A stretch of DNA of 64,000 bases from Myxococcus dinghuensis (GTDB lineage Bacteria; Myxococcota; Myxococcia; Myxococcales; Myxococcaceae). Shown here piece by piece: positions 1 to 64,000 of the stretch. Positions within the stretch are counted from its first letter, which is position 1; the number at the start of each line of letters is the position of its first letter. A program made the position numbers and the translations under genes. Where the stretch lies: the NCBI RefSeq assembly GCF_024198235.1, contig NZ_JAKCFB010000011.1, forward strand, positions 124,001 through 188,000, read 5' to 3'. Below the pieces are notes generated by a model. The model was not told where the DNA came from. It did no database searches and worked only from the letters and a program-made list of their open reading frames with translations.

Positions 1-243
1 CAACGGGCTCCCGAGGTCCGCGAGAACGCCGCGGCACTGATGGCGCTGTGCTCGACCCACGACGCAGAGCAGCGACTGATGCACGCGGAGCTGCTGCGTG
101 AATCCGAGCGCTTCGAGGAAGCACGCGCCCTCCTGGACCTCCCGCCGCCCCTGGCGACGAGTCCGGGGCTCGACGTCCTGCGCGACGCGGTGCGACGGGG
201 TGAGTCTCGGCTGCTCCCGCTACCGCGGCCCGAAGCCGTTTGA
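1..243 (+). CDS. 3' end of a zinc-ribbon-family paralogue (partial)
   Basis: The frame is open from the first base and ends at TGA 241-243, so only the last 80 residues are seen. They closely resemble the C-terminus of the next gene: both carry a RENA..LMALCS segment, then HAELLRE.ERFEEA, a LLD motif and SRLLPLP near the end. The two are therefore tandem paralogues on the same strand. The visible part is helical and charged, resembling a TPR-like helix pair, with no catalytic motif. The zinc-ribbon half would lie left of the window. Function unknown. Confidence 0.7.
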   Translation, partial: QRAPEVRENAAALMALCSTHDAEQRLMHAELLRESERFEEARALLDLPPPLATSPGLDVLRDAVRRGESRLLPLPRPEAV

Positions 244-281
244 GGAAGCACACCCCGGAGTCGTTAGACTCCCTCCCCGTC

Positions 282-1184
282 ATGCTCCCGGGTCCCGACA
301 TCGTCCTGGCCTGTCCTCACTGCGGCGCTCCCCACCGGTCCCCCTCGCTGGCCACCGACAATACGTTCGGCGCCGAGCGCTGGAGTGACGGCTGGTTCGA
401 GACGGCGATGCGGGCGAGTCTTCCCACGGTCGCGCGCTGCGTGGGCTGCCGCGTCTTCTTCTGGGTCGAGCGGGCCCGTCGCCTGTGTGACCTGGATTCC
501 ATCTCGGAGTGGCGCGAGGAGCCCCACACCCGCCTCATCCTCGACCACGCAGGCAAGCGGCGTGTCGACGTCAGGCATCTGCTCCTGCAGGAGCTGGGAA
601 CCAACCTCGAGGACGTGCGGCGGCGCATGGACCGACTCCCCACGCCCATCGGCCAGTACAGGACCCGGGAGGAGGCACGAAAGGTCACCCTCCGCTTCGA
701 GCATCAGGGCGCGGCCGTCTCCTCCCAGGAGGTGGCCGTCAAGGTCCCCCTCGACACGAGACCCGCCGAGTGGAGGCAGGCGCCCCGCATCCGGCTCGAG
801 GACGAGGCCCTGTTGCTCGACGCGCTCCGCGAAGGGCTCGCGCGGACACTCGACGAGGAGCGCGAGCTGCGTCGGTGGACGTGGTGGCGGGGGAACGACG
901 CCTTCCGTGGCGGGGACGCGTGGGTGCCGCTCTCCCAGCGCGATTACGAGGTCCGCGAGAACGCGCGGGCCTTGATGGCGCTTTGCTCGAGCGAGGGCAC
1001 CGAGCCCCGCTGGCTGCACGCGGAGTTGCTGCGCGAGCTCGAGCGCTTCGAGGAGGCGCTCGTCCTCCTCGACCGCATGCCCTCTCCGGAGCTGGAGCCG
1101 CTCCGCGACGCGGCGCGCAGGCGTGATTCGCGGCTGCTCCCGCTGCCCTTCCCGGTCAGGGAGTCGCCAGCCTCGGAGCCGTGA
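282..1184 (+). CDS. zinc-ribbon hypothetical protein, tandem paralogue of the preceding gene
   Basis: A 300-residue protein. I chose ATG 282 over TTG 240 because the conserved-looking part begins at MLPGPDIVLACPHC and the longer form would overlap the upstream stop. Cysteines C11/C14 (CPHC) and C53/C56 (CVGC) form a probable four-Cys zinc ribbon. The rest is charged, and its end matches the upstream partial gene. Proteins of this layout are common in myxobacterial genomes, but I recognise no named function. The gene is convergent with dbpA and the two stops are adjacent (TGA 1182-1184, TAG 1185-1187). Confidence 0.7.
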   Translation: MLPGPDIVLACPHCGAPHRSPSLATDNTFGAERWSDGWFETAMRASLPTVARCVGCRVFFWVERARRLCDLDSISEWREEPHTRLILDHAGKRRVDVRHLLLQELGTNLEDVRRRMDRLPTPIGQYRTREEARKVTLRFEHQGAAVSSQEVAVKVPLDTRPAEWRQAPRIRLEDEALLLDALREGLARTLDEERELRRWTWWRGNDAFRGGDAWVPLSQRDYEVRENARALMALCSSEGTEPRWLHAELLRELERFEEALVLLDRMPSPELEPLRDAARRRDSRLLPLPFPVRESPASEP

Positions 1185-2570
1185 CTAACGCACCCACGCG
1201 ATGCGGTGCTTGCGGCCCTTGATGCGGCCTTCGCTCAAGCGCTGGAAGGCCACCTTCGCCACGCGCCGCGCGACGGCCACGTAGGCGATGTGGTCCTGGA
1301 TCTCGATCTTGCCCACGTCGGTGGCGTTGAAGCCGCCCGCCTCGCCCGTCAGCGCGCCGAGGATGTCTCCAGGCCGCATCTTGTCCTTGCGTCCGGCGGA
1401 GATGTAGAGCGTCTCCCACGTCGAGCCCAGGAACGCCGCGCCGCCGCCTTCGGCCGGGGGCAACGTGTCCACGTCCCCGACCTCCAGCTTCGTGCCGATG
1501 GCCTCCTCGATGGTCTCCACCTTCCGCTCGTCGCGCGGCGTGCAGAGCGAGATGGCCAGGCCCGTCCGGCCCGCGCGCCCCGTGCGGCCGATGCGGTGGA
1601 CGTAGGGCTCCGGCTGGAACGGCAGGTCGAAGTTCACCACGGCGTCCAGGGCCTCGACGTCGATGCCGCGTCCCGCGACGTCCGTGGCCACCAGCACGCG
1701 CGTGCTCAGGTTGCGGAACTTCGCCATCACCTGGTCGCGGTCGAACTGCTCCATGTCGCCCTGCAGCCCGTCCACGCTCACGCCGGACGCCGCGAGCGCC
1801 TTCGTGACCTCCACCACCGTCGCCTTCTGGTTGCAGAAGACGATGGCCGAGGCCGGCTGGTACTGGCGGAGGACACGAAGCAGCGTCGCCTGCTTCGCCT
1901 CGGGCTCGCACGTGTAGCGCACCTGACGGATGTCGGGCGCGGCGGCCGTGTCCTCGACCGTCACGCGCACGGGGTCGCGCTGGAACGTCCGGCTCAGCTT
2001 CTCGATGTCCGGCGGGAAGGTCGCGGAGAAGAGCACCGTCTGCCGGCGCGACGGCATGGCGCCGAGGATGCGCTCCATGTCCTCGCGGAAGCCCATGTCG
2101 AGCATCCGGTCGGCCTCGTCCAGCACCACCGTGCCCAGCCGCCGCGTGTCGAGCGCCTCGCGGTCCAGCACGTCCAGCACCCGCCCCGGCGTCCCCACGG
2201 CGACGTGCGCGCCCTTCTCCAGGGCCTCCAACTGCGGACGGATGGGCTGTCCACCCGCGAGCACCACCACCTGGAGCTGGGGCATGCGGCGCCCCAACCG
2301 GCGCAGCTCCCCGGCGACCTGCGCGCACAGCTCGCGCGTGGGGCACAGCACCAGCGCCTGGACGCTCCGCTCCGGCAGGCGCACCTTCTGGAGCACGGGG
2401 AGCGAGAACGCGGCCGTCTTGCCGCTGCCCGTCTTCGCCTGGCCGACCAGGTCCTTGCCCTGCAACAGCACGGGGATGGCCTGCTCCTGGATGGGCGTGG
2501 CCGTCTCGAACTTCAGCTCCTTCAAGACCTGGAGCAGCGGGGGTGACAGGGAGAGCGTGGCGAAATCCAT
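1185..2570 (-). CDS. dbpA: ATP-dependent RNA helicase DbpA (DEAD box)
   Basis: A 461-residue DEAD-box helicase. Motif I AKTGSGKT is at residues 45-52, DEAD at 151-154, SAT at 182-184, and the HRIGRTGR motif VI lies in the second RecA domain. The last ~75 residues form the DbpA RNA-binding domain (E. coli DbpA is 457 residues), which in the family recognises 23S rRNA helix 92 during large-subunit assembly. The start MDFATLSLSP fits the usual short N-terminus of DbpA. The open frame continues far upstream, but that is GC-bias read-through. Cytoplasmic. Confidence 0.95.
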   Translation of the reverse strand: MDFATLSLSPPLLQVLKELKFETATPIQEQAIPVLLQGKDLVGQAKTGSGKTAAFSLPVLQKVRLPERSVQALVLCPTRELCAQVAGELRRLGRRMPQLQVVVLAGGQPIRPQLEALEKGAHVAVGTPGRVLDVLDREALDTRRLGTVVLDEADRMLDMGFREDMERILGAMPSRRQTVLFSATFPPDIEKLSRTFQRDPVRVTVEDTAAAPDIRQVRYTCEPEAKQATLLRVLRQYQPASAIVFCNQKATVVEVTKALAASGVSVDGLQGDMEQFDRDQVMAKFRNLSTRVLVATDVAGRGIDVEALDAVVNFDLPFQPEPYVHRIGRTGRAGRTGLAISLCTPRDERKVETIEEAIGTKLEVGDVDTLPPAEGGGAAFLGSTWETLYISAGRKDKMRPGDILGALTGEAGGFNATDVGKIEIQDHIAYVAVARRVAKVAFQRLSEGRIKGRKHRIAWVR

Positions 2571-2662
2571 CGATGCCTCGAGTGAACGGAGGCGCGGAAG
2601 GTGCCTCGGAATCCCGGGCGCCCTTGTAGCAGCCGTCGGCGCGGGGACAAGCCCTGCGTCGG

Positions 2663-3058
2663 TCAATGGACCGTGGGACGCCGCCGCGAGCGGCGGGGCT
2701 TGCTCCGCAGCTCCCGCTCCAGGACGTCCTTCAGGACGACGGCGCTGTTCCGGTCCTCGTCCCGCGCGCTGTACAGCAGCGTCACGTCCCCGTGGCGGGC
2801 GGCCTCGACCAGGGGCGCCAGGGACTCGCGATGCTCGCCCAGCTCCCGGGCGTACCGACGCTGGAACTCCTTCCAGCGCGCGGGGTCGTGCGAGTACCAC
2901 TTGCGCAGCTCCGTGCTGGGGCTCACGTCCTTGAGCCAGCCATCCATCTCCAGCCGCGTCTTCTTCACGCCCCGGGGCCACAGCCGCTCCACCAGGAAGC
3001 GCGCGCCCTCCGAGTCCTCTCGCGCCAGGTGCTGGTACACACGCTCGAGCTGAATCAT
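2663..3058 (-). CDS. DUF488 family protein (YeaO-like)
   Basis: A 131-residue protein starting at ATG 3058. It shows the DUF488 signature: ARFLVERLWPRGVKK near residue 20, then a W...L..S..LRKW.SHDP.RW..F..RY..EL block, and a TLLYSARDEDRNSAVVL segment near the end. DUF488 proteins are small, soluble and of unknown biochemical role. The C-terminus is unusually basic (Arg/Lys-rich last ~15 residues). It lies 92 bp upstream of dbpA on the same strand and could share a transcript, but nothing shows a functional link. Confidence 0.85.
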   Translation of the reverse strand: MIQLERVYQHLAREDSEGARFLVERLWPRGVKKTRLEMDGWLKDVSPSTELRKWYSHDPARWKEFQRRYARELGEHRESLAPLVEAARHGDVTLLYSARDEDRNSAVVLKDVLERELRSKPRRSRRRPTVH

Positions 3059-3356
3059 CGCCTTGCCGGCTCCCGTAGGTGGAGGTGTGGAGTCCACGCC
3101 AGCGGCGCTGCGCCACCGTGGATGCCTCCAACGTGGCGTCGCGACAGGCGAAGTGGGGAGCAACGGCCGGGGTCCCGCCTCCTCGTCCGGGAGGCGCCGG
3201 CGCCCGCATGGCGCGGGTTCGATGGCGGCACGCGAAGATTCTGGCCGGCGTGCAGCGCACCGGGCCGCTCCAGGGGCTGACGAGCATCCGACGCATGGCG
3301 TGCCCCGTCGCTTTCCGACCTCCTGGCTCACGCGCGGTTCTGCCAGACTGCGGAAT
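3059..3356. other. intergenic region between divergent DUF488 and nagZ genes
   Basis: About 300 bp of GC-rich sequence between two divergently transcribed genes, so it should contain both promoters. I see no convincing promoter boxes, hairpins or small gene in it. Open frames crossing it are shadows with no recognisable product. Confidence 0.5.
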
Positions 3357-4463
3357 GTGACTGCTTCCGCCCTCTATCGCGACTGTGCCCGCCTCTTCAT
3401 GGTGGGCTTCCCTGGCACCCGCATCGACGCTGACCTCGCCTCGCTGATGGACGACGGCATCTATGGCGCCATCCTCTTCAAGCGCAACGTGGGCACGGCG
3501 CAGGAGACGGCGGGCCTGTGCCGCGAGCTGAAGACGCGCGCGGGGCGGCCCTTCATCCTGTCGGTGGACCAGGAGGGTGGACGCGTGGCGCGGCTGCGAG
3601 GCGCGCCCTTCACCACGCTGCCGCCCATGCGCGAGCTGGGTCAGCAGGGAGATGCGCGAAAGGCGGAGCGCGTGGGCCGGCTGCTCGCGCACGAGCTGCG
3701 CGCGGTGGGCTTCGACTGGGACTTCGCGCCGGTGCTGGACGTGGACACCAACCCGGCCAATCCCGTCATCGGCGACCGGAGCTTCAGCCGGGACCCGGAG
3801 GAGGTGGCGCGGCTGGGCGTGGCGCTCGCGCGGGGCATGGAGGCCGGCGGCGTCGCCTCGTGCGGCAAGCACTTCCCCGGACACGGGGACACCACCACGG
3901 ACAGCCACCTCACCCTGCCCCGGCTGGCGCATGACCTGGAGCGGCTGCGCCGCGTGGAGCTGGTGCCCTTCCGCGCGTTCGCGCAGGCCCGGCTGGCGTC
4001 GTTGATGACGGCGCACGTGCTCTTCGACGCGCTGGACCCGGGGGTGCCGGCGACGATGAGCCAGCGCGTGCTGGGAGGCGTGCTGCGCGAGGAGCTGGGC
4101 TTCGACGGCGTGCTCGTCAGCGACGACCTGGAGATGAAGGCCATCGCCGACCACTACTCGGTGGAGGAGGCCGCGGTGCTGGGCACGCTGGCCGGCGTGG
4201 ACCTGTTCCTCGTGTGCCACCAGGCGGACGTGCAGCGCCGGGCCATCGAGGCGCTGGTGAAGGCGGTGGAGTCCGGGCGCGTCCCGCGTCAGCGCATCGT
4301 CGACGCGCACCGCCGGCTCGACGTGCTCGCCTCCCGCTTCGCGCACCCGGCGGAGGACCGGCTCGCCACGCTGGGGGACACCGAACACCAGGCGCTCGCC
4401 CGCGGCCTCGACAGCGCCTTCGCGGGCAAGGACCCCACCGAGGTCATGCTCGCGTCGCGCTGA
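3357..4463 (+). CDS. nagZ: beta-N-acetylhexosaminidase NagZ (GH3)
   Basis: A 368-residue glycoside hydrolase family 3 enzyme that removes GlcNAc from muropeptides in cytoplasmic cell-wall recycling. The GTG start at 3357 puts the conserved FMVGFPGT segment at the expected position near the N-terminus. Hallmarks are VDQEGGRVARL, the KHFPGHGDT loop at 171-179 carrying the general-acid His, and SDDLEM around 255-260 carrying the expected Asp nucleophile. There is no signal peptide, as expected for bacterial NagZ. The ~30 residues after the catalytic barrel are short, without a C-terminal GH3 domain. Confidence 0.92.
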   Translation: MTASALYRDCARLFMVGFPGTRIDADLASLMDDGIYGAILFKRNVGTAQETAGLCRELKTRAGRPFILSVDQEGGRVARLRGAPFTTLPPMRELGQQGDARKAERVGRLLAHELRAVGFDWDFAPVLDVDTNPANPVIGDRSFSRDPEEVARLGVALARGMEAGGVASCGKHFPGHGDTTTDSHLTLPRLAHDLERLRRVELVPFRAFAQARLASLMTAHVLFDALDPGVPATMSQRVLGGVLREELGFDGVLVSDDLEMKAIADHYSVEEAAVLGTLAGVDLFLVCHQADVQRRAIEALVKAVESGRVPRQRIVDAHRRLDVLASRFAHPAEDRLATLGDTEHQALARGLDSAFAGKDPTEVMLASR

Positions 4464-4510
4464 GCCCGGCGCCCGCTCGACGCGGTGTGCCCCACGGTGA
4501 CGCAGGGGCC

Positions 4511-4948
4511 TCACGGGTTCCGCGGGGCCTGCTTCTGTTTCCGCTGCTGGAGGTCCTGGGGCGGCGGCGTCTCGCGCTCGTTCGGCGGCGGCGGGATGCC
4601 CTCGCGCTGCTGCTGTTCGAGCTTCTCCACGTCCACCGGATTGCCCGCCGCGACGCCGGGCAGCTCCTTGGGCGGGACGTTCTTCACCGCCGTGGGTGGC
4701 AGGTTCTCCCCCACGCGGTCCTGCACGGGGGCGATGTTCTGGAAGCCCGCGCCACCCGTGCCGGGCCCGAAGCTGCTCAGCGGCTGCTCGTCGTTGGCGA
4801 CGCCCTGGTACGACGTGCCCGCCTTCGGAATCCGCCGCTCCTCGCGCTGGAGCTCCCGCTCCTCGCGCTGACACCCCGCGGTGCCCAGCGCCGACGCCAC
4901 GACGAGCACGCCGGGCAGGAACCACTGACGGACGCTTGCCTGGGACAT
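4511..4948 (-). CDS. predicted lipoprotein, Pro/Gln-rich
   Basis: A 145-residue protein with a lipoprotein signal: hydrophobic segment 10-24, then lipobox TAGC with the lipidated Cys at 26. The mature part is polar and low in complexity (REERELQREERR, then Pro/Gln/Glu-rich), with no recognised domain. Its Shine-Dalgarno GGGAGGA lies inside the right arm of a strong hairpin (4952-4993). The gene follows another lipoprotein gene on the same strand with a 101-bp gap. Function unknown. Confidence 0.75.
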   Translation of the reverse strand: MSQASVRQWFLPGVLVVASALGTAGCQREERELQREERRIPKAGTSYQGVANDEQPLSSFGPGTGGAGFQNIAPVQDRVGENLPPTAVKNVPPKELPGVAAGNPVDVEKLEQQQREGIPPPPNERETPPPQDLQQRKQKQAPRNP

Positions 4949-4951
4949 GTT

Positions 4952-4993
4952 CCATCCTCCCGGCGGAGCCGTGATGCTCCCGCCGGGAGATGG
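4952..4993 (-). promoter_or_regulatory. hairpin enclosing the Shine-Dalgarno of the downstream lipoprotein
   Basis: On the minus strand this stretch forms a stem of ten perfect pairs (CTCCCGGCGG with CCGCCGGGAG, plus-strand 4957-4966 and 4980-4989). Four more pairs (CCAT/ATGG) follow after a one-base bulge, and the loop is ~13 nt. The ribosome-binding GGGAGGA of the gene starting at 4948 is part of the stem. The element could terminate the upstream lipoprotein transcript, limit translation of the downstream one, or both. No U-run follows the stem. Confidence 0.55.
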
Positions 4994-5049
4994 ATAGTCA
5001 CGCCGCTCGGAGACGACGGCGGGGCGCCGGGCAGGCGCCCCCCGGCTCC

Positions 5050-5544
5050 CTAGCGGTGAGGACGCACGTTGCGGTCCTGCCAGCCCACGGGGCGATAACC
5101 CCAACTGTGGTTGTAGTCCGTGGGGCCGCCGACGCTCGCGCCGTCCTCGCCGCCGAGCCCCTGGGCGGAAGGCGAGTAGCCCGCGCCACCCTCGAGACCG
5201 TACCGGTGCTGCATCATCTTCCCGGAGTCGTCGTGGATGGACTTGTTCTGCTGGCCCTCGAGCTTCGGCGTCCGCGGGTCGATGCTGGAGCCAATCTGCT
5301 TGATGGTGCCGTTGTGGCCCCGGTCCGCCGTCATCAGGTACGGCGGCGCCTTCTCCGCGTGGATTTCACCCTGCATGTCCAACAGGGCCTCCGGCTGGGT
5401 GCCGCGCTGCGCGAACGCGCCGCCCCGCGGCTCGTCCGGCTGCTTTCCACCCGTCTCGGGCAGCCCGCCACAGCCCACGCTCCACACCGCGCCCACCGTC
5501 AGCGCCACCACCTGGGTCCACCGCCGAAAACTCCGCTCGCGCAT
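5050..5544 (-). CDS. predicted lipoprotein, Gly-rich
   Basis: A 164-residue protein from ATG 5544 (a GTG two codons upstream is possible). A basic N-terminus (RERSFRRW) leads into a hydrophobic segment and lipobox SVGC with Cys 25. The mature part is polar, Gly/Gln-rich and without transmembrane segments. Its end, DYNHSWGYRPVGWQDRNV, is aromatic-rich. I recognise no family. It probably lies in the outer membrane or periplasm. The next gene downstream on the same strand also encodes a lipoprotein. Confidence 0.7.
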   Translation of the reverse strand: MRERSFRRWTQVVALTVGAVWSVGCGGLPETGGKQPDEPRGGAFAQRGTQPEALLDMQGEIHAEKAPPYLMTADRGHNGTIKQIGSSIDPRTPKLEGQQNKSIHDDSGKMMQHRYGLEGGAGYSPSAQGLGGEDGASVGGPTDYNHSWGYRPVGWQDRNVRPHR

Positions 5545-5668
5545 ATGCACTCCTCGGGTTCGCTTCCCTTCGATTCCTCCGTCTGTCCGGAGGAATGGGC
5601 ACCACGGGTGCCCGAACCACGGGGCGGGTACTCGGCGGCCTCGTCGGCCGCCCGTCCAGCTTCGACCT

Positions 5669-6394
5669 TCAACGGCCCTTCTTCGCCGCTCCCGTGGAAC
5701 CGATTCTCTTCACGACCGGAGCCTTCTTCGCACGCGCATTCTTTGCGCCTGACTTCTTCGCGACGGGAGCCTTCTTCTTCGCCGGCGCGGTCTTCTTCTT
5801 CGCCGGCGCGGTCTTCTTCGCGGGAGCCGCCGCCGACCGGGCCACCTTGCCCGCGGGCGCCTTCTTCGCGGCGGCCTTCTTCGTCGACGCCTTCTTCGCC
5901 GGCGCGGACGCCGCCGAGGTGGTGCCGCCCCTCGCGCCGAGCGCGGCGAGGACCTCCGCCACGTGGCCGTCCACCTTCACCTTGGGCCACACCTGCTTCA
6001 CCTTCCCGTCGGGGCCGATGAGGAACGTCGCGCGGGTGATGCCCAGGAACTTGCGGCCATACAGCGACTTCTCACCCCAGACGCCGTACGCGTCGGACAG
6101 GGTGTGCCCGGTGTCGGCCACCAGCGGGAAGGACAGGTTGAACTTGGTGGCGAACTTCCGGTGGCTCGCGGTGCCGTCCGCGGACACGCCCAGCACCACC
6201 GCGCCGGCGGCCGTGAGCGCCGAGTGCTCGTCGCGGAAGTTGCACGCCTCCACCGTGCAGCCGGGAGTGTCGTCCTTCGGATAGAAGTAGAGGACGACGT
6301 CCTTCCCCGCGAACTGGGAGAGCGTCACGGTGTTGCCGTCCTGGTCGGGGAGCTGGAAGCCAGGGGCCGCGTCACCTGCTTGGGGCATGGGCAT
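5669..6394 (-). CDS. bcp: Bcp-type peroxiredoxin with a histone-H1-like Lys/Ala tail
   Basis: A 241-residue protein. Residues 1-152 are a complete atypical two-Cys peroxiredoxin of the Bcp/PrxQ type, reducing peroxides with thiol donors: DDTPGCTVEACNFRD carries the peroxidatic Cys46 and the resolving Cys51. Family members are normally ~150-160 residues. Here ~89 extra residues consist of AKK, PAKK and KKA repeats like histone H1 or the basic tails of myxobacterial DNA-binding proteins. An N-terminal MPMPQAGDAAPGF start is usual for Bcp. The tail suggests nucleic-acid or polyphosphate association (inference). Confidence 0.88.
   Translation of the reverse strand: MPMPQAGDAAPGFQLPDQDGNTVTLSQFAGKDVVLYFYPKDDTPGCTVEACNFRDEHSALTAAGAVVLGVSADGTASHRKFATKFNLSFPLVADTGHTLSDAYGVWGEKSLYGRKFLGITRATFLIGPDGKVKQVWPKVKVDGHVAEVLAALGARGGTTSAASAPAKKASTKKAAAKKAPAGKVARSAAAPAKKTAPAKKKTAPAKKKAPVAKKSGAKNARAKKAPVVKRIGSTGAAKKGR
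5781..5821 (-). repeat. in-frame 21-bp tandem repeat inside the peroxiredoxin tail
   Basis: Two almost identical 21-bp units (5781-5801 and 5802-5821, the second cut one base short by divergence) encode the KKKTAPA-type repeats of the basic tail. Similar but less exact repeats flank them. Being in frame, a gain or loss of units would change tail length without breaking the gene. Confidence 0.6.
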
Positions 6395-6457
6395 GCGCGC
6401 TCCATAGCCACAAACAGGCCGCGTTCTCAATCACCCGAGCGCCGTGACGCAACCGAC

Positions 6458-6970
6458 TCAGTGCAGCTCGCCGCCGTGCTCGTCGCCGGCCTCGCCCGGA
6501 GGGTGGTTGTGGGACTCCAGGCGCACCAGTTGCGCGCGGCAGTCGTCCAACGCCTTGCGCAGCGGCGCGCGCGTGGGCTCGTCGTGTGTCTGGCCCAGCT
6601 TCTTCGCCAGCGCCTCGCACGCGGCGCGCTGGGTGTCCGCCTCCGAGGTCCCCGGCCCCGTCGCGCCGGGCGTCGCCAGCGGGCGCGGCGGGAGGGCGCC
6701 GCGCAGGGTGCGGATGGCGGCGATGCGCCTGTCCGCTTCTGGACGGGCCTTGGAGCCCGGGGGGACCTTCTCGAACGCGGCGACGACCTGGTCCCAGGCC
6801 GGGTCGTTCAGGGGGACCTTTTCGGTCACGGACGCGGTGTACTTCGTGTCCGCGGCCTGGAACTCCGCGTCCCCGGACGGTTGGAGGGGCCCGGAGTCAC
6901 ACCCGGCGAAGAGCGAGAGACCGACACAGAGCGACAACGTCGCCGGAAGCCTTCGGAAGACAGTCCACAT
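6458..6970 (-). CDS. predicted lipoprotein of unknown function
   Basis: A 170-residue protein with a lipoprotein signal: RR at 6-7, hydrophobic 12-22, lipobox FAGC with Cys 24. The mature part is mostly alpha-helical and charged, with two cysteines (CEALAKKLGQ and DDCRAQL) that could pair. The C-terminus is His-rich (HNHPPGEAGDEHGGELH), which could bind metal. The next gene on the opposite strand is a NicO-like transporter that also has a His-rich loop. The starts are 57 bp apart and divergent. Confidence 0.7.
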   Translation of the reverse strand: MWTVFRRLPATLSLCVGLSLFAGCDSGPLQPSGDAEFQAADTKYTASVTEKVPLNDPAWDQVVAAFEKVPPGSKARPEADRRIAAIRTLRGALPPRPLATPGATGPGTSEADTQRAACEALAKKLGQTHDEPTRAPLRKALDDCRAQLVRLESHNHPPGEAGDEHGGELH

Positions 6971-7027
6971 GACGCGTAGGTACCTCCTGCTGGCCTCCGG
7001 AGGGAAGCGCGGCTAGGGTGACACGCC

Positions 7028-7675
7028 GTGTCGCCCATCCTTCTCGCCTTCCTGTTGGGTCTCTCCCAGGGTCTGCTCCACGCGGTGGGGCCGGACCACT
7101 GCGCCGCCATGGCCACGCTCGGTACCTTGGGCGGCGGGCGACGGCGCGCCGCCATCACCACGGCCTTCCGCTTCGCCCTCGGGCACGCGGCCATGCTCGG
7201 CGGCATCGCCACCCTCTGCCTGCTCGCCGGCGTCGGCCTGTCGGAGACGTTCGAGCGCTGGGCCGAAATCTTCGGCGGCGCGGTGCTCGTCGCGCTCGCG
7301 GTGGCCGCGCTGCTGTTCCCCAACACCATGAACCACGGCCACCCGCACCTGCCCGGCCACGCGCACGAGCCGCATGAGCACGTGCACACGGTGAGCACGG
7401 CGGCCGGCGCGCTGATGGCCGTCAGCGGCGTGCGCTCGCTGCTGCTGGCCCTGCCCCCGCTGCTGGTGGGCGGCAGCATGAGCCTGGCGGCGTGGACCTA
7501 CCTGCCGGGCTTCGCGCTGGGCATCCTCCTGGGCATGGGCGCGGTGGGCCTGCTCTTCGCCGAGGGCCTCACGCGCCTCAACTCCCGCCTCACCGCCTGG
7601 GTGCAGCGCGCGGTGGCGCTGGGCTCCGGCGCGCTCGGGCTGTTCTGGATCGGCTCGCGCCTGGCGGGCGGCTGA
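7028..7675 (+). CDS. NicO/UreH-like integral membrane protein with a His-rich loop
   Basis: A 215-residue protein with about six hydrophobic segments and a GTG start at 7028. The first helix carries HAVGPDHCAAM, which resembles the His/Asp metal motif of nickel/cobalt permeases (NiCoT/NicO). A central hydrophilic loop is very His-rich (NHGHPHLPGHAHEPHEHVH), as in NicO and RcnA-type transporters. The substrate is not proven; sulfite or cytochrome-maturation relatives share this fold. The divergent neighbour lipoprotein also ends in a His-rich segment, so a shared metal role is possible. Confidence 0.65.
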   Translation: MSPILLAFLLGLSQGLLHAVGPDHCAAMATLGTLGGGRRRAAITTAFRFALGHAAMLGGIATLCLLAGVGLSETFERWAEIFGGAVLVALAVAALLFPNTMNHGHPHLPGHAHEPHEHVHTVSTAAGALMAVSGVRSLLLALPPLLVGGSMSLAAWTYLPGFALGILLGMGAVGLLFAEGLTRLNSRLTAWVQRAVALGSGALGLFWIGSRLAGG

Positions 7676-7696
7676 AGTCGCCGGGGTGGACGGGCG

Positions 7697-9025
7697 CTAC
7701 GAGCGCTTGTCCAGGATGCCCAGCGACATCATCGCGACGAGGAAGCCGTAGACGACGTGCTCGGGGCGGTTGGCGAAGGCCAGCAGCTCCGCCACGGTGC
7801 GGTTGCCGTCGATCTTCGGCAGCAGCTCCGCCTCCCACCGCTCCAGCTCCACCTCGTTGAGCTGGTAGGCCGGGGCCACCGCCGGGATGAGCCGGTCCTC
7901 GGGCTGCAGCAGCCGGCGCAGGCGCTCCGGCTTGTAGAGCTTCTTGATGCCCCGGACGATGAGGTTGGCCGGGTGCACGTCCAGCTTGATGGACTCCGCG
8001 CTGGCCTTCTCGCGGAAGCTCATCACGTAGGTGCCCTCGTCCCAGGCGAAGAGCGAGTAGATGACCGCCTTCACCTGCTGGCCCACGTAGTAGAGCCGCT
8101 CGGTGTCCTTGAGCAGGCCCCGCTCCACCAGCACGTCACCGGTGCGGCGGTTGGTCTGCGCGGCCACCGCCGACGCGTCCTGGAGCTGCTCCGGCTTGAT
8201 CTTCCCCACGCGCACGAGGAACTGGCCGAACCGGTCCGCGAGCAGGTTGGAGAGGGCGAACACCGGCATGCCCTTCTCGAAGTAGACGACCTTCTTCACC
8301 TTGCCGCGCTGGATGCCCAGCTCGCCCGTCTCGCGGGAGAGGTAGTACGCGGTGAGCAGCGAGGGCAGGTTGTCCCTGAGTTCGCCGCGGCGGCTGCCCG
8401 GCGCGCCGGACCCCGCGGGCAGCGGATCCGGCGGGCGCCCCGGGGTGGGCGGGCGCACCTGCGTGGCCGGCACCTTCTGCATGGGGCTGGCGGTGAGGTT
8501 GGCGCCGCGAATCTCCGCGGTGATGTTGCCGCCGCCGGTCACCTTGATGCGACCCGTCAGCTCCATCACGTCCTGCGGCCCCTCCTCCTCCACGTCGATG
8601 TCCAGCTCCACCTCGAAGGCGTCCTGGAGCGAGGCGGCGGGGGCGGCCTTCTGCGGCGGCGGGAGGACCTTGGTGACGGCCTCCAGGAGCTTCTGCGCCT
8701 CGAACGGCTTCTCGAAGTAGCCGGCGGACTGGTACTTCTGCCGGGCCTCCAGCGCGTGCTTGCCACCCTTGAACACACCGGTGATGAACAGGAGCGGGAG
8801 CTGGGGGTTGTCCTTCCGCAGCGCGTCCGCGAGGTGGTAACCCATCATGTCCGGCAACAGGATGTCGAGCACGGCCGCGCCGGGCGGACTCGCGCGGGCG
8901 ACCTCCATCGCCTGCCTGCCGCGGCTGGCGCCGACGACCTCGTAGCCCGCGTCCTCGAACAACTGGGTGAGGAGGGAGAGAAGCTCCGGGTTGTCGTCGA
9001 CGACGAGGATTCTGGGGGCGGCCAT
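7697..9025 (-). CDS. response regulator with C-terminal PATAN (DUF4388) domain
   Basis: A 442-residue protein starting at ATG 9025. Residues 1-120 are a complete receiver domain: acidic pair D10/D11, phospho-acceptor D54 in VLDILLPD, T82 and K106 in the EKPF loop. A Pro-rich linker follows. From about residue 215 there is a PATAN/DUF4388 domain (LPSLLTAYYLSRETGELGIQRG...KVVYFEKGMPVFALSN). This domain occurs in bacterial signalling proteins, notably in myxobacteria and Deinococcus. There is no DNA-binding or enzymatic domain, so the output is probably protein-protein. No kinase gene is adjacent. Confidence 0.88.
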   Translation of the reverse strand: MAAPRILVVDDNPELLSLLTQLFEDAGYEVVGASRGRQAMEVARASPPGAAVLDILLPDMMGYHLADALRKDNPQLPLLFITGVFKGGKHALEARQKYQSAGYFEKPFEAQKLLEAVTKVLPPPQKAAPAASLQDAFEVELDIDVEEEGPQDVMELTGRIKVTGGGNITAEIRGANLTASPMQKVPATQVRPPTPGRPPDPLPAGSGAPGSRRGELRDNLPSLLTAYYLSRETGELGIQRGKVKKVVYFEKGMPVFALSNLLADRFGQFLVRVGKIKPEQLQDASAVAAQTNRRTGDVLVERGLLKDTERLYYVGQQVKAVIYSLFAWDEGTYVMSFREKASAESIKLDVHPANLIVRGIKKLYKPERLRRLLQPEDRLIPAVAPAYQLNEVELERWEAELLPKIDGNRTVAELLAFANRPEHVVYGFLVAMMSLGILDKRS

Positions 9026-9139
9026 CGCGGGGCGTACGCTACCAGATGACAGCCACGGGGTGGGACAATCTGCCCCCGACGTCCGGTTTCCACGGTGGAT
9101 GCATCTGTGCCGCCGGGCGGTTAGGGTGCCGTCTCCGTC

Positions 9140-9508
9140 ATGGCTTCTTCCTTCCGTCTCTCTCGCGCCCAGGGCCTGGCCCTGCTGGCCTGCCTCCCCC
9201 TCCTCCTGCCCGCCGCCGCGCTGGCCCAGTCGTCGGAGGATGGGGGGGTCATCATCAACGTCCCGGACGCCTCCAGCGGCGAGGGAGGCGCGGACCGGGA
9301 CAACCCGGAGCAGGACGACGGGACGGGACGGGTGACGACGTCCTGCCGGAGCACGAAGGACTGTTCGCCCCGCTTCACGTGCCAGAGCGGCTCCTGTCGC
9401 TACACGGGTGTACGCCAGGCCAACCAGCAGGGGTGTGTGTTGGGGGCCGAGGCGGCGTTGCTGGTGGTCGGGCTGGCCGCGATGGCCGTGCCCCGCCAGA
9501 AGAGGTAG
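9140..9508 (+). CDS. small secreted protein with MYXO-CTERM-like tail
   Basis: A 122-residue protein: Sec signal peptide 1-29 (cleavage after ALA), an acidic linker, then a Cys-rich segment (CRSTKDCSPRFTCQSGSC, four Cys). The end resembles a MYXO-CTERM sorting signal: QQGC, a hydrophobic stretch AALLVVGLAAMAV, and a basic end PRQKR. The tail signal directs surface anchoring after processing in myxobacteria (family knowledge). The spacing from Gly-Cys to the helix is a little unusual. The methyltransferase gene follows after 6 bp and may be cotranscribed. Confidence 0.65.
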   Translation: MASSFRLSRAQGLALLACLPLLLPAAALAQSSEDGGVIINVPDASSGEGGADRDNPEQDDGTGRVTTSCRSTKDCSPRFTCQSGSCRYTGVRQANQQGCVLGAEAALLVVGLAAMAVPRQKR

Positions 9509-9514
9509 GCGAGC

Positions 9515-10561
9515 ATGCGACTGGGCCTCAAGGCGGACTCGCTGCTGGAGCGCGTGGCGGACTGGTTCAACCTGGCCCCCCAGCCGCTGGCGCACGCCTT
9601 CTTCGGGATGATGGCGTCGCGCACGCTGATGGCGGGGGCGCGGCTGGGCCTCTACGGCGCGCTGGCGGAGGAGGGCTCCGCCACGTCGGAGGCGCTGGCG
9701 TCCCGGCTGGGGTTGTCGCCGGAGGGAACGCGGTCGCTCTTGGAGGCGCTGGTGGCGTGCGAGGCGGTGGAGCGCCAGCGCGACGGGCGCTACCGCCTGG
9801 CGCCGCGCTCGAAGCGGTGGCTGGATCCACGCTCGTCCCGGTACGTGGGCGCCTTCCTGGAGTTCAACTACGCCCAGTGGGACTGGTGGACGGGGCTGGA
9901 GGGCGTGGTGCGCTCCGGCCAGGCGGTGGACATCCACGACTTCGCGCCGGAGGACCCCCGGTGGCGGGACTACATCCACGCCATGCACCAGCTGGCGCGG
10001 CTGGCGGCCCCGGAGGTCGCCGCGGCCATCCCCCTGCCCCGGGGGGCGAGGCATCTGTTGGACCTGGGCGGTGCGCACGGGTGGTACGCGGCGGAGCTGT
10101 GCCTGCGCCACCGGGGCCTGCGGGCCACGGTGCTGGACCTGGAGGGCAGCGCGCGCGTGGGCCGGGGCATCATCGCCGCGGCGGGGCTGAGCCACCTGGT
10201 GGGCCACCGCGAGGGCGACATCCTCGGCGCGGACCTGGGCGGGCCCTATGACGGCGTGCTGCTGTTCCAGGTGATGCACCACCTGTCGCCCGCGCAGAAC
10301 GTGGCGCTGCTGCGGCGCATCCGCTCCGCGCTGGCGCCCAAGGGGACGCTGGCGGTGCTGGAGTACCTGAGGGGCGACATCGAGGACCCGGCCAGCTCCG
10401 CGCCCCTCATCGGCCTGCACTACTTCGTCACCTCCGGCGCGGCGGCGTACACCCCGGCGGAGGTGGAGGGATTCCTCGACGATGCGGGTTATCGCATCGA
10501 GAGCAGCCGGCCCATCCGCCACCTGCCCCTCCAGACGCTCCTCATCGCCCGCCTGGACTGA
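9515..10561 (+). CDS. SAM-dependent methyltransferase (O-methyltransferase type)
   Basis: A 348-residue enzyme with the two-part layout of plant-type/polyketide O-methyltransferases. An N-terminal dimerisation winged helix (MMASRTLMAGARLGLYGAL...ALASRLGLSPEGTRSLLEAL) is followed by a Rossmann domain with SAM motif DLGGAHG at 183-189 and FQVMHHLSP. The substrate cannot be read from sequence; relatives methylate polyketides, quinones or phenols. It is not clearly part of the UbiA module that begins 96 bp downstream, although the genes share a strand. Confidence 0.75.
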   Translation: MRLGLKADSLLERVADWFNLAPQPLAHAFFGMMASRTLMAGARLGLYGALAEEGSATSEALASRLGLSPEGTRSLLEALVACEAVERQRDGRYRLAPRSKRWLDPRSSRYVGAFLEFNYAQWDWWTGLEGVVRSGQAVDIHDFAPEDPRWRDYIHAMHQLARLAAPEVAAAIPLPRGARHLLDLGGAHGWYAAELCLRHRGLRATVLDLEGSARVGRGIIAAAGLSHLVGHREGDILGADLGGPYDGVLLFQVMHHLSPAQNVALLRRIRSALAPKGTLAVLEYLRGDIEDPASSAPLIGLHYFVTSGAAAYTPAEVEGFLDDAGYRIESSRPIRHLPLQTLLIARLD

Positions 10562-10656
10562 GCCGGGCGCCCCGCCGGGCGCCGGGCGGCCAGGACGCGC
10601 CGGTGCGCTTCTGGTCCCACTCCGCGAACCGGTGGGCTACCCTTGGCCGCCTTCTC

Positions 10657-12102
10657 ATGGTTCCCGAGGCACCCCTCTCCCCCGACTCGCCCGACGTGGC
10701 GCTCGCCGTCGACCTCGACGGGACGCTGGTGCGCACGGACACGCTGCACGAGAGCCTGCTCGTGCTCTTCAAGCGCGCCCCCTGGCTGCTGCTGCTCCTG
10801 CCGCTCTGGGTGCTGAAGGGCAAGGCGTTCTTCAAGGCGGAGGTGTCGCGGCGGGCCACGCTGGACTTCGCGCACCTGCCCTACCACGACGAGCTGCTGG
10901 CCTTCCTGCGCGAGGAGAAGGCGCGGGGCCGCAAGCTGGTGCTGGCCACGGCCGCGGACCAGCGCATCGCGGAGGGCGTGGCGAAGCACCTGGAGCTCTT
11001 CGACGCGGTGTTCGCCAGCGACGGCGTGACGAACCTGTCCGGCGCGCGCAAGCTTTCGCGGCTGCGGGAGGCGCTGGGCACGTTCGACTACGCGGGCAAC
11101 GACGCGGTGGACCTGCCGCTGTGGCAGCAGTCCCAGCGGCTGGTGGTGGTGCACGCGCCGGCGGGGGTGCTCGAGCGGGCGCGGGGCCTGGGCCGGGAGG
11201 TCCACAAGGTCTTCGAGCGCCCGTCCACGGGGGTGCGCACGTGGGTGAAGGCGCTGCGGGTGCACCAGTGGGCGAAGAACGCGCTCGTCTTCGTGCCGCT
11301 GCTGGCCGCGCACAAGGCGGCGTCGGGGGACCTGCTGGCGAAGGCCGGGCTGGGCTTCCTCGCGTTCAGCCTGTGCGCCTCCAGCGTGTACGTGCTCAAC
11401 GACCTGCTGGACCTGGACTCGGACCGGCGGCACCCGTCGAAGAAGAAGCGCCCGTTCGCCGCGTGCGCGCTGCCGGTGAGCACCGGCGTGGTGCTGGCGC
11501 CCGTGCTGCTCGCGGCGGGGGCGGCGGTGTGCGTGCTGCTGCCGTCGAGCTTCGCGGCGCTGCTGGCCACGTACTACGTGCTGACGCTGGCGTACTCGCT
11601 GCGGCTCAAGCAGGTGGTGATGCTGGACGTGCTGGTGCTCGCCGGGCTGTACACGGTGCGCATCTTCGGCGGCTCGCTCGCGGTGGACGTGCCCACGTCG
11701 CGCTGGCTGCTGATGTTCAGCATGTTCCTGTTCCTGTCGCTGGCGCTGGTGAAGCGGCTGAGCGAGGTGCGGCGGCTGCGGCTGTCCAACGAGACGTCCG
11801 CGCACGGGCGCGGCTACCTGGCGCAGGACTACGAGCAGCTCGCCAGCCTGGGCGCGGGCGCCGGCCAGGTGTCCGTGCTGGTGCTGGCGCTCTACATCTC
11901 CTCGAAGGAAGTCACCGTCTACTACGACCACCCGGACCGGCTGTGGCTGCTGTGTCCGGTGATGATCTACTGGGTGGGCCGGGTCTGGGTGCTGGCGCAC
12001 CGGGGCCTCGTGAACGAGGACCCGCTCGTCTTCGCGCTCAAGGACAAGGTGAGCTACGCGGTCGGGCTCGTCTCCGCCCTGGTGCTGTGGGCGGCCACGT
12101 GA
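10657..12102 (+). CDS. HAD phosphatase-UbiA prenyltransferase fusion, DPPR-synthase-like
   Basis: A 481-residue two-domain protein. Residues ~14-200 form a HAD phosphatase-like domain: DLDGT at 19-23, a LATAAD motif, and an acidic motif YAGNDAVD. From about 205 it is a UbiA membrane domain with eight or nine hydrophobic helices and NDLLDLDSDRRHP starting at N248, which matches the Mg/pyrophosphate motif of decaprenyl-phosphate 5-phosphoribosyltransferase (mycobacterial Rv3806c). I chose ATG 10657 over GTG 10603. A DprE1-like and a DprE2-like gene follow directly, so a polyprenyl-phosphoryl-ribose(-P) product is likely. The HAD domain could remove its 5'-phosphate (inference). Confidence 0.82.
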   Translation: MVPEAPLSPDSPDVALAVDLDGTLVRTDTLHESLLVLFKRAPWLLLLLPLWVLKGKAFFKAEVSRRATLDFAHLPYHDELLAFLREEKARGRKLVLATAADQRIAEGVAKHLELFDAVFASDGVTNLSGARKLSRLREALGTFDYAGNDAVDLPLWQQSQRLVVVHAPAGVLERARGLGREVHKVFERPSTGVRTWVKALRVHQWAKNALVFVPLLAAHKAASGDLLAKAGLGFLAFSLCASSVYVLNDLLDLDSDRRHPSKKKRPFAACALPVSTGVVLAPVLLAAGAAVCVLLPSSFAALLATYYVLTLAYSLRLKQVVMLDVLVLAGLYTVRIFGGSLAVDVPTSRWLLMFSMFLFLSLALVKRLSEVRRLRLSNETSAHGRGYLAQDYEQLASLGAGAGQVSVLVLALYISSKEVTVYYDHPDRLWLLCPVMIYWVGRVWVLAHRGLVNEDPLVFALKDKVSYAVGLVSALVLWAAT

Positions 12103-12115
12103 GAGGGCTTGCGAG

Positions 12116-13507
12116 ATGAGGTCACCGGAGTCCTGGGGGCGCTATCCCCGCGTCGAGCAGACCACGCACCCCCTGGTGTGGCGCACGGACGCGCTGCCGT
12201 CCCTGTCCGGGAAGATGCTGCCGCACGGGCTGGGGCGCAGCTACGGCGACTCGTGCCTCAACGCGGGTGGGACGCTGCTGCTGACGTCGGGCCTGGACCG
12301 CTTCATCGCGTTCGACCCGGCCACCGGCGTGGTGCGGTGCGAGGCGGGCGTCACGCTGGACATGATCCTGCGGCTGGCGGTGCCGCGCGGCTGGTTCCTG
12401 CCCGTGACGCCGGGCACCAAGTACGTGACGGTGGGCGGGGCCATCGCCAACGACGTGCATGGCAAGAACCACCACCGGGGCGGGACGTTCGGCCGGTACG
12501 TGCGGCGCTTCGAGCTGGTGCGCTCGGACGGCAGCCGCCGGGTGTGCGCGCCGGACGAGCACGCGGACTGGTACGGCGCGACGATTGGCGGCCTGGGGCT
12601 GACGGGGCTGGTGACGTGGGCGGAGGTGCAGCTCAAGCCCATCCACAACCCGTTCGTGCTCCAGGAGACGGTGCCGTTCGAGAACCTGGACGCGTTCCTG
12701 AAGGTGGCGCGCGAGTCGGAGGCGGACCACGAGTTCACCATGGCGTGGGTGGACTGCCTGGCGCGCGGGAAGAAGGTGGGCCGGGGGCTGCTGTACCGGG
12801 GCAACTTCGCGCCGCCGCAGTTCGACCGGCTGCCCCTGGCCAAGAGCCACCTGTCGCACGGCATCGGGCTGGCGGTGCCCATGGACATGCCGTCGTTCTG
12901 CCTCAACCGGCTGTCGGTGTCGGCGTTCAACTGGCTCTACTACCACCGGCAGAACGGCAAGCCGCAGCAGCGGCTCACGCACTACGACCCGTTCTTCTAT
13001 CCGCTCGACGCCATCTACGGCTGGAACCGCATCTACGGCTCGCGCGGCTTCCTCCAGTTCCAGTGCGTGGTGCCGTACGCCACGGCGCGCGACGCGCTGA
13101 AGGAGATTCTGGAGCGCAGCTCGCGCGGCGGGCTGCCCAGCTTCCTGTCGGTGTTGAAGACGTTCGGGGACGTCCCCTCGCCGGGGTGGATGTCCTTCCC
13201 GCGGCAGGGCGTGACGCTGGCGATGGACTTCGCCAACCGGGGCGAGAAGACCTACCAGCTGGTCGAGGACCTGGACCGGCTGACGCGCGAGGCGGGCGGC
13301 GCGGTGTACCCGGCGAAGGACGCGCGGATGAGCGCGGAGAGCTTCGCGGCGTACTTCCCCCGGCGCGCCGAGTTCGCCGGCTACGTCGACCCCGCCTTCT
13401 CGTCGTCCTTCTGGCGGCGGATGAACCCCGTGAGCCTCCCCTTCTCGTTGGAGGCGGAGCGCGGCGCGGGCGCGCCCCAGCCCCAGTCCGTGCTTGCGCT
13501 TCGCTGA
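12116..13507 (+). CDS. DprE1-like FAD-dependent oxidoreductase
   Basis: A 463-residue VAO-type flavoenzyme. HGLGRSYGD at 37-45 is the FAD pyrophosphate motif and HGKNHH at 115-120 matches the conserved HGKNHH segment of DprE1. DprE1 oxidises C2 of decaprenyl-phosphoryl-ribose to the 2-keto form. No heme or covalent-flavin Cys motif is apparent. The gene starts 13 bp after the UbiA fusion and is followed by an SDR, the same order of chemistry as the mycobacterial arabinan precursor pathway. Substrate identity is by analogy only; other FAD-linked sugar or alcohol oxidases share the fold. Confidence 0.82.
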   Translation: MRSPESWGRYPRVEQTTHPLVWRTDALPSLSGKMLPHGLGRSYGDSCLNAGGTLLLTSGLDRFIAFDPATGVVRCEAGVTLDMILRLAVPRGWFLPVTPGTKYVTVGGAIANDVHGKNHHRGGTFGRYVRRFELVRSDGSRRVCAPDEHADWYGATIGGLGLTGLVTWAEVQLKPIHNPFVLQETVPFENLDAFLKVARESEADHEFTMAWVDCLARGKKVGRGLLYRGNFAPPQFDRLPLAKSHLSHGIGLAVPMDMPSFCLNRLSVSAFNWLYYHRQNGKPQQRLTHYDPFFYPLDAIYGWNRIYGSRGFLQFQCVVPYATARDALKEILERSSRGGLPSFLSVLKTFGDVPSPGWMSFPRQGVTLAMDFANRGEKTYQLVEDLDRLTREAGGAVYPAKDARMSAESFAAYFPRRAEFAGYVDPAFSSSFWRRMNPVSLPFSLEAERGAGAPQPQSVLALR

Positions 13508-13531
13508 CTCCTTTCCGAGATTGCCCTGCCC

Positions 13532-14269
13532 ATGAAGAAAGTGCTCGTCCTCGGCGCCACCAGCGCCATTGCCCAGGCGACGGTGCGGCTGCTCGCCGCG
13601 CGCGGGGCCTCGCTGTACCTCGTCGGCCGCAACGCGGAGAACCTGGAGGCGGTGGCGAGGGACGCGGCCACCCGGGGCGCGGCGAAGGTCGACTCCCAGG
13701 CCGTGGACCTGAACACCTTCGACGCGCACGAGGCGCTGGTGGACGGCGCGTTCCAGTCGCTGGGCGGCTTGGATGGCGTGGTGCTCGCGCACGGCGTGCT
13801 GGGAGACCAGGCGGAGGCGCAGCGCTCGTGGGAGGCGACGGAGGCGGTGCTGCGCACCAACTTCCTGAGCGCGGTGTCGCTGCTGACGGTGCTGGCCAAT
13901 CGCTTCGAGGCGCAGAAGGCCGGCACGCTGGTGGTGATTTCGTCGGTGGCGGGGGACCGGGGCCGGCAGAGCAACTACGTGTACGGCGCGTCCAAGGGCG
14001 CGCTGAACGTGTTCCTCCAGGGCCTGCGCAACCGGCTGGCGAAGTCCAACGTCGCGGTCGTCACGGTGAAGCCCGGCTTCGTGGACACACCGATGACGGC
14101 GCACCTCCCGAAGAACAAGCTCTTCGCATCTCCAGACAAGGTGGCGCGTGGGCTGCTGCGCGCGGCGGACGGACGCAAGAACGAGGTCTACGTCCCCGGC
14201 ATCTGGGCGCTCATCATGCTCATCATCCGGAGCATCCCGGAATCCGTGTTCAAGAAGCTCAAACTGTAG
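13532..14269 (+). CDS. DprE2-like short-chain dehydrogenase/reductase
   Basis: A 245-residue classical SDR: GATSAIA nucleotide-binding motif at the N-terminus and catalytic Tyr151/Lys155 in VYGASKG. In mycobacteria DprE2 reduces the keto intermediate made by DprE1 to give decaprenyl-phosphoryl-arabinose. The C-terminus (ALIMLIIRSIPESVFKKLKL) is hydrophobic then basic, fitting membrane association, as DprE2-type proteins have. The start is ATG 13532, 24 bp after the DprE1-like stop. The function is supported mainly by the neighbours. Confidence 0.8.
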   Translation: MKKVLVLGATSAIAQATVRLLAARGASLYLVGRNAENLEAVARDAATRGAAKVDSQAVDLNTFDAHEALVDGAFQSLGGLDGVVLAHGVLGDQAEAQRSWEATEAVLRTNFLSAVSLLTVLANRFEAQKAGTLVVISSVAGDRGRQSNYVYGASKGALNVFLQGLRNRLAKSNVAVVTVKPGFVDTPMTAHLPKNKLFASPDKVARGLLRAADGRKNEVYVPGIWALIMLIIRSIPESVFKKLKL

Positions 14270-14332
14270 CGTCGCGCGCCAGCGCCCGGCGCAATGCTTG
14301 TCAGGGGGCGTTGGTATCCCCACACTCCAGGC

Positions 14333-14920
14333 ATGGCCTACGGCAAGCGTGAACTGGAGAGGGAAGCGACCCTCTCGGACATCGAGGCCCTGCCCGAGGG
14401 CGTCGTGGGCGAGATCATCGATGGAACGCTGTATGCGCATGCCCGCCCTGGCGGCGGGCATGTCTATTTCGGGCTGAGACTCTTCGGGGAGTTGGATAGC
14501 CCCTTCCAACTCGGCAATCCTGGACCGGGCGGCTGGTGGCTCATGGTCGAGCCAGGCATCCAGGTCCCGGGCTCACCCGAGTTCGTACCGGACCTGGCCG
14601 GCTGGCGCCGCTCGCGAGTCCCTTCGCTCCCCGAGCGTCAGTGGACCACGCCTCCTGACTGGGTCTGCGAAATCCTGTCCCCGTCGACGCGCGCCTATGA
14701 CCGGCGCATCAAGCGTCCCTTCTACGCGCGCATCGGCGTCCAACACCTGTGGTTCATCGACCTGGAGGAGCGCACGCTCACCATCCACCAGCAGTCGGAC
14801 GGACGGTGGTTGGAACTGGGCGTCTTCGGAGAGGAGGACACCCTCGTGAAGGCCGCGCCCTTCGAGGACCTCGAGCTGCGGCTCGGCTGGCGCTGGCGCT
14901 CCGTCCAACCGAGCACCTGA
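14333..14920 (+). CDS. Uma2 family (DUF820) PD-(D/E)XK nuclease-like protein
   Basis: A 195-residue protein with the Uma2 pattern: GEIIDGTLY, EPGIQV, PEFVPDLAGW (acidic), VCEILSPST and a KR..YARIGVQHLWFID segment. The fold is a restriction-endonuclease-like PD-(D/E)XK core. Uma2 proteins are very numerous in cyanobacteria, Planctomycetes and myxobacteria, and their role is unproven. ATG 14333 fits the family start; an ATG 13 codons upstream is in frame but less likely. The gene is 63 bp downstream of the SDR and is probably not part of that pathway. Confidence 0.85.
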   Translation: MAYGKRELEREATLSDIEALPEGVVGEIIDGTLYAHARPGGGHVYFGLRLFGELDSPFQLGNPGPGGWWLMVEPGIQVPGSPEFVPDLAGWRRSRVPSLPERQWTTPPDWVCEILSPSTRAYDRRIKRPFYARIGVQHLWFIDLEERTLTIHQQSDGRWLELGVFGEEDTLVKAAPFEDLELRLGWRWRSVQPST

Positions 14921-14941
14921 GCCAGCGCGGGCGCCGCGACC

Positions 14942-16057
14942 CTAGCGAGGCGCCGGTCGGAACCAGCCCGGCTCCTTCCGCACCGTCGTGCCGCCGGTGA
15001 ACATCCCTCCGGTGAAGAACGCATCCTCGAAGAAGATGTAGGGGTGGACGAGGTCGGGGCGGCCCGCCGCCTCCAGCTTCGCGGCCTGCGCCGGCGGAAG
15101 CTCCACGTCCAGCGCGCGCATGTTGGACTCGAGCTGCTCGGACTTCGTCGCCCCGATGATGGTCGAGGCCACCCCCGGCCGCCGCGCCACCCACGCCAGC
15201 GCCACCTGCGCGGGCGACTTGTCCAGCTCGCGCGCCGCCGAGATGAGCGTGTCGACGATGCCCCAGTTGCGCTCCGTGAAGAGCTTCACGATGCCGGGGT
15301 TGCCGTTCTCCAGCGCGCCCTTCAGCCGCCCGTCCCCCTTCGCGTTGACGCCCTCCCGGGTGTACTTGCCGGACAACAGCCCGGAGCCCAGCGGACTCCA
15401 CGGGACGATGCTCGCGCCCAGCTCCAGCGCCGCGGGGATGTGCTCACGCTCGATGTTGCGCTCCACCAGCGAGTACTCGAGCTGCAACGCCACCACGCGC
15501 TCCAGCCCCTCCTTCTCCGCCAGCGTCTGCGCCCGCGCGAAGTACCACGCCGGCACGTCCGACAAGCCGAAGTAGCGAATCTTCCCCTGCCTCACGAGGT
15601 CCGTGAGCGTGTGCATCACCTCCTCCAGCGGAGTGATGCCATCCCACGCGTGCATCCAGTACAGGTCCACGTAGTCCGTCTTCAGCCGCCGCAGCGAGTC
15701 CTCCAGCGCCCGGCGGAGGTTCTTGCGGCCGTTGCCTCCCGCGTTCGGGTCGCCCGGCGACGTGTTGACGGTGAACTTCGTGGCGATGACGGCCGCGTCA
15801 CGTCCGCCGTTGCTCGCGAAGTAGTCACCGATGATGCGCTCGCTCGTGCCGCCGGTGTAGCCGTCCGCCGTGTCGATGAAGTTGCCCCCCGCCGCGAGGT
15901 AGCGGGCGAGCAGTTGGTGGGCCGTCTCCTTCGGACTGCCCCACCCCCACTCCGTGCCGAACGTCATGGTGCCCAGGGCCAGCGGGCTCACCCGCAATCC
16001 CGAACGCCCCAGCAGGTGGTACCGCGCCAACGAGTCGATGCGCTTGTCCTTGGCCAT
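14942..16057 (-). CDS. aldo/keto reductase
   Basis: A 371-residue NADPH-dependent oxidoreductase of the AKR superfamily (TIM barrel, cytoplasmic). The catalytic tetrad is visible: Asp62 and Tyr67 in DTADGYTGG, Lys94 in ATKF, and His136 in DLYWMHAWD. LGLAL-type barrel strands and the C-terminal SPLGSGLLSGKY region with IIGATKSEQL complete the family pattern. These enzymes reduce aldehydes and ketones; the substrate is unknown. It is transcribed divergently from a LysR regulator 90 bp away, a classic regulator-target arrangement. Confidence 0.9.
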   Translation of the reverse strand: MAKDKRIDSLARYHLLGRSGLRVSPLALGTMTFGTEWGWGSPKETAHQLLARYLAAGGNFIDTADGYTGGTSERIIGDYFASNGGRDAAVIATKFTVNTSPGDPNAGGNGRKNLRRALEDSLRRLKTDYVDLYWMHAWDGITPLEEVMHTLTDLVRQGKIRYFGLSDVPAWYFARAQTLAEKEGLERVVALQLEYSLVERNIEREHIPAALELGASIVPWSPLGSGLLSGKYTREGVNAKGDGRLKGALENGNPGIVKLFTERNWGIVDTLISAARELDKSPAQVALAWVARRPGVASTIIGATKSEQLESNMRALDVELPPAQAAKLEAAGRPDLVHPYIFFEDAFFTGGMFTGGTTVRKEPGWFRPAPR

Positions 16058-16072
16058 GCGTGCCTCCGTGAA

Positions 16073-16087
16073 TGCACTCAAGGTGCA
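16073..16087. promoter_or_regulatory. candidate LysR operator between aldo/keto reductase and LysR genes
   Basis: A perfect 5-bp inverted repeat, TGCAC-TCAAG-GTGCA, lies in the 90-bp gap between two divergent genes. LysR regulators often bind imperfect dyads of this kind between themselves and a divergent target. The position fits autoregulation plus control of the reductase. Binding is inferred only from position and symmetry. Confidence 0.4.
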
Positions 16088-16147
16088 CGCCGTGCGCTTT
16101 TTCGAGAAGAGGCGTCCGCCGCAAAGACTGTTTAGAGTGGCTTCACA

Positions 16148-17050
16148 ATGGCCGCTTCCAGGCTCCACGAGCTATCGGTGTTCCTCATCGTCGCCCGGCA
16201 CAAGAGCTTCACGCGCGCGGCGAAGGAGCTGGGTGTCTCCACGTCGGCGGTGAGCCAGACGGTGCGCCAGTTGGAGGAGCGGGTGGGGCAGGCCCTGCTC
16301 TTCCGCACGACGCGCAGCGTGTCGCTCACCGACGTGGGACAGCGCCTGATGGAGCGCGCGACGCCGGGAGTCGAGACGGCCATGGACGCGCTCGAGCACC
16401 TCTTCACCGACAGCACGCAGCTCTCCGGGACGCTGCGCCTCACGGTGCCCGTGTTCGCGCTCGCCACCATCCTCGAACCCATCCTCCCCCGCTTCCTCCA
16501 GGAGCACCCCCAGGTCCGGGTGGAGGCCCGCGTCAGCGACCGGTTCGTGGACATCGTGTCGGAGGGGCTCGACGCGGGGTTCCGGTTGGCGGAGTCCGTC
16601 GAGCGCGACATGGTGCAGGTCCGCCTCACGCCCGCGTTCCGCTTCCTCGTGCTCGGCTCGCCCGACTACCTGCGCAGGCGCGGCACGCCGACGAAGCCCG
16701 CGGACCTCGTGAAGCACGACTGCCTCAGCTACCGGGCGCCCACCACGGGCCTCATCTACCACTGGGAGCTGGAGCGCGGACGACGGACGCTGCGCGTCCC
16801 CGTGAAGGGCCCCGTCGTCTCCGACAGCGCCCACTTCCTGATGCGCATGGCGGCGGCGGGCCTGGGGCTGACCTACGCCGCGGAGCCGGAGGCCGCCCCC
16901 TTCCTGCGCGCCGGCACGCTCCAACCGGTGCTCGAGGACTGGGCCCCGTCCGTCCCCGGCGTCTTCCTGTACTACCCCCACCGCACCCGCGCCTCGCCGC
17001 TCCTGCGCGCGTTCGTCGAGGTGGCGAGGAAGGTCCTACCGGTGCGTTGA
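16148..17050 (+). CDS. LysR family transcriptional regulator
   Basis: A 300-residue regulator. The N-terminal winged helix-turn-helix covers ~residues 1-60 (SFTRAAKELGVSTSAVSQTVRQLEE), and the effector-binding periplasmic-protein-like domain follows from about 88 (GTLRLTVPVFALATILEPIL). It resembles the CrgA/DmlR subgroup. Its likely target is the divergent aldo/keto reductase. The 3' end overlaps the 3' end of the convergent phosphatase-like pseudogene by 15 bp. Confidence 0.92.
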   Translation: MAASRLHELSVFLIVARHKSFTRAAKELGVSTSAVSQTVRQLEERVGQALLFRTTRSVSLTDVGQRLMERATPGVETAMDALEHLFTDSTQLSGTLRLTVPVFALATILEPILPRFLQEHPQVRVEARVSDRFVDIVSEGLDAGFRLAESVERDMVQVRLTPAFRFLVLGSPDYLRRRGTPTKPADLVKHDCLSYRAPTTGLIYHWELERGRRTLRVPVKGPVVSDSAHFLMRMAAAGLGLTYAAEPEAAPFLRAGTLQPVLEDWAPSVPGVFLYYPHRTRASPLLRAFVEVARKVLPVR

Positions 17051-18629
17051 ACCGGGGCGCGGCACGGGCATGACAGAGCGCCGGGGCGGCGCGTCCGCCG
17101 TCCGTCCACACGGCCCGCTCCGAGCCGGAAGCGCCTCGCACAACGGCGTCCCCGAAGCCTCCGGCAACGCGACCTCCAGCCACGACGCGAGCGTGGGCGC
17201 GAGGTCCAGCGGAGTGATGGCGCGTCCCTCTCGCACGGCCGGCAGTCCCTGTCCGAAGACGACCAGCGGCACGTGCGTGTCGTATTCGTACGGCGTTCCG
17301 TGCGTGCTCGCGTGCGCATCCTCCACGCCCAGCAGGACATGCGGCGCAGGGATGACGACGAGGTCTCCCGAGCGCTCGGGCACGTACTCGCCCCGCACCT
17401 CCCGCGCGAAGCCCCGCCTGCCACCCGCGCCCACGTCGGCCGAGGACACGACCTCCGCGATGCCCGGAATCCCCCGGAGCACCTCACGGGCCACCGCGAG
17501 GACCGCCTCCTTGCGGACCGCACGCGCCTCGATGCGCTCCCGGCGCGGATACAGATGCGGAGCACTGCAGGCCTCCACCCAGTCCTCAGGACCGAAGGCC
17601 TTGTCCAGCGCGGACTCCACGGCCTCGGTCACCCGCGCCTCCGACAAGCGCTGTCCGGCCTGCGCGGGGGCCGGCGCCATGCCATGGTCCGCCGTCATCG
17701 CCACCAGCACATTGCCGAGCCCGACCTCGCGGTCCAGCGAGGCGAGGAACGCGGCGAGCGCGCGGTCCAGTTGGAGCAGCATGTCCACCACCTCGTGACT
17801 CTCCGGACCGTAGCCGTGGCTCAGCACGTCCACGCTCGACACCCCCACCGCAAGCAGGGCCCTGGCGCCCGCGCGCTGCCCGAGCTGTTCCGCGTGGGTG
17901 GCGCTCGCGGCGAAGTCGAACAACGCGCGCGCGCCCAGGGGCGTGTAGAGGAATGCGTCGCGCGTGGTGAGGGGATGGGGGAAGGTCCGTCCCAGCTGCT
18001 CGGGTGGGCGCTCCCGAGCGTCGTCATCGGGGCCGAGCGTGGCGTATACCTCCGGGGCCTCGCCTCGCGTCCACGCGGTCGCCTTCACTTCCGCGTTCGC
18101 CTGGTTCCACGAGGCCACCCACTCGGGGAGCCGCTCGGCATGGTGGCGGCTCGTGGTGAAGCCCCGCTCACCCCACCAGTAGGCCTGCCCGCGATGGCCC
18201 CCGAGCATGATGGCCGCGCGGTCCTTGAGGGACACGGAGACGACTCGGGAGGAGCCGTGCGTCGCCAGGAGGCGATCTCCCAGCGTCGCCACGAGCAGTC
18301 GTCGAGGCGACACGCCCTTCCCCTTCGGGTCATCGAGCAGCGGGCTGGCGTCGTCGTTCACACAGCTCACCTCCCGGCCCTGCTCCCGCGCATACCACTC
18401 GTTGGAGATGATGCCGTGACGCGCGGGCAGCGCGCCGGTCGCGAGGGTGGCGTGGCCAGGACACGTCTTCGTCGTCGCGTAGGGGTAGCGCGCGGCGTCG
18501 AAGACGGTGCCTTCCTTTTAGCAACCTGCGGAACCCGCCGGGCCCCATCCGGTGACGCCAGCGCTCCAGGTCGTCGTAGCGCAGCCCATCGAAGACCAGC
18601 CGTGAGGGGCATCCTGCGAGGCGAGCCAC
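17036..18629 (-). pseudogene. alkaline-phosphatase-superfamily gene, frameshifted and 5'-truncated
   Basis: Most of a PafA/PhoA-like metallophosphatase is encoded but split. The C-terminal part is open from 18370 to 17036; reading its frame further upstream gives the nucleophile region (TKTCPGHATLATG) up to 18515. The preceding segment RLVFDGLRYDDLERW (metal-binding Asp) is one frame off. The shift lies at a TTTT run (plus 18516-18519); removing one base restores one frame. The upstream piece has a stop directly before its GTG (18630-18632) and no signal peptide. Other metal ligands are intact (SVDVLSHGYG, TADHGM, STHGTP). It is convergent with a LysR gene. Confidence 0.78.
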
Positions 18630-18675
18630 TCATCAATCCAATGGATGGTTTCGATGATTCCGATAGAATGGTTCG

Positions 18676-19611
18676 ATGGACCTCGACCCCCGCTATCTCG
18701 AGACATTCCTGATGGTGAGTCGGGAGCGCGGCTTCGGTCGCGCGGCCACCCTGCTCCACCGGACCCAGCCCGCGGTCAGCTACCAGATACAGAAGTTGGA
18801 GGAGCAGCTCGGCACGAGGCTCTTCGACCGGACGACGCGGCGCCTGACGCTGACGGAGTCCGGCGCGAAGCTCCATGCGCTGTGCGAGCGCTTCTTCGAG
18901 GAGTTCGGTCGGCTCGCGAAGGCCTTCCAGGAGGGGGACAGCGCCCCTTCGCCCCTGCGCATCGCCTCGGTGAGCGGCTTCGGACGCTACGTGCTCTATC
19001 CGCTCCTCTCGCGGGAGGCGAAGGCGGCGCCGTACTCCCTCCGCTACCCCACGGCCGACCAGGTGTTCACCTCACTGGAGGACGGGACCTGTGACGTGGG
19101 CTTCGTCTACCTGCCGCACGTGTCGAGTCGGCTGCTGACGACGCCGGTGTGGCGCGAGAAGCTCGTGCTCGTCGGCCCCGCGTCCGAGCGTGGACGTCCC
19201 ATGCCGTCACTCGCCGCGTTCGAGACGCTGCCCTTCGTCACCTACGACGAATGCGAGTACGTGTTCGGCAGGTGGTTCGAGGCGATCTACGGGCGGCAGC
19301 CCCGTTCGGTGCGCGGCACGTACCACTTCGAGGAGCTGGAGGAGGTCGTGGGCACGGTGGCGGCGGGACACGGTTGGTCCATCCTCCCCGACCACTGCGT
19401 GGCCCGCGCCGTGCGCGAGGGCACGGTCTTCGTCCCACGATTTCCCGGGCGCAAGCAGGTCGTCAATCGCATCTACGCCGTGCGCCGGGCGAACGCGCCG
19501 GAGCATCCCACCGCGCTCCGGCTCATCGAGGCGCTCTGCGTCGCGAGTGGGCAGGACGGTGACGTGCCCCCCGAACCCGTGAAGCGCCGTTCCAGGAGCA
19601 CGAAACGCTGA
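18676..19611 (+). CDS. LysR family transcriptional regulator
   Basis: A 311-residue LysR protein starting MDLDPRYLETF. The helix-turn-helix is residues ~15-60 (GFGRAATLLHRTQPAVSYQIQKLEEQLGTRLF), and the effector domain starts near 95. It faces the broken phosphatase-like gene across 46 bp, which suggests that gene was once a target or that the junction is a rearrangement point. ATCC-AAT-GGAT at 18636-18646 is a small dyad in that gap. The C-terminal tail is basic (KRRSRSTKR). Confidence 0.9.
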   Translation: MDLDPRYLETFLMVSRERGFGRAATLLHRTQPAVSYQIQKLEEQLGTRLFDRTTRRLTLTESGAKLHALCERFFEEFGRLAKAFQEGDSAPSPLRIASVSGFGRYVLYPLLSREAKAAPYSLRYPTADQVFTSLEDGTCDVGFVYLPHVSSRLLTTPVWREKLVLVGPASERGRPMPSLAAFETLPFVTYDECEYVFGRWFEAIYGRQPRSVRGTYHFEELEEVVGTVAAGHGWSILPDHCVARAVREGTVFVPRFPGRKQVVNRIYAVRRANAPEHPTALRLIEALCVASGQDGDVPPEPVKRRSRSTKR

Positions 19612-19634
19612 ACCCCACGGCGCGCCTCAGGGGC

Positions 19635-20198
19635 TCAGTCGAGCGCGCCGTCGATGACCTTCTTCGCGATGCCGAATGGGAAGCCCGCGCGGGCGAGCGC
19701 GGCGAGGTCGCGCTGGCGATTCTCCTCGCGGGTCGTCGGGTCGCGACGGAAGGGCCCGAGGCGCTTCTTGCGTGCCCAGATGCGCGCGGCGGCCTCGTCG
19801 GAGACCTCCGCGGTCGCCAAGGCCAGCTTGCGTTGCACCAACTCCGCGTCGACGCCCTTGAGTCGCAGCTTCTGCATGATGACCCGCGAGCTGCGCCCCG
19901 AGGCGCGCAGTGACTGGGCCTTCATGCCCGCGTAGGCGTCATCGTTGATGAGCCCGTTGCGCATGAGCTTCTGCACGAGCGCGTCGATCCATCCGAGCGC
20001 CTCCGCGCGGTCCCCGCCGTGCTCCTTCACCGAGCGGTCCACGCGGCGCACCAACACGCGGCGCAGCTGGCTCACCGTGGAGGCGTAGCGCTTCAGGTAG
20101 TGGAGCGCCGCGTTCTCCAGATAGCGGGGTGACACCTTCCGTGGACGCTTCTGCGTCCTCGGGGGCCTGCTGTCCTGTCCGGTCCTGTCCTCGTCCAC
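19635..20198 (-). CDS. recX: regulatory protein RecX
   Basis: A 187-residue RecX, which binds RecA filaments and modulates recombinase activity. It has the helical three-repeat pattern: YLENAALHYLKRYASTVSQLRRVLVRRV, then LIDALVQKLMRNGLINDDAYA-like and GVDAELVQRKL, ending GFPFGIAKKVI. The N-terminal ~20 residues are basic and disordered. GTG 20198 is the chosen start. recA is not in the window. The 222 bp upstream separate it from the sigma gene on the same strand. Confidence 0.85.
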   Translation of the reverse strand: MDEDRTGQDSRPPRTQKRPRKVSPRYLENAALHYLKRYASTVSQLRRVLVRRVDRSVKEHGGDRAEALGWIDALVQKLMRNGLINDDAYAGMKAQSLRASGRSSRVIMQKLRLKGVDAELVQRKLALATAEVSDEAAARIWARKKRLGPFRRDPTTREENRQRDLAALARAGFPFGIAKKVIDGALD

Positions 20199-20420
20199 GC
20201 GGCTCCCTATCTACCAGGGCACCCTGACGCGGGTGGGGACAAGCTTCGTGGGTGGGCAGGCAAGCAGGATGTCCGAGCCCCACGCCTCGAATCGTCACCG
20301 CGCCGGTGGTTCCACTACCCTCGAGGAGACGGGCACTCCAGGTCGCGGACGTCTCCCCCATCCGCCGAGCACGAGCCGCGGTCGCCTGACGCCCGGCTCG
20401 GAGTGGAGTCGCGCGGCCCG

Positions 20421-21683
20421 TCAGGTCCCTCGCTGCTCCGCCAGCCGCGCGGCCCGGGTCAGCAGGTAGTCGCGCTCGGGGATGCTCGCGGTCCTGCCGG
20501 CCGCTCGCCGGTAGTGTGTCACGGCGGCGGCGTACCTCCCCGCCCGCTCCAGCAGGTGCGCGCGCACGACATCGAGGCGGTGGTGGTCCGACAAGCGCGG
20601 GTCCGCGTCGAGCGGCTCCAACGCCTTCAACCCCGCCTCCGGCCCCTCCACCATCGCCAGGGCCACCGCGCGGTTGAGCACCACCATCGGGTTGTCCGAC
20701 AACCGCATCAGCACGTCATAGAGCCCGAGGATCTGCGGCCAGTCCGTGTCCTCGGCCCGCTTCGCCTCGTCATGCACGGCGGCGATGGCCGCCTGGACCG
20801 GGTACTCCCCCGCCGGTCCCCGGGACAACGCCGCCGTCACCAACGCGATGCCCTCCGCGATGGCCTCCGCATCCCACAGGCTCCGGTCCTGCTCGGAGAG
20901 CGGAATCGGCTCCCCGGCCGGCCCCGTCCTCGCCTCGCGCCGCGCGTCCGTCAGCACCATCAGCGCGAGCAGCCCCGTCACCTCGCCGTCCTCCGGCAGC
21001 CGCGCGTGGAGCATCCGCGTCAGGCGCAGCGCCTCGCCCGACAAGTCGCAGCGGTGCAGCGCCGCGCCCTCGCTCGCCGTGTAGCCCTCGCTGAACACGA
21101 GATAGAGCACGTGCAGCACCGCCCCGAGCCTCCGCTCGCGCTCCTCCACCGAGGGGAGCTGGAAGGGCACCCCCGAGGCCCTGATGCTCTGCTTGGCCCG
21201 GCTGATGCGCTGGGCCATCGTCGCCTCCGGCACGAGGAACGCCCGGGCGATCTCCACCGTCGTCAGGCCCCCCACCGCGCGCAGCGTGAGCGCGATGGCG
21301 GACGCCGTCGACAACGCCGGGTGACAACACATGAAGAGCAGGACGAGCGCATCGTCCCGCCCCGTCGACTCGTCGTCATCCGGCCCCAACACGAGCTGGA
21401 GCTCCGGCGGCACCAGGCTCACCACCAGCTCCTCACGACGGCGGCGGGCCGACTCCGCCCGCGCCTGGTCGGTGATGCGCCGCGCGGCCACCTGGAGGAG
21501 CCAGCCGTGCGGGTTGTCCGGCAGGCCCTCGCGCGGCCACTGCTCGGCCGCGGCCATCAACGCCTCCTGCACCGCGTCCTCCGACGCGGCGAAGTCATGG
21601 AAGCGGCGGATGACCGAGCCGAGCACCCGCGGCGCCAGTTCGCGCAGCAGGTGCTCGATTCGCGAGGCCCGGGACGACACCAT
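20421..21683 (-). CDS. ECF sigma factor with long C-terminal extension (ECF42 type)
   Basis: A 420-residue sigma factor, about twice the length of a simple ECF sigma. Region 2 (ASEDAVQEALMAAAEQWP) and region 4 (LTTVEIARAFLVPEATMAQRISRAK) occupy the first ~190 residues. The rest is the helical TPR-like extension typical of the ECF42 group (HRLDVVRAHLLERAGRYAAAVTHYRRAA). ECF42 sigmas pair with DGPF/YCII proteins rather than anti-sigma factors. Here that partner is directly upstream and its TGA overlaps this ATG (TGATG), giving translational coupling. No anti-sigma gene is visible. Confidence 0.9.
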   Translation of the reverse strand: MVSSRASRIEHLLRELAPRVLGSVIRRFHDFAASEDAVQEALMAAAEQWPREGLPDNPHGWLLQVAARRITDQARAESARRRREELVVSLVPPELQLVLGPDDDESTGRDDALVLLFMCCHPALSTASAIALTLRAVGGLTTVEIARAFLVPEATMAQRISRAKQSIRASGVPFQLPSVEERERRLGAVLHVLYLVFSEGYTASEGAALHRCDLSGEALRLTRMLHARLPEDGEVTGLLALMVLTDARREARTGPAGEPIPLSEQDRSLWDAEAIAEGIALVTAALSRGPAGEYPVQAAIAAVHDEAKRAEDTDWPQILGLYDVLMRLSDNPMVVLNRAVALAMVEGPEAGLKALEPLDADPRLSDHHRLDVVRAHLLERAGRYAAAVTHYRRAAGRTASIPERDYLLTRAARLAEQRGT

Positions 21684-22090
21684 CACGGCATCGCGTCGGG
21701 CGGCGGCGCGCTCATCACCTGGCGCACCTCGATGGGCATGTTGAGCGGAACCCCACCCTGCCCCGGCGCCGCCGACGCCTCCGCCGCGATGGCATACGCC
21801 CGCTCCGGGCTCTCCACGTCCACCATCCAGTAGCCGACGAGGAACTCCTTCGACTCCGGGAACACCCCGTCGGTGATGGGCTTGCCGTCCTTGTCCGCGC
21901 GCACCCGCCGCGCCTGGTCCGGCCCCGCCAGCCCCTCCGCGCCGACCAACTCCCCGGACGCGGCGAGCTTCTGCGCGAAGCCCTTCATGAACGCGATGTG
22001 CGCCTGGAGGTCCTTCTGCGGCCACGAGGCGACCTGGTACGGCCCCTTCCCGGGGTGGTTCATCATCAGGAGATACTTCACGGTCGGCAT
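21683..22090 (-). CDS. YCII/DGPF family protein, partner of the ECF42 sigma factor
   Basis: A 135-residue protein with the YCII-related fold (KYLLMMNHPG strand, ...TDGVFPESKEFLVGYWMVDVESPERAYAIA). The DGPF motif of the family is written DGVF here. Such proteins flank ECF42 sigma genes; their role is unknown and they may bind or sense a small ligand. ATG 22090 starts the conserved first strand. It is the first gene of the pair, overlapping the sigma start by one base. Confidence 0.88.
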   Translation of the reverse strand: MPTVKYLLMMNHPGKGPYQVASWPQKDLQAHIAFMKGFAQKLAASGELVGAEGLAGPDQARRVRADKDGKPITDGVFPESKEFLVGYWMVDVESPERAYAIAAEASAAPGQGGVPLNMPIEVRQVMSAPPPDAMP

Positions 22091-22345
22091 CCTCTCGAAT
22101 CCGGCCACCCGTCCATCGGGGGCGCGGTCATGGGCAGGTCGGAGCCGAGCGCGCGTTCTCGACATCCGCGCCGAAGATATTCGTCGCTCCCAGGCACGCA
22201 AACGACGAGCCCACCCCGCGCACAGTCTCCTACTCGGGGCGGCAGGGCCCCATGAGGGCACGACGCACCGCGTTCTCCCTCATCCAGCAACGGCTCCGCC
22301 GACTCTCCGAGCGGCTTCACTACACTCCGCGTTCGGAGACCCGCC

Positions 22346-23686
22346 ATGTCGACCGCCGCCCCGCTGCATGTCGAACCCGTGCCCCCGCCCGAGCCCGCCG
22401 CGACGCCCGCCGTGCCTCCGGAGCCCGCCCCCTGGCCCCTGGCCGCGCGCATCGCGTTCCGCTTCACCTGCGTGCTCGTGCTCCTCACGTGCTTCCCCTA
22501 CCCGCTCGACAACATCCCGGGCGGCTACACCGTCATCGCGGAGGTCAACTCCTTCTGGAGCACCGTGGTGCCGTGGCTCGTCCTCCACACGACGGGCTTC
22601 GAGGTCACCGAGCCCCCGCTCATCACCGGCAGCGGCGACACCCAGCTCGAGTTCGTCAAGGCGGGCTTCTTCCTCCTCCTGTCGGTGGTGGCGACCCTCG
22701 TCTGGTCCATCCTCGATGCGCGGCGGCCCCGGTATCCGCGGGCGCACCACTTCCTGCGCGTCTACGTCCGGTACGTCCTCGCCGGCGCGATGCTGGGCTA
22801 CGGCTTCGTCAAGCTCTTCCCGTCGCAGTTCCCGCCCATCGGGGAGGAGCGGCTGGCACAGCCCCTGGGCGAATTCTCCCCCATGGGACTGCTGTGGACC
22901 TTCATGGGGTACTCGCTCGGCTACAACATCCTCACCGGCGGCGCGGAGGTCCTGGGCGGCCTGCTGATGTTCTTCCGGCGGACCACCACGCTGGGCGCGC
23001 TGGTCCTCGTCGGGGTGCTGACGAACGTGGTGGCGCTCAACTTCTTCTACGACGTGCCCGTCAAGCTGTACTCCCTGCGGCTGCTGCTGCTCGCGGTGTT
23101 CCTGCTCGCCCCCGACCTGCGGCGGCTCGTCGACGTGCTGGTCCTCAACCGCGCCACCCGCCCCGCGGAGATTCAACGCCCCTTCCACCTGCCCAGGCGC
23201 GTCACCTGGGGCCTGCTCGCCGCGAAGCTGGTCCTCGTGGGCCACTTCATCTACGGCAACGCCATCCAGGGCTGGGGATCGTACCAGCGCTTCCAATCGA
23301 GCGGGCCGCCGCCGGCGCTCATGGGCATCTACGACGTCGAGGGCTTCCATCGCGGAGGACAGGAGCTCGACGGCGGCGAGCGCTGGAGGCGCTTCAGCAT
23401 CAGCCCCTACGGACACGTGCAGATACGCACCGCGGGCAACTCCCGCACGCGCTTCAGCCTCGTCGAGTCCGCCGAGAACAAGACGCTCACCCTCACCGAG
23501 CTATGGGTCGCGGAGCCGAAGCAACTGACGCTCACCTTCGAGAAGCCCGACCCCACGCACCTCGTGCTGCGCGGGGACCAGGAGGGCGCGCCCATCGAGG
23601 TGCACCTGCGCAAGGTGGACACCTCCAACTCCCTGCTCCTGAACCGCGGCTTCCACTGGGTGCAGGAGCAGCCCTTCAACCGCTGA
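22346..23686 (+). CDS. DoxX-like multi-pass membrane protein with soluble C-terminal domain
   Basis: A 446-residue protein. After a Pro-rich N-terminus (~30 residues) there are about six to eight hydrophobic segments between residues 35 and 315, with features of DoxX/HTTM-like proteins (VRYVLAGAMLGYGFVKLFPSQFP; VVALNFFYDVPVKLYS). The last ~120 residues are a soluble beta-rich domain (ERWRRFSISPYGHVQIRTA...). The membrane part is probably inner-membrane. I cannot assign a substrate or reaction. The gene is convergent with the next one, with only 3 bp between stops. Confidence 0.65.
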   Translation: MSTAAPLHVEPVPPPEPAATPAVPPEPAPWPLAARIAFRFTCVLVLLTCFPYPLDNIPGGYTVIAEVNSFWSTVVPWLVLHTTGFEVTEPPLITGSGDTQLEFVKAGFFLLLSVVATLVWSILDARRPRYPRAHHFLRVYVRYVLAGAMLGYGFVKLFPSQFPPIGEERLAQPLGEFSPMGLLWTFMGYSLGYNILTGGAEVLGGLLMFFRRTTTLGALVLVGVLTNVVALNFFYDVPVKLYSLRLLLLAVFLLAPDLRRLVDVLVLNRATRPAEIQRPFHLPRRVTWGLLAAKLVLVGHFIYGNAIQGWGSYQRFQSSGPPPALMGIYDVEGFHRGGQELDGGERWRRFSISPYGHVQIRTAGNSRTRFSLVESAENKTLTLTELWVAEPKQLTLTFEKPDPTHLVLRGDQEGAPIEVHLRKVDTSNSLLLNRGFHWVQEQPFNR

Positions 23687-23689
23687 CGC

Positions 23690-24778
23690 TCAGTCGGCGC
23701 GGACGGCGACGTCCTCGCGCGCGAGCGCGGGGACCTCGCGCCCCTCCCCGAACCCCAGCGCCCAGAAGCGCGGACGCACCGGCTCGCGCGCCAGCAGGCG
23801 CAGCAGCAGGAACTTCGCCTCGTCCTGCCCGTCGAAGGCCATGGGGAAGGTGTTGTAGTGCATCGCGACCGACGTCGAGGAGCGCAGCACGTGGTGCGCG
23901 TCCAGCGCCTCGCGAGGCCCCATGTGCACGGTGTGGAGGATGCGCGGGCGGTACGCGCCGATGGGCAGCACCGACAGGCGCATGGGCCCGAAGCGCTCGG
24001 CCACCATGGCGAAGTGCGGCCCGAAGCCGGTGTCCCCCGCGAAGAGCACCGGCCCGCCGCGCGTGGAGATGACGTAGCCGGCCCACAGCGTCTCCTCCAC
24101 GTCCGTCAGGCCCCGGTTGGAGCGGTGTTGCGCGGGCACCGCCGTCACCGCGACGTCCGGCGTCACCTCCGTGGCCTGCCACCAGTCCAACTCCTCCACG
24201 TGCTGGAACCCCTCCGCGTCGAGCAGCGCCTTGTTGCCCAGGCCGACGACGAAGCGCGGGTGGTGCGCCGCCTCCAGCCGCCGCAGCGTGGGCAGGTCCA
24301 TGTGGTCGTAGTGGTTGTGGCTCACCACCACCACGTCGATGGGCGGCAGGTCCTCGAAGCGGATGCCGGGCGGGTGCACGCGCCGCGGCCCGAGGAAGGA
24401 CACCGGGCTGGCCCGGTCCGAATAGATGGGGTCGGTCAGCACGTTGACGCCATCCGCCTGGACCAGCACGGTGGCGTGGTTGATGACCGTCACGCGCAGC
24501 GTCCCGGCGCCCACCCGCTCCGGCGGAGGACGCCCCGGGGGCAGGTCCTCGTAGTCGCGCCACTCCCCGCGCTTCTCCTGCAGCGCCGCCGACACCAGCT
24601 GGGACACCCCCAGCCGGGGAGCGTCCCCCAGGTTCTTGAACTTCTCGCCGTCGAAGTGCGCCGTCACCGGACCGCGATGACTCGGGCCCGCGAACAGGCA
24701 CCCGCCGAGCAGCGGCGCGCACACGAGGAGGAGGAGGGACAGACGCCCCGGGCTTGCGGGGGGATGGCGGGGAGACAT
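23690..24778 (-). CDS. metallo-beta-lactamase-fold lipoprotein (NAPE-PLD/UlaG-like)
   Basis: A 362-residue protein. The lipoprotein signal ends at lipobox LGGC, Cys 27. The catalytic domain has VVVSHNHYDHMD, the HxHxDH zinc motif, later AGDTGFG and a conserved FGPMRLSVLPIGAYRP segment, which is the NAPE-PLD/RomA-type branch of the fold. These are phosphodiesterases or lactonases; those with a lipid anchor act at the cell envelope. The substrate is unknown. Same strand as the epimerase upstream with a 95-bp gap. Confidence 0.85.
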   Translation of the reverse strand: MSPRHPPASPGRLSLLLLVCAPLLGGCLFAGPSHRGPVTAHFDGEKFKNLGDAPRLGVSQLVSAALQEKRGEWRDYEDLPPGRPPPERVGAGTLRVTVINHATVLVQADGVNVLTDPIYSDRASPVSFLGPRRVHPPGIRFEDLPPIDVVVVSHNHYDHMDLPTLRRLEAAHHPRFVVGLGNKALLDAEGFQHVEELDWWQATEVTPDVAVTAVPAQHRSNRGLTDVEETLWAGYVISTRGGPVLFAGDTGFGPHFAMVAERFGPMRLSVLPIGAYRPRILHTVHMGPREALDAHHVLRSSTSVAMHYNTFPMAFDGQDEAKFLLLRLLAREPVRPRFWALGFGEGREVPALAREDVAVRAD

Positions 24779-24873
24779 GGCGGAAGGTCGCTCCGTCGGC
24801 GTGGAGGCTGGCCCACCGGCCCGGGCCAGGACGAGCCCGATGTTAATGAGCGGCGCCGGGGGCCGCAGCGCCA

Positions 24874-25917
24874 TCACGAGGACGCGGCGACGGAGGTCGT
24901 CTCGGAGACGACAGCGGAGGCGGCCGGGCGCTCGCGCAGCCAGGCCACGGTGTCGCGCAGCGTCTCCTCCAGGGGCCGGAACGAGGCGCCCAGCTCCCGC
25001 TGGGCCTTGCGCGAGTCCACGGACAGCTTCGCGTGCATGACGCGCACCCCCTCCACCGTCAGGGACGTGGAGCCGCCCGTCAGCCGCGCCCCCGTCTGGG
25101 CCAGGGCGCCCAGCGTCACCGCCAGCCAGTGCGGCAGGACGCGGCGCGGCGCCTTCACCCCCGTCAGCCGCTCCAGCCCCATCGCGAGCTGCGAGAGCGT
25201 CACGAACCCGCCGCCCACCAGGTAGCGCTCCCCAGGCCGGCCCTTCTCGATGGACACCACCGTGGCCTCGGCCACGTCGCGCGCGTCCACCAGGCACGAG
25301 CCGCCATCCAGCATCGCCGGCAGCCTGCCCCCGAGGAAGTCGAGCACGAACTGGCCCGCGCCGGTGGGGCCCGCGTCCCAGGGGCCGAACATCCACCCCG
25401 GCAGGATGAACACCACCGGCATGCCCGTGCGGGCGCTGAAGGCGTTCAGCTCCCGCTCCGACTCCACCTTGCTCTTGAAGTACAGGTTGTCCGCGACGAG
25501 CGGAGCGGCCGGCGTGGACTCGTCGCCCGGAGAGCCATCCGGCTTCAACCCCACGGTGCCGCTGGAGCTGACGTCCACGAAGCGCTTCACGCCCCGGCGG
25601 TGCGCCTCCTCCGCCAGCGCCACCGTCCCCTTCACGTTGATGGCGTACAGCTTCGGCCAGTGGTCGCCGGCGGCGTAGTATTCGCGGAAGTAGGCCGCGG
25701 TGTGGATGACCACGTCGCACCCCTCCAGCGCGGCCGCGAAGCCCTGCACGTCCTCCATGTCCCCCTCCACCACCTCCACCCCGGCCAGCCCTCCCAATAC
25801 CTGCCGCGCCTTCGCCGGTGAGCGCGCCAGCGCCCGCACCGCGTACCCCCGCGACACCAACGCCCGCACCAGGTTGTTGCCCAAGAGCCCCGTGCTTCCC
25901 GTCACGAACGCGCGCAT
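24874..25917 (-). CDS. NAD-dependent epimerase/dehydratase (extended SDR)
   Basis: A 347-residue extended SDR. GSTGLLGNNL at residues 7-16 is the NAD(P) motif, VIHTAAYFREYYAAGD follows, and the catalytic Tyr-X3-Lys occurs in LYFKSK. It resembles dihydroflavonol-4-reductase/hopanoid-associated epimerase-like proteins that act on sterols, flavonoids or sugars; the substrate is unknown. It is divergent from a TetR gene, and a 34-bp inverted repeat lies between them, so TetR control is likely. Confidence 0.88.
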   Translation of the reverse strand: MRAFVTGSTGLLGNNLVRALVSRGYAVRALARSPAKARQVLGGLAGVEVVEGDMEDVQGFAAALEGCDVVIHTAAYFREYYAAGDHWPKLYAINVKGTVALAEEAHRRGVKRFVDVSSSGTVGLKPDGSPGDESTPAAPLVADNLYFKSKVESERELNAFSARTGMPVVFILPGWMFGPWDAGPTGAGQFVLDFLGGRLPAMLDGGSCLVDARDVAEATVVSIEKGRPGERYLVGGGFVTLSQLAMGLERLTGVKAPRRVLPHWLAVTLGALAQTGARLTGGSTSLTVEGVRVMHAKLSVDSRKAQRELGASFRPLEETLRDTVAWLRERPAASAVVSETTSVAASS

Positions 25918-25940
25918 GCGGCGCCTCCCAGCAAATGTGA

Positions 25941-25974
25941 ACAGTATTCAGATAAGGCCCGGTCTAAACACTGT
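25941..25974. promoter_or_regulatory. candidate TetR operator (34-bp inverted repeat)
   Basis: ACAGTATTCAGA (25941-25952) and TCTAAACACTGT (25963-25974) are inverted arms, 10 of 12 bases symmetric, separated by 10 bp. The AT-rich sequence stands out from its GC-rich surroundings and sits between the divergent epimerase and TetR starts. TetR dimers typically bind such dyads. Regulation of both genes is inferred from position. Confidence 0.55.
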
Positions 25975-25992
25975 CAAGATGAACGCCTCGGG

Positions 25993-26649
25993 ATGGAGGG
26001 TGGGGTCGTGACGACACAGGGACGGAAGACGGCGGCGCCGCGCAAGCGGCGGACGTACCACCACGGGGATTTGCGGCAGGCGCTGGTGGACGCGACGCTG
26101 GCGCTCATCGCGAAGGAGGACGTGGGGGCGGTGTCGCTGCGGGAGGTGGCGCGGCGGGCGGGGGTGACGGCGGCGGCGCCGTACCACCACTTCCGGGACA
26201 AGAACGCGCTGCTCGCGGCGGTGGCGGAGGAGGGCTACCGGGCGCTCAACCAGCGGATGGAGGAGGCGCTCGCGAGGACGCGGGCGCCGGACCTGGCGGG
26301 GCGGGTGCGGGCCCTGGGGCGCTGCTACGTGTCCTTCGCGGTGGAGCACCCCGCGCACTACCGCGTCATGTTCCGCGAGGAGTGGGGCGACGAGGAGAAG
26401 TACGCGGCGGTCCACGAGGAGGGGATGCGCGCCTTCCAGCGCCTGCTGGAGCTGACGGCGGAGGCGAGCGCGGCGTCCGGGGGCAAGGTCGACATGGAGA
26501 CCCTGGCCTTCAACATCTGGGCGTGGGTGCACGGCCTCGCGTCGCTGTGGAACGAGGGGCCGCTGCGCAAGAAGACCGGGAGCGACTCCATCTCCCCGCT
26601 GCTGGAGCGCTCGCTGGACCTGCTGGTGATGCTGATCGTGGGGAGCTGA
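25993..26649 (+). CDS. TetR family transcriptional regulator
   Basis: A 218-residue repressor. The helix-turn-helix is residues ~25-70 (DLRQALVDATLALIAKEDVGAVSLREVARRAGVTAAAPYHHFRDKNALL), followed by an all-helical ligand-binding domain with a TetR_C_33-like WAWVHGLASL segment. The start is ATG 25993; GTG 26008 is an alternative. Divergent from the epimerase over a dyad. Convergent with the FAD oxidoreductase that ends the polyketide operon, 7 bp between stops. Confidence 0.92.
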   Translation: MEGGVVTTQGRKTAAPRKRRTYHHGDLRQALVDATLALIAKEDVGAVSLREVARRAGVTAAAPYHHFRDKNALLAAVAEEGYRALNQRMEEALARTRAPDLAGRVRALGRCYVSFAVEHPAHYRVMFREEWGDEEKYAAVHEEGMRAFQRLLELTAEASAASGGKVDMETLAFNIWAWVHGLASLWNEGPLRKKTGSDSISPLLERSLDLLVMLIVGS

Positions 26650-26656
26650 ACGCCCC

Positions 26657-27754
26657 TCACGCCACGACGGAGCGCAGGAGGCGCTCGAACAACCAGGGGC
26701 TCTTCTCCAGCACCTTCACCACCGGACGGCGCAGCCGCGGCCTGCGCGCCAGCGTGAGCAGCGCGCGCGTGGTCCACGCGTACTTGCGGAACACGCCCTG
26801 GAAGGCGTGCTCGTAGGGGCGCAGCGCGTCCACGCCCGCCCCCTTCGCCAGCGCGTCCGGGAGCAGCGTCCCCAGCGACTCCGCGCAGGTGAAGGCCAGC
26901 GACAGCCCCTCGCCCGTCAGCGCGTCCACGTAGCCCGCGGCGTCGCCCACCAGGGCGAAGCGGTCCGCCACCCGCGCGCGCGCCACCCGCGCCAGCGGCC
27001 CCGCGCCCCGCACCTGGGAGTCCGGCGTCATGCCGTGCAGCCGCGCCTCCAGCCGGGGGAAGCGCGCCAGGAGCGTGTCGAAGCCCACGCGGCCCTCCAC
27101 CCCCCCGTCCTCCCACAGGAAGGCCAGGCCCACGCGCCGCGCCCCGGCCGGCGTCACGTACGCCTCCACGCCGCTGGCGAAGTGGACCTCCACGAACGGC
27201 GACCACGGCGCCACCTGGAAGTGCTGGCGCAGCCCGAAGCGACGGGGCACGTCCGCGTCCACCTCCAGGCCCTCGGCCCGCCGCAGCGGCGAGCCCAGCC
27301 CGTCCGCGGCGACCAGCATCCGCGCCTCCACGGGCGCGTCCGCCGTCTCCAGCGACATGCCCTCCGCCGTCCTGCGGTGGGACAGCACCTGCGTGCGCTC
27401 GCGCAGCTCCACGCCCACCGCGCGCGCCCGCGCCACCAGCGCCGAGGCGAGCGCCACCCGCCGCACGCCCAGCCCGCCGGGCTCCGGCAGGCGCCCCTCC
27501 ACCGAGCCTCCGTCCTCCTGCACGTAGCGGATGCCCACGAAGGGCGCGCTCTCGCCGCGGTCCAGGTGCGGCAGCGCGCCCAGCCGCTCCAGCGCGGCCA
27601 GCCCCGGGGGCATGAGGCCCTCGCCACAGGCCTTGTCCGCGGGCACCGTCGCGCGCTCCAGCACCACCGTGTTCAGCCCGCGCGTCGCGGCGTGGATGGC
27701 CACGGCCAGCCCCGCGGGACCGGCCCCCACCACCGCCACGTCGTACCGCCTCAC
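26657..27754 (-). CDS. FAD-dependent oxidoreductase (geranylgeranyl-reductase-like), last gene of type III PKS operon
   Basis: A 365-residue flavoprotein. VVGAGPAGLAVA near the N-terminus binds FAD and GDAAGYVDALTGEGLSLA is the second FAD motif of the geranylgeranyl-reductase/halogenase-like group. It begins with GTG overlapping the upstream ligase stop by 4 bp (GTGA). In Streptomyces srsABC a flavoprotein hydroxylase follows a type III PKS and an ICMT-type methyltransferase, so an equivalent tailoring step (hydroxylation, oxidation or alkene reduction) is plausible here. The exact reaction is not readable from sequence. Confidence 0.83.
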   Translation of the reverse strand: MRRYDVAVVGAGPAGLAVAIHAATRGLNTVVLERATVPADKACGEGLMPPGLAALERLGALPHLDRGESAPFVGIRYVQEDGGSVEGRLPEPGGLGVRRVALASALVARARAVGVELRERTQVLSHRRTAEGMSLETADAPVEARMLVAADGLGSPLRRAEGLEVDADVPRRFGLRQHFQVAPWSPFVEVHFASGVEAYVTPAGARRVGLAFLWEDGGVEGRVGFDTLLARFPRLEARLHGMTPDSQVRGAGPLARVARARVADRFALVGDAAGYVDALTGEGLSLAFTCAESLGTLLPDALAKGAGVDALRPYEHAFQGVFRKYAWTTRALLTLARRPRLRRPVVKVLEKSPWLFERLLRSVVA

Positions 27755-29505
27755 GGCTCCTGCTCCGCCCGGGCCATGGCGAGCGCGCTCTTCGCCATCT
27801 CCACCGCCATGCCCACCATGCCCACCTTCTTCGGCGGCGTCAGCGCGCCCGTCTGGTAGCGCCGCAGCGCCTCGCTCCGGCGCAGCTTGCCGCTCGACGT
27901 GCGCGGCAGCGTCCCGGGCTCCAACAGCCGCACCGTGTGCGCGCGCACGCCCGTCGCCTCCAGCACCGCCGCGCGGATGCGCTCCTCCACGGCCTCCGCC
28001 GCCTCCGGCCCCGAGCGCTCCGCGAGGATGAGCAGCGCCTCGTCCGTCTCGCCCTCCGGGACGAAGCCCAGCGCCACCGCGCAGCCGGTGCGCACGCCGT
28101 CCACGCCGTGCAACGGGTCCTCGAAGGCCTGCGGCGCGTGGTTGGCGCCCCGGATGATGACCACGTCCTTCGCGCGGCCCGTCAGGTACAGCTCCCCGTC
28201 CGCGAGGAAGCCCAGGTCCCCCGTCTCCAGCCAGCCGTCCGTCGTCAGCGCCCGGCGCGTGGCCACCGCGTCGCCGAAGTAGCCCGCCATGAGCGACGGC
28301 CCGCGCGCGAAGACGCGCCCCACCCGCCGCTCCGGCAGCACCACGCCGTCCGCGTCGCGCACCTCCACCTCGAAGCCCGCCACCGGCGAGCCCACGCTCA
28401 CCAGCTCCCGGGTGCCGTCCTCCACCAGCCCCTCGCGCGCGAGCCGCTCCGGGTCCACCCCCAGCCCGCGCGGCCCCCGCGCGGAGGGCGGGAAGGTCAC
28501 CGCCAGCGAGGCCTCGGACAGGCCGTAGACGGGGCGCAGGGCGCGCGGTGAGAAGCCCCACTTCTCGAAGCGCTCGGCGAAGCGCCGCAGCGTCTGGAGG
28601 GACACCGGCTCCGCGCCGTTGAGCGCGTGCTCCCACGACGACAGGTCCACGCCCTGCATCTCCGCGTCCTTCACCCGCTTGAGGCACAGGCCATACGCGA
28701 AGTTGGGCGCGGGCGAGATGGCGCCCCGGTGCCGCGACACCGCGCGCAGCCACAGCGCGGGCCGGGCGAGGAAGACCTCGGGCGGTATCAGCACCAGGTG
28801 CCCGGGGAAGACGAGCGCGGCCAGCAGACAGCCGATGAGGCCCATGTCGTGGTACAGCGGCAGCCAGCTCACGCCCACGCGCGGCCCGCCGGGAGGCAGG
28901 GGCATGGCCACCTCCAGCGCCGCCAGCTGCGCCATCAGCGCGCCGTGGGTCAGCGCCACGGGCTTGGGCGCCACCGTCGACCCGGAGGAGAACTGGATGA
29001 GGCCCAGCGCCTCCGACCGCACCCGCACCTCCAGCGAGTCGTCGCCGCGCGACAGCTCCTCCACCGTGTGGCAGCCCAGCCGGGGCCGCGCGCGCTCCAC
29101 GCTCGGCCCCAACAGCAGCCGCACGCGCGAATCCGTCAGCACCAGCGCCGCCCCCGTCACCTGGAGCATCCGCGCCGTCGCCTGGTGGTACTCCTCCAGC
29201 CGCCCCAGCCGGACCGGCGGATACAGCGGCACCGGCACCGCGCCGGCCAGCAGCGTCCCGAAGAACGCGTCCATGAAGGCGGGCGACGTGGGCAGGAGCA
29301 GCGCCACCCGCTCGCCCTCGCGCACGCCCAGGCGCGCCAGGCCCGCCGCGGTGCGCCGGGCGCGGCGGTAGACGTCCGCCCAGGGCAGCACCTCCTCGCG
29401 CTCCGCCGAGTCCACGAACGTCAGTTGGAAGGACGTCGCGCTCGTCGCCGCGAGCGCCTCGTTCAACGTGGCGTAGCGCGACGCGGGGAGCTGGGGGCCC
29501 CTCAC
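27751..29505 (-). CDS. fatty acyl-AMP ligase (FAAL-type adenylating enzyme)
   Basis: A 584-residue ANL-superfamily enzyme. The P-loop is QFSSGSTVAPKPV, followed by SWLPLYHDMGLIG, YGLSEASLAV, TGDLGFL and a C-terminal lid with GKLRRSEALRRY. The combination LYPP(VRLG), PLYHDMGLIG and RGANHAPQ is typical of FAALs, which make acyl-AMP and hand it to an ACP instead of CoA. GTG 29505 overlaps the ACP stop by 4 bp (GTGA), keeping the two proteins in step. The likely role is loading a fatty acid onto the ACP for the type III PKS. Confidence 0.88.
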   Translation of the reverse strand: MRGPQLPASRYATLNEALAATSATSFQLTFVDSAEREEVLPWADVYRRARRTAAGLARLGVREGERVALLLPTSPAFMDAFFGTLLAGAVPVPLYPPVRLGRLEEYHQATARMLQVTGAALVLTDSRVRLLLGPSVERARPRLGCHTVEELSRGDDSLEVRVRSEALGLIQFSSGSTVAPKPVALTHGALMAQLAALEVAMPLPPGGPRVGVSWLPLYHDMGLIGCLLAALVFPGHLVLIPPEVFLARPALWLRAVSRHRGAISPAPNFAYGLCLKRVKDAEMQGVDLSSWEHALNGAEPVSLQTLRRFAERFEKWGFSPRALRPVYGLSEASLAVTFPPSARGPRGLGVDPERLAREGLVEDGTRELVSVGSPVAGFEVEVRDADGVVLPERRVGRVFARGPSLMAGYFGDAVATRRALTTDGWLETGDLGFLADGELYLTGRAKDVVIIRGANHAPQAFEDPLHGVDGVRTGCAVALGFVPEGETDEALLILAERSGPEAAEAVEERIRAAVLEATGVRAHTVRLLEPGTLPRTSSGKLRRSEALRRYQTGALTPPKKVGMVGMAVEMAKSALAMARAEQEP

Positions 29506-29780
29506 GAGCGGGCCTCCACCGGCGCGCGCGACGGGGCGGCGACGCGGTTGGCCACCAGCCGCACCAGGTCCGCCACCGTCTTCACCTCCTGCGCGTCCTC
29601 CTCCGACAGGCGGATGCGGAAGCGGTTCTCCAGCCCCACCGCCAGCACCGTCAGGCCGAGGCTGTCGAGCTGCAGGTCCCGGAGCAGGTCCTGCTGCGGC
29701 TCCACCGCGCCCTTCCACTCCAGCTCCTCGACGGCGATGCGGCGGATCTCCGCCAGGACCTCCTTCTCGAGCTCAACCAT
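29502..29780 (-). CDS. acyl carrier protein
   Basis: A 92-residue ACP. DLQLDSLGL carries the phosphopantetheine attachment Ser40, flanked by the usual acidic helix. It starts at ATG 29780, inside the 3' end of the methyltransferase gene (8-bp overlap), and its stop overlaps the FAAL start. The placement between PKS and FAAL indicates a carrier dedicated to delivering the acyl starter. It lacks other domains. Confidence 0.9.
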   Translation of the reverse strand: MVELEKEVLAEIRRIAVEELEWKGAVEPQQDLLRDLQLDSLGLTVLAVGLENRFRIRLSEEDAQEVKTVADLVRLVANRVAAPSRAPVEARS

Positions 29781-30348
29781 GCGGCACCTCCGGAATGAAG
29801 CGGGGACGGTGGGAGAACGCTCGCGCGTAGGCCTCACCCAGCGCCGCCTCCTCCGCGCGGATGCGCACGAAGAGCAGCGCCGCGTTGCCCACCGAGAAGA
29901 CGACGGCGGTCCACCACGCGCCGTGGATGAGCGGCACGCAGGCCAGCTCCAGCACCACGGCGACGTAGTTGGGGTGGCGCAGGAAGCGATAGGGCCCGTG
30001 CGTCACCGGCGGCAGGCCCGGCACCGTGATGATGCGCGAGTTCCACCGCGCGCCCAGCGTGGCGATGGCCCAGTAGCGCAGCGCCTGCGCCGTCACCGCG
30101 CCCGCCAGCGCCACCCATCCCCACGTGCCCGGGAACGGCCGGTCCCGGAGGAAGACCTCCGCCACGCACGCGCCCAGGAAGAGCGTGTGGAAGACCACCA
30201 TGAAGCGGTAGTGCGCCTGGCCGGACTCCACGCCCCCCTGCGCGAAGGCGAGCGCCGCGTTGCGCCGGGAGAGCACCAGCTCCACCACCCGCTCCAGCAC
30301 GAGCAGGGCCATGTAGCCCAGGAAGACGGCCTGAGTGGGGGTCACCAT
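29773..30348 (-). CDS. isoprenylcysteine-methyltransferase-type membrane methyltransferase
   Basis: A 191-residue protein with about four or five hydrophobic segments and the ICMT/PEMT C-terminal motif: THGPYRFLRHPNYVAVVLE and FxxRIRAEEAALGEAYARAF. BpsB of Bacillus and SrsB of Streptomyces belong to this family and O-methylate alkylpyrones or alkylresorcinols made by adjacent type III PKSs. The same adjacency here suggests the same chemistry. The ATG at 30348 overlaps the PKS stop by 7 bp. A GTG at 30345 is an alternative start. Confidence 0.85.
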   Translation of the reverse strand: MVTPTQAVFLGYMALLVLERVVELVLSRRNAALAFAQGGVESGQAHYRFMVVFHTLFLGACVAEVFLRDRPFPGTWGWVALAGAVTAQALRYWAIATLGARWNSRIITVPGLPPVTHGPYRFLRHPNYVAVVLELACVPLIHGAWWTAVVFSVGNAALLFVRIRAEEAALGEAYARAFSHRPRFIPEVPHG

Positions 30349-31430
30349 CGCAGGAGCACCATCTCCGCGCAGAAGCCCGGCCCCATGGCCAGCATCAGCC
30401 CCCAGTCCCCCGGCCGCGCGCCGGCCTGCTCCAGCGTCTCCCCCAGCACGAACAGCACGGACGACGACGACAGGTTGCCCACCTCCTGCAGCGAGGCCCA
30501 GGAGCGCGAGAGCGCCGAGGACTCCAGCTCCAGCGCCTCCTCGAAGGCCTGGAGCACGCGGGGCCCGCCGGTGTGCGCCACCCAGTGGCGGATGTCGCTG
30601 CGCCGCAGGCCCTGCTCCACCAGGAAGTCCTCCACGTTGCGGCGCACGTGGTCCTTCACGAGCTGCGGGACCTTGGCGGAGAGGATGACCTTGAAGCCGG
30701 AGTCCACCACGTCCCAGCCCATGATGCGCTCGGTGTCCGGATAGAACACCGAGCGCGAGGCCACCACGCGCGGCCCCTTCGCGCCGGGCACCTCCGCGCC
30801 GCTGAGCACCGCGCACGCCGCGCCGTCACCGAAGAGGCCGGAGGCGATGATGTTGGGGATGGACAGGTCCTCGCGCTGCAGCGTCAGCGAGCACAGCTCC
30901 ACGGAGACGAGCAGCGCGGTGTGCGAGGGGAAGGCGCGCAGGTAGTCCGCCGCGCGCGCCAGCCCCGCCGCGCCCGCCACGCAGCCCAGGCCGAAGATGG
31001 GCGTGCGCTTGAAGTCCTCGCGGAAGCGCAGCAGGTTCGCCAGCCGCGCCTCGACGCTGGGCGTCGCGATGCCCGTCACCGTGACGAAGAAGACGTGGTC
31101 CACGTCCCTCGCCGTCAGCTCCGCGCGCTCCAACGCCTGGCGCACCACCTGCTCGCCGAGCAGCGTGGACTCGCGAATCCACGCGTCGTTGCGCTGCTGG
31201 AAGGTGGCCAGCCCCGGGTAGGCGTCCACGGGCAGCGCCAGGTAGCGGCCCTTCACCTGGACGTTGCGGTGCAGCTCCTCCAGGCGGTCCAGGTTGAAGT
31301 GGCGCGTCGCCCAGACCTCGCGCAGCGCCGCGATGAGCTGCTCCTGCGTGGCGTAGTGGGCGGGCAACGCGCGTCCCACCGCGCGGATGTACGGCAAGCT
31401 GCGGTCGTGGCCAGGGGGGGCACTGTGCAT
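30342..31430 (-). CDS. type III polyketide synthase (chalcone/stilbene synthase family)
   Basis: A 362-residue ketosynthase homodimer-type enzyme with the triad Cys150 (GLGCVAGAAG), His286 (AHTGGP) and Asn319 (VGNLSSSS). It condenses an acyl starter with malonyl-CoA units to give alkylpyrones or alkylresorcinols. First gene of a five-gene operon with methyltransferase, ACP, FAAL and FAD oxidoreductase. The ACP/FAAL neighbours indicate a long fatty-acyl starter transferred from ACP. It is upstream-neighbour to an MXAN_6640-like gene, consistent with M. xanthus order as I recall it. The product is not known. Confidence 0.93.
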   Translation of the reverse strand: MHSAPPGHDRSLPYIRAVGRALPAHYATQEQLIAALREVWATRHFNLDRLEELHRNVQVKGRYLALPVDAYPGLATFQQRNDAWIRESTLLGEQVVRQALERAELTARDVDHVFFVTVTGIATPSVEARLANLLRFREDFKRTPIFGLGCVAGAAGLARAADYLRAFPSHTALLVSVELCSLTLQREDLSIPNIIASGLFGDGAACAVLSGAEVPGAKGPRVVASRSVFYPDTERIMGWDVVDSGFKVILSAKVPQLVKDHVRRNVEDFLVEQGLRRSDIRHWVAHTGGPRVLQAFEEALELESSALSRSWASLQEVGNLSSSSVLFVLGETLEQAGARPGDWGLMLAMGPGFCAEMVLLRW

Positions 31431-31643
31431 GGGGTCTCGGTCCGTGCGACGAGCAGGAAACCACGCTTAGCCGGAACCGGGCGAGGACGCGATATGCACG
31501 CGTCGTCTTCAGCACCCCCAGGCGTCATCCGCGCGCACCAGTGTCACGCGGATGACGCCGCCCTCCGCCTCGAGCCCCAGGGCGCGCGCGCCTGTCACAC
31601 GTCGGACACGGCGACGGACGCTCCGGTGAAGCTTGGACAGGCC

Positions 31644-33149
31644 TTATGCAACCGGGCGGACACGCCGTCGCCCACGCGCGGCGAACCCCAGCCAGGACAG
31701 CAGCAGGGCACCGGCCCCGCCTGGCGCCGCCGCGCAGCCGCCCCCGTCGTCGTCGCCGGGGGCGTGCGGCTGCTCGGGTTCGCCGGGCTCCTCGGGCGTG
31801 GGCTGGACACAGGGCGCGCCCTTCGCGTCCGCGGTGAGGCAGAGCTTGCCGTAGCGCCCCACGCCCTCGTGACGGCCGTCCACCACGGCCACGAGGACGC
31901 GCGTGGCGCCCTTGGCGTCCACGGACGCGGTGAGGGGGCTTTGCCCCTCGGCGCGCGCCACCTGGAGCACGGCGGTGTCCGTCACGGCCGCCACCAGCAG
32001 GTGCAGCTTCGAGGCGTCCTGCCCCGCGTTGGGCTCGAACCGGGCGAGCACCGTGTCGGCGCCGCCAGGGACCTCGAAGTAGCGCGTGGCGGCGAGCGCC
32101 AGCCGGACGTCCGCCTCCTGGGTGGGGAGCGTGCGCGCGGAGGTCAGCGGCTGCGCGAACCCCGCCGCGCGGGCGTAGCCCTGGCCGGACGTCGCGCGCG
32201 TGCCCGTGTAGAAGTTCCACCGCGCGAACTCGGCGAAGGCGGTGTCGAAGTCCGCGCCCCACTGGCGCAGCACGGTGTCCAGCAGCACGGGCCAGCGCGC
32301 GGTCGGCGCGCGGAGGCTCTCCTCCCACAGGCCCACGAGGGCCGCGTCCCCGAAGCGCTCGCCGATGAACTGGAAGAACACGCCCGAGCCATAGGAGAAC
32401 GTCGCGGCGGGGCCGTCCGGGTCCAGCACGAGGGCGCGGTCGGGGCGGTTGAAGTAGCTGGCGGCGAAGTGCTCCAGGTCGTCGAGCGCGGGGTCGAAGC
32501 GCTCGCTCGCCCAGACCGCGGTGCCCTCGGAGGCGACGCCGCCGAGCCCCGGCCGATACGCGGCCTGGACCGCGTGGAAGAACTCATGGCTGGCGAGGAT
32601 GTCCACCGCCTCCTCGTAGGAGGGGTAGCCGTAACCCATGAAGTCGTTCTCCTGGAGCATGTGCCCGACGCAGCGGGTGCCGTCGTCCTCGCAGGCGTCG
32701 AGCCGGAAGGCGCCGTCGGCGCGGCCCGCGAAGTCGACGAGGTACACGTCGAACAACCCATCCCCGCCGTTGTCCCCGTCCAGCGCCGAGTCGTCCAACG
32801 GACGCCGGAAGCCGAGCTGGACGTAGAAGTCCTCGACGCGGTCATAGGCGCGCGCGACGACCTCCACCGCGTCGGGGGTGCCGTTGCCGTCCGCGTCCGC
32901 CGCCGGGACCGCGTTCACCCCCACGCGGGAGAAGTGGATGCGGAAGTGCCCCTCGGGGGACACCACCGACTCCACGACCTCGCCCGGGTCGTAGCGCGGT
33001 ATCGGCGACGTCGGCGAGGTCGGGCGCCCCTCCGACTGCAACCCCGCCTCCGCCGTCGTCGACGACGCGGGAAGCTCGTGCGGCCCGCGCGCGGACTCCA
33101 CGGGGGCACAGCCCCAAGGAAGCAACAGGAGGAGCGCCCGGAGTCTCAT
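31644..33149 (-). CDS. putative metalloprotease, MXAN_6640-like, with MYXO-CTERM tail
   Basis: A 501-residue exported protein. The N-terminus MRLRALLLLLPWGC has a lipobox-like Cys14. The body contains HEFFH at 188-192 in ASHEFFHAVQ, a zinc metallopeptidase HExxH, preceded by acidic calcium-binding-like DxDGNGTPD and LDGDNGGDGL segments. The tail is a MYXO-CTERM signal: GGGCAAAPG, hydrophobic GALLLSWLGF, then RGRRRVRP. Having both a lipobox and a MYXO-CTERM is unusual. It follows the HmuY-like gene with a 4-bp overlap (ATGA), so the two are coupled. No experimental activity is known to me. Confidence 0.82.
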   Translation of the reverse strand: MRLRALLLLLPWGCAPVESARGPHELPASSTTAEAGLQSEGRPTSPTSPIPRYDPGEVVESVVSPEGHFRIHFSRVGVNAVPAADADGNGTPDAVEVVARAYDRVEDFYVQLGFRRPLDDSALDGDNGGDGLFDVYLVDFAGRADGAFRLDACEDDGTRCVGHMLQENDFMGYGYPSYEEAVDILASHEFFHAVQAAYRPGLGGVASEGTAVWASERFDPALDDLEHFAASYFNRPDRALVLDPDGPAATFSYGSGVFFQFIGERFGDAALVGLWEESLRAPTARWPVLLDTVLRQWGADFDTAFAEFARWNFYTGTRATSGQGYARAAGFAQPLTSARTLPTQEADVRLALAATRYFEVPGGADTVLARFEPNAGQDASKLHLLVAAVTDTAVLQVARAEGQSPLTASVDAKGATRVLVAVVDGRHEGVGRYGKLCLTADAKGAPCVQPTPEEPGEPEQPHAPGDDDGGGCAAAPGGAGALLLSWLGFAARGRRRVRPVA

Positions 33150-34060
33150 GGCAGGAAGGCCCACTTCACGCGGAACTGACCGGAGCCGCTCGGCGTTCCC
33201 GACGGGAGGGAGCCCGTATCGTTGCACGCCGTCTGCACGGAGGGCTCGTAGTACGAGACGACCTCGAACTTCACGTGCCGGCCATCCGCCAGTCGGATGA
33301 CGAACACCTTGCCGGTCATGGCCAGGCAGCCTTCGTATCGGAAGTAGCTGCCCAACTGCGTGAGCGCACCGCCCAGGACGTCATCGGCGATGAACGTGCA
33401 CGCGTTGTCGTACCAGGCCTCCTTGTTGAACGTCCACGCGGTGTCGACCGACGTCACCGAGGCGAAGGTCGTCCCCTCCGCGGTCTGCGCCACGGAGACG
33501 CAGGAGGCGCCGGAGGTGCCGCTGTTGACGCGCATCGTGTAGCGACGGAACGCCAGGTCCCATTCAGTCGAGCCGAGCGCCGCCTGGTCGTCGATCTGCA
33601 CGCGCTGCAGCCCCTGCGGCGTGAAGCGCACGTAGGTATAGGACATCGTCGGGGTGAGGCCACCGGCGCGCGCGTCCACGTACGAGAGGAACTCGCCGGA
33701 GGTGGTGCCCTCCTCGGACATGTTGCCCGTGGACACCACCGTCAACAGGTCGAGCTTGTCGATGCTCTGCTCCTTGCAGATGACCTCGGATGGCCCGCAG
33801 GTCTGCGGCGTGGTGCCACCGTCTCCGGTGCCCGCGTCCGTCTCCGTGCCACCGTCCTCGGAGCCGGTCCCCGAGTCCGGGGTCCCCGAGTCCGTGACGC
33901 CACCGTCCACCTGCGTCCCGGAGTCCGGCGACGGGTCGTTGGGCTCGTCGTCGTCCCCGCAGCTCGCCAGCAACACCAGCGACATGGCCACCGCGGCCAG
34001 GACCCACAGGCCCTGCTGCCCCGAGCGCCTCGGCATCGTCTCGTCGGACTGAATCATCAT
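33146..34060 (-). CDS. HmuY-like lipoprotein
   Basis: A 304-residue protein. The lipoprotein signal ends at LLASC with Cys 34 (Cys 26 if translation starts at the internal ATG 34036; the double ATG at 34060 has the better GGGAG ribosome site). A Asp/Gly/Thr-rich linker follows, then from about 90 an HmuY-like beta domain (STEWDLAFRRYTMRVNSGTSGAS). HmuY of Porphyromonas binds heme outside the cell. It lies just downstream of a Fur-box-like promoter region and a decayed ABC exporter gene, and upstream of the metalloprotease. Iron regulation is inferred. Confidence 0.75.
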   Translation of the reverse strand: MMIQSDETMPRRSGQQGLWVLAAVAMSLVLLASCGDDDEPNDPSPDSGTQVDGGVTDSGTPDSGTGSEDGGTETDAGTGDGGTTPQTCGPSEVICKEQSIDKLDLLTVVSTGNMSEEGTTSGEFLSYVDARAGGLTPTMSYTYVRFTPQGLQRVQIDDQAALGSTEWDLAFRRYTMRVNSGTSGASCVSVAQTAEGTTFASVTSVDTAWTFNKEAWYDNACTFIADDVLGGALTQLGSYFRYEGCLAMTGKVFVIRLADGRHVKFEVVSYYEPSVQTACNDTGSLPSGTPSGSGQFRVKWAFLP

Positions 34061-34109
34061 GGCTTCTGCTCCCTCTCCCTGTGTGGATTGCGTGACTCGG
34101 TGCCCGGGC

Positions 34110-34676
34110 TCACGCCCGTGCGGGCGCGGCGGAGGCGACGGCCGGGCGCTCCGTGCCCAGAAGCCAGCTCCGCGCGCGTTCGTGCTCGCGCCACAGACGC
34201 GCGGACAGGCCGTCCTGGGCGAGCAAGGCTTCGTGCCGGCCGCGCTCGACGATGCGGCCCTGGTCCAGCACGAGAATCTGGTCGGCGCCCTGGAGGGTGC
34301 GCAGCCGGTGGGCGATGACCACCACCGTCTCGCGGCGCACCCGCTCGCCCGTGGTCCGCGTGGCGAAGAAGGACGGCGGCACGTCCCCCAGCTTGCGCGC
34401 CAGCCGCAGCCGCACGTCGTGCAACAACCGGAACGCCGCGACGTGTGCGAGTACCGGTGCCAGCACGTGACGCGCCGGCACCGCCCCCAACGCCTGCGTG
34501 GGCACGGCCTCCAGCCGGGGCGGCGTCGCGTGGAGGGCCGTGGCCCTGCGCGCCGGGCAGCAGTCCGGCACCCACCCCACCGCGGCGCCCGCCATCCGAC
34601 GCACGTCGAACCCGTCCTGCCGCGTCAGCGGTTCCACCGCCTCCGTGGGCGCGGGCATCACCTGGCTCGTCGACAT
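34110..34676 (-). pseudogene. decayed ABC exporter of a siderophore locus (internal deletion)
   Basis: The 188-codon frame joins two ends of an ABC transporter. [21 protein letters not shown]...TRTTGE resembles transmembrane-domain motifs of IrtAB/PvdE-type exporters, and directly after it comes [37 protein letters not shown], the H-loop end of the nucleotide-binding domain. Walker A, signature and Walker B are missing, so about two thirds of a normal ~580-residue protein is gone. The N-terminal ~70 codons are scrambled. It is probably not functional. It is the first frame downstream of the Fur-box-like site on this strand. Confidence 0.7.
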
Positions 34677-34727
34677 GCCGGCCTCTCACCTCCGGGCGCG
34701 ACCCCGCCCGCCGGCGCCAACCTATTT

Positions 34728-34746
34728 GATAACGATTCTCATTTTC
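34728..34746. promoter_or_regulatory. Fur-box-like site
   Basis: The 19-bp sequence GATAACGATTCTCATTTTC matches the Fur consensus GATAATGATAATCATTATC at 15 positions, in an AT-rich island within 70 percent GC DNA. It lies 42 bp before the siderophore-interacting protein and 51 bp before the decayed exporter on the other strand. It should repress both divergent transcripts when iron is plentiful (inference). Confidence 0.78.
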
Positions 34747-34787
34747 AATATTAAATCTTTCCAGCAGGGTGGAACGCGGAGGACCCC

Positions 34788-35495
34788 ATGCCCGAGATGC
34801 CGGCGGTGATTGCGAACGCGGTGGAGCCCTGGTTGATGAAGCCCTCGCGGGTGACGCGGGTGGAGACGCTCGCGCCGAGGTTGCGGCGGGTGTGCCTGGA
34901 GGGGGACGCGCTGCGGGGCGTGGCGTTCACGCCCGGCCAGGAGGTGGAGTTCCGGGTGACGCCGACGGCGTTCCGGCACTACACGCCCTCGCAGGTGGAC
35001 GCGGTGCAGGGGACGCTGGAGCTGGTGTTCTACCTGCACGGGCAGGGGCCCGGCAGCGCGTGGGCGAGCGCGCTGAAGCCCGGGGACGCGGCGAACGTGC
35101 TGGGGCCCGGGGGCGGCTTCGGGCTGGAGCCCGACGCGCGGGCGCACCTGTTCCTGGGGGACGAGACGTGCCTGGGGCTGTTCGTGGCGATGGCGAACGC
35201 GCTGCCGGAGACGGCGCGGCTGTCGGGCGCGCTCGAGGTGGAGGCGGGGGCGGAGGACTGGCCGCGCCTGGTGGGGCTGGGCTTGTCGGCGGTGACGCGG
35301 GAGCCGGGCGAGGCGCGCGGCGAGGCGCTGCGGCGGTGGCTCGGGGGGCAGGCCGTGACGGACGTCACGGCCTATCTGGCGGGGCACGCGGGCAGCATCG
35401 CGCTGTGGCGCAAGGAGCTGCTGGAGCGCCGCGACGTCCCCCGCCGCCGCGTCCGCACCAAGGCCTACTGGGCGGACGGCAAGCGGGGGCTGTGA
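34788..35495 (+). CDS. siderophore-interacting protein (ViuB/SIP family)
   Basis: A 235-residue flavoprotein-type ferric-siderophore reductase. RVTRVETLAPRLRRVCLEG opens the FAD-binding barrel, RHYTPS is the flavin-binding motif, and the C-terminus RVRTKAYWADGKRGL is the family's KxYWxxGxRG ending. It acts in the cytoplasm by reducing iron in imported siderophore. A Fur-box-like sequence is just upstream. The 3' end is convergent with glgC, 4 bp apart. No siderophore synthesis genes are in the window. Confidence 0.87.
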   Translation: MPEMPAVIANAVEPWLMKPSRVTRVETLAPRLRRVCLEGDALRGVAFTPGQEVEFRVTPTAFRHYTPSQVDAVQGTLELVFYLHGQGPGSAWASALKPGDAANVLGPGGGFGLEPDARAHLFLGDETCLGLFVAMANALPETARLSGALEVEAGAEDWPRLVGLGLSAVTREPGEARGEALRRWLGGQAVTDVTAYLAGHAGSIALWRKELLERRDVPRRRVRTKAYWADGKRGL

Positions 35496-35499
35496 GGCG

Positions 35500-36747
35500 T
35501 CAGTCGAACTTGTAGCCCTTGGGGACGACGACGATGCCGCTGTCGGTGACGGTGAAGCCCCGGGCCTTGTCGGCCTCCAGGTCGAAGCCGATCTTCGCGT
35601 TGGGCGGCACGCGCACGCCCTTGTCGATGATGGCGTTCTTCACCTGGGCGTGCCGGCCGATGTCCACCTCGTCGAAGACGATGGAGCGCTGCACGCTGGC
35701 GTAGCTGTTCACGCGGGCGCGGCGGAAGAGGATGCTCTCGCGCACCACGCCGCCGGAGATGATGCAGCCGCCGGCCACCATGGAGTTGAGGGCGCGGCCC
35801 ACGCGCTCGCCGGACTCGTGGACGAACTTGGCCGGCGGGCTGTACTCGCTGGCGGTGCGCAGCGGCCACTCGGCGTTGAAGATGTCGAACTCCGGGTTCA
35901 CCGACACCAGGTCCATGGACGCCTCGTGGTACGCGTCCAGCGTGCCCACGTCGCGCCAGTAGGTGTTGGGCCCCGTCTGGCCCGGGATGGGGTTCTTGGC
36001 GAAGTCGTAGGCCTGGATGTGGTAGCCGTCGCGCAGCGCGCGGGGCAGCACGTCCTTGCCGAAGTCGTGCTGCGAGCCCTCCGACTTGGCGTCGATTTCG
36101 AGCAGCTCCGCGAGCACCTTGCTGCGGAAGATGTAGTTGCCCATGCTGGCCAGCGCCGTGTCGGGGCGGCCGGGGATGGGCTTGGGGTCCTTGGGCTTCT
36201 CCTGGAACTCCGTCACCCGGCCGCGCTCGTCCACCTGCATGACGCCGAAGCGGTGCGCGTCCGCCAGCGGCGTGGGGTACGCGGCGATGGTGATGTCCGC
36301 GCGCTGGGCCTCGTGCTGCTCCAGCATGTGCGCCACGTTCATCTTGTAGATGTGGTCACCGGAGAAGATGGCCAGGTGCTCGGGGCGGTGGTTCTCCACC
36401 AGGTGCTGGTTCTGGTAGATGGCGTCCGCCGTGCCCCGGTACCACACGGGCCCCAGCTCCTCGTACAGGTACATCTGCGCCGGCACGAGCGTGATGAAGT
36501 AGTCCGACAGCAACACCGACCCGAAGCGCCAACCCCGCTGGATGTGCTCCGTCAGCGACTGCGCCTTGAACTGCGTCAGGACGTAGATGGAGTAGATGCC
36601 GGAGTTGATGAAGTTGTTGAGCGCGAAGTCGATGATGCGGAACTTCGAGCCGAAGGGGACCGCCGGCTTCGAGCGCCGCTGCGTCAGCGGCGCCAGACGG
36701 GTTCCCTGACCTCCGGCCAGAATCATTCCCAGGATGCGCGTGCCCAT
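35500..36747 (-). CDS. glgC: glucose-1-phosphate adenylyltransferase GlgC
   Basis: A 415-residue ADP-glucose pyrophosphorylase, the committed enzyme of bacterial glycogen synthesis. [26 protein letters not shown] is the nucleotide-binding start; [16 protein letters not shown] and a C-terminal left-handed beta-helix ([34 protein letters not shown]) follow. Length is normal. The ATG at 36747 matches the short N-terminus of the family. No other glycogen gene is next to it. Its promoter must lie in the ~300-bp region upstream. Confidence 0.95.
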
Positions 36748-37054
36748 GTGTCGGAGGGACTCCCTTTCGAGGCGCGCAGTATAGGGCCCGCACGCGCCTT
36801 GTCCGGTTCCACGTCCCCTCCCGGCAGCGACACGCGTGTCCTGGTGCGAGCGCCGGAGCCCCCGCCTGGAACGACATCCCTGTCCGGGTCCGGCGTCACT
36901 CACGAACGCGGCCACCGAGGATTTCCGAGGGAAACCCTGCCTCCGACCGTTACCTGCTTCGAGGCATGCGACTTGCTCAGTCCCGAGCACCCCCGACGAA
37001 CCCACGCCCGATTCCAGGCGCCTCGCCAGGGGCCCGCACGTGGGGAACCTTCAC
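36748..37054. other. 307-bp intergenic region, divergent promoters
   Basis: This separates the start of glgC from the start of a small secreted protein on the other strand, so it should hold both promoters. It is GC-rich, with no convincing promoter boxes, repeats, hairpins or small gene that I can see. Confidence 0.45.
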
Positions 37055-37663
37055 ATGAATCGACGAGTCTTCGCCCTGGTCGCCGTCCTGCTGTGGCTCG
37101 GAGCGCCCGGCGTGGTCCGCGCGGAGAGCCGCGCCTTCGAGTTCTCGTCCCGAGGCGCCTCCGTGCGGCTGACGGGGAAGCGCCCCGTGAAGAAGCGGCT
37201 GCCCCGGACGACGGCGGACCGCATCCGCCTCTTCACCGCGGCGAGCACCACCACCACCGTGAGCGACACCGCCGACGACTCGGTGCCGACGCACCTGTGG
37301 CTCGTCCCCCTCGTGCTCACCGGCGCGGGGCTCTTCACCGGCGTCGGCATGTGCGCGCTGGGGAGCGACGATGGCTCCTGCGGGCGGTCCATCCTGGGCG
37401 GGCTGGTGCTGGGGATGTCGCTGAGCCTGAGCTACCTGCGGCTGGTCGCGTGCGCGGAGGGAGACGACTCGGCCTGCGACGACCTGTGCGACGACGACTG
37501 CGCGGAGGATGCCGCCGCCCGCAAGTCGCGCGCCCGCGCGAAGGTCGCCAAGGCCACGAACGTCCAGCGGCGCCCCGGCGGCTTGCGCCTGCCCATGGGC
37601 CTCAGCCCCGCCATGGGCATCGTCCACGACCAGGCCGTCATCGGACTCGGCAGGAGCTTCTGA
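37055..37663 (+). CDS. exported hypothetical protein with two membrane segments
   Basis: A 202-residue protein. Residues 1-23 are a signal peptide (MNRRVFALVAVLLWLGAPGVVRA). Two hydrophobic stretches follow around 90-105 and 118-135, with an acidic Cys-rich loop (CAEGDDSACDDLCDDDCAED) after the second. The C-terminus is basic. I recognise no family. ATG 37055 is preceded by no long-ranging coding signal. The 3' end is convergent with modC. Confidence 0.55.
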   Translation: MNRRVFALVAVLLWLGAPGVVRAESRAFEFSSRGASVRLTGKRPVKKRLPRTTADRIRLFTAASTTTTVSDTADDSVPTHLWLVPLVLTGAGLFTGVGMCALGSDDGSCGRSILGGLVLGMSLSLSYLRLVACAEGDDSACDDLCDDDCAEDAAARKSRARAKVAKATNVQRRPGGLRLPMGLSPAMGIVHDQAVIGLGRSF

Positions 37664-37675
37664 CCGGCGCGCGGA

Positions 37676-37690
37676 CGACGCCGTGCGTCG
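37676..37690 (+). terminator. small hairpin between convergent genes
   Basis: A 6-bp perfect stem (CGACGC/GCGTCG) with a 3-nt loop lies 13 bp after the upstream stop and 19 bp before the modC stop. It has no U-run. It could serve both converging transcripts, but a 6-bp stem is expected by chance in GC-rich DNA. Confidence 0.3.
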
Positions 37691-37708
37691 CGGCGCCCGC
37701 GCACGCGC

Positions 37709-38779
37709 CTACCGGAGCCGGCGACACGCAGCCGTCTTCACGGCCAGGAACACGCGCTGCCCGGGCGACACGGCCAGCTCCCGCACGGAGAACGCCGTGA
37801 GCCGCACCACCCAGGCCACGCCCGCCACCTCCACCGTCGCGGCCAGCTCGCCCGCGCTCGCGGGCTCCACGGCCGTCACCGTTCCCGCCAGCACGTTGCG
37901 CGCGGAGACGCCCGTCAGCGGCCCCGTGGACAACAGGATGTCCTGGGCCGGGACGGCATAGGCCGCGCGCGTGCCCGGCGGCACCTCCGGCGCGTCGGGC
38001 ACCCAGAGCGACAGTGCCTCCGTCACGCGCAGCCGCGTGTTGCCCTCGGGCGCGCGCTCCAGCACGCCCTCCAGGATGTTCTCCTCGCCGTCCGCCTCGC
38101 CCGCGAGCAGGCTCCGCGCCGACGCCCCCAGCACGTCCGAGGCCGCGCCCACCGCCCTCACCCGCCCCGACTCCAGCAGCAGCGCCTCGCGCGCCAGCAC
38201 CCGCGCCTCGCCGAGCTGGTGCGTCACGTACAGCATGGGCACCCGCGCCTCGTCGCGCACGCGCAGCAGGTACGGCAGCACGCGCTCCTTCAACGCCACG
38301 TCCAGGGCGGCCAGCGGCTCGTCGAGCAGCAGCAGCGCCGGGTCCGTGGCCAGCGCCCGCGCGAGCGCCACGCGCTGCTTCTCTCCGCCGGACAGCGTCG
38401 CGGGGTAGCGCTCCAACAAGGGCTCCAGCTCGAGGAGCGCCACCGCCTCGTCCACGCGGGACGGCCGCCCCGCGCGCGCGCCGTAGCGCACGTTCTGCCT
38501 CGCCGTGAGGTGCGGGAACAGGAGCGCGTCCTGGGGCACGTACCCCATGCGCCGCGCCTCCGGGGGCACGTCCACGCGGGCCTCGCCGTCGAGCAGCACC
38601 CGGCCCTCGAAGACGATGCGCCCGCGCGCCCCGCGCCGCAGGCCCGCGAGCACCTCCAGCAGCGACGTCTTCCCGGAGCCCGAGCGCCCCAGCACCGCCA
38701 CGCAGGCGCCCGTCAGGCGCGCGTCCACCGTCAGCGGGAAGCGCGCCAGCGGCAGGTGGATGGACAGCTCCAGGCTCAC
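37709..38779 (-). CDS. modC: molybdate ABC transporter ATP-binding protein ModC
   Basis: A 356-residue ATPase. Walker A is GRSGSGKTS, the signature is LSGGEKQR, and Walker B LLLLDEP. The ~120 residues after the ATPase form a TOBE/MOP-like molybdate-binding regulatory region (VSARNVLAGTVTAVEP, GQRVFLAVKTAA). GTG 38779 overlaps the modB stop by 4 bp. Last gene of modABC; supplies energy for molybdate (or tungstate) uptake. Confidence 0.93.
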   Translation of the reverse strand: MSLELSIHLPLARFPLTVDARLTGACVAVLGRSGSGKTSLLEVLAGLRRGARGRIVFEGRVLLDGEARVDVPPEARRMGYVPQDALLFPHLTARQNVRYGARAGRPSRVDEAVALLELEPLLERYPATLSGGEKQRVALARALATDPALLLLDEPLAALDVALKERVLPYLLRVRDEARVPMLYVTHQLGEARVLAREALLLESGRVRAVGAASDVLGASARSLLAGEADGEENILEGVLERAPEGNTRLRVTEALSLWVPDAPEVPPGTRAAYAVPAQDILLSTGPLTGVSARNVLAGTVTAVEPASAGELAATVEVAGVAWVVRLTAFSVRELAVSPGQRVFLAVKTAACRRLR

Positions 38780-39453
38780 GCGTGCGTCCGCCTTCCCCGC
38801 CGCCGCGTCACCCACTCCGTCGCGTAGATGGCCACGAAGGCCAGCAGCGACGCCACGAAGGCCAGCCGGAGCGCCTCCGCGTCCTGCCCCAACTGCGTGC
38901 GCTGGAAGATGGCCAGCGACAGCGTCTGCGTGAAGCCGGGGATGTTCCCCGCCACGAGCACCGTCGCGCCGAACTCGCCCAGCGCGCGGGAGAAGGCCAG
39001 CAGCGCGCCCACCACCACGCCGCGCCACGCGAGCGGCAGCGTCACGCGGAAGAAGGCCCGCGCGCGCGAGTCCCCCAGCGTGCGCGCCACCGCCACCAGC
39101 CTCGGGTCCACCTCCTCGAAGCCGGAGCGCGCCGAGCGCACCAGCAGCGGGAAGGCCATCACCGCGCTCGCGAGCACCACCGCCCGGGGCGTGAACACCA
39201 CCTCGATGCCCAGCGCGTCCAGCACCCGCCCGGCCGGCCCCTCGCGCCCCAGCAGTTCCAGCAGCACCAGGCCCACCGCCGTGGGCGGCAACACGAGCGG
39301 CAGGGACAACACCGTGTCCACCACGCCCCGGCCCGGGCCCGTCCAGCGGGACAGCGCGTACGCCACCGCCACTCCCGGCGGGAGGATGACGAGCGTGGCC
39401 ACCGCCGCCACCGTCAACGTGAAGACGACCAGCTCCGCCGTGGACTCCGTCAC
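38776..39453 (-). CDS. modB: molybdate ABC transporter permease ModB
   Basis: A 225-residue inner-membrane permease with five or six hydrophobic helices. The EAA-like cytoplasmic loop is VARTLGDSRARAFFRVTLPLAWRGV, as in ModB/CysT permeases. Start GTG 39453 overlaps the modA TGA (GTGA). It forms the pathway for molybdate with ModC below and ModA supplying substrate. Confidence 0.93.
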   Translation of the reverse strand: MTESTAELVVFTLTVAAVATLVILPPGVAVAYALSRWTGPGRGVVDTVLSLPLVLPPTAVGLVLLELLGREGPAGRVLDALGIEVVFTPRAVVLASAVMAFPLLVRSARSGFEEVDPRLVAVARTLGDSRARAFFRVTLPLAWRGVVVGALLAFSRALGEFGATVLVAGNIPGFTQTLSLAIFQRTQLGQDAEALRLAFVASLLAFVAIYATEWVTRRRGRRTHA

Positions 39454-40223
39454 GGCGCGCGCGGCTCCTGCTTCGCACCACCCGCCATGCCGAAGCCGTG
39501 CCGCGCGAAGGCGGCGCGCGCCACGTCCGTCTGGAGGAACGTCACGAAGGCCTGCCCCACGGCGGGCGCCTTCCCCTTCACCAGCGCCGCCGCCGGATAG
39601 ACGATGCGCGGCGCGTCCGGGGCCGGCACCTCGAAGGCCACGCGGACCTTCTTCGACTGGGCCGCGTCCGTCGCGTACACCACCCCCGCGTCCACCCGCC
39701 CCGACTCGACCGCCGCCAGCGCGGCCCGGACGTCGAGCGCCGGCACCACCTTCGGCGAGAGCGCCGTCCACAACCCGACCTTCTCCAGCCACGCACGGGC
39801 GTACACCCCCGCGGGCACCATCGCCGGGTCGGCCAGCGCCAGCCGCCGCAGGGACTTCAGCTCCCCCGGCCCCTTCGGCACCTGCTTCGCGTCCGAGGGC
39901 ACGACGACCACCAGCCGGTTCGACAGCAGGTCCACCCGCGTGCCAGGTCGCAAGAGCCCCGCGCGCTCCACCGCGTCCATCCGCGCCTCGTCCGCCGACA
40001 GGAACGCGTCCGCGGGCGCTCCCGCCATGGCTTGACGCGCCAGGTCACTCGAGGCCCCGAAGGCGAACTTCACCGTGTGGCCGGTGGCCTTCGTGAAGGC
40101 CGGCTGGAGCTCCTGGAGGACGTCCGTGGTGCTCGCCGCAGCGAAGACCAGGCCCTCCTCCGCCCGCGCCGGGGTGGCGCGGAATGCCACGAGGCTGACA
40201 CACAGCAGGAGAAGGGCTCGCAT
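39450..40223 (-). CDS. modA: molybdate-binding protein ModA
   Basis: A 257-residue periplasmic binding protein. The signal peptide is residues ~1-21 (cleaved after ARA). The mature start LVFAAASTTDVLQELQPAF is the canonical ModA N-terminus, with GASSDLARQ and AGVVYATDA oxyanion-binding loops later. It delivers molybdate to ModBC. First gene of the operon, divergent from a MarR regulator 110 bp away. Confidence 0.94.
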   Translation of the reverse strand: MRALLLLCVSLVAFRATPARAEEGLVFAAASTTDVLQELQPAFTKATGHTVKFAFGASSDLARQAMAGAPADAFLSADEARMDAVERAGLLRPGTRVDLLSNRLVVVVPSDAKQVPKGPGELKSLRRLALADPAMVPAGVYARAWLEKVGLWTALSPKVVPALDVRAALAAVESGRVDAGVVYATDAAQSKKVRVAFEVPAPDAPRIVYPAAALVKGKAPAVGQAFVTFLQTDVARAAFARHGFGMAGGAKQEPRAP

Positions 40224-40333
40224 TCCAGGTCGCTCCTCGCGAAGACCGCCAGACGGGGGCGCATTGTCCGCACGGCGGCCCCTGGCAAGACAACCGGTTG
40301 ACCCACAGCGGATCGCCCGCTAAGCCATACTCT

Positions 40334-40837
40334 GTGTCGCGGAATATCCATCCTAAAGAAGATGAGGACATCTCGGCGGACGTCCTGAGGCTCCAGCAGT
40401 TGCTGCTGGCCCTGGGGCGTCGGCGTTCACTTCGCGACCCCATCGCCAGCACGTGCGAGCAGCTGCAGTTCACGCCGCCGCAGGTGCACGCGCTGCTCTG
40501 GCTCGGTCAGGATGGGTCGCTCACCATGGGAGAGCTCGCCCGGCGGCTGGGGGTCACGGAGAAGACGGTCACCGGCGTCGTCGACCGCCTGGAGCGCGAG
40601 GGGCACCTGCTGCGCGAGCGCAGCGCCGCCGACCGGCGCGTCGTGCGCTGTCGCCTCACCCCCGACGGCCTGCAGACCTTCCAGAAGCTCGAGCGCTTCG
40701 TGAACCAGGGCATGTTCCAGGTCCTCGGCATCCTGGACGGCAGCGACCGCAAGGCGCTCTTCCGCATCCTGGAGAAGCTCCTGCGCCGCATCGACACGTT
40801 GGGGATGGCGGCCAGCTCGCGTGAGCGCTCGGCCTGA
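40334..40837 (+). CDS. MarR family transcriptional regulator
   Basis: A 167-residue winged-helix regulator. The DNA-binding core is LQFTPPQVHALLWLGQDGSLTMGELARRLGVTEKTVTGVVDRLEREGHLLRERSAADRRVVRCRL. I prefer GTG 40334 to the upstream TTG because the dimerisation helix begins soon after. It lies divergent from modA, which may be its target, but MarR proteins often control unrelated genes. Next gene downstream is the HtrA protease. Confidence 0.88.
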   Translation: MSRNIHPKEDEDISADVLRLQQLLLALGRRRSLRDPIASTCEQLQFTPPQVHALLWLGQDGSLTMGELARRLGVTEKTVTGVVDRLEREGHLLRERSAADRRVVRCRLTPDGLQTFQKLERFVNQGMFQVLGILDGSDRKALFRILEKLLRRIDTLGMAASSRERSA

Positions 40838-40978
40838 GGGCCGCCCTCCGGGGGAGGGAGCACACGCCCACGTGCCGCCGCCGCGGGGGGACACCACCTC
40901 AAGGGGCGCGTGGATGCGCCGGGGCCCAGGCCGTGAGCCCGGCGTGCAGGCGGGCGCCGGCTGGGAGGGGAGAACGCG

Positions 40979-42547
40979 ATGAAGGCAAGCGCACGCGCGG
41001 TATTCGCCTCCGCCCTGGCGCTCGTGTTGGGCCAGGCGGGCTGCAAGCGCGGCTCGGAGGAGCCGCCGGAGCCCGCCGCGAGCGCACCGCCCTCCTCCCC
41101 GGACACGCGCCCCGAAGCGCCCCAGGAGGCGCCGCCCTCCGAGCAGGCGCCCTCGCAGCCGGTGATGCCGCCGGACATGCACCGCGCGCTCACCTCCATC
41201 GCCCCGCTCGTGGAGTCCGTGAAGTCCGCGGTCGTCAACGTGGAGGTGCGCGAGGCGCAGCCCTCCCCGGGCCAGAAGTCGCCCTGGGGTGGAGCGGACG
41301 AGGACGACTCGCCCTTCGGAGGCCTGCCCTGGGGCTCGGGGCCGCAGCCGTTCGGCGGGCAGCAGCCACAGGAGGATGCGCCCCAGCAGGGCCTGGGCTC
41401 GGGCTTCATCATCGACCCGCGAGGCCTGGTGCTCACCAACAACCACGTGGTGGCGGACGCCACGCGGATCGGCGTGCAACTGCCGGACGGGCGTGAGTTC
41501 TCCGCGAAGGTGCTGGGCACCGACCCGCTCACGGACGTGGCCGTGCTGCAGCTCCAGGGCGACGTGAAGAAGCTGCCGGTGGTGCGCCTGGGTGACTCGG
41601 ACGCGCTGCGCGTGGGCGACTGGGTGGTGGCCATCGGCAACCCGTTCGGGCTGGCGTCCAGCGTCAGCCTGGGCATCGTGTCCGCCAAGGCCCGCGACAT
41701 CCAGGTCGGCCCCTACGACGACTTCCTCCAGACGGACGCGGCCATCAACCCCGGCAACTCCGGCGGGCCGCTCTTCAACCTGAAGGGCGAGGTCGTCGGC
41801 ATCAACACCGCCATCGCGGGCCAGGGCTCCGGCATCGGCTTCGCCGTCCCCAGCAACATGGTGAGGGAGCTTCTGCCCCAGCTCGAGAAGAAGGGCGCCG
41901 TCACGCGCGGCTGGCTGGGGCTGGTGGTGCAGGACTCGTCGCCGGACCTGGGCAGGGCGCTCAAGACGCCCAGCGGCGAGGGGGCCGTCGTCGCCCAGGT
42001 GAACGAGGACACGCCCGCCGCCGAGGCCGGGCTGCGCCAGGATGACGTCATCGTCGCGGCGGACGGCAAGCCCATCACCACGGGCCGGGCGCTGACGCGC
42101 ACCGTGGCGCAGAAGGCCCCGGGCACCGAGCTGAAGCTCACCGTCTACCGCGACGGGAAGAAGCGCGAGGTGAAGGTGAAGCTCGGCACGCGGCCGGACC
42201 TGGAGGGCGTCAGCAAGCGTCCGCCCCCCGTCGAGGACGAGGAGGCGCACCAGCGCGTGGGCCTGAGCCTCTCGGACATGGACGCGCGGCTGGCCCGGGC
42301 CCAGGAGCTGCCCCGGGCGGGCGCCCTGGTGACGGACGTGGTGCCCGGCTCCAGCGCCGAGCACGCGGACATGGTGCCGGGCATGGTGGTGGTCGAAGCC
42401 CAGGGCAAGCCCGTGCACGGCGCCACGGACCTGGTCCAGGTGATGCGCGAGGCCACGCCGGGCGAGTCCGTGCTGCTGCGCGTGGCACTCCCGGGCGGAC
42501 GCCGCGAGCTGCGGGCCCTCACCGCGCCGAGCAACGACGCGCCGTAA
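40979..42547 (+). CDS. HtrA/DegP-type serine protease lipoprotein with two PDZ domains
   Basis: A 522-residue periplasmic protease. A lipobox QAGC gives Cys22. A Pro/Ala-rich linker is followed by the trypsin-like domain with His156 (NNHVVADAT), Asp186 (DPLTDVAV) and Ser261 (GNSGGP). PDZ1 begins near 310 (GWLGLVVQD) and PDZ2 near 425 (RVGLSLSDMD). DegP family members degrade or refold misfolded envelope proteins; most have a cleaved signal peptide, so lipidation is a minor departure. The signal may be read differently by a predictor. Confidence 0.92.
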   Translation: MKASARAVFASALALVLGQAGCKRGSEEPPEPAASAPPSSPDTRPEAPQEAPPSEQAPSQPVMPPDMHRALTSIAPLVESVKSAVVNVEVREAQPSPGQKSPWGGADEDDSPFGGLPWGSGPQPFGGQQPQEDAPQQGLGSGFIIDPRGLVLTNNHVVADATRIGVQLPDGREFSAKVLGTDPLTDVAVLQLQGDVKKLPVVRLGDSDALRVGDWVVAIGNPFGLASSVSLGIVSAKARDIQVGPYDDFLQTDAAINPGNSGGPLFNLKGEVVGINTAIAGQGSGIGFAVPSNMVRELLPQLEKKGAVTRGWLGLVVQDSSPDLGRALKTPSGEGAVVAQVNEDTPAAEAGLRQDDVIVAADGKPITTGRALTRTVAQKAPGTELKLTVYRDGKKREVKVKLGTRPDLEGVSKRPPPVEDEEAHQRVGLSLSDMDARLARAQELPRAGALVTDVVPGSSAEHADMVPGMVVVEAQGKPVHGATDLVQVMREATPGESVLLRVALPGGRRELRALTAPSNDAP

Positions 42548-42719
42548 CGCATCCCGGACGTCGCGAGCCGCGAGCCCTCACCGCACGACAGCAGCCAGTC
42601 CCCCTCGGCGACGCGTCGACCGAGGTCGGCGCGCCCGCCGTCTCGGCACGACACGCTCGCGCGACTTCGCGCCACAGGCCCGACCGCGACACTTCGTCCC
42701 GCTCACTCCCTCCACCGCC

Positions 42720-43343
42720 TCAAACGTCCTCCGCCACGGGCGCTCGCGCCAGCAGCACGCGGGGATGCAGCAGCAGCGCCACCGCCTCGCGCACGGTCCA
42801 GTACACGCGGTCCACCGCGTCGAGGTTGCGCTCGGCCAGCAGCGTGGGGCTCGTCGCCACCTCGAAGCCGTTGAGCCGGAAGTACTGCCGCGCGCGCAGC
42901 AGGTGATACGGGTCCGACACCACCACCACGCGCCGGGCCCCCAGCGTTCGCAGCACCCGCGCGGACAGGCGCGCGTTGTCCTCCGTGGAGTGGCTGTCCT
43001 CCTCCAACGCGCAGGCCTCGGCGGGCACGCCCAGCCGCGTCGCCAGCGTCAACATCACGCTCGCCTCCGACGGAGCATGCACCCCCACGCCCCCGGAGAA
43101 GACGAGCCGCGGCGCGACGCCCTGGTGGTACAGCGCCACCGCCTTCTCCGTCCGCGCCCGCAGCGTCGCGGACGGCACGCCGCCCTCCAACACGCGCGCG
43201 CCCAGCACCACCACCGCGTCCGCGGACGCCACGCGCTCACGCTGACCGAAGCGGTCCACGACGAAGGCCAGGCCGAACACCCCACACGTCAGCACGCCCG
43301 CGGACACGAGCAGCACACGTTGCAGACGCCCGGACCGGGCCAT
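42720..43343 (-). CDS. YdcF/SanA family (DUF218) membrane-associated protein
   Basis: A 207-residue protein. After a membrane anchor (QRVLLVSAGVLTCGVFGLAFVV) comes the DUF218 fold: ADAVVVLGARVLEGGVPS, SGGVGVHAPSEA, EDSHSTEDNARLS, VVVVSDPYHLLRARQYFRLNGFEV. DUF218 proteins bind SAM or take part in envelope sugar metabolism or antibiotic tolerance (SanA); a function here is not proven. ATG 43343 is chosen because upstream residues do not look like a signal. Convergent with htrA. Confidence 0.85.
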   Translation of the reverse strand: MARSGRLQRVLLVSAGVLTCGVFGLAFVVDRFGQRERVASADAVVVLGARVLEGGVPSATLRARTEKAVALYHQGVAPRLVFSGGVGVHAPSEASVMLTLATRLGVPAEACALEEDSHSTEDNARLSARVLRTLGARRVVVVSDPYHLLRARQYFRLNGFEVATSPTLLAERNLDAVDRVYWTVREAVALLLHPRVLLARAPVAEDV

Positions 43344-43383
43344 GCGCGAGAGGGGAGGCACGCGCCGGAGGTTACCCCGGGCC

Positions 43384-44748
43384 TCAGGGCTCGAAGCCAC
43401 CGAAGAACAGCTCGCGCCCCCCGCCCACCGGCGCGTCCAGCGGCCCGGTGCCGAAGTCCACCGGCGCCAGCTGCGCGCCCAGGAAGGCGCTCTCCCCCTT
43501 GCGCGAGGACGCGACGAAGAAGCGGTCCTGGCTCAGGTCCCCGCCCTTCGCCGGCCCCATCGCGAACGCGTGCGACCACGACACGTCGCCCTCCGCGCGC
43601 CCCAGCTTCACCATGAAGAGGTTGACGGTGCTGCCCGGCACACCCGCCTCGGGCCCCGCCCCCAGGTCGTCTCCGTCCGCGTACCGCCCGACGACGACGG
43701 CCCCCTCCCGCGCGTCCATGGAGATGCCCAACCCCTGGCGCCCCAACACCCGCGCCCACCGGGGCTGCCCCTCCCGGTCGAAGCCCGCCACGAAACCGCG
43801 CCCCTCGCCTCCCCGCGCCTCGTGCACCGTCCCCCGGAACGTGAGCGAACGGGAGAACGTCCCCACCACCAGCACACGGTCGCCCTGCGCGGCGACGCCC
43901 ATCGCGCGCCCCTGCGCCGTCGCCAGCCGCTGCTCCCACACGCGCCGCCCCCGGACGTCGAGCTTGAGCACGAAGGGAATCGAGTCGCGCCGCGACGGTC
44001 GCAGGAGCCCCGCGACGTACGTGTTGCCCTCGGCGTCCGTCGCCACGCCCGTGCCCTCCCCGGGCGCGTCATGGTGGTACGTCCAGAGCAGCGCCCCCTT
44101 CGCGTCCACCTTCACGACCATGGGGACGCTCTCCACGTCGACATCCGGCCGGGTGCCCGCCAGCAGGACGTTGCCCAGGCCATCCACCTCCGCGCGCTCC
44201 ACGCGCAGCCGCGGCGTGAGCTCCATCGCCTCCAGGCCACGCGACCACGCGATGTCCCCGTCCTTGTCCAACCGCATCAGGAAGCGCCCCTGGCGCAGGG
44301 CGCCGGAGCCGTAGTCCACGCCCTCCGGGTTGCGCCCCGCGACGAACACCTGCCCCTGCGAGCCCGCCGCGATGGCCTCCGCGAAGCCGGGCAGCGACAG
44401 CGACCACACCCGCTCGCCCCCCGTGCCGTACTTCGCCACCACGAAGCGCCCGGGCCCCGGCACGCGCAGCGGCCCGAAGAGGTCCTCCACCGCGTCGTCC
44501 GAGTTGAGCGCCAGCAACATGTTGCCGCGCCCGTCGTACGCCAGCCCCGCCGCGGACTCGCGCCCCTGCCCCTTCAACGTCCGCAGCCAGCGGGCCCTCC
44601 CGGACAGCTCGCGTCCCGCGGGCAGCGGCGTCACCTCGCCCAGCGACGCCTCGCCGTCACCTCCCGCCGGCGCCTCCCCCGGACGCTCACAGCCCACCAC
44701 CAGCGCGAGCAGCACCCCAGCACCCCAACCCCAGAACCTGTGAAGCAT
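43384..44748 (-). CDS. predicted lipoprotein, beta-propeller-like repeats
   Basis: A 454-residue lipoprotein with lipobox VVGC, Cys20. The mature part contains repeating ~45-60 residue units with patterns like GRGNMLLAL, GNVLLAGT, GNTYVAGL and GRFLMRLDKDGDIAWSRGL, which suggests an SBBP-type or six/seven-bladed propeller. No catalytic residues are recognisable. It ends 41 bp after the YdcF gene start, on the same strand. Such proteins are common in the Myxococcaceae envelope; the partner is unknown. Confidence 0.75.
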   Translation of the reverse strand: MLHRFWGWGAGVLLALVVGCERPGEAPAGGDGEASLGEVTPLPAGRELSGRARWLRTLKGQGRESAAGLAYDGRGNMLLALNSDDAVEDLFGPLRVPGPGRFVVAKYGTGGERVWSLSLPGFAEAIAAGSQGQVFVAGRNPEGVDYGSGALRQGRFLMRLDKDGDIAWSRGLEAMELTPRLRVERAEVDGLGNVLLAGTRPDVDVESVPMVVKVDAKGALLWTYHHDAPGEGTGVATDAEGNTYVAGLLRPSRRDSIPFVLKLDVRGRRVWEQRLATAQGRAMGVAAQGDRVLVVGTFSRSLTFRGTVHEARGGEGRGFVAGFDREGQPRWARVLGRQGLGISMDAREGAVVVGRYADGDDLGAGPEAGVPGSTVNLFMVKLGRAEGDVSWSHAFAMGPAKGGDLSQDRFFVASSRKGESAFLGAQLAPVDFGTGPLDAPVGGGRELFFGGFEP

Positions 44749-44907
44749 TGCGTCATGTCCCCGTGCTCCGCCTGACACCCGGGAGCCCAGGACGCAGCGA
44801 ACGCCAGGGTGGTGACGTGGGCGGGCCCGCGGGAGGAGCCCCCAGGTCGGATGACACGGCCCGCCCCTGGACGTGGGCCCATCACGTCGGCTCCAATCCG
44901 GCGGGTG

Positions 44908-45291
44908 ATGACACCCGAAGACGCGACGAGAGCCCTGTCCGACGCGGAGCTGATGCCCTGCGCGGAGATGGCGTTGGCGGATGCACGACGTCTGGTGGAG
45001 GCCTGTCTGGACGCGGACGTCCCGGCGCTCGTGCACCGCGAGGCGTGCTCGAAGCCGGGGTGCTCACCCAAGTTCCAGGTGCTGGTGCGGCCCGAGGACG
45101 GCCCGCGGGTGGCCTCGCTCCTCCAGGAGCGTTGGATGGACAGCATCCGGCGGGAGGGCACGCTGGCGGACGGCGCCCCGGCGTTCGCCCAGCCCGTGAG
45201 CGAGGACGGCGAGCCGCCGTGCCCCGCGTGCGGAACGGTGGCGCCGCTGGTGGCGGGCGCCTGCGCGGACTGCGGTCTCCAGCTCGAGTAG
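44908..45291 (+). CDS. small zinc-ribbon protein, possible DUF2007-like
   Basis: A 127-residue protein. The C-terminal ~23 residues form a zinc ribbon (CPACGTVAPLVAGACADC). The first ~90 residues (RLVEACLDADVPALVHREAC...FQVLVRPEDGPRVASLLQERW) resemble the small DUF2007 signalling domain in pattern but not convincingly. Start ATG 44908; no signal peptide. Function unknown. Confidence 0.6.
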   Translation: MTPEDATRALSDAELMPCAEMALADARRLVEACLDADVPALVHREACSKPGCSPKFQVLVRPEDGPRVASLLQERWMDSIRREGTLADGAPAFAQPVSEDGEPPCPACGTVAPLVAGACADCGLQLE

Positions 45292-45429
45292 CAAGGGGGC
45301 GAGTGCCGTCGCCCCCGCCCCGTGCGTCGCCTGCACCCGGCGCGGGGCCGACCCCATCCTTCCCGGGGACGCCGGGACGGATTCCCTCGCGCGCGGCCCC
45401 GCGCGAGGCACGCAGTGGGAGGACACTGG

Positions 45430-45981
45430 ATGGAAGTCAAAGGCGTCGCGTTCCTGGCACGACAACAGATGACGGTGCAGAGCCACGGCGAGCAGGCGTG
45501 GAAGGACTTCGTCGCGGAGTTCAAGAAGAAGGAGCCCGTCTTCGGGCAGCCCATCCTCCCCGTGACGCGCATCCCCGTGGACGCGTTCCTGCGCTTCAAC
45601 GAGGAGCTGCTCAACCGCCTCTACGGCGGTGACCGGAGCATCTGGTGGCAGTTCGGCGTGAAGTCCGCCGAGTACGCGCTGGGCCAGGGACAGCTCAAGA
45701 GCATGTTCGCCCCGGGCGACTTCCGGCGGTTCCTCTACTTCACCCCCGGCATCTGGAAGGGCTACTTCACCGCGGGGGAGATGGAGGTCCTGCCCGGCCA
45801 GGGCTACACGGACCTGCACATCCTCAAGGTGCCCAAGCCGCACGTGTACTTCGAGCTGTCGGTGATGGGGTTCGGCTTCGGCGGGCTGTCGTCGCTGGGG
45901 GCCAAGGACCTCAAGCACGAGGTCATCAAGAGCTTCAGCAAGGGCGACCCGGACGTCATCTACCGCTTCAACGTGACGTGA
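45430..45981 (+). CDS. conserved hypothetical protein, possibly V4R/HNOB-like fold
   Basis: A 183-residue cytosolic protein beginning MEVKGVAFLARQQ. The length and the pattern (KG.F..., W..F, LPVTRIPVDAFLRFNEELLNRLYGG, WGYF-type aromatic segment, FELSVMGFGFGG) resemble small sensory alpha/beta domains of the V4R/HNOB kind that are abundant in myxobacteria, but I could not confirm a heme His or zinc Cys. Not assigned. A perfect hairpin lies directly after the stop. Confidence 0.55.
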   Translation: MEVKGVAFLARQQMTVQSHGEQAWKDFVAEFKKKEPVFGQPILPVTRIPVDAFLRFNEELLNRLYGGDRSIWWQFGVKSAEYALGQGQLKSMFAPGDFRRFLYFTPGIWKGYFTAGEMEVLPGQGYTDLHILKVPKPHVYFELSVMGFGFGGLSSLGAKDLKHEVIKSFSKGDPDVIYRFNVT

Positions 45982-45985
45982 GCCC

Positions 45986-46006
45986 CCGGACGCGAGGAGC
46001 GTCCGG
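45986..46006 (+). terminator. hairpin after the 45,430-45,981 gene
   Basis: CCGGACGC and GCGTCCGG form a perfect 8-bp stem with a GAGGA loop, starting 5 bp after the stop codon. No U-run follows, which is frequent for GC-rich terminators. It lies between convergent genes. Confidence 0.55.
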
Positions 46007-46087
46007 AGCAGTCGCCACACGGGCGCGGGAAGCGGGGGCGTCGAGCCCCCCCCGCTCCTCGGGCCCGTGCGTGGGACGGGCGGAAGG

Positions 46088-46708
46088 CTACGCGTCGCGA
46101 CGGCGCGCGCGCACGCCGAGCAGCATCAGCACCGCGCCGAGCAGCGGCGCGCCAGCGGCCGCCGCGCAGCCGCCGCCGTCGTCACCCCCACCGCTGTCGC
46201 CGCCGCCCACCTTCACGACGAGCTTCGCCTCGGCGGACGCGTCACCCGTCTCCGCGCCGTTGCCGTTCACGGAGTTGCCCGAGCCGAACAGGGTGAGCGA
46301 GGTGGCGTTGGCCGGCGCGACGAGCGTGAAGTCGAAGCGCGCCTCGCCGTTGGAGAACGCCTTGGGCGCGGTGTGCGTCAGCTCCTCGGACAGCTTCTTG
46401 GAGCCGGAGCCCGCCGTGAGGCTGCCGCCGTTGCCGTCCACGGCCACGTTGAAGCCGGCGCGCGTACCGGGGCCGCCCTTGATGACGAGCGTGTAGGTGC
46501 CCGACTGCCCGGTCGCGAGCGTCGCGGGCCCCTCGATGGTCACCGTGGGCGTGCTCGAACCACCGGAGTGGCAGCCCGAGGCCATGCAGCTCTGGCCCTG
46601 CTTGCCGCTGTAGCCCGTCTGACCGGTGGCATAGGCGAAGGCGGAGCCGGAGACGAGGCACGCCGCCACCACGCCGGTGACGCCGAGGGACTGGAAGAAC
46701 GACCGCAT
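46088..46708 (-). CDS. MYXO-CTERM-anchored choice-of-anchor protein (MXAN_6652-like)
   Basis: A 206-residue secreted protein. The signal peptide is residues ~1-25 (MRSFFQSLGVTGVVAACLVSGSAFA). A short CMASGCH motif follows, then a reeler/choice-of-anchor V-type beta domain (TVTIEGPATLATGQSGTYTL). The tail GGGCAAAAGAPLLGAVLMLLGVRARRRDA is a textbook MYXO-CTERM: Gly-Cys, helix, Arg-rich end. It is probably exposed on the cell surface. The RefSeq-style name from M. xanthus locus 6652 is recalled, not checked. Confidence 0.85.
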   Translation of the reverse strand: MRSFFQSLGVTGVVAACLVSGSAFAYATGQTGYSGKQGQSCMASGCHSGGSSTPTVTIEGPATLATGQSGTYTLVIKGGPGTRAGFNVAVDGNGGSLTAGSGSKKLSEELTHTAPKAFSNGEARFDFTLVAPANATSLTLFGSGNSVNGNGAETGDASAEAKLVVKVGGGDSGGGDDGGGCAAAAGAPLLGAVLMLLGVRARRRDA

Positions 46709-46782
46709 GAAGCCTCCTGGGGGAGAAACAGGATGGAAGGGAGGCCCCTTCTTAGCGCGACGCGCAATACCTTCCCAGCACC

Positions 46783-47508
46783 TCACCGGGTACCCGAGCG
46801 CAGCAGCAGCGCGCAGGCCTCGTCGCGAAGCTGTGACAACGCGTGGCGTGTGGTCCCACCGGCACCTTCCATTCCTGCCACCATCGACAGGAGGCCGTGC
46901 GCCACCGTCCACGCGACGTTGGCCAGCCTGCGGGGCTGGAGCCCCGCCCCCAGCCGCCCCGCCTTCAGGTCCGCCTGGAGGCGCGCCTCCAGCGTGTCGT
47001 TGAGCCGCGCGCTCAGGCCGTAGAGCCGCTCACGGAACGCCTCGCTCTGCGACCCCAGGAACTGCGGCCACAGGTACACCACCCGGAAGGCGTCCAGGTC
47101 CTCCGCATAGAGGTCCACCTTGACCCTCACGAGCGTGGCCAGGGCCTCGACGCCGGAGGGCGCGTGGGCGACGGCGGCCTCGAGGGCCTCGACCTCGCGC
47201 GCGAGCCCCTCCAGGGCCAGCGCCCCGACCAGGTCCTCCTTCGAGCGGAAGTAGTAGAAGAGCGACGGCTTGCTCAGGTCCGCCTCGCTGGCCACCGCCT
47301 CCAGCGTCAGGCCGAGCACGCCCTCGCGCACGAGCACCGCGCGCGCGGCGGCGAGGATGGCCTTGCGCCGCCCCTCCTGACGCCGCGCCTTGCGCGCCTG
47401 GCGCTCGGCGTCCGGGGGCTCCGCTGGCACGGTGGGCGCGGGGGCCGGGGCGCGACGGCGCGACCCGCCCGGCCTGCGCCCGCCGCTGCTAGAGCCGTTC
47501 GAGGGCAT
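46783..47508 (-). CDS. TetR family transcriptional regulator
   Basis: A 241-residue repressor. A basic, Pro-rich N-terminal arm (~40 residues) precedes the helix-turn-helix (RRKAILAAARAVLVREGVLGLTLEAVASEADLSKPSLFYYFRSKEDL). The ligand-binding part includes LYAEDLDAFRVVYLWPQFLG. It starts inside the 3' end of the upstream DUF4336 gene (20-bp overlap), so the two are cotranscribed. The long arm could add DNA contacts. Confidence 0.9.
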   Translation of the reverse strand: MPSNGSSSGGRRPGGSRRRAPAPAPTVPAEPPDAERQARKARRQEGRRKAILAAARAVLVREGVLGLTLEAVASEADLSKPSLFYYFRSKEDLVGALALEGLAREVEALEAAVAHAPSGVEALATLVRVKVDLYAEDLDAFRVVYLWPQFLGSQSEAFRERLYGLSARLNDTLEARLQADLKAGRLGAGLQPRRLANVAWTVAHGLLSMVAGMEGAGGTTRHALSQLRDEACALLLRSGTR

Positions 47509-48166
47509 CGCGCAGGGCCTCCTTCGCGTCCGCCTCCAGCACGTCGCCATGGCACACCACCACCCGGCGCGTGTCCCACGCCAGCACGGGCGGCAAGGAC
47601 GCGCGCACCGCCGCGCGGTCCTTCACCGCGGAGCGGGTGAGGAGCGTGGGGGCCAGCCGCCGCCACGCGCCGCACAGCTTCAGGTACGTCCGCGTGGTCC
47701 AGGAGCCCGACTGGTGGATGTTGAAGGCCAGGTCCGTGACGAGCACCGTCCCGCTGGGGCGGTGGAGGAAGAGGAACTCGTCCAGCTTCGGCATGCCCCG
47801 CACCAGCACCGGCTCGATGACGCCCGCCCAGGCCGCGCCCTGCGCGCCCCCCAGCTCCTGGTCGATGCGCAGGTCCGGTCGTTTGAGCCGCAACCCGGCG
47901 GGCGCCACCACCTTCGCCTCCGGGTAGGCCTCCGCCCACTCCCGCACGTGGAGGTGGTGCATGAGGTTGGGCGCGACGAGGAAGCGCACCGGCCCGAGCG
48001 CGTCCACCGCCGCGCGCGCCTCCGCCGTGCAGCGGACGGGCGAGTGCACCCACAGCGCGCCGTCCGGCAGGCGGATGACCGTCATCCGCCCACCCAGTTC
48101 CAGGAACCCGCCGACCTCGAAGGACACGGTCAGGCAGTGCACGTCCGTCGCGACGTTGTGGAGCAT
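47489..48166 (-). CDS. DUF4336 family protein (metallo-beta-lactamase-like fold)
   Basis: A 225-residue protein with the DUF4336 pattern: MTVIRLPDGALWVHSP, VRFLVAPNLMHHLHVREWAEAYPEA, LFLHRPSGTVLVTDLAFNI, and a C-terminal VVVCHGDVLEADA. It is a degenerate metallo-beta-lactamase fold with conserved His in MHHLHV and CHGD; the enzyme activity is unknown. Cotranscribed with a TetR gene that overlaps its end. Confidence 0.85.
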   Translation of the reverse strand: MLHNVATDVHCLTVSFEVGGFLELGGRMTVIRLPDGALWVHSPVRCTAEARAAVDALGPVRFLVAPNLMHHLHVREWAEAYPEAKVVAPAGLRLKRPDLRIDQELGGAQGAAWAGVIEPVLVRGMPKLDEFLFLHRPSGTVLVTDLAFNIHQSGSWTTRTYLKLCGAWRRLAPTLLTRSAVKDRAAVRASLPPVLAWDTRRVVVCHGDVLEADAKEALRDALERL

Positions 48167-48354
48167 GTCGACCCCGTTCGGGAAGAAATCAACCTCGATT
48201 CGATATTCTGACCGTGGGTCGAAAATCTCGCAAGTTCCGGGGACGGGGCGAGGTGGCGCGCGGGCGACGGGTGGGGCGACTGGGGCGTTGATTTCCGGGT
48301 GGGCCCGGCGTAGGCAACCGTCCTCTTTCCACGACTGAAAAAGGTTCCCTGCAC

Positions 48355-49788
48355 ATGGCCGAGAAGCTCACGCCCCGCGAGAAGGGCTTTTCCGAGTGGT
48401 ACGTCGACCTGGTCCAGAAGGCGAAGCTCGCCGACTACTCGGACGTGAAGGGCTGCATGGTCATCCGGCCCAACGGCTACGCCATCTGGGAGAACATGCA
48501 GCGGGTCCTGGACAAGATGTTCAAGGACCTGGGGCACAAGAACGCCTACTTCCCGCTGCTCATCCCCGAGAGCTACCTGAAGAAGGAGGCGGAGCACGTC
48601 GAGGGCTTCAACCCGCAGCTGGCCGTCGTCACGCACGCGGGCGGCGCGAAGCTGGAGGAGCCCTATGTCATCCGGCCGACGTCGGAGACCATCATCAACC
48701 GCAGCTTCGCCAAGTGGATCCAGAGCTACCGCGACCTGCCGCTGCTCCTGAACCAGTGGGCGAACGTGATGCGCTGGGAGATGCGCACGCGCCTGTTCCT
48801 GCGCACCACGGAGTTCCTCTGGCAGGAGGGCCACACCTGCCACGAGACGGAGGAGGACGCGGAGAAGGAGACGCTCCAGATGCTGGAGGTCTACCGCACG
48901 TTCGCCGAGGACTACATGGCGATGCCCGTGCTGCCGGGGCGCAAGTCGGAGTCGGAGCGGTTCGCCGGCGCCCTGCGCACGTACAGCATCGAAGCGATGA
49001 TGCAGGACAAGAAGGCGCTGCAGGCGGGCACCAGCCACAACCTGGGCCAGAACTTCGCCAAGGCCTTCGAGACGCAGTTCCAGGGCCGCGACGGCAAGCA
49101 GCACTTCGTGTGGCAGACGTCGTGGGGCGTGTCCACGCGCCTCATCGGCGGCCTCATCATGACCCACTCGGATGACGCGGGCTTCGTCATCCCCCCGAAG
49201 CTGGCGGCGACCCACGTGGTCGTCATCCCCATCTTCGGCAAGGCGACCGACGCGGAGAAGGCGGCGGTGCTGGAGAAGACGCACGCGCTCGCCGCGGACC
49301 TGCGCAAGGCGGGCCTGGGCGTGGTGGTGGACGACGACGAGAGCAAGAGCCCGGGCTTCAAGTACAACGAGCACGAGCTGGTGGGCACGTGTCTGCGCAT
49401 CGAGCTGGGCCCCAAGGACCTGGCCAAGGACTCGTGCGTGATGGTCCGCCGCGACGTGCGCCAGAAGGAGTTCGTGTCCCTGGGCGAGGCCGTCACCAAG
49501 GCGCAGGCCATGCTGGACGCCATGCAGAAGGACCTGTTCCAGAAGGCCAAGTCCTTCCGCGACGCGAACACCTTCGAGGTCAACACCTACGAGGAGATGA
49601 AGGAGAAGGCGGACGCGGGCTTCCTGCTGGCGCACTGGAACCTCGACCCCAAGGTGGAGGCGCGCATCAAGGAGGAGACGGGCCTGACGACGCGCTGCCG
49701 GCCGTTCGCGCTCGAGCAGGAGCCGGGCAAGTGCATCGTCACCGGCGAGCCCTCGCCGGGCCGCATCGTGTTCTCCAAGGCGTACTGA
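48355..49788 (+). CDS. proS: prolyl-tRNA synthetase, archaeal/eukaryal type (class 3)
   Basis: A 477-residue class II synthetase. Motif 1 is in [17 protein letters not shown], motif 2 [16 protein letters not shown], motif 3 in [22 protein letters not shown]. It lacks the bacterial editing insertion and ends GRIVFSKAY with the C-terminal Tyr and zinc-domain remnant typical of the archaeal/eukaryal-type ProS, seen also in several bacterial groups. It charges tRNA-Pro. Start ATG 48355 follows a moderately AT-rich leader. A GC-rich hairpin follows the stop. Confidence 0.95.
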
Positions 49789-49800
49789 GACACCCCCCGA

Positions 49801-49827
49801 GGTCCGGGCACGCCCCGTGCCCGGGCC
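49801..49827 (+). terminator. hairpin after proS
   Basis: Eleven pairs (one G-U) with a 5-nt loop; the core CCGGGCAC/GTGCCCGG is perfect and begins 13 bp after the proS stop. No U-run, which is usual in such GC-rich genomes. Confidence 0.6.
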
Positions 49828-50008
49828 CCGTGTGGATGAAGCCCCACGAGGGCCGCGAGGACGGGCGACGTCGCCCACCTCGTGGCCCTCGTTCCATTTC
49901 CGGTGGGCTCCACGGGAGGGGCGCGGCCGACGACGCGCATCGGGCAGCGCGGGCCGGCCTCTCCTCGCGGCGCCACCGGCGAAGGGCACGGAGCGACCGC
50001 CGGGCCCT

Positions 50009-51265
<1,257 letters not shown>

Positions 51266-51341
51266 CTAGCCCAGCCCCCGCATCGCCTCCAGGGAGCGGC
51301 GAGGTGACGGGCGGCGCTCGTCGGCTATCCTGCGGCGCGAC

Positions 51342-51866
51342 ATGGCGAGCATCGGTCACGTGGCAGTGGGCATGGCCCTGGGGCGGTACGAGGCGAACGG
51401 CGCGTCACGCTGGAGGCTGGCGGGCTCCATGGCGCTCCTCGGCCTGCTCGCCCTGGCCCCGGACGCGGACGTGGTGGCGTTCGTGTTCCGCATCCCCTAC
51501 GCCGCGCCCTGGGGACACCGGGGCGCGTCGCACTCGTTCGCCATCGCGGTGGCGGGCGCGCTCCTCGTCGCGCTGGTGGCGTGGCGGCTGGGCGCGCGCG
51601 CGAAGCGCTGGGGCCTGCTGGCCTTCCTCGCGCTGGCGAGCCACGGCGTGCTGGACTCCCTGACGGACGGCGGCCTGGGGGCCGCGCTCCTGTGGCCCTT
51701 CTCGAACGCGCGCCTGTTCGCCCCCGTGCGCCCGTTGCCCGTCGCGCCCATCGGCGCGGGCATGCTGTCGCCGCGCGGGCTGTACGTCACCGCCGTGGAG
51801 CTGCTCGCCTTCATCCCCTTCTGGGCCTATGCCTTCTGGCCGCGCCGGAGCGCGAAGGAGTCCTGA
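51342..51866 (+). CDS. YdjM-like membrane metal-dependent hydrolase (DUF457)
   Basis: A 174-residue integral membrane protein with four hydrophobic helices and the YdjM/DUF457 metal pattern: GHVAVGMALGRY, LAPDADVVAF, GHRGASHSF, ASHGVLDSLTDGGLGAALLWPFS. E. coli YdjM is LexA-regulated and of unknown enzymatic role. Same strand as and 3 bp before the thpR gene; opposite strand to the cyclase at 50009-51253. Confidence 0.87.
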   Translation: MASIGHVAVGMALGRYEANGASRWRLAGSMALLGLLALAPDADVVAFVFRIPYAAPWGHRGASHSFAIAVAGALLVALVAWRLGARAKRWGLLAFLALASHGVLDSLTDGGLGAALLWPFSNARLFAPVRPLPVAPIGAGMLSPRGLYVTAVELLAFIPFWAYAFWPRRSAKES

Positions 51867-51869
51867 GCC

Positions 51870-52421
51870 ATGCGCCTGTTCACCGCCGTCACGCTGGGAC
51901 GGGACATCGAGACCCGCGTCACCCAGGAGCTGGTGCGGCTGCGCGAGCTCGCCCCCCGCGCGCGCTGGGTGCGCGTGGAGGGACTCCACCTGACGTTGCT
52001 GTTCCTGGGGGAGGTGGACCGCGCCCGCCTGGCCGAGCTGCGCGCGGCGCTGCTGCCCCTGGGCACCCGCCACGCGCCGTTCACCCTGTCCGTGGGCGGC
52101 GGCGGCAGCTTCGGCCAGCCCGCCCATCCGCGCGTGCTCTGGGCGGACGTGCGGGGCGACATCGCCGCGCTGAAGGCCCTCCAGGCGGACACCGCCGCCG
52201 CGCTCCTGCCGTTGGGCTTCAAGTCGGACTACGAGGACTACGCGCCCCACCTGACGCTCGCGCGGGGCAAGGAGCACGGCGACGCGGACCTCGTCCAGTG
52301 CGTGGAGGCGCTCGCGGGAAGCACGCTCGGCGAGGGCCGCGTGGACCGGCTCATCCTCTTCGAGAGCCAGGGCGCCCACTACGTGCCCCGCGTGGAGGTG
52401 CCGCTCACCCGCGCGCCGTGA
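51870..52421 (+). CDS. thpR: RNA 2',3'-cyclic phosphodiesterase ThpR (LigT)
   Basis: A 183-residue 2H-phosphoesterase. The two HxT motifs are His40-Leu-Thr42 (LHLTLLFLGEV) and His127-Leu-Thr129 (PHLTLAR). It hydrolyses 2',3'-cyclic phosphate ends of RNA or can act as 2'-5' ligase. Same direction as the preceding ydjM-like gene, 3 bp apart, so probably cotranscribed. The two genes sit between two cyclase copies. Confidence 0.93.
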   Translation: MRLFTAVTLGRDIETRVTQELVRLRELAPRARWVRVEGLHLTLLFLGEVDRARLAELRAALLPLGTRHAPFTLSVGGGGSFGQPAHPRVLWADVRGDIAALKALQADTAAALLPLGFKSDYEDYAPHLTLARGKEHGDADLVQCVEALAGSTLGEGRVDRLILFESQGAHYVPRVEVPLTRAP

Positions 52422-52430
52422 GGCCGTGCC

Positions 52431-53687
52431 TCAGGCGCGCGCCACGGCGGCGGCGCGCCCCGTCGCCGGGACGAAGGTGAACACCGGCTCGCGCTTGCCC
52501 TTCACCGCCACCGGCGGCGCGGGCGCCCACGTGAAGGTGTCCCCCGCGTTGGTGCGCGTGGCCTCGGATACGAGCAGCGGCGTGCCCACCTGCTTGGTGA
52601 GGCCCTCGATGCGGCTGGCCAGGTTCACCGCGTCGCCAATCACCGTGTACTCGCGCCGCTGCGCGCTGCCCACGTCCCCCACCACCACCCGCCCCGTGTG
52701 GATGCCGATGCCGATGTGCAGCGGCTCCTCGCCTCGCGCCACCCGCTCCGCGTTCAGCCCGTTGAGCGCGTCGAGCATCTCCAGCCCGCACGCCACCGCC
52801 GCGCGCGCGTGGTCCGGGTGGTCCAGCGGGGCGCCGAAGTACGCGAGGATGCCGTCGCCGATGAACTTGTCGAGCGTCCCTCCGTGGCGGAACACCACCT
52901 CCACCATCCTCGACAGGTACTCGTTGAGCAGCGCCACCACCTGCGGACTCTCCATCCGCTCCGACATCGACGTGAAGTCCCGGATGTCGGAGAACAGCAG
53001 CGTCACCTCGCGGTGCTGGCCGTCCGTCACGCCCGTGCCGTGCTCCGCGATGTGCCGGGCCACCGCGGGAGAGAAGTAGCGCCCCAGCCGCGCGAGGCGC
53101 GCCTGCTCCTGGGTGATGTCGTGCAGCAGCCGCCCGATGCGGTGCGCGGCGTACCCGAGCGCCAGGCCGATGACGCCGAGGATGGTGACGAACACCGGCT
53201 CCAGCGCCCAGTCCCCCGGTGGACCCATGCGGAGGACGGCGACGGTGAAGCCCATGCTCATCACCGTGGCCGCCGCCACGGTGCGCGCGTCCAGCGACAG
53301 CACCGCCAGGGCGAGCAGCGCGCCGTACACCGCGCACGTCATCGGGCCCACCAACTGCGCGGGCACCCCCGCCTGCACGGTGAAGTACTGCTGGAGGAAC
53401 ACCATGGGCGCGTCCACCAGCGCCACGGCCATGGTGGCGTAACGGCAGAAGCGGTTGATGAACCCCGCCAGCGCCCACAACACCGCCGCGAGCCCGAGAT
53501 ACGCGCCCAGCGCCACGTAGGACACGGGCCAGGACTGCGTCACGCTCAGCCCCAGCCACGCGAGCACGCCCACGAAGCGCAGCGCGCCGAGTCGCCGGGC
53601 CACTCGCACCTGCTCGTCCACGAGGTTGCGCTCGAACGCCGCGGACAGGTCCACTTCGTGTTGAGGAGTCTCAGGTGTCGACACCAT
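52431..53687 (-). CDS. class III adenylyl/guanylyl cyclase, paralogue of 50,009-51,253
   Basis: A 418-residue protein with about six transmembrane helices (residues ~35-185) and a class III cyclase domain whose catalytic motifs ([32 protein letters not shown]) are almost the same as its neighbour at 50009-51253. The membrane domain differs, so the two may sense different signals through the same output. The catalytic nucleotides are almost unchanged between copies over ~200 bp. Confidence 0.9.
52593..53021 (-). repeat. cyclase catalytic-domain repeat, copy 2
   Basis: Second copy, aligned with 50171-50599 with no gap. See the first copy; the 199 bp at 52823-53021 is ~98.5 percent identical to its partner at nucleotide level, including third positions. 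Confidence 0.85.
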
Positions 53688-53780
53688 GGATGTCTCACGC
53701 TACCAGAGCCGCCCAAACCCTGGCATCGAGCCTGCAACACATCACCCTGGAGACACGAAGCACCGGAAAGGACCTGGGAC

Positions 53781-54410
53781 ATGCGGGTGGGGTGGATGCT
53801 GTGGCTGTGGCTCTGGGCACACACCGCGGTCGCCGGGCCGCGCGAGCCGCTCGAGGCACAGCTCCGGACGGGAGACATCGTCCTGCACACCTCGCGCTCG
53901 CGTCAGTCCCAGGCCATCCAGGCGGCCACGCACAGCCCGCTGTCTCACGTGGGACTGGTGGAGGTGACGCCCCAGGGCGCGTGGGTGGTGGAGGCGGTGC
54001 AGCCGGTGCAACGCGTGGCCTTCGCGACCTGGAAGGCCCGGGGCGTACGCGGACACATCCTGGTGCTGCGTCCCCGCGGACTCGACGCCGAGCTGCGTCA
54101 GCGGGCCCTGGACGCGGCGAAGGCCCACCTGGGCAAACCCTATGACTGGCGCTTCGGCTGGGGGGACGAGGCGATGTATTGCTCGGAGCTGGTGCGCAAG
54201 GCGTACGCCCGGGGCGCGGGCGTGGAGTACGGGCGCATGGAGCGCCTGGGGTCGCTCGACGTGGCCGGCCTGCGCGCCCAGCTGCGCGAGCGCTACGGGC
54301 GCGACGTCCCGCTGGAGCAGCAGTTGGTGACCCCCGCCAGCCTCGCGCTCGATGAGCGGCTCATGGTGGTCCACTCGGACTTCCCGACCGTGCGGGATAT
54401 GTCTCTTTGA
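53781..54410 (+). CDS. YiiX/YebB-like permuted papain-like peptidase, exported
   Basis: A 209-residue protein. The signal peptide is ~1-18 (MRVGWMLWLWLWAHTAVA). GDIVLHTS starts the permuted NlpC/P60-like domain, His56 lies in SHVGLV, and Cys134 in MYCSELVRKAYARG, giving the Cys/His pair of the YiiX/YebB family. It is likely to act in the periplasm on cell-wall or lipid substrates; the substrate is unknown. Divergent from the cyclase. Confidence 0.83.
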   Translation: MRVGWMLWLWLWAHTAVAGPREPLEAQLRTGDIVLHTSRSRQSQAIQAATHSPLSHVGLVEVTPQGAWVVEAVQPVQRVAFATWKARGVRGHILVLRPRGLDAELRQRALDAAKAHLGKPYDWRFGWGDEAMYCSELVRKAYARGAGVEYGRMERLGSLDVAGLRAQLRERYGRDVPLEQQLVTPASLALDERLMVVHSDFPTVRDMSL

Positions 54411-54499
54411 GTCATCCGACCGGCACGCACCTGGGGTGACGGCGGACCCCGACGCCAGGAAGGTGAGCGGACCCTCGCGGGCCGGGTAGGATTCGCGCC

Positions 54500-56551
54500 A
54501 TGCGACGCCTCCTGTGGATACTGCCCCTCCTGGCGCTGGCCCATTGCAAGAAGGACGTCACCCAGGGCGCGGCGAGGCTCACGGTGAGCTACCAGGGCTT
54601 CAAGCCCGGCTGCATCCAGGTCGTGGCGCGCGACGTGGCCAGCGAGAAGGAGGTGTCCAACACCCTGGAGGGCAAGGGTGACTTCTCCGGCGGCAGCGTC
54701 GTCGTGGCGGTGATTCCCCCGCTGGGCTGGGGCGACACGCTGGACGTCACCGCGCGACTCTTCGAGCAGACGTGCGAAGGGAAGCCGGTGGGCGCGCCCA
54801 CCACCCGCGTGACGGTGAAGAACGACGAAATCACCCCCATCTCCCTGTCCCTGGAGGCGCGCGACGCGGACCAGGACGGCTACGTCTCCGCCCAGGAAGG
54901 CGGCACCGACTGCGCGGACGGCAACGCGGCCATCCACCCCGGCGCGGAGGAGCGCTGCAACGGGCAGGACGACAACTGCGACGGCGTGGACGACGTGCAG
55001 GCCTTCGACCTGGGGCAGGCGTGTACGGTGACGGCCGGCTGCTCGGGCGAGCGGCGCTGCGGCGATGACGGGAAGGCCTACTGCGACAGCCCGAGCGCGC
55101 TGCTCGCCTACCCGGACAACGACGAGGACGGCCACGGCCTGAAGGAGTCCATCGCGGAGGTCTTCTGCAACGGGGTCCCCGCCAAGTACACGCAGGGCCT
55201 CCCGGACGACTGCGACGACTTCAACGCCGCCATCCACCCCGGCGCCCCCGAGTTCTGCGACCGCGTGGACACCAACTGCGACGGCAGGCTGGACGAGGAC
55301 TTCCCCAACCTGGACGCCGCCTGCACCACGTTCGACTCCCAGTGCCCCGGCACGTTCGCGTGCAACGCGGCCAAGACGGACCTCGTCTGCGTGCCGTCGA
55401 GCACCGTCCCCATGTGGTACCCGGACGAGGACGGCGACGGCTTCGGCGGCAACAGCGGCGCGGTGCAGTCCTGCACGCGACCGGAGGGTTACGTCAGCCA
55501 GTCCGGAGACTGCAACGACGGCAACCCCGCCACCTACCCCGGCGCTCCGGAGCTGTGCGACGGCGTGGACAACAACTGCGACGGCAGCGCCAACGACAAC
55601 GCGGTGTGCCCGAGCGGCGCCGCGCCCGGCTGGGTCGAGAAGACCGTCTCCAGCGGAGGCGACCGGCACTGGCGCACCGTCACCACGTGGACGAAGGGAG
55701 GCGTGTGGGCAGGGGGTGAGGCCAACCGCCGCGCGCGCCTGATTCCCAGCAACAACAACTTCACCGTCTATACGAACACCAACTGCGGCGCGAGCAACAC
55801 CAACTGGTACGCGAGCTGGTCCGACCCCTCCGCCAGTGGCCGCGCGTGGTTCGGTTCCGACGGTGGCAAGAAGGCGTATCAGGACACGGGCGACACCCAG
55901 TGCACCCAGGTCCACGACGACAACATCTTCATCTACGGCATGGTCGGCATCCGGACCAACGGCACCCTCCTCTTCTACGGCGCGAGCCAGAGCAGCGCCG
56001 CCAACGAGGGCGCCGCCTTCACCTGGAGCGGCACCGCCACGCCGCCGACCTACTCCGCGCCGAACAACGCCCCCAGCCCCGTCTACGACATCCACGGCAT
56101 CAACCAGGACACCGTGTTCCTCGCGGGCGGCACGAACGGGGATTCGGGCCGCATCTACCGGTACAGCCCGGGAGACGGGAAGTGGAACTCCGAGAGCGTG
56201 GAGACCCAGGTCTCCAACCTCAACCGCCTCAACGCAGTCTGGGTCGCGAGCCCGAAGGTGGCCTTCGCGGTGGGGCGCAACGGCTCCGTGGTCCGCTGGA
56301 ACGGCGCCCAGTGGAGCCGCGTGGTCGCGCCCTCCACCCACGAGCTGACGTCGGTCATCGCCTTCGGCGCGGGCTCCGCGTACGCCACCTGCGTCAACGG
56401 CCACATCTACCGGTACGACGGCACCAGCTGGGCCACCGTCCACACGATGGGCGGCGGCCGCCGGCTCAACGACATCACCGGCACCGGGCCGGACGACCTC
56501 TTCGCCGTCGGCAACGACGGGCGCATCGTCCGCTGGCCGGCGTGGCCGTGA
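54500..56551 (+). CDS. MopE-type repeat lipoprotein
   Basis: A 683-residue lipoprotein, lipobox LAHC with Cys16. Three Asp/Cys repeats of the type DC-x-DGNAAIHPGAEE-x-CNGQDDNCDGVDD start at residues 137, 237 and 337, exactly 100 residues apart; they match the putative metal-binding motif of MopE and many myxobacterial surface proteins. A beta-propeller-like half (VSSGGDRHWRTVTTWTK, GIRTNGTLLFYG, WVASPKVAFAVG) fills the C-terminus. It is likely a surface calcium- or copper-binding protein; function not known. Confidence 0.83.
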   Translation: MRRLLWILPLLALAHCKKDVTQGAARLTVSYQGFKPGCIQVVARDVASEKEVSNTLEGKGDFSGGSVVVAVIPPLGWGDTLDVTARLFEQTCEGKPVGAPTTRVTVKNDEITPISLSLEARDADQDGYVSAQEGGTDCADGNAAIHPGAEERCNGQDDNCDGVDDVQAFDLGQACTVTAGCSGERRCGDDGKAYCDSPSALLAYPDNDEDGHGLKESIAEVFCNGVPAKYTQGLPDDCDDFNAAIHPGAPEFCDRVDTNCDGRLDEDFPNLDAACTTFDSQCPGTFACNAAKTDLVCVPSSTVPMWYPDEDGDGFGGNSGAVQSCTRPEGYVSQSGDCNDGNPATYPGAPELCDGVDNNCDGSANDNAVCPSGAAPGWVEKTVSSGGDRHWRTVTTWTKGGVWAGGEANRRARLIPSNNNFTVYTNTNCGASNTNWYASWSDPSASGRAWFGSDGGKKAYQDTGDTQCTQVHDDNIFIYGMVGIRTNGTLLFYGASQSSAANEGAAFTWSGTATPPTYSAPNNAPSPVYDIHGINQDTVFLAGGTNGDSGRIYRYSPGDGKWNSESVETQVSNLNRLNAVWVASPKVAFAVGRNGSVVRWNGAQWSRVVAPSTHELTSVIAFGAGSAYATCVNGHIYRYDGTSWATVHTMGGGRRLNDITGTGPDDLFAVGNDGRIVRWPAWP

Positions 56552-56563
56552 CGGCGCCCGCCG

Positions 56564-57331
56564 TCAGCCGCCCCGCCGCGCCACCACGAAGCGGCGGGTG
56601 AAGAGGAAGGGCGTGCCCCGCGCGTGCGCCGGGTACGCCTGGCGCAGCAGGGGCCGGAGCGTCTCCACGAAGTCCCGGCCCGCCTCCGCCCCGAGCGCCG
56701 CCAGCACCGGGCGCAGCGTCGTGCCCGACAGCCACTGGAGCACCGCGTCCTCGCCCGGCAACAGGTGAAGGTACGTCGTGTCCCACGCGTCCACCGCGAA
56801 GCCCAGCGCCGCCAGCCAGGACTCGTACGTCGCCAGCGGCGAGGCGCGTCCCTTGCGCGGCGTGGCCAGCGCGGGCGCGAAGCGCGGCAGCGCCCGCACC
56901 TCGTCCACCAGCCGGTGCGAGGGCGCGTCGAAGTTGGCCGGCACCTGGAAGGCCAGCACGCCTCGCGCGGACAGCTTCTCCGACAGGTGCTTCAACAGCG
57001 CCTCGTGGTCCGGCAGCCAGTGCAGCGCCGCGTTCGACACCAGCACGTCGAGCGGCGCGGGCGGCGCCCACGCGGCCAGGTCCCCCACCTCGAAGCGCAG
57101 CGCCTCCGGCACCGGACGCCGCCGCGCCTCCTCCACCATCTCCACGGACGCGTCCACGCCATACACGCGCGCCCCGGGCCAGCGCTCCACCAGCACGCGC
57201 GTCAGGTCCCCCGTCCCGCAGCCCAGGTCCGCGACGTGCGCGGGGGCCTCCGCCTCCACCCGCCCGAGCAGCTCGAAGAAGGGGCGCTTGCGCTCGTCAC
57301 GGAAGCGCGAGTACTGCGATGGGTCCCACAT
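56564..57331 (-). CDS. tam: trans-aconitate 2-methyltransferase Tam
   Basis: A 255-residue class I SAM methyltransferase. It begins MWDPSQYSRFRDERKRPF, the family start; ADLGCGTGDLTRVL is the SAM motif and SNAALHWLPDH the post-motif of Tam. It methylates trans-aconitate, a TCA-cycle by-product and aconitase inhibitor. Convergent with the MopE-type gene, 12 bp between stops. It is unlinked to the BNR-repeat gene downstream. Confidence 0.92.
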   Translation of the reverse strand: MWDPSQYSRFRDERKRPFFELLGRVEAEAPAHVADLGCGTGDLTRVLVERWPGARVYGVDASVEMVEEARRRPVPEALRFEVGDLAAWAPPAPLDVLVSNAALHWLPDHEALLKHLSEKLSARGVLAFQVPANFDAPSHRLVDEVRALPRFAPALATPRKGRASPLATYESWLAALGFAVDAWDTTYLHLLPGEDAVLQWLSGTTLRPVLAALGAEAGRDFVETLRPLLRQAYPAHARGTPFLFTRRFVVARRGG

Positions 57332-57391
57332 GGCGGCCTCCTCGCGGCGTCCCGGGGCCGCGTCCCCGGCGGATGTAACGCACCTGGCGCC

Positions 57392-59605
57392 TCACCGCTC
57401 GATTCGCAGCACCTGGAAGCCCACGCCCCCCGTCCCGAAGCCGGCGGCCCCCTCCACGCGCAGCACCAGCTCTCCGGAGGGCAGCACGCCCCACGCGTCC
57501 GCGCGGGTCATCTCCGCGCCGCTCGACCGCTCGTGGCGCAGCGCCTCGTGCCACGTCGCCCCGTCCACGCTGGTGAACACGTGCGCGGCCACGTCGCCGG
57601 ACGCGAAGACGTCCCCCGCGTTCACCCAGGCCGTGCCCGCCACCCAACCCCCGGGCACCGCCGCCACCGAGTACGCCGGTCCGGGCAGCTCGAACACCGC
57701 GCCCACGCCGCCGTCCGCGCCCAGCCGCAGCAGCCTGGGGTGCTCGGGTTCGAACAGGGTGGACTGTCCGAACAGCAGCGAGCCGTCCTCCCCCACCACG
57801 CCCGCGACCCCGTTGGCGCCGTAGCCCTGGAGCCTCGTCGTCCACGTCCGGCCGCCGTCCGTGGAGCGCAGCACCGCCGCCTGGGCGCCGGTGCCTCCGA
57901 AGCTCGCCCACAGCGCGCCCGTCCGCGCGTCCGCGAAGAGGGCGGAGCCGTTGCGGTGCGCCGTCAGCGTGGAGCGCGCCGCCCAGGTCGCGCCCTGGTT
58001 CGTGCTCGCCCACAGCCGCACCGGCACCGACGCCGAGCTGGCCGTCTGGTACTCGAGGAAGAACCACGTGCTCCCCAGCACCGCGAAGCTCCGGGGGCCG
58101 AGAGCCCGGTAGGTCCCCAGCGACAGCACCTCCTCCCAGCCGACGCCATGGTCCGTCGAGCGCGCCAGGAAGTAGCCGCCCGAGCGGCTCACCACCGCCA
58201 TCAGCGTCCGGTCCGGCATCACCACCAACGTACGGAAGGCCCCCGCCACGCCGCGCGCGGTGAAGCCCACCCCGCCGTTCGTGCTGGCCATCAACCGGGT
58301 GCGGTCCCCTCCCGCGACGAGCCCATACAGCGTGCCGTCCGCGTCCACCGCGAGCAGCTCGTGGGTGGTGTTGGTGCGGACCACCTCCAGCCGCAGGGGA
58401 CCGGAGGGCTCCGTGGGTCCGAGCGGCAGCGCCACCCGGGACACCGTGCCGCGCGTCCCCGCGTCCGGCGACTCGCCATGGAGACAGGGCACCTCCTCCA
58501 CCCCCGCGGGCAGCACGTCCACGGCGTTGAGGTAGCCCTTGAAGGTGACGTCCCCATCCAACGTCACCGGCGCGCCCAGGACGCCGTCCGGCGCGAGCAC
58601 CCGCGCGCGCAGCTCGTAGTGCGTGTTGAGGACACGCAGGCGGTTGTAGAAGATGTAGAGCGCGTCGCCGATGCGGGTGATGGCCGGCTGGGTCGCCCAG
58701 TCGGATTCGCTCTCCACCAGCGTGCGCGGCCCGAAGGACGTCCCGTCGAAGCGCCGGTGGTAGAGCCGCTCCTGCTCGTCCTTGTAGACCAGGTGCATGC
58801 CGCCCCGGCCGTCCTCCACCGCGCTCAGCGCGGCGCCGTGGTAGATGCCGTCCGGGAAGGCGTCGCGCACCACGCTCCAGCTCTCCACCGGCTCGTCGTC
58901 GTCGCGCACGCGCATGCGCGTGGGCTCGTACCCGTCATGCATGGCGTAGAGGAAGACGAGCTTCGTCCCCACGCTCAGCAGGCGGCCTCCGCCCCGGCGC
59001 TTCACCCGCCCCAGCGACATGCGGTTGCCGAAGCTCACGCCGCCGTTGAGGGACACCGCCACGAACGCGGTGGAGCCCCCGTCCGGGTCCACCCGGAAGG
59101 CCTGCACCCAGAAGCGCCCCAGTGAGTCGCGCGCCAGCAGCGCCCGCGAGTAGCCGGTGGTGTCGTCCGCCGCGTCCAGCACCCGCACCGCCGGCTGGGG
59201 CAGCCACGTGTCCTTGTCCACCTGGTAGCGCCACCACTGGAACCAGACGTCGTGGCGGCTGGAGGGCGCGAGCTGCGGCCCCTCGTAGGAGTAGACGAGG
59301 GCCACGTCCCGGCCCACCGCGAGCAGCTCCGCCCGGTCCGTGTGCGTGGCGTCCGGCTGGATGTCGCCCACGCGGCGCACGGTGCGCAGACCGTCCTCGG
59401 AGCGGTACAGCACCAGGCCCAGGCCGTTGACGCCTCCGTGCTGGATGGCCACCAGCCACGTCGGCGCCGCCGTGCTTCCCGTCTCGATTCGGATGATGTG
59501 GCGCTGCGCCGGGAGCGTCAGGGCGTTGCCCCCGCTCACCGGAACCAGCGCCGACCCACCCGCCGCGAGCACCGCGGCGAGCAGGGCCCCAGCCAGCCCC
59601 GTCAT
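57392..59605 (-). CDS. secreted BNR-repeat (sialidase-like) protein
   Basis: A 737-residue protein. The N-terminus has a short signal (MTGLAGALLAAVLAAGGSA). Several Asp-box (SxDxGxTW) units occur in the second half (RSTDHGVGW, ASTNQGATW, RSTDGGRTW), each with ~50-residue spacing, plus earlier similar strands. It is probably a six- or seven-bladed propeller with structural or glycan-binding role; no sialidase catalytic triad is evident. Likely exported to the envelope. Confidence 0.8.
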   Translation of the reverse strand: MTGLAGALLAAVLAAGGSALVPVSGGNALTLPAQRHIIRIETGSTAAPTWLVAIQHGGVNGLGLVLYRSEDGLRTVRRVGDIQPDATHTDRAELLAVGRDVALVYSYEGPQLAPSSRHDVWFQWWRYQVDKDTWLPQPAVRVLDAADDTTGYSRALLARDSLGRFWVQAFRVDPDGGSTAFVAVSLNGGVSFGNRMSLGRVKRRGGGRLLSVGTKLVFLYAMHDGYEPTRMRVRDDDEPVESWSVVRDAFPDGIYHGAALSAVEDGRGGMHLVYKDEQERLYHRRFDGTSFGPRTLVESESDWATQPAITRIGDALYIFYNRLRVLNTHYELRARVLAPDGVLGAPVTLDGDVTFKGYLNAVDVLPAGVEEVPCLHGESPDAGTRGTVSRVALPLGPTEPSGPLRLEVVRTNTTHELLAVDADGTLYGLVAGGDRTRLMASTNGGVGFTARGVAGAFRTLVVMPDRTLMAVVSRSGGYFLARSTDHGVGWEEVLSLGTYRALGPRSFAVLGSTWFFLEYQTASSASVPVRLWASTNQGATWAARSTLTAHRNGSALFADARTGALWASFGGTGAQAAVLRSTDGGRTWTTRLQGYGANGVAGVVGEDGSLLFGQSTLFEPEHPRLLRLGADGGVGAVFELPGPAYSVAAVPGGWVAGTAWVNAGDVFASGDVAAHVFTSVDGATWHEALRHERSSGAEMTRADAWGVLPSGELVLRVEGAAGFGTGGVGFQVLRIER

Positions 59606-59767
59606 GCGTCCCCTCCCCCTTCACGACCGAGAGGGAAGCTAGGGCGACGGAGCAGCGAGGGGAACCACCCCGTGACACATGGAACCCAGAGGTGTCAGGG
59701 ATGGACGCAACACCTGCCCAGGGGTGCACACTCCGTCAGGAGGCGCGCCCCCGGAACCAGGCGGGGA

Positions 59768-60550
59768 CTACTTCGCGCGGCGGCGCTTGGCCGGGGCGGC
59801 GGTGCCCGCGTCGGCCGGAGGCGTGCCGGCGTCGGCATCCGTCACGCTCGCGGCGGCGGGCGTGCCCGCGTCCTCGGCGGTGCCCGCATCGGCGGCGGCG
59901 GCGGGCGTGCCCGCGCGCTGGACCGGGGGCGGCGGGTTGACCAGCTGGAGCGACCCGAGGAACTCCTCGGCGCCCGGGGCGCCGATGCTCGGGTTGAAGA
60001 GCACGAGCATGGTGTAGAGGCGCGGACCGACCAGGTAGTTGCGCGCGCGCACCTCGCCGTTGGGCGAGGACACCGTGTAGGACTTGCCGGGGTAGCCATC
60101 CAGCGTGAGCTCCTGCTCGTTGCTGACGGTGCCCTTGAGCTGGTTGGTGAGACCGTCGCGGCCCTCGTTGAGGAACGCCTCCGCGGGGCGGCTGGCGACG
60201 ACCTTCTCCGGATAGTCGGCGATGCTCACGGAGTAGATGACGCCCTCGGGCGTCTGGAGCGAGTACGCCGCGGTGGAGACCTCACCGGCCGGGATGTTGA
60301 CCTTCTGCCGCTGCACCTGCGGCTGGCCCGGCATCTTCACCGAGAAGCCCTCCTCCGCGCTCACCGGGACGAACTGGGACGCGGGCGCGGCGGCATGCTC
60401 GCCCCCCTCGCCGCCCTCGTTCGGCAGCTCCTCGACGGTGGAGGAGGCCTCCGCGTTGGAGCCACTGCCGGTCTTCTGCTGGCCGGCGCAAGCGAGGGCA
60501 AGCAAGGAAAGGGTCGCAATCGAAGCGAGGAGGCGGGACAACGAAGGCAT
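59768..60550 (-). CDS. predicted lipoprotein with Ala/Thr-rich C-terminal tail
   Basis: A 260-residue lipoprotein, lipobox LALAC with Cys21. A central domain (FVPVSAEEGFSVKMPGQPQVQ...DYPEKVV) resembles a small periplasmic fold of unknown function. The C-terminal 60 residues are Ala/Asp/Gly/Thr-rich repeats (DAGTPAAA, DAGTAEDAGTP) ending in KRRRAK. Function unknown. Start ATG 60550 is preceded by a 211-bp region. Confidence 0.7.
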   Translation of the reverse strand: MPSLSRLLASIATLSLLALACAGQQKTGSGSNAEASSTVEELPNEGGEGGEHAAAPASQFVPVSAEEGFSVKMPGQPQVQRQKVNIPAGEVSTAAYSLQTPEGVIYSVSIADYPEKVVASRPAEAFLNEGRDGLTNQLKGTVSNEQELTLDGYPGKSYTVSSPNGEVRARNYLVGPRLYTMLVLFNPSIGAPGAEEFLGSLQLVNPPPPVQRAGTPAAAADAGTAEDAGTPAAASVTDADAGTPPADAGTAAPAKRRRAK

Positions 60551-60761
60551 GGGCGCGCTTCCTGGTAGAAAGGTTGGGGCGTTGAACGCGGTGCGTCGGA
60601 TGACGCTAGACGAACTGCTCGACTTCTGACTACCCGAGATTGGACGTGCCGCCAGTTTCCAGGTGTCCCTGGACCCAGGGAGCGTCCGCGGAACGACGGA
60701 TGGAACGCGCCCGAGGCCTGAAAATCGGCCCCGGACGGACATCCCAGGGTTGGAGGGCAGA

Positions 60762-61517
60762 CTACTCGCCCAGGTAGGCCCGGCGCACCTCGGCGCTCTC
60801 CAGCAGCGCCTTGCCCGCGCCCGCCATCACCACCTCGCCCGTCTCCAGCACGTAGCCGTAGTGCGCGGCGTTGAGCGCCAGGTGCGCGTTCTGCTCGACG
60901 AGCAGCACGCTCACGCCGGTGGCGTTCACCTCGCGCAGGGTGCGGAAGATGGTCTCCGTCACCTGCGGCGCCAGCCCCAGGGAGGGCTCGTCCAGCAGGA
61001 GCAGCTGGGGACGGCTGAGCAGCGCGCGGGCGATGGCGAGCATCTGCTGCTCGCCGCCGGACAGCGTGCCCGCCATCTGCGAGCGGCGCTCCTTGAGCAC
61101 GGGGAACAGGCCGAAGTTCTTCTCCAGGTCCGCGCGCACCTGCGCGGTGTCCTTGCGCAGGTAGGCGCCCAGCTCCAGGTTCTCCAGCACGGAGAGGTTG
61201 GGGAAGATGCCGCGGCCCTCCGGCGCGTGGGCCATGCCGCGGGGCACGAGCTGGTGCGCCTTGAGGGCGGTGGTGTCCTGCCCGGAGAAGGTGATGCGCC
61301 CGGCGCTCGCCTTGAGCATGCCGCTCACCGCGCGCAGGGTGCTCGTCTTGCCCGCCCCGTTGGCGCCGATGAGGGCCACCATCTCGCCCTTGCCCACCGT
61401 GAGGGACACACCCCTGAGGGCCTGGATGGCGCCGTAGTGGACCTTGATGCCGTCCACCGTCAGGAGCGGCTCGAACGCACGGCGCTCACCCAGCGTCTTC
61501 ACCTGCGCCTCGCTCAC
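60762..61517 (-). CDS. livF: branched-chain amino acid ABC transporter ATP-binding protein LivF
   Basis: A 251-residue ATPase. Walker A GANGAGKTS, signature LSGGEQQM, Walker B LLLLDEPSLGLAP. This is the LivF type (LivF and LivG differ in size and C-terminus). GTG 61517 overlaps the livG TGA. Imports Leu/Ile/Val with LivHMG; the binding protein gene (livJ/K) is not in the window. Confidence 0.93.
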   Translation of the reverse strand: MSEAQVKTLGERRAFEPLLTVDGIKVHYGAIQALRGVSLTVGKGEMVALIGANGAGKTSTLRAVSGMLKASAGRITFSGQDTTALKAHQLVPRGMAHAPEGRGIFPNLSVLENLELGAYLRKDTAQVRADLEKNFGLFPVLKERRSQMAGTLSGGEQQMLAIARALLSRPQLLLLDEPSLGLAPQVTETIFRTLREVNATGVSVLLVEQNAHLALNAAHYGYVLETGEVVMAGAGKALLESAEVRRAYLGE

Positions 61518-62404
61518 GCCGCGCCTCCGTGGCTCTCCAGGTAGCTGTCGCCCAGGTACGCCTCGATGACCTTCCGGTCGCCGCGGACCTGCGCGGGCGC
61601 GCCGCGGGCAATCGTCTCGCCGTGGTCCAGCACGGTGATGTGCTCGCAGATGCCCATGACCAGCTTCATGTCGTGCTCGATGACGAGCACGCCCAGCTTG
61701 AAGTCGTCGCGCAGCTTGCGGATGAGCACCATCAGGTCCGCCTTCTCGCGCGTGTTCATGCCCGCGGCGGGCTCGTCCAGGAGCAGCACGCGGGGCTGGG
61801 TGCCCAGCGCGCGGGCGATCTCCAACCGGCGCTGCTCACCGTAGGGCAGGTTGCGCGCCTCCTCGTCGCGGCGGTGCGACAGGCCCATCACCTCCAGGAG
61901 GTGCTCGGCCTGCTCGGTCAGCCGCTTCTCTTCCCGCTGGAAGCCCGGGGTGAGCAGCAGCGCCTTCCACCAGTCCGCGTAGTTGTGGCGCGCGGCCGCG
62001 AACTTCGCGCCCAGGCCCGTGCTCATCTGGTGCAGGCCCGTCTGCGCGCGGCAGGCCACCTTCACGTTGTCCAGCGCGGTCAGCGCGCGGAACAAGCGGA
62101 TGTTCTGGAAGGTGCGCGCCACGCCCATCAGGTTGATTTGATGCGGCTTGCGTCCGTTGACCTGCGCGCCGCGCACGCGCACCTGGCCCTGGGTGGGCTG
62201 GTACACGCCGGTCAGCACGTTGAAGGCGGTGGACTTGCCCGCGCCGTTGGGACCGATGAGGCCCTGCAGGTCACCTTCGTGGATGGAGAGGCGGAAGTCC
62301 GTCAGCGCCTTGAGGCCGCCGAACTGGATGCCCACCCCGTCCGCGTGCAGCAGCGCGGGGGAGGCCCCGTCCTTCGCCGCGACCGCCTGGATGTCCGCGC
62401 TCAC
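61514..62404 (-). CDS. livG: branched-chain amino acid ABC transporter ATP-binding protein LivG
   Basis: A 296-residue ATPase. Walker A GPNGAGKST, a signature written LPYGEQRR in place of LSGGQ (as often in LivG), Walker B VLLLDEPAAGMN, and a C-terminal DRKVIEAYLG. Start GTG 62404 overlaps the livM stop by 4 bp. LivG and LivF pair as ATPases. Confidence 0.93.
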   Translation of the reverse strand: MSADIQAVAAKDGASPALLHADGVGIQFGGLKALTDFRLSIHEGDLQGLIGPNGAGKSTAFNVLTGVYQPTQGQVRVRGAQVNGRKPHQINLMGVARTFQNIRLFRALTALDNVKVACRAQTGLHQMSTGLGAKFAAARHNYADWWKALLLTPGFQREEKRLTEQAEHLLEVMGLSHRRDEEARNLPYGEQRRLEIARALGTQPRVLLLDEPAAGMNTREKADLMVLIRKLRDDFKLGVLVIEHDMKLVMGICEHITVLDHGETIARGAPAQVRGDRKVIEAYLGDSYLESHGGAA

Positions 62405-63465
62405 GCCAGCCCCCTGCGCTTGCGAGGCAGCCAGCGCGGCAACACGTCCCACAGCTCCTTCGAACCGAACAGCCCCTGCGGACGCGCCAGCATCAGCACC
62501 ACCAGCAGCACGCCGTAGATGGGCATGCGGATTTGATCCACCCGCTGCGCCAGGCTGCCCTCGGTGCCCAGCGCGGAGAACAGCGACCGCATGCCCTCCG
62601 GCAGGAGCGTCAGGAAGATGGCCGCGACGATGGCGCCCGTGGTGGAGCCCAGCCCGCCCAGCACCACCATCACGACGATCTCCATCGACCGCACGAAGGT
62701 GAAGGAGCCCGGGTTGATGATGGGCACGAAGTGCGCGAACAGGCCGCCGGCGATGCCCGCGAAGAACGACGAGAAGACGAACGCGCGGACCTTGTAGCCC
62801 GTGGTGTCCACGCCCATGGCCTCCGCGGCCACCTCGTCCTCGCGGATGGCCCACAGGCTGCGGCCGTGGCTGGAGCCCGCGAGCCGCCGCGCCGCCAGCA
62901 CGACCAGGAAGACCCAGAAGTACACCATGGCGGGCGACGAGGCCTGGGGGATGCCCGACAGGCCCAGCGCGCGCCCGAAGGAGTCCGTGTTCTGCACCAC
63001 CACGCGGATGATTTCGCCGAAGCCCAGCGTGACGATGGCCAGGTAGTCCCCGCGCAGCCGCAGCGAGGGCAGGCCCACCAGGAAGCCACACGCCGCCGCC
63101 GCCGCGCCGCCCACCAGCAGGGACAGCATGAACAGCACCTGGTCGCTGGCGGCCACCGGCAGGAACGACAGCGCCACCTCCTTGAGCTGCAGCGACAGGA
63201 CGCCGGAGATGTACGCCCCCACCGCCATGAAGCCCGCGTGGCCGATGGAGAACTGCCCCGTCATGCCGTTCACGACGTTGAGGCTGACGGCGAGGATGAT
63301 GTTCACCCCCATCACCGACAGCAGGTAGCTGGCGAAGTCCGCGCCGCCCAGCAGCCACTGGAACAGCGCGAGCACGGGCAGCGCGACGACCACCGGCGCC
63401 ACGCCGCGCAGCGACGGCGGCACCAGGGGCCGGGACTCGGGGACGGGGAGCGCGGGCGTCTGCAT
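62401..63465 (-). CDS. livM: branched-chain amino acid ABC transporter permease LivM
   Basis: A 354-residue inner-membrane permease with about nine or ten helices. NVVNGMTGQFSIGHAGFMAVGAY and RGDYLAIVTLGFGEIIRVV are canonical LivM motifs. The ATG at 63465 overlaps the livH stop (TGATG). The C-terminus is basic. Forms the translocation pathway with LivH. Confidence 0.93.
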   Translation of the reverse strand: MQTPALPVPESRPLVPPSLRGVAPVVVALPVLALFQWLLGGADFASYLLSVMGVNIILAVSLNVVNGMTGQFSIGHAGFMAVGAYISGVLSLQLKEVALSFLPVAASDQVLFMLSLLVGGAAAAACGFLVGLPSLRLRGDYLAIVTLGFGEIIRVVVQNTDSFGRALGLSGIPQASSPAMVYFWVFLVVLAARRLAGSSHGRSLWAIREDEVAAEAMGVDTTGYKVRAFVFSSFFAGIAGGLFAHFVPIINPGSFTFVRSMEIVVMVVLGGLGSTTGAIVAAIFLTLLPEGMRSLFSALGTEGSLAQRVDQIRMPIYGVLLVVLMLARPQGLFGSKELWDVLPRWLPRKRRGLA

Positions 63466-64000
63466 CAGACCTTCTCCGCGGCCACGCGACCGAAGAGGCC
63501 ACCCGGCTTCACCAGCAACACCAGGATGAGGAAGCCGAAGGCCACCGCGTCACGCCAGGTGCTCGCCGCGTAGCCCACCACGAACTCCTCCACCAGGCCC
63601 AGCACCAGCGCGCCCACCACGGCGCCCGGCACGTGCCCGATGCCGCCAATCACCGCGGCCACGAAGGCCTTGAGGCCCACGTACAGGCCCATCAGCGGGC
63701 TCACCGACGTGTCCTTGATGGCGTAGAGCAGGCCCGCGCCCGCCGCCAGCGCGCTGCTGAGCATGAAGGTCAGCGCGATGACGCGGTCGGTGGGGATGCC
63801 CATCAGCGCCGCCACGCGGTGGTCCCAGGACACCGCGCGCATCGCCCGGCCGAAGCGCGTGCCGAACACCAGGTACTGCAGGCCCACCATCAGCCCCACC
63901 GCGATGAGCAGGCTGATGACCTGCCAGTTCCACACCACCACGTCGCGGTCGCCGATGATGAGCCACTCGGTGGGGGTGATGATTTCGGGGAACGCGCGCG
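63465..64000 (-). CDS. livH: branched-chain amino acid ABC transporter permease LivH (5' part outside window)
   Basis: The last 178 residues of LivH are seen; the gene runs past the right edge. WDHRVAALMGIPTDRVIALTFMLSSALAAGAGLL and GLKAFVAAVIGGIGHVPGAVVG are LivH signatures. First permease of livHMGF, and it precedes livM with a one-base TGATG overlap. The start and the substrate-binding gene lie beyond the window. Confidence 0.93.
   Translation of the reverse strand, partial: RAFPEIITPTEWLIIGDRDVVVWNWQVISLLIAVGLMVGLQYLVFGTRFGRAMRAVSWDHRVAALMGIPTDRVIALTFMLSSALAAGAGLLYAIKDTSVSPLMGLYVGLKAFVAAVIGGIGHVPGAVVGALVLGLVEEFVVGYAASTWRDAVAFGFLILVLLVKPGGLFGRVAAEKV

What the first reader, a model, noticed from the sequence alone, without database searches (positions are those of the whole stretch)
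10657..14269. A mycobacterial-type polyprenyl-phosphoryl-arabinose module in a myxobacterium, with a HAD-UbiA fusion
UbiA with the NDxxDxxxDR motif of DPPR synthase, a DprE1-like flavoenzyme and a DprE2-like SDR occur in one row on one strand. The 5'-phosphate step, which in mycobacteria is thought to use a separate phosphatase, could be the fused HAD domain. The product could donate D-arabinofuranose to an exopolysaccharide, LPS or a glycolipid not yet described.
Basis: partly seen in the sequence, partly recalled or inferred. Interest (0 to 1): 0.7.

Follow-up and report, generated by a model that had tools for sequence, protein, structure and literature searches.

The report
Lipid-linked D-arabinose donor genes, Myxococcus
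Three neighbouring genes in a Myxococcus genome very probably make a lipid-carried form of the sugar D-arabinose for the cell surface; this is a known kind of pathway, but the glycan it feeds is not known here, and in a related lineage the built-in phosphatase has decayed while the rest of the pathway was kept.

Summary
Observation confirmed. Window 10657-14269 (+) holds a HAD-UbiA fusion (481 aa), a DprE1-like oxidase (463 aa) and a DprE2-like SDR (245 aa), 13 and 24 bases apart. Each one's best solved-structure match is the mycobacterial decaprenyl-P-arabinose enzyme, far ahead of other families. Ten of eleven mapped Rv3806c substrate-site residues are identical (Q135 is Thr) and the HAD catalytic residues are intact. 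The module most likely makes polyprenyl-P-D-arabinofuranose. The fusion is not new: C. youngae ORF15, of the same architecture, is shown to make polyprenyl-P-ribose from PRPP, and DprE1/E2 homologues are reported in Araf systems (PMC11127046). It is also common: 48 of 80 named loci hold HAD-UbiA, DprE1 and DprE2. New here: the trio is adjacent in all 27 genomes of the window's genus examined. In 11 of 11 genomes of three related genus groups the HAD lacks its motif-IV half (nucleophile Glu in 10 of 11), yet UbiA, DprE2 and a DprE1-like gene remain and the HAD remnant is under purifying selection. In two of these the three genes lie at three separate places, all kept. No flippase or GT was recognised beside the trio in Myxococcus; acceptor and glycan are unknown.

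The parts
10657..12102 (+). HAD-UbiA fusion, predicted polyprenyl-phosphate 5-phosphoribosyltransferase with its own 5'-phosphatase domain (P0001)
   Evidence: PRK08238 644.9 bits; PDB only Rv3806c at E<=1; AF2 model pLDDT 92, UbiA part Z 29.1 to 8j8j
10696..11226 (+). HAD phosphatase domain (residues about 14-190)
   Evidence: Pfam HAD 7.5e-09; VIA Z 16.5 to 3fvv and about 14 to SerB-type phosphatases
10711..10728 (+). HAD motif I DLDGTL (D19 nucleophile, D21 acid/base; roles recalled)
   Evidence: D19 and D21 invariant in the 44-sequence alignment A4
11095..11112 (+). HAD motif IV GNDAVD (D152)
   Evidence: D152 invariant in A4; this part is deleted in the HAD-dead proteins
11233..12099 (+). 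UbiA-fold phosphoribosyltransferase domain (residues 193-481)
11398..11427 (+). NDLLDLDSDR, Mg/PRPP-binding motif (residues 248-257)
   Evidence: N248, D249, D252, D256 invariant in 19 sequences and in 148 rows
12116..13507 (+). DprE1-like polyprenyl-P-ribose 2-oxidase (P0002)
   Evidence: DprE1 E 5.1e-77; Y43, H115, K117, Q314, Q316, K401 conserved in nine DprE1-like proteins; the C387 position is Ala
13532..14269 (+). DprE2-like 2-keto reductase (P0003)
   Evidence: only PDB hit at E<=1e-20 is DprE2; NCBIfam DprE2 199 bits, second to PRK07102
9515..10561 (+). O-methyltransferase upstream: conserved neighbour inside the family, judged not part of the module
   Evidence: not at this position in Corallococcus loci L096-L098

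Best explanation
The operon makes polyprenyl-phosphoryl-beta-D-arabinofuranose. The UbiA domain transfers 5-phosphoribose from PRPP to undecaprenyl (polyprenyl) phosphate. The fused HAD domain removes the 5'-phosphate. The DprE1-like FAD enzyme oxidises C2 and the DprE2-like SDR reduces it to the arabino configuration. A flippase and a GT-C enzyme encoded elsewhere then use the donor on the periplasmic side to put D-arabinofuranose on an envelope glycan or protein. Inferred here from homology: all steps. Shown by others: the first two on C. youngae ORF15, a protein of the same architecture. Not shown: lipid chain, flippase, GT and acceptor.
For: Best matches of all three proteins to the mycobacterial pathway, far ahead of other families. 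Rv3806c residues R22, K28, Y70, N73, D77, K87, R90, Y138, K143, Y157 (PMC10994848 section 10), mapped by the alignment, are identical as R201, K207, Y245, N248, D252, K262, R265, Y313, K318, Y332; Q135 is T310. Model: Z 29.1 to Rv3806c against 21.8 for the best other UbiA. HAD D19, D21, T98, K132, D152 invariant in 44 fusions. Linkage: trio adjacent in 27 of 27 genomes of the genus (coordinates); 48 of 80 named loci hold both DprE genes, 39 of the 70 outside Myxococcaceae. Where the trio is dispersed (G045, G048) all three genes are still present. In another family of the order (G038, L033) an intact trio lies among Pfam-supported glycosyltransferases (groups 1, 2), an asparagine synthase and a PF00953 polyprenyl-P sugar-1-P transferase-type protein, as in a polysaccharide locus. 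Biochemistry of ORF15: PMC11127046 section 7.
Against: No flippase or GT was recognised beside the trio in the Myxococcus loci seen with wide flanks (window, L094, L095, L102). The GT-C family found next to DprE genes in other phyla matched 8 of 145 genomes of the order, none in the window's genus (only 9 of 29 candidates in G000 were scored). No report of D-arabinose in a myxobacterial glycan appeared in the listings and passages I saw. 26 of 80 loci have HAD-UbiA with neither DprE gene (some cut by contig ends), so the fusion alone does not mean arabinose. In 14 of 70 distinct UbiA proteins of the order the HAD is not intact and 10 more are unfused, so the fused phosphatase is not needed everywhere.
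Confidence: 0.85

Rival explanations
1. The module makes lipid-linked ribofuranose (or another epimer such as xylofuranose) rather than arabinofuranose, as in C. youngae O1/O2.
For: HAD-UbiA with neither DprE gene in 26 of 80 loci; ORF15 makes the ribose form and an SDR epimerase of another type is linked to xylose in O2 (PMC11127046, sections and passages).
Against: DprE1 and DprE2 homologues directly follow in one operon and keep the checked DprE1 residues; PMC11127046 reports DprE1/E2 homologues in its Araf candidate systems.
Confidence: 0.1
2. An aromatic (quinone-type) UbiA prenyltransferase with unrelated neighbours.
For: Pfam UbiA family match and general UbiA fold.
Against: The K/R pyrophosphate cluster and 5'-phosphate residues of Rv3806c are conserved in all 148 rows apart from changes at T310 and Y332; no aromatic UbiA among PDB hits at E<=1; repeated linkage to DprE1/DprE2.
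Confidence: 0.02
3. The donor feeds a small glycolipid or natural product rather than a polysaccharide or glycoprotein; the locus is stand-alone in Myxococcus.
For: No polysaccharide genes recognised at the locus in Myxococcus. In Archangium-type genomes a type III PKS, a small protein and an AMP-ligase follow the locus.
Against: The PKS-type set stays with DprE1 in G045/G048 although UbiA and DprE2 lie elsewhere, so it looks like plain synteny; in L033 the intact trio is in a polysaccharide-type locus.
Confidence: 0.15

Closest known systems
HAD(PRP)-UbiA polyprenyl phosphoribofuranose synthase, Citrobacter youngae O1 ORF15 (PMC11127046); NCBIfam NF006088/PRK08238
   Same: Same domain order (HAD first); catalytic Asp in HAD loop I and the N/D residues of the NDxxDxxxD motif as the paper describes; P0001 is far above the PRK08238 cut-off.
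   Different: ORF15 sits in an O-antigen locus with a MATE flippase and a GT136 GT-C and no DprE genes are described there; here DprE1/DprE2 follow and no GT or flippase was recognised.
Mycobacterial decaprenyl-P-arabinose pathway (Rv3806c, Rv3807c, DprE1, DprE2)
   Same: Homologous UbiA, DprE1 and DprE2; substrate pocket nearly identical.
   Different: 5'-phosphatase fused and of the HAD type instead of the separate unrelated Rv3807c (PMC11127046); Q135 is Thr; the DprE1 C387 position is Ala; all three below the NCBIfam equivalog cut-offs.
Pseudomonas paraeruginosa D-Araf pilin glycosylation with TfpW (PMC12369383, passages)
   Same: A Gram-negative D-Araf pathway with a ubiA gene, according to the papers.
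   Different: According to PMC11127046 the PA7 enzyme has no PRP domain, and in P. syringae B728a the domain is C-terminal. Not compared by sequence here.

Membership tests
HAD-UbiA PPPRS (PRK08238 / ORF15 type) | N-terminal HAD plus C-terminal UbiA, score above family cut-off | tested here: met
   644.9 bits against cut-off 351, residues 11-481; both domains above Pfam cut-offs
HAD-UbiA PPPRS (PRK08238 / ORF15 type) | Intact HAD catalytic residues | tested here: met
   D19, D21, T98, K132, D152 present
HAD-UbiA PPPRS (PRK08238 / ORF15 type) | PRPP-dependent transfer to polyprenyl-P and 5'-dephosphorylation | not testable with these tools
   needs a membrane assay; shown by others for ORF15
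Decaprenyl-P phosphoribosyltransferase (Rv3806c type) | Conserved PRPP/Mg residues | tested here: met
   10 of 11 mapped residues identical, Q135 is T310
Decaprenyl-P phosphoribosyltransferase (Rv3806c type) | NCBIfam equivalog cut-off (NF008976/7/8) | tested here: not met
   152.9 of 207, 144.6 of 234, 124.2 of 474 bits: homologue, not filed as this equivalog
DprE1 | FAD_binding_4 fold with DprE1 active-site residues | tested here: met
   E 5.1e-77 to 4aut; Y, H, K, Q, Q, K conserved; roles of these residues recalled
DprE1 | NCBIfam NF053785 cut-off | tested here: not met
   366.3 of 500 bits: divergent homologue
DprE2 | Closest solved SDR is DprE2, aligned to the C-terminal tail | tested here: met
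   only PDB hit at E<=1e-20, residues 3-244 of 245
DprE2 | NCBIfam NF053786 cut-off | tested here: not met
   199 of 250 bits; best model is PRK07102, 318.9 against 267
Three-component pentofuranose glycosylation system | Linked flippase and GT-C | tested here: not met
   none recognised beside the trio in the window or in L094, L095, L102; unlinked PMT_2, GT87 and GtrA-type genes exist
Aromatic UbiA/MenA prenyltransferase | Closer to other UbiA structures than to Rv3806c | tested here: not met
   Z 29.1 to 8j8j against 21.8 to 4tq4; sequence hits only to Rv3806c at E<=1

The most novel reading that the evidence does not exclude
D-arabinofuranose is a core envelope sugar of Myxococcaceae, not yet described. 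In the Archangium-type clade the phosphatase half of the fusion has become a conserved, catalytically dead domain kept for structure or regulation. The pathway there either borrows an unlinked phosphatase or, more boldly, carries a 5'-phosphorylated pentose through epimerisation and transfer. In three of these genomes a distant DprE1 relative may have displaced the native one.
Probability: 0.35. Interest if true: 0.55.

Novelty: new member of a known kind. Interest (0 to 1): 0.35.

Why it matters
It predicts a D-arabinose-containing surface glycan in a model group for social motility and predation, where the HAD-UbiA gene has one match per genome and the trio is adjacent in all 27 genomes of the genus examined, so single deletions would test it. 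The loss of the fused phosphatase in a related clade gives a natural experiment on whether 5'-dephosphorylation must be coupled to the transferase. The fusion itself and the pathway logic are already published.

Tried and rejected
Finding the arabinosyltransferase. GT-C-like proteins next to UbiA or the trio in other taxa were used as probes. L041 protein (no Pfam match, GT-C-like by eye) against G000: no match, with no positive control. The A3 family (11 related proteins, nine aligned; the four tested have no Pfam match) against 145 genomes of the order: 8 of 145, none in the window's genus; three of the eight (G047, G075, G081) carry the module, but each is the only one of its genus group to match. 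L034 PMT_2-type protein (24.7 bits, cut-off 26.1): 14 of 145, none in the window's genus. Both searches scored only part of the first-look candidates, so absence is not proven. G000 has 9 PMT_2 matches (7 over the cut-off) and 3 GT87 matches, one place shared, none in the window; the best GT87 (L072:9263-10459) is nearest in PDB to a mannosyltransferase, so none was chosen. GtrA: 2 matches in G000, one over the cut-off, not followed.

Polysaccharide context. L034 and L041 (UbiA near GT1, ABC2_membrane, sub-cut-off PMT_2 and sub-cut-off Wzy_C proteins) were first taken as support, but both have a non-intact HAD and no DprE genes in the stretch fetched; only L033 has the intact trio in such a locus.

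Upstream methyltransferase as a fourth member: rejected, because it is not at that position in Corallococcus loci. Type III PKS set as a partner: treated as synteny. A membrane protein without Pfam match (window 22346-23686; 49% and 47% relatives follow the trio in L102 and L094) was looked at as a possible GT and not taken as one.

Second phosphatase in HAD-dead genomes: a search with the HAD part (180 aa) in 21 genomes found one match each, the fused gene, in the 18 that matched. An unrelated phosphatase would not have been seen. A separate HAD gene upstream of an unfused UbiA-DprE1-DprE2 set in G143 (L191_10) is a lead only.

Bias and limits: the 80 named loci are the best of at least 584 relatives, found with patterns from eight Myxococcota proteins and ranked by match to P0001, so 70 of 70 intact HADs outside Myxococcota is biased towards intact fusions. 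In one search six loci were missed by my gene caller; one search replaces that count and looks anywhere in the fetched locus. The tree is a quick one with 63 rows chosen from 148, SH-aLRT support only, and Rv3806c is not in it. L041 and L034 come from fragmentary assemblies. dN/dS pairs are not independent. Model of the HAD-dead protein: 13 rows, mean pLDDT 73.

Papers: PMC11127046 (outline, sections 5, 7, 12 read, other passages), PMC10994848 (section 10, passages), PMC12369383, PMC7484181, PMC12802240, PMC7310880, PMC10412643 (passages); all others only in search listings. 'Not in print' for a myxobacterial Araf module or D-Ara glycan rests in an open-licence library only. I recall, without a source seen here, that old composition analyses of Myxococcus LPS list arabinose. 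DprE1 residue roles (Y60, H132, K134, Q334, Q336, C387, K418) and HAD motif roles are recalled.
Full report
What is there. Between 10657 and 14269 on the + strand lie three genes with gaps of 13 and 24 bases: a HAD-UbiA fusion, a DprE1-like FAD oxidase and a DprE2-like SDR. Pfam, NCBIfam and PDB searches agree on each. The fusion is PRK08238 (644.9 bits, cut-off 351), and its only PDB matches at E<=1 are Rv3806c. The second matches DprE1 at 5.1e-77 with the next family at 4.5e-12. The third has one PDB match at E<=1e-20, DprE2. The NCBIfam models named for the mycobacterial enzymes are matched below their cut-offs, so these are divergent homologues.

Active sites. By the alignment and the residue roles in PMC10994848 (section 10), ten of eleven PRPP or Mg residues of Rv3806c are identical in P0001; Q135 is T310. 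In 148 rows the 13 columns tabulated vary only at T310 and Y332. The HAD residues D19, D21, T98, K132 and D152 are invariant in 44 fused proteins. DprE1 residues Y43, H115, K117, Q314, Q316 and K401 are present; the position of Cys387 is Ala (roles recalled). An AlphaFold model (pLDDT 92) puts the membrane domain nearest to Rv3806c (Z 29.1, rmsd 2.6 over 283) ahead of A. fulgidus UbiA (Z 21.8, rmsd 3.0 over 255), and the HAD domain nearest to 3fvv (Z 16.5, rmsd 3.3 over 172) with phosphoserine phosphatases at about 14.

Prior knowledge. PMC11127046 (sections 5, 7 and 12 read) shows that C. youngae ORF15, a HAD(PRP)-UbiA protein, makes farnesyl-P-ribose from PRPP. Its D18A variant gives the 5-phospho product with a small amount of dephosphorylated product. 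The authors also report DprE1/E2 homologues in candidate Araf systems.

Spread. Of these 80 loci, 53 hold a DprE1 and 49 a DprE2, 48 hold both, 46 in the order UbiA-DprE1-DprE2 within 300 bp, and 26 hold neither (some cut by contig ends). In ten loci of other phyla a protein of one family lies directly upstream of the UbiA; the two tested in Pfam are LPG_synthase_TM; a profile of the ten also hit two more loci, one of them not upstream. It is a flippase candidate. A GT-C-like family follows the DprE genes in others.

In the order. P0001 matches in 121 of 145 genomes, P0002 in 140 of 145 (weak ones are other oxidases), P0003 at 1e-30 in 114 of 145. In all 27 genomes of the window's genus (G000, G095-G120) the three are adjacent by their coordinates. 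The upstream methyltransferase is a neighbour in several genera but not in Corallococcus. In G038, of another family, the intact trio lies among glycosyltransferases, an asparagine synthase and a PF00953 protein (L033), which is the best hint here that the donor serves a polysaccharide.

The unexpected part. The motif IV columns are gaps in all 11 and the nucleophile Asp is Glu in 10 of 11; G047 keeps Asp. L034, L041 and L031 are further non-intact cases (L031 by D19 to G, the other columns kept). Among 140 distinct proteins, 14 are not intact and 10 unfused, all in this order; 46 in the order and 70 of 70 elsewhere are intact, with a selection bias towards full-length matches. On a UbiA-only quick tree of 63 rows the state 'dead' needs 4 changes, at least 2 forced by starred branches, and the ten Archangium-type rows form one group (SH-aLRT 92, not starred) inside relatives that are mostly intact. 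Six unfused UbiA (L045-L050) branch apart with full support, while four unfused ones (L042, L043, L044, L093) lie inside the fused group. The remnant (residues 14-121) has dN/dS 0.12-0.40 in 8 pairs of the dead clade, against 0.19-0.60 in 9 intact pairs. A model of one dead protein (mean pLDDT 73) gives residues 11-120 block means of 72-88 and lacks two of the six strands of the intact domain, with a third shortened. No second copy of the HAD was detected. The UbiA columns are conserved in these proteins too.

Gene shuffling in the same clade. In G045 and G048 the three genes lie at three separate places and all are kept. In G044 and G046 the DprE1 gene is missing between HAD-UbiA and DprE2, and in G043 the coordinates leave no room for it. 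These three are the only g3 genomes listed with a distant DprE1 relative of over 200 bits (34-38% identity; the same active-site residues in the two examined); the other three have at most 46-49 bit second matches. Only part of the candidates was scored, so the displacement is a suggestion.

Reading. Best explanation: a polyprenyl-P-D-arabinofuranose operon, ordinary in kind, conserved in its genus, with an unlinked and unidentified flippase, GT and acceptor. The evidence for arabinose rather than ribose is the DprE1/DprE2 pair. The evidence for a surface glycan is indirect, from a locus in another family. What would interest a specialist is the loss of the built-in phosphatase while the rest of the pathway and the HAD remnant are maintained.

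Noticed in passing
L035, L036, L037, L074-L078, L082-L084: HAD half of the HAD-UbiA fusion has lost motif IV (and in 10 of 11 the nucleophile) in Archangium-type genomes while the remnant stays under purifying selection.
   Followed up: yes
L075, L077, L182-L184: DprE1 gene missing between HAD-UbiA and DprE2 in Archangium-type genomes; the same genomes carry a distant stand-alone DprE1-like gene.
   Followed up: partly
L192:6775-7658: A second, fragmentary copy of the DprE1-DprE2 end of the operon in genome G118 of the same genus.
   Followed up: no
L110, L123, L124, L126, L133, L137, L141, L154, L155, L159, L166: GT-C-like family with a WDxW...NEHR pattern near DprE1/DprE2; no Pfam match for the four tested (L110, L123, L124, L159); candidate arabinosyltransferase.
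   Followed up: partly
L105, L107, L120, L122, L128, L132, L161, L165, L168, L169: A protein of one family (LPG_synthase_TM in the two tested) directly upstream of HAD-UbiA; candidate flippase for the lipid-linked pentose.
   Followed up: partly
L095: Record titled Comamonas sp. KCTC 72670 has the contig length (336135) of genome G107 of the window's genus; apparently a mislabelled Myxococcus assembly.
   Followed up: no
window 26657-31430 (-): Type III PKS-like synthase, methyltransferase-like protein, small carrier-like protein, AMP-ligase and FAD oxidoreductase in a row (Pfam for three of the five); a PKS and AMP-ligase set also follows the arabinose locus in Archangium-type genomes.
   Followed up: no
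window 22346-23686 (+): Membrane protein without Pfam match; relatives (47-49%) lie just downstream of the trio in two other Myxococcus loci (L094, L102).
   Followed up: partly
L191:7890-8591: Separate HAD hydrolase gene upstream of an unfused UbiA-DprE1-DprE2 set in G143.
   Followed up: partly
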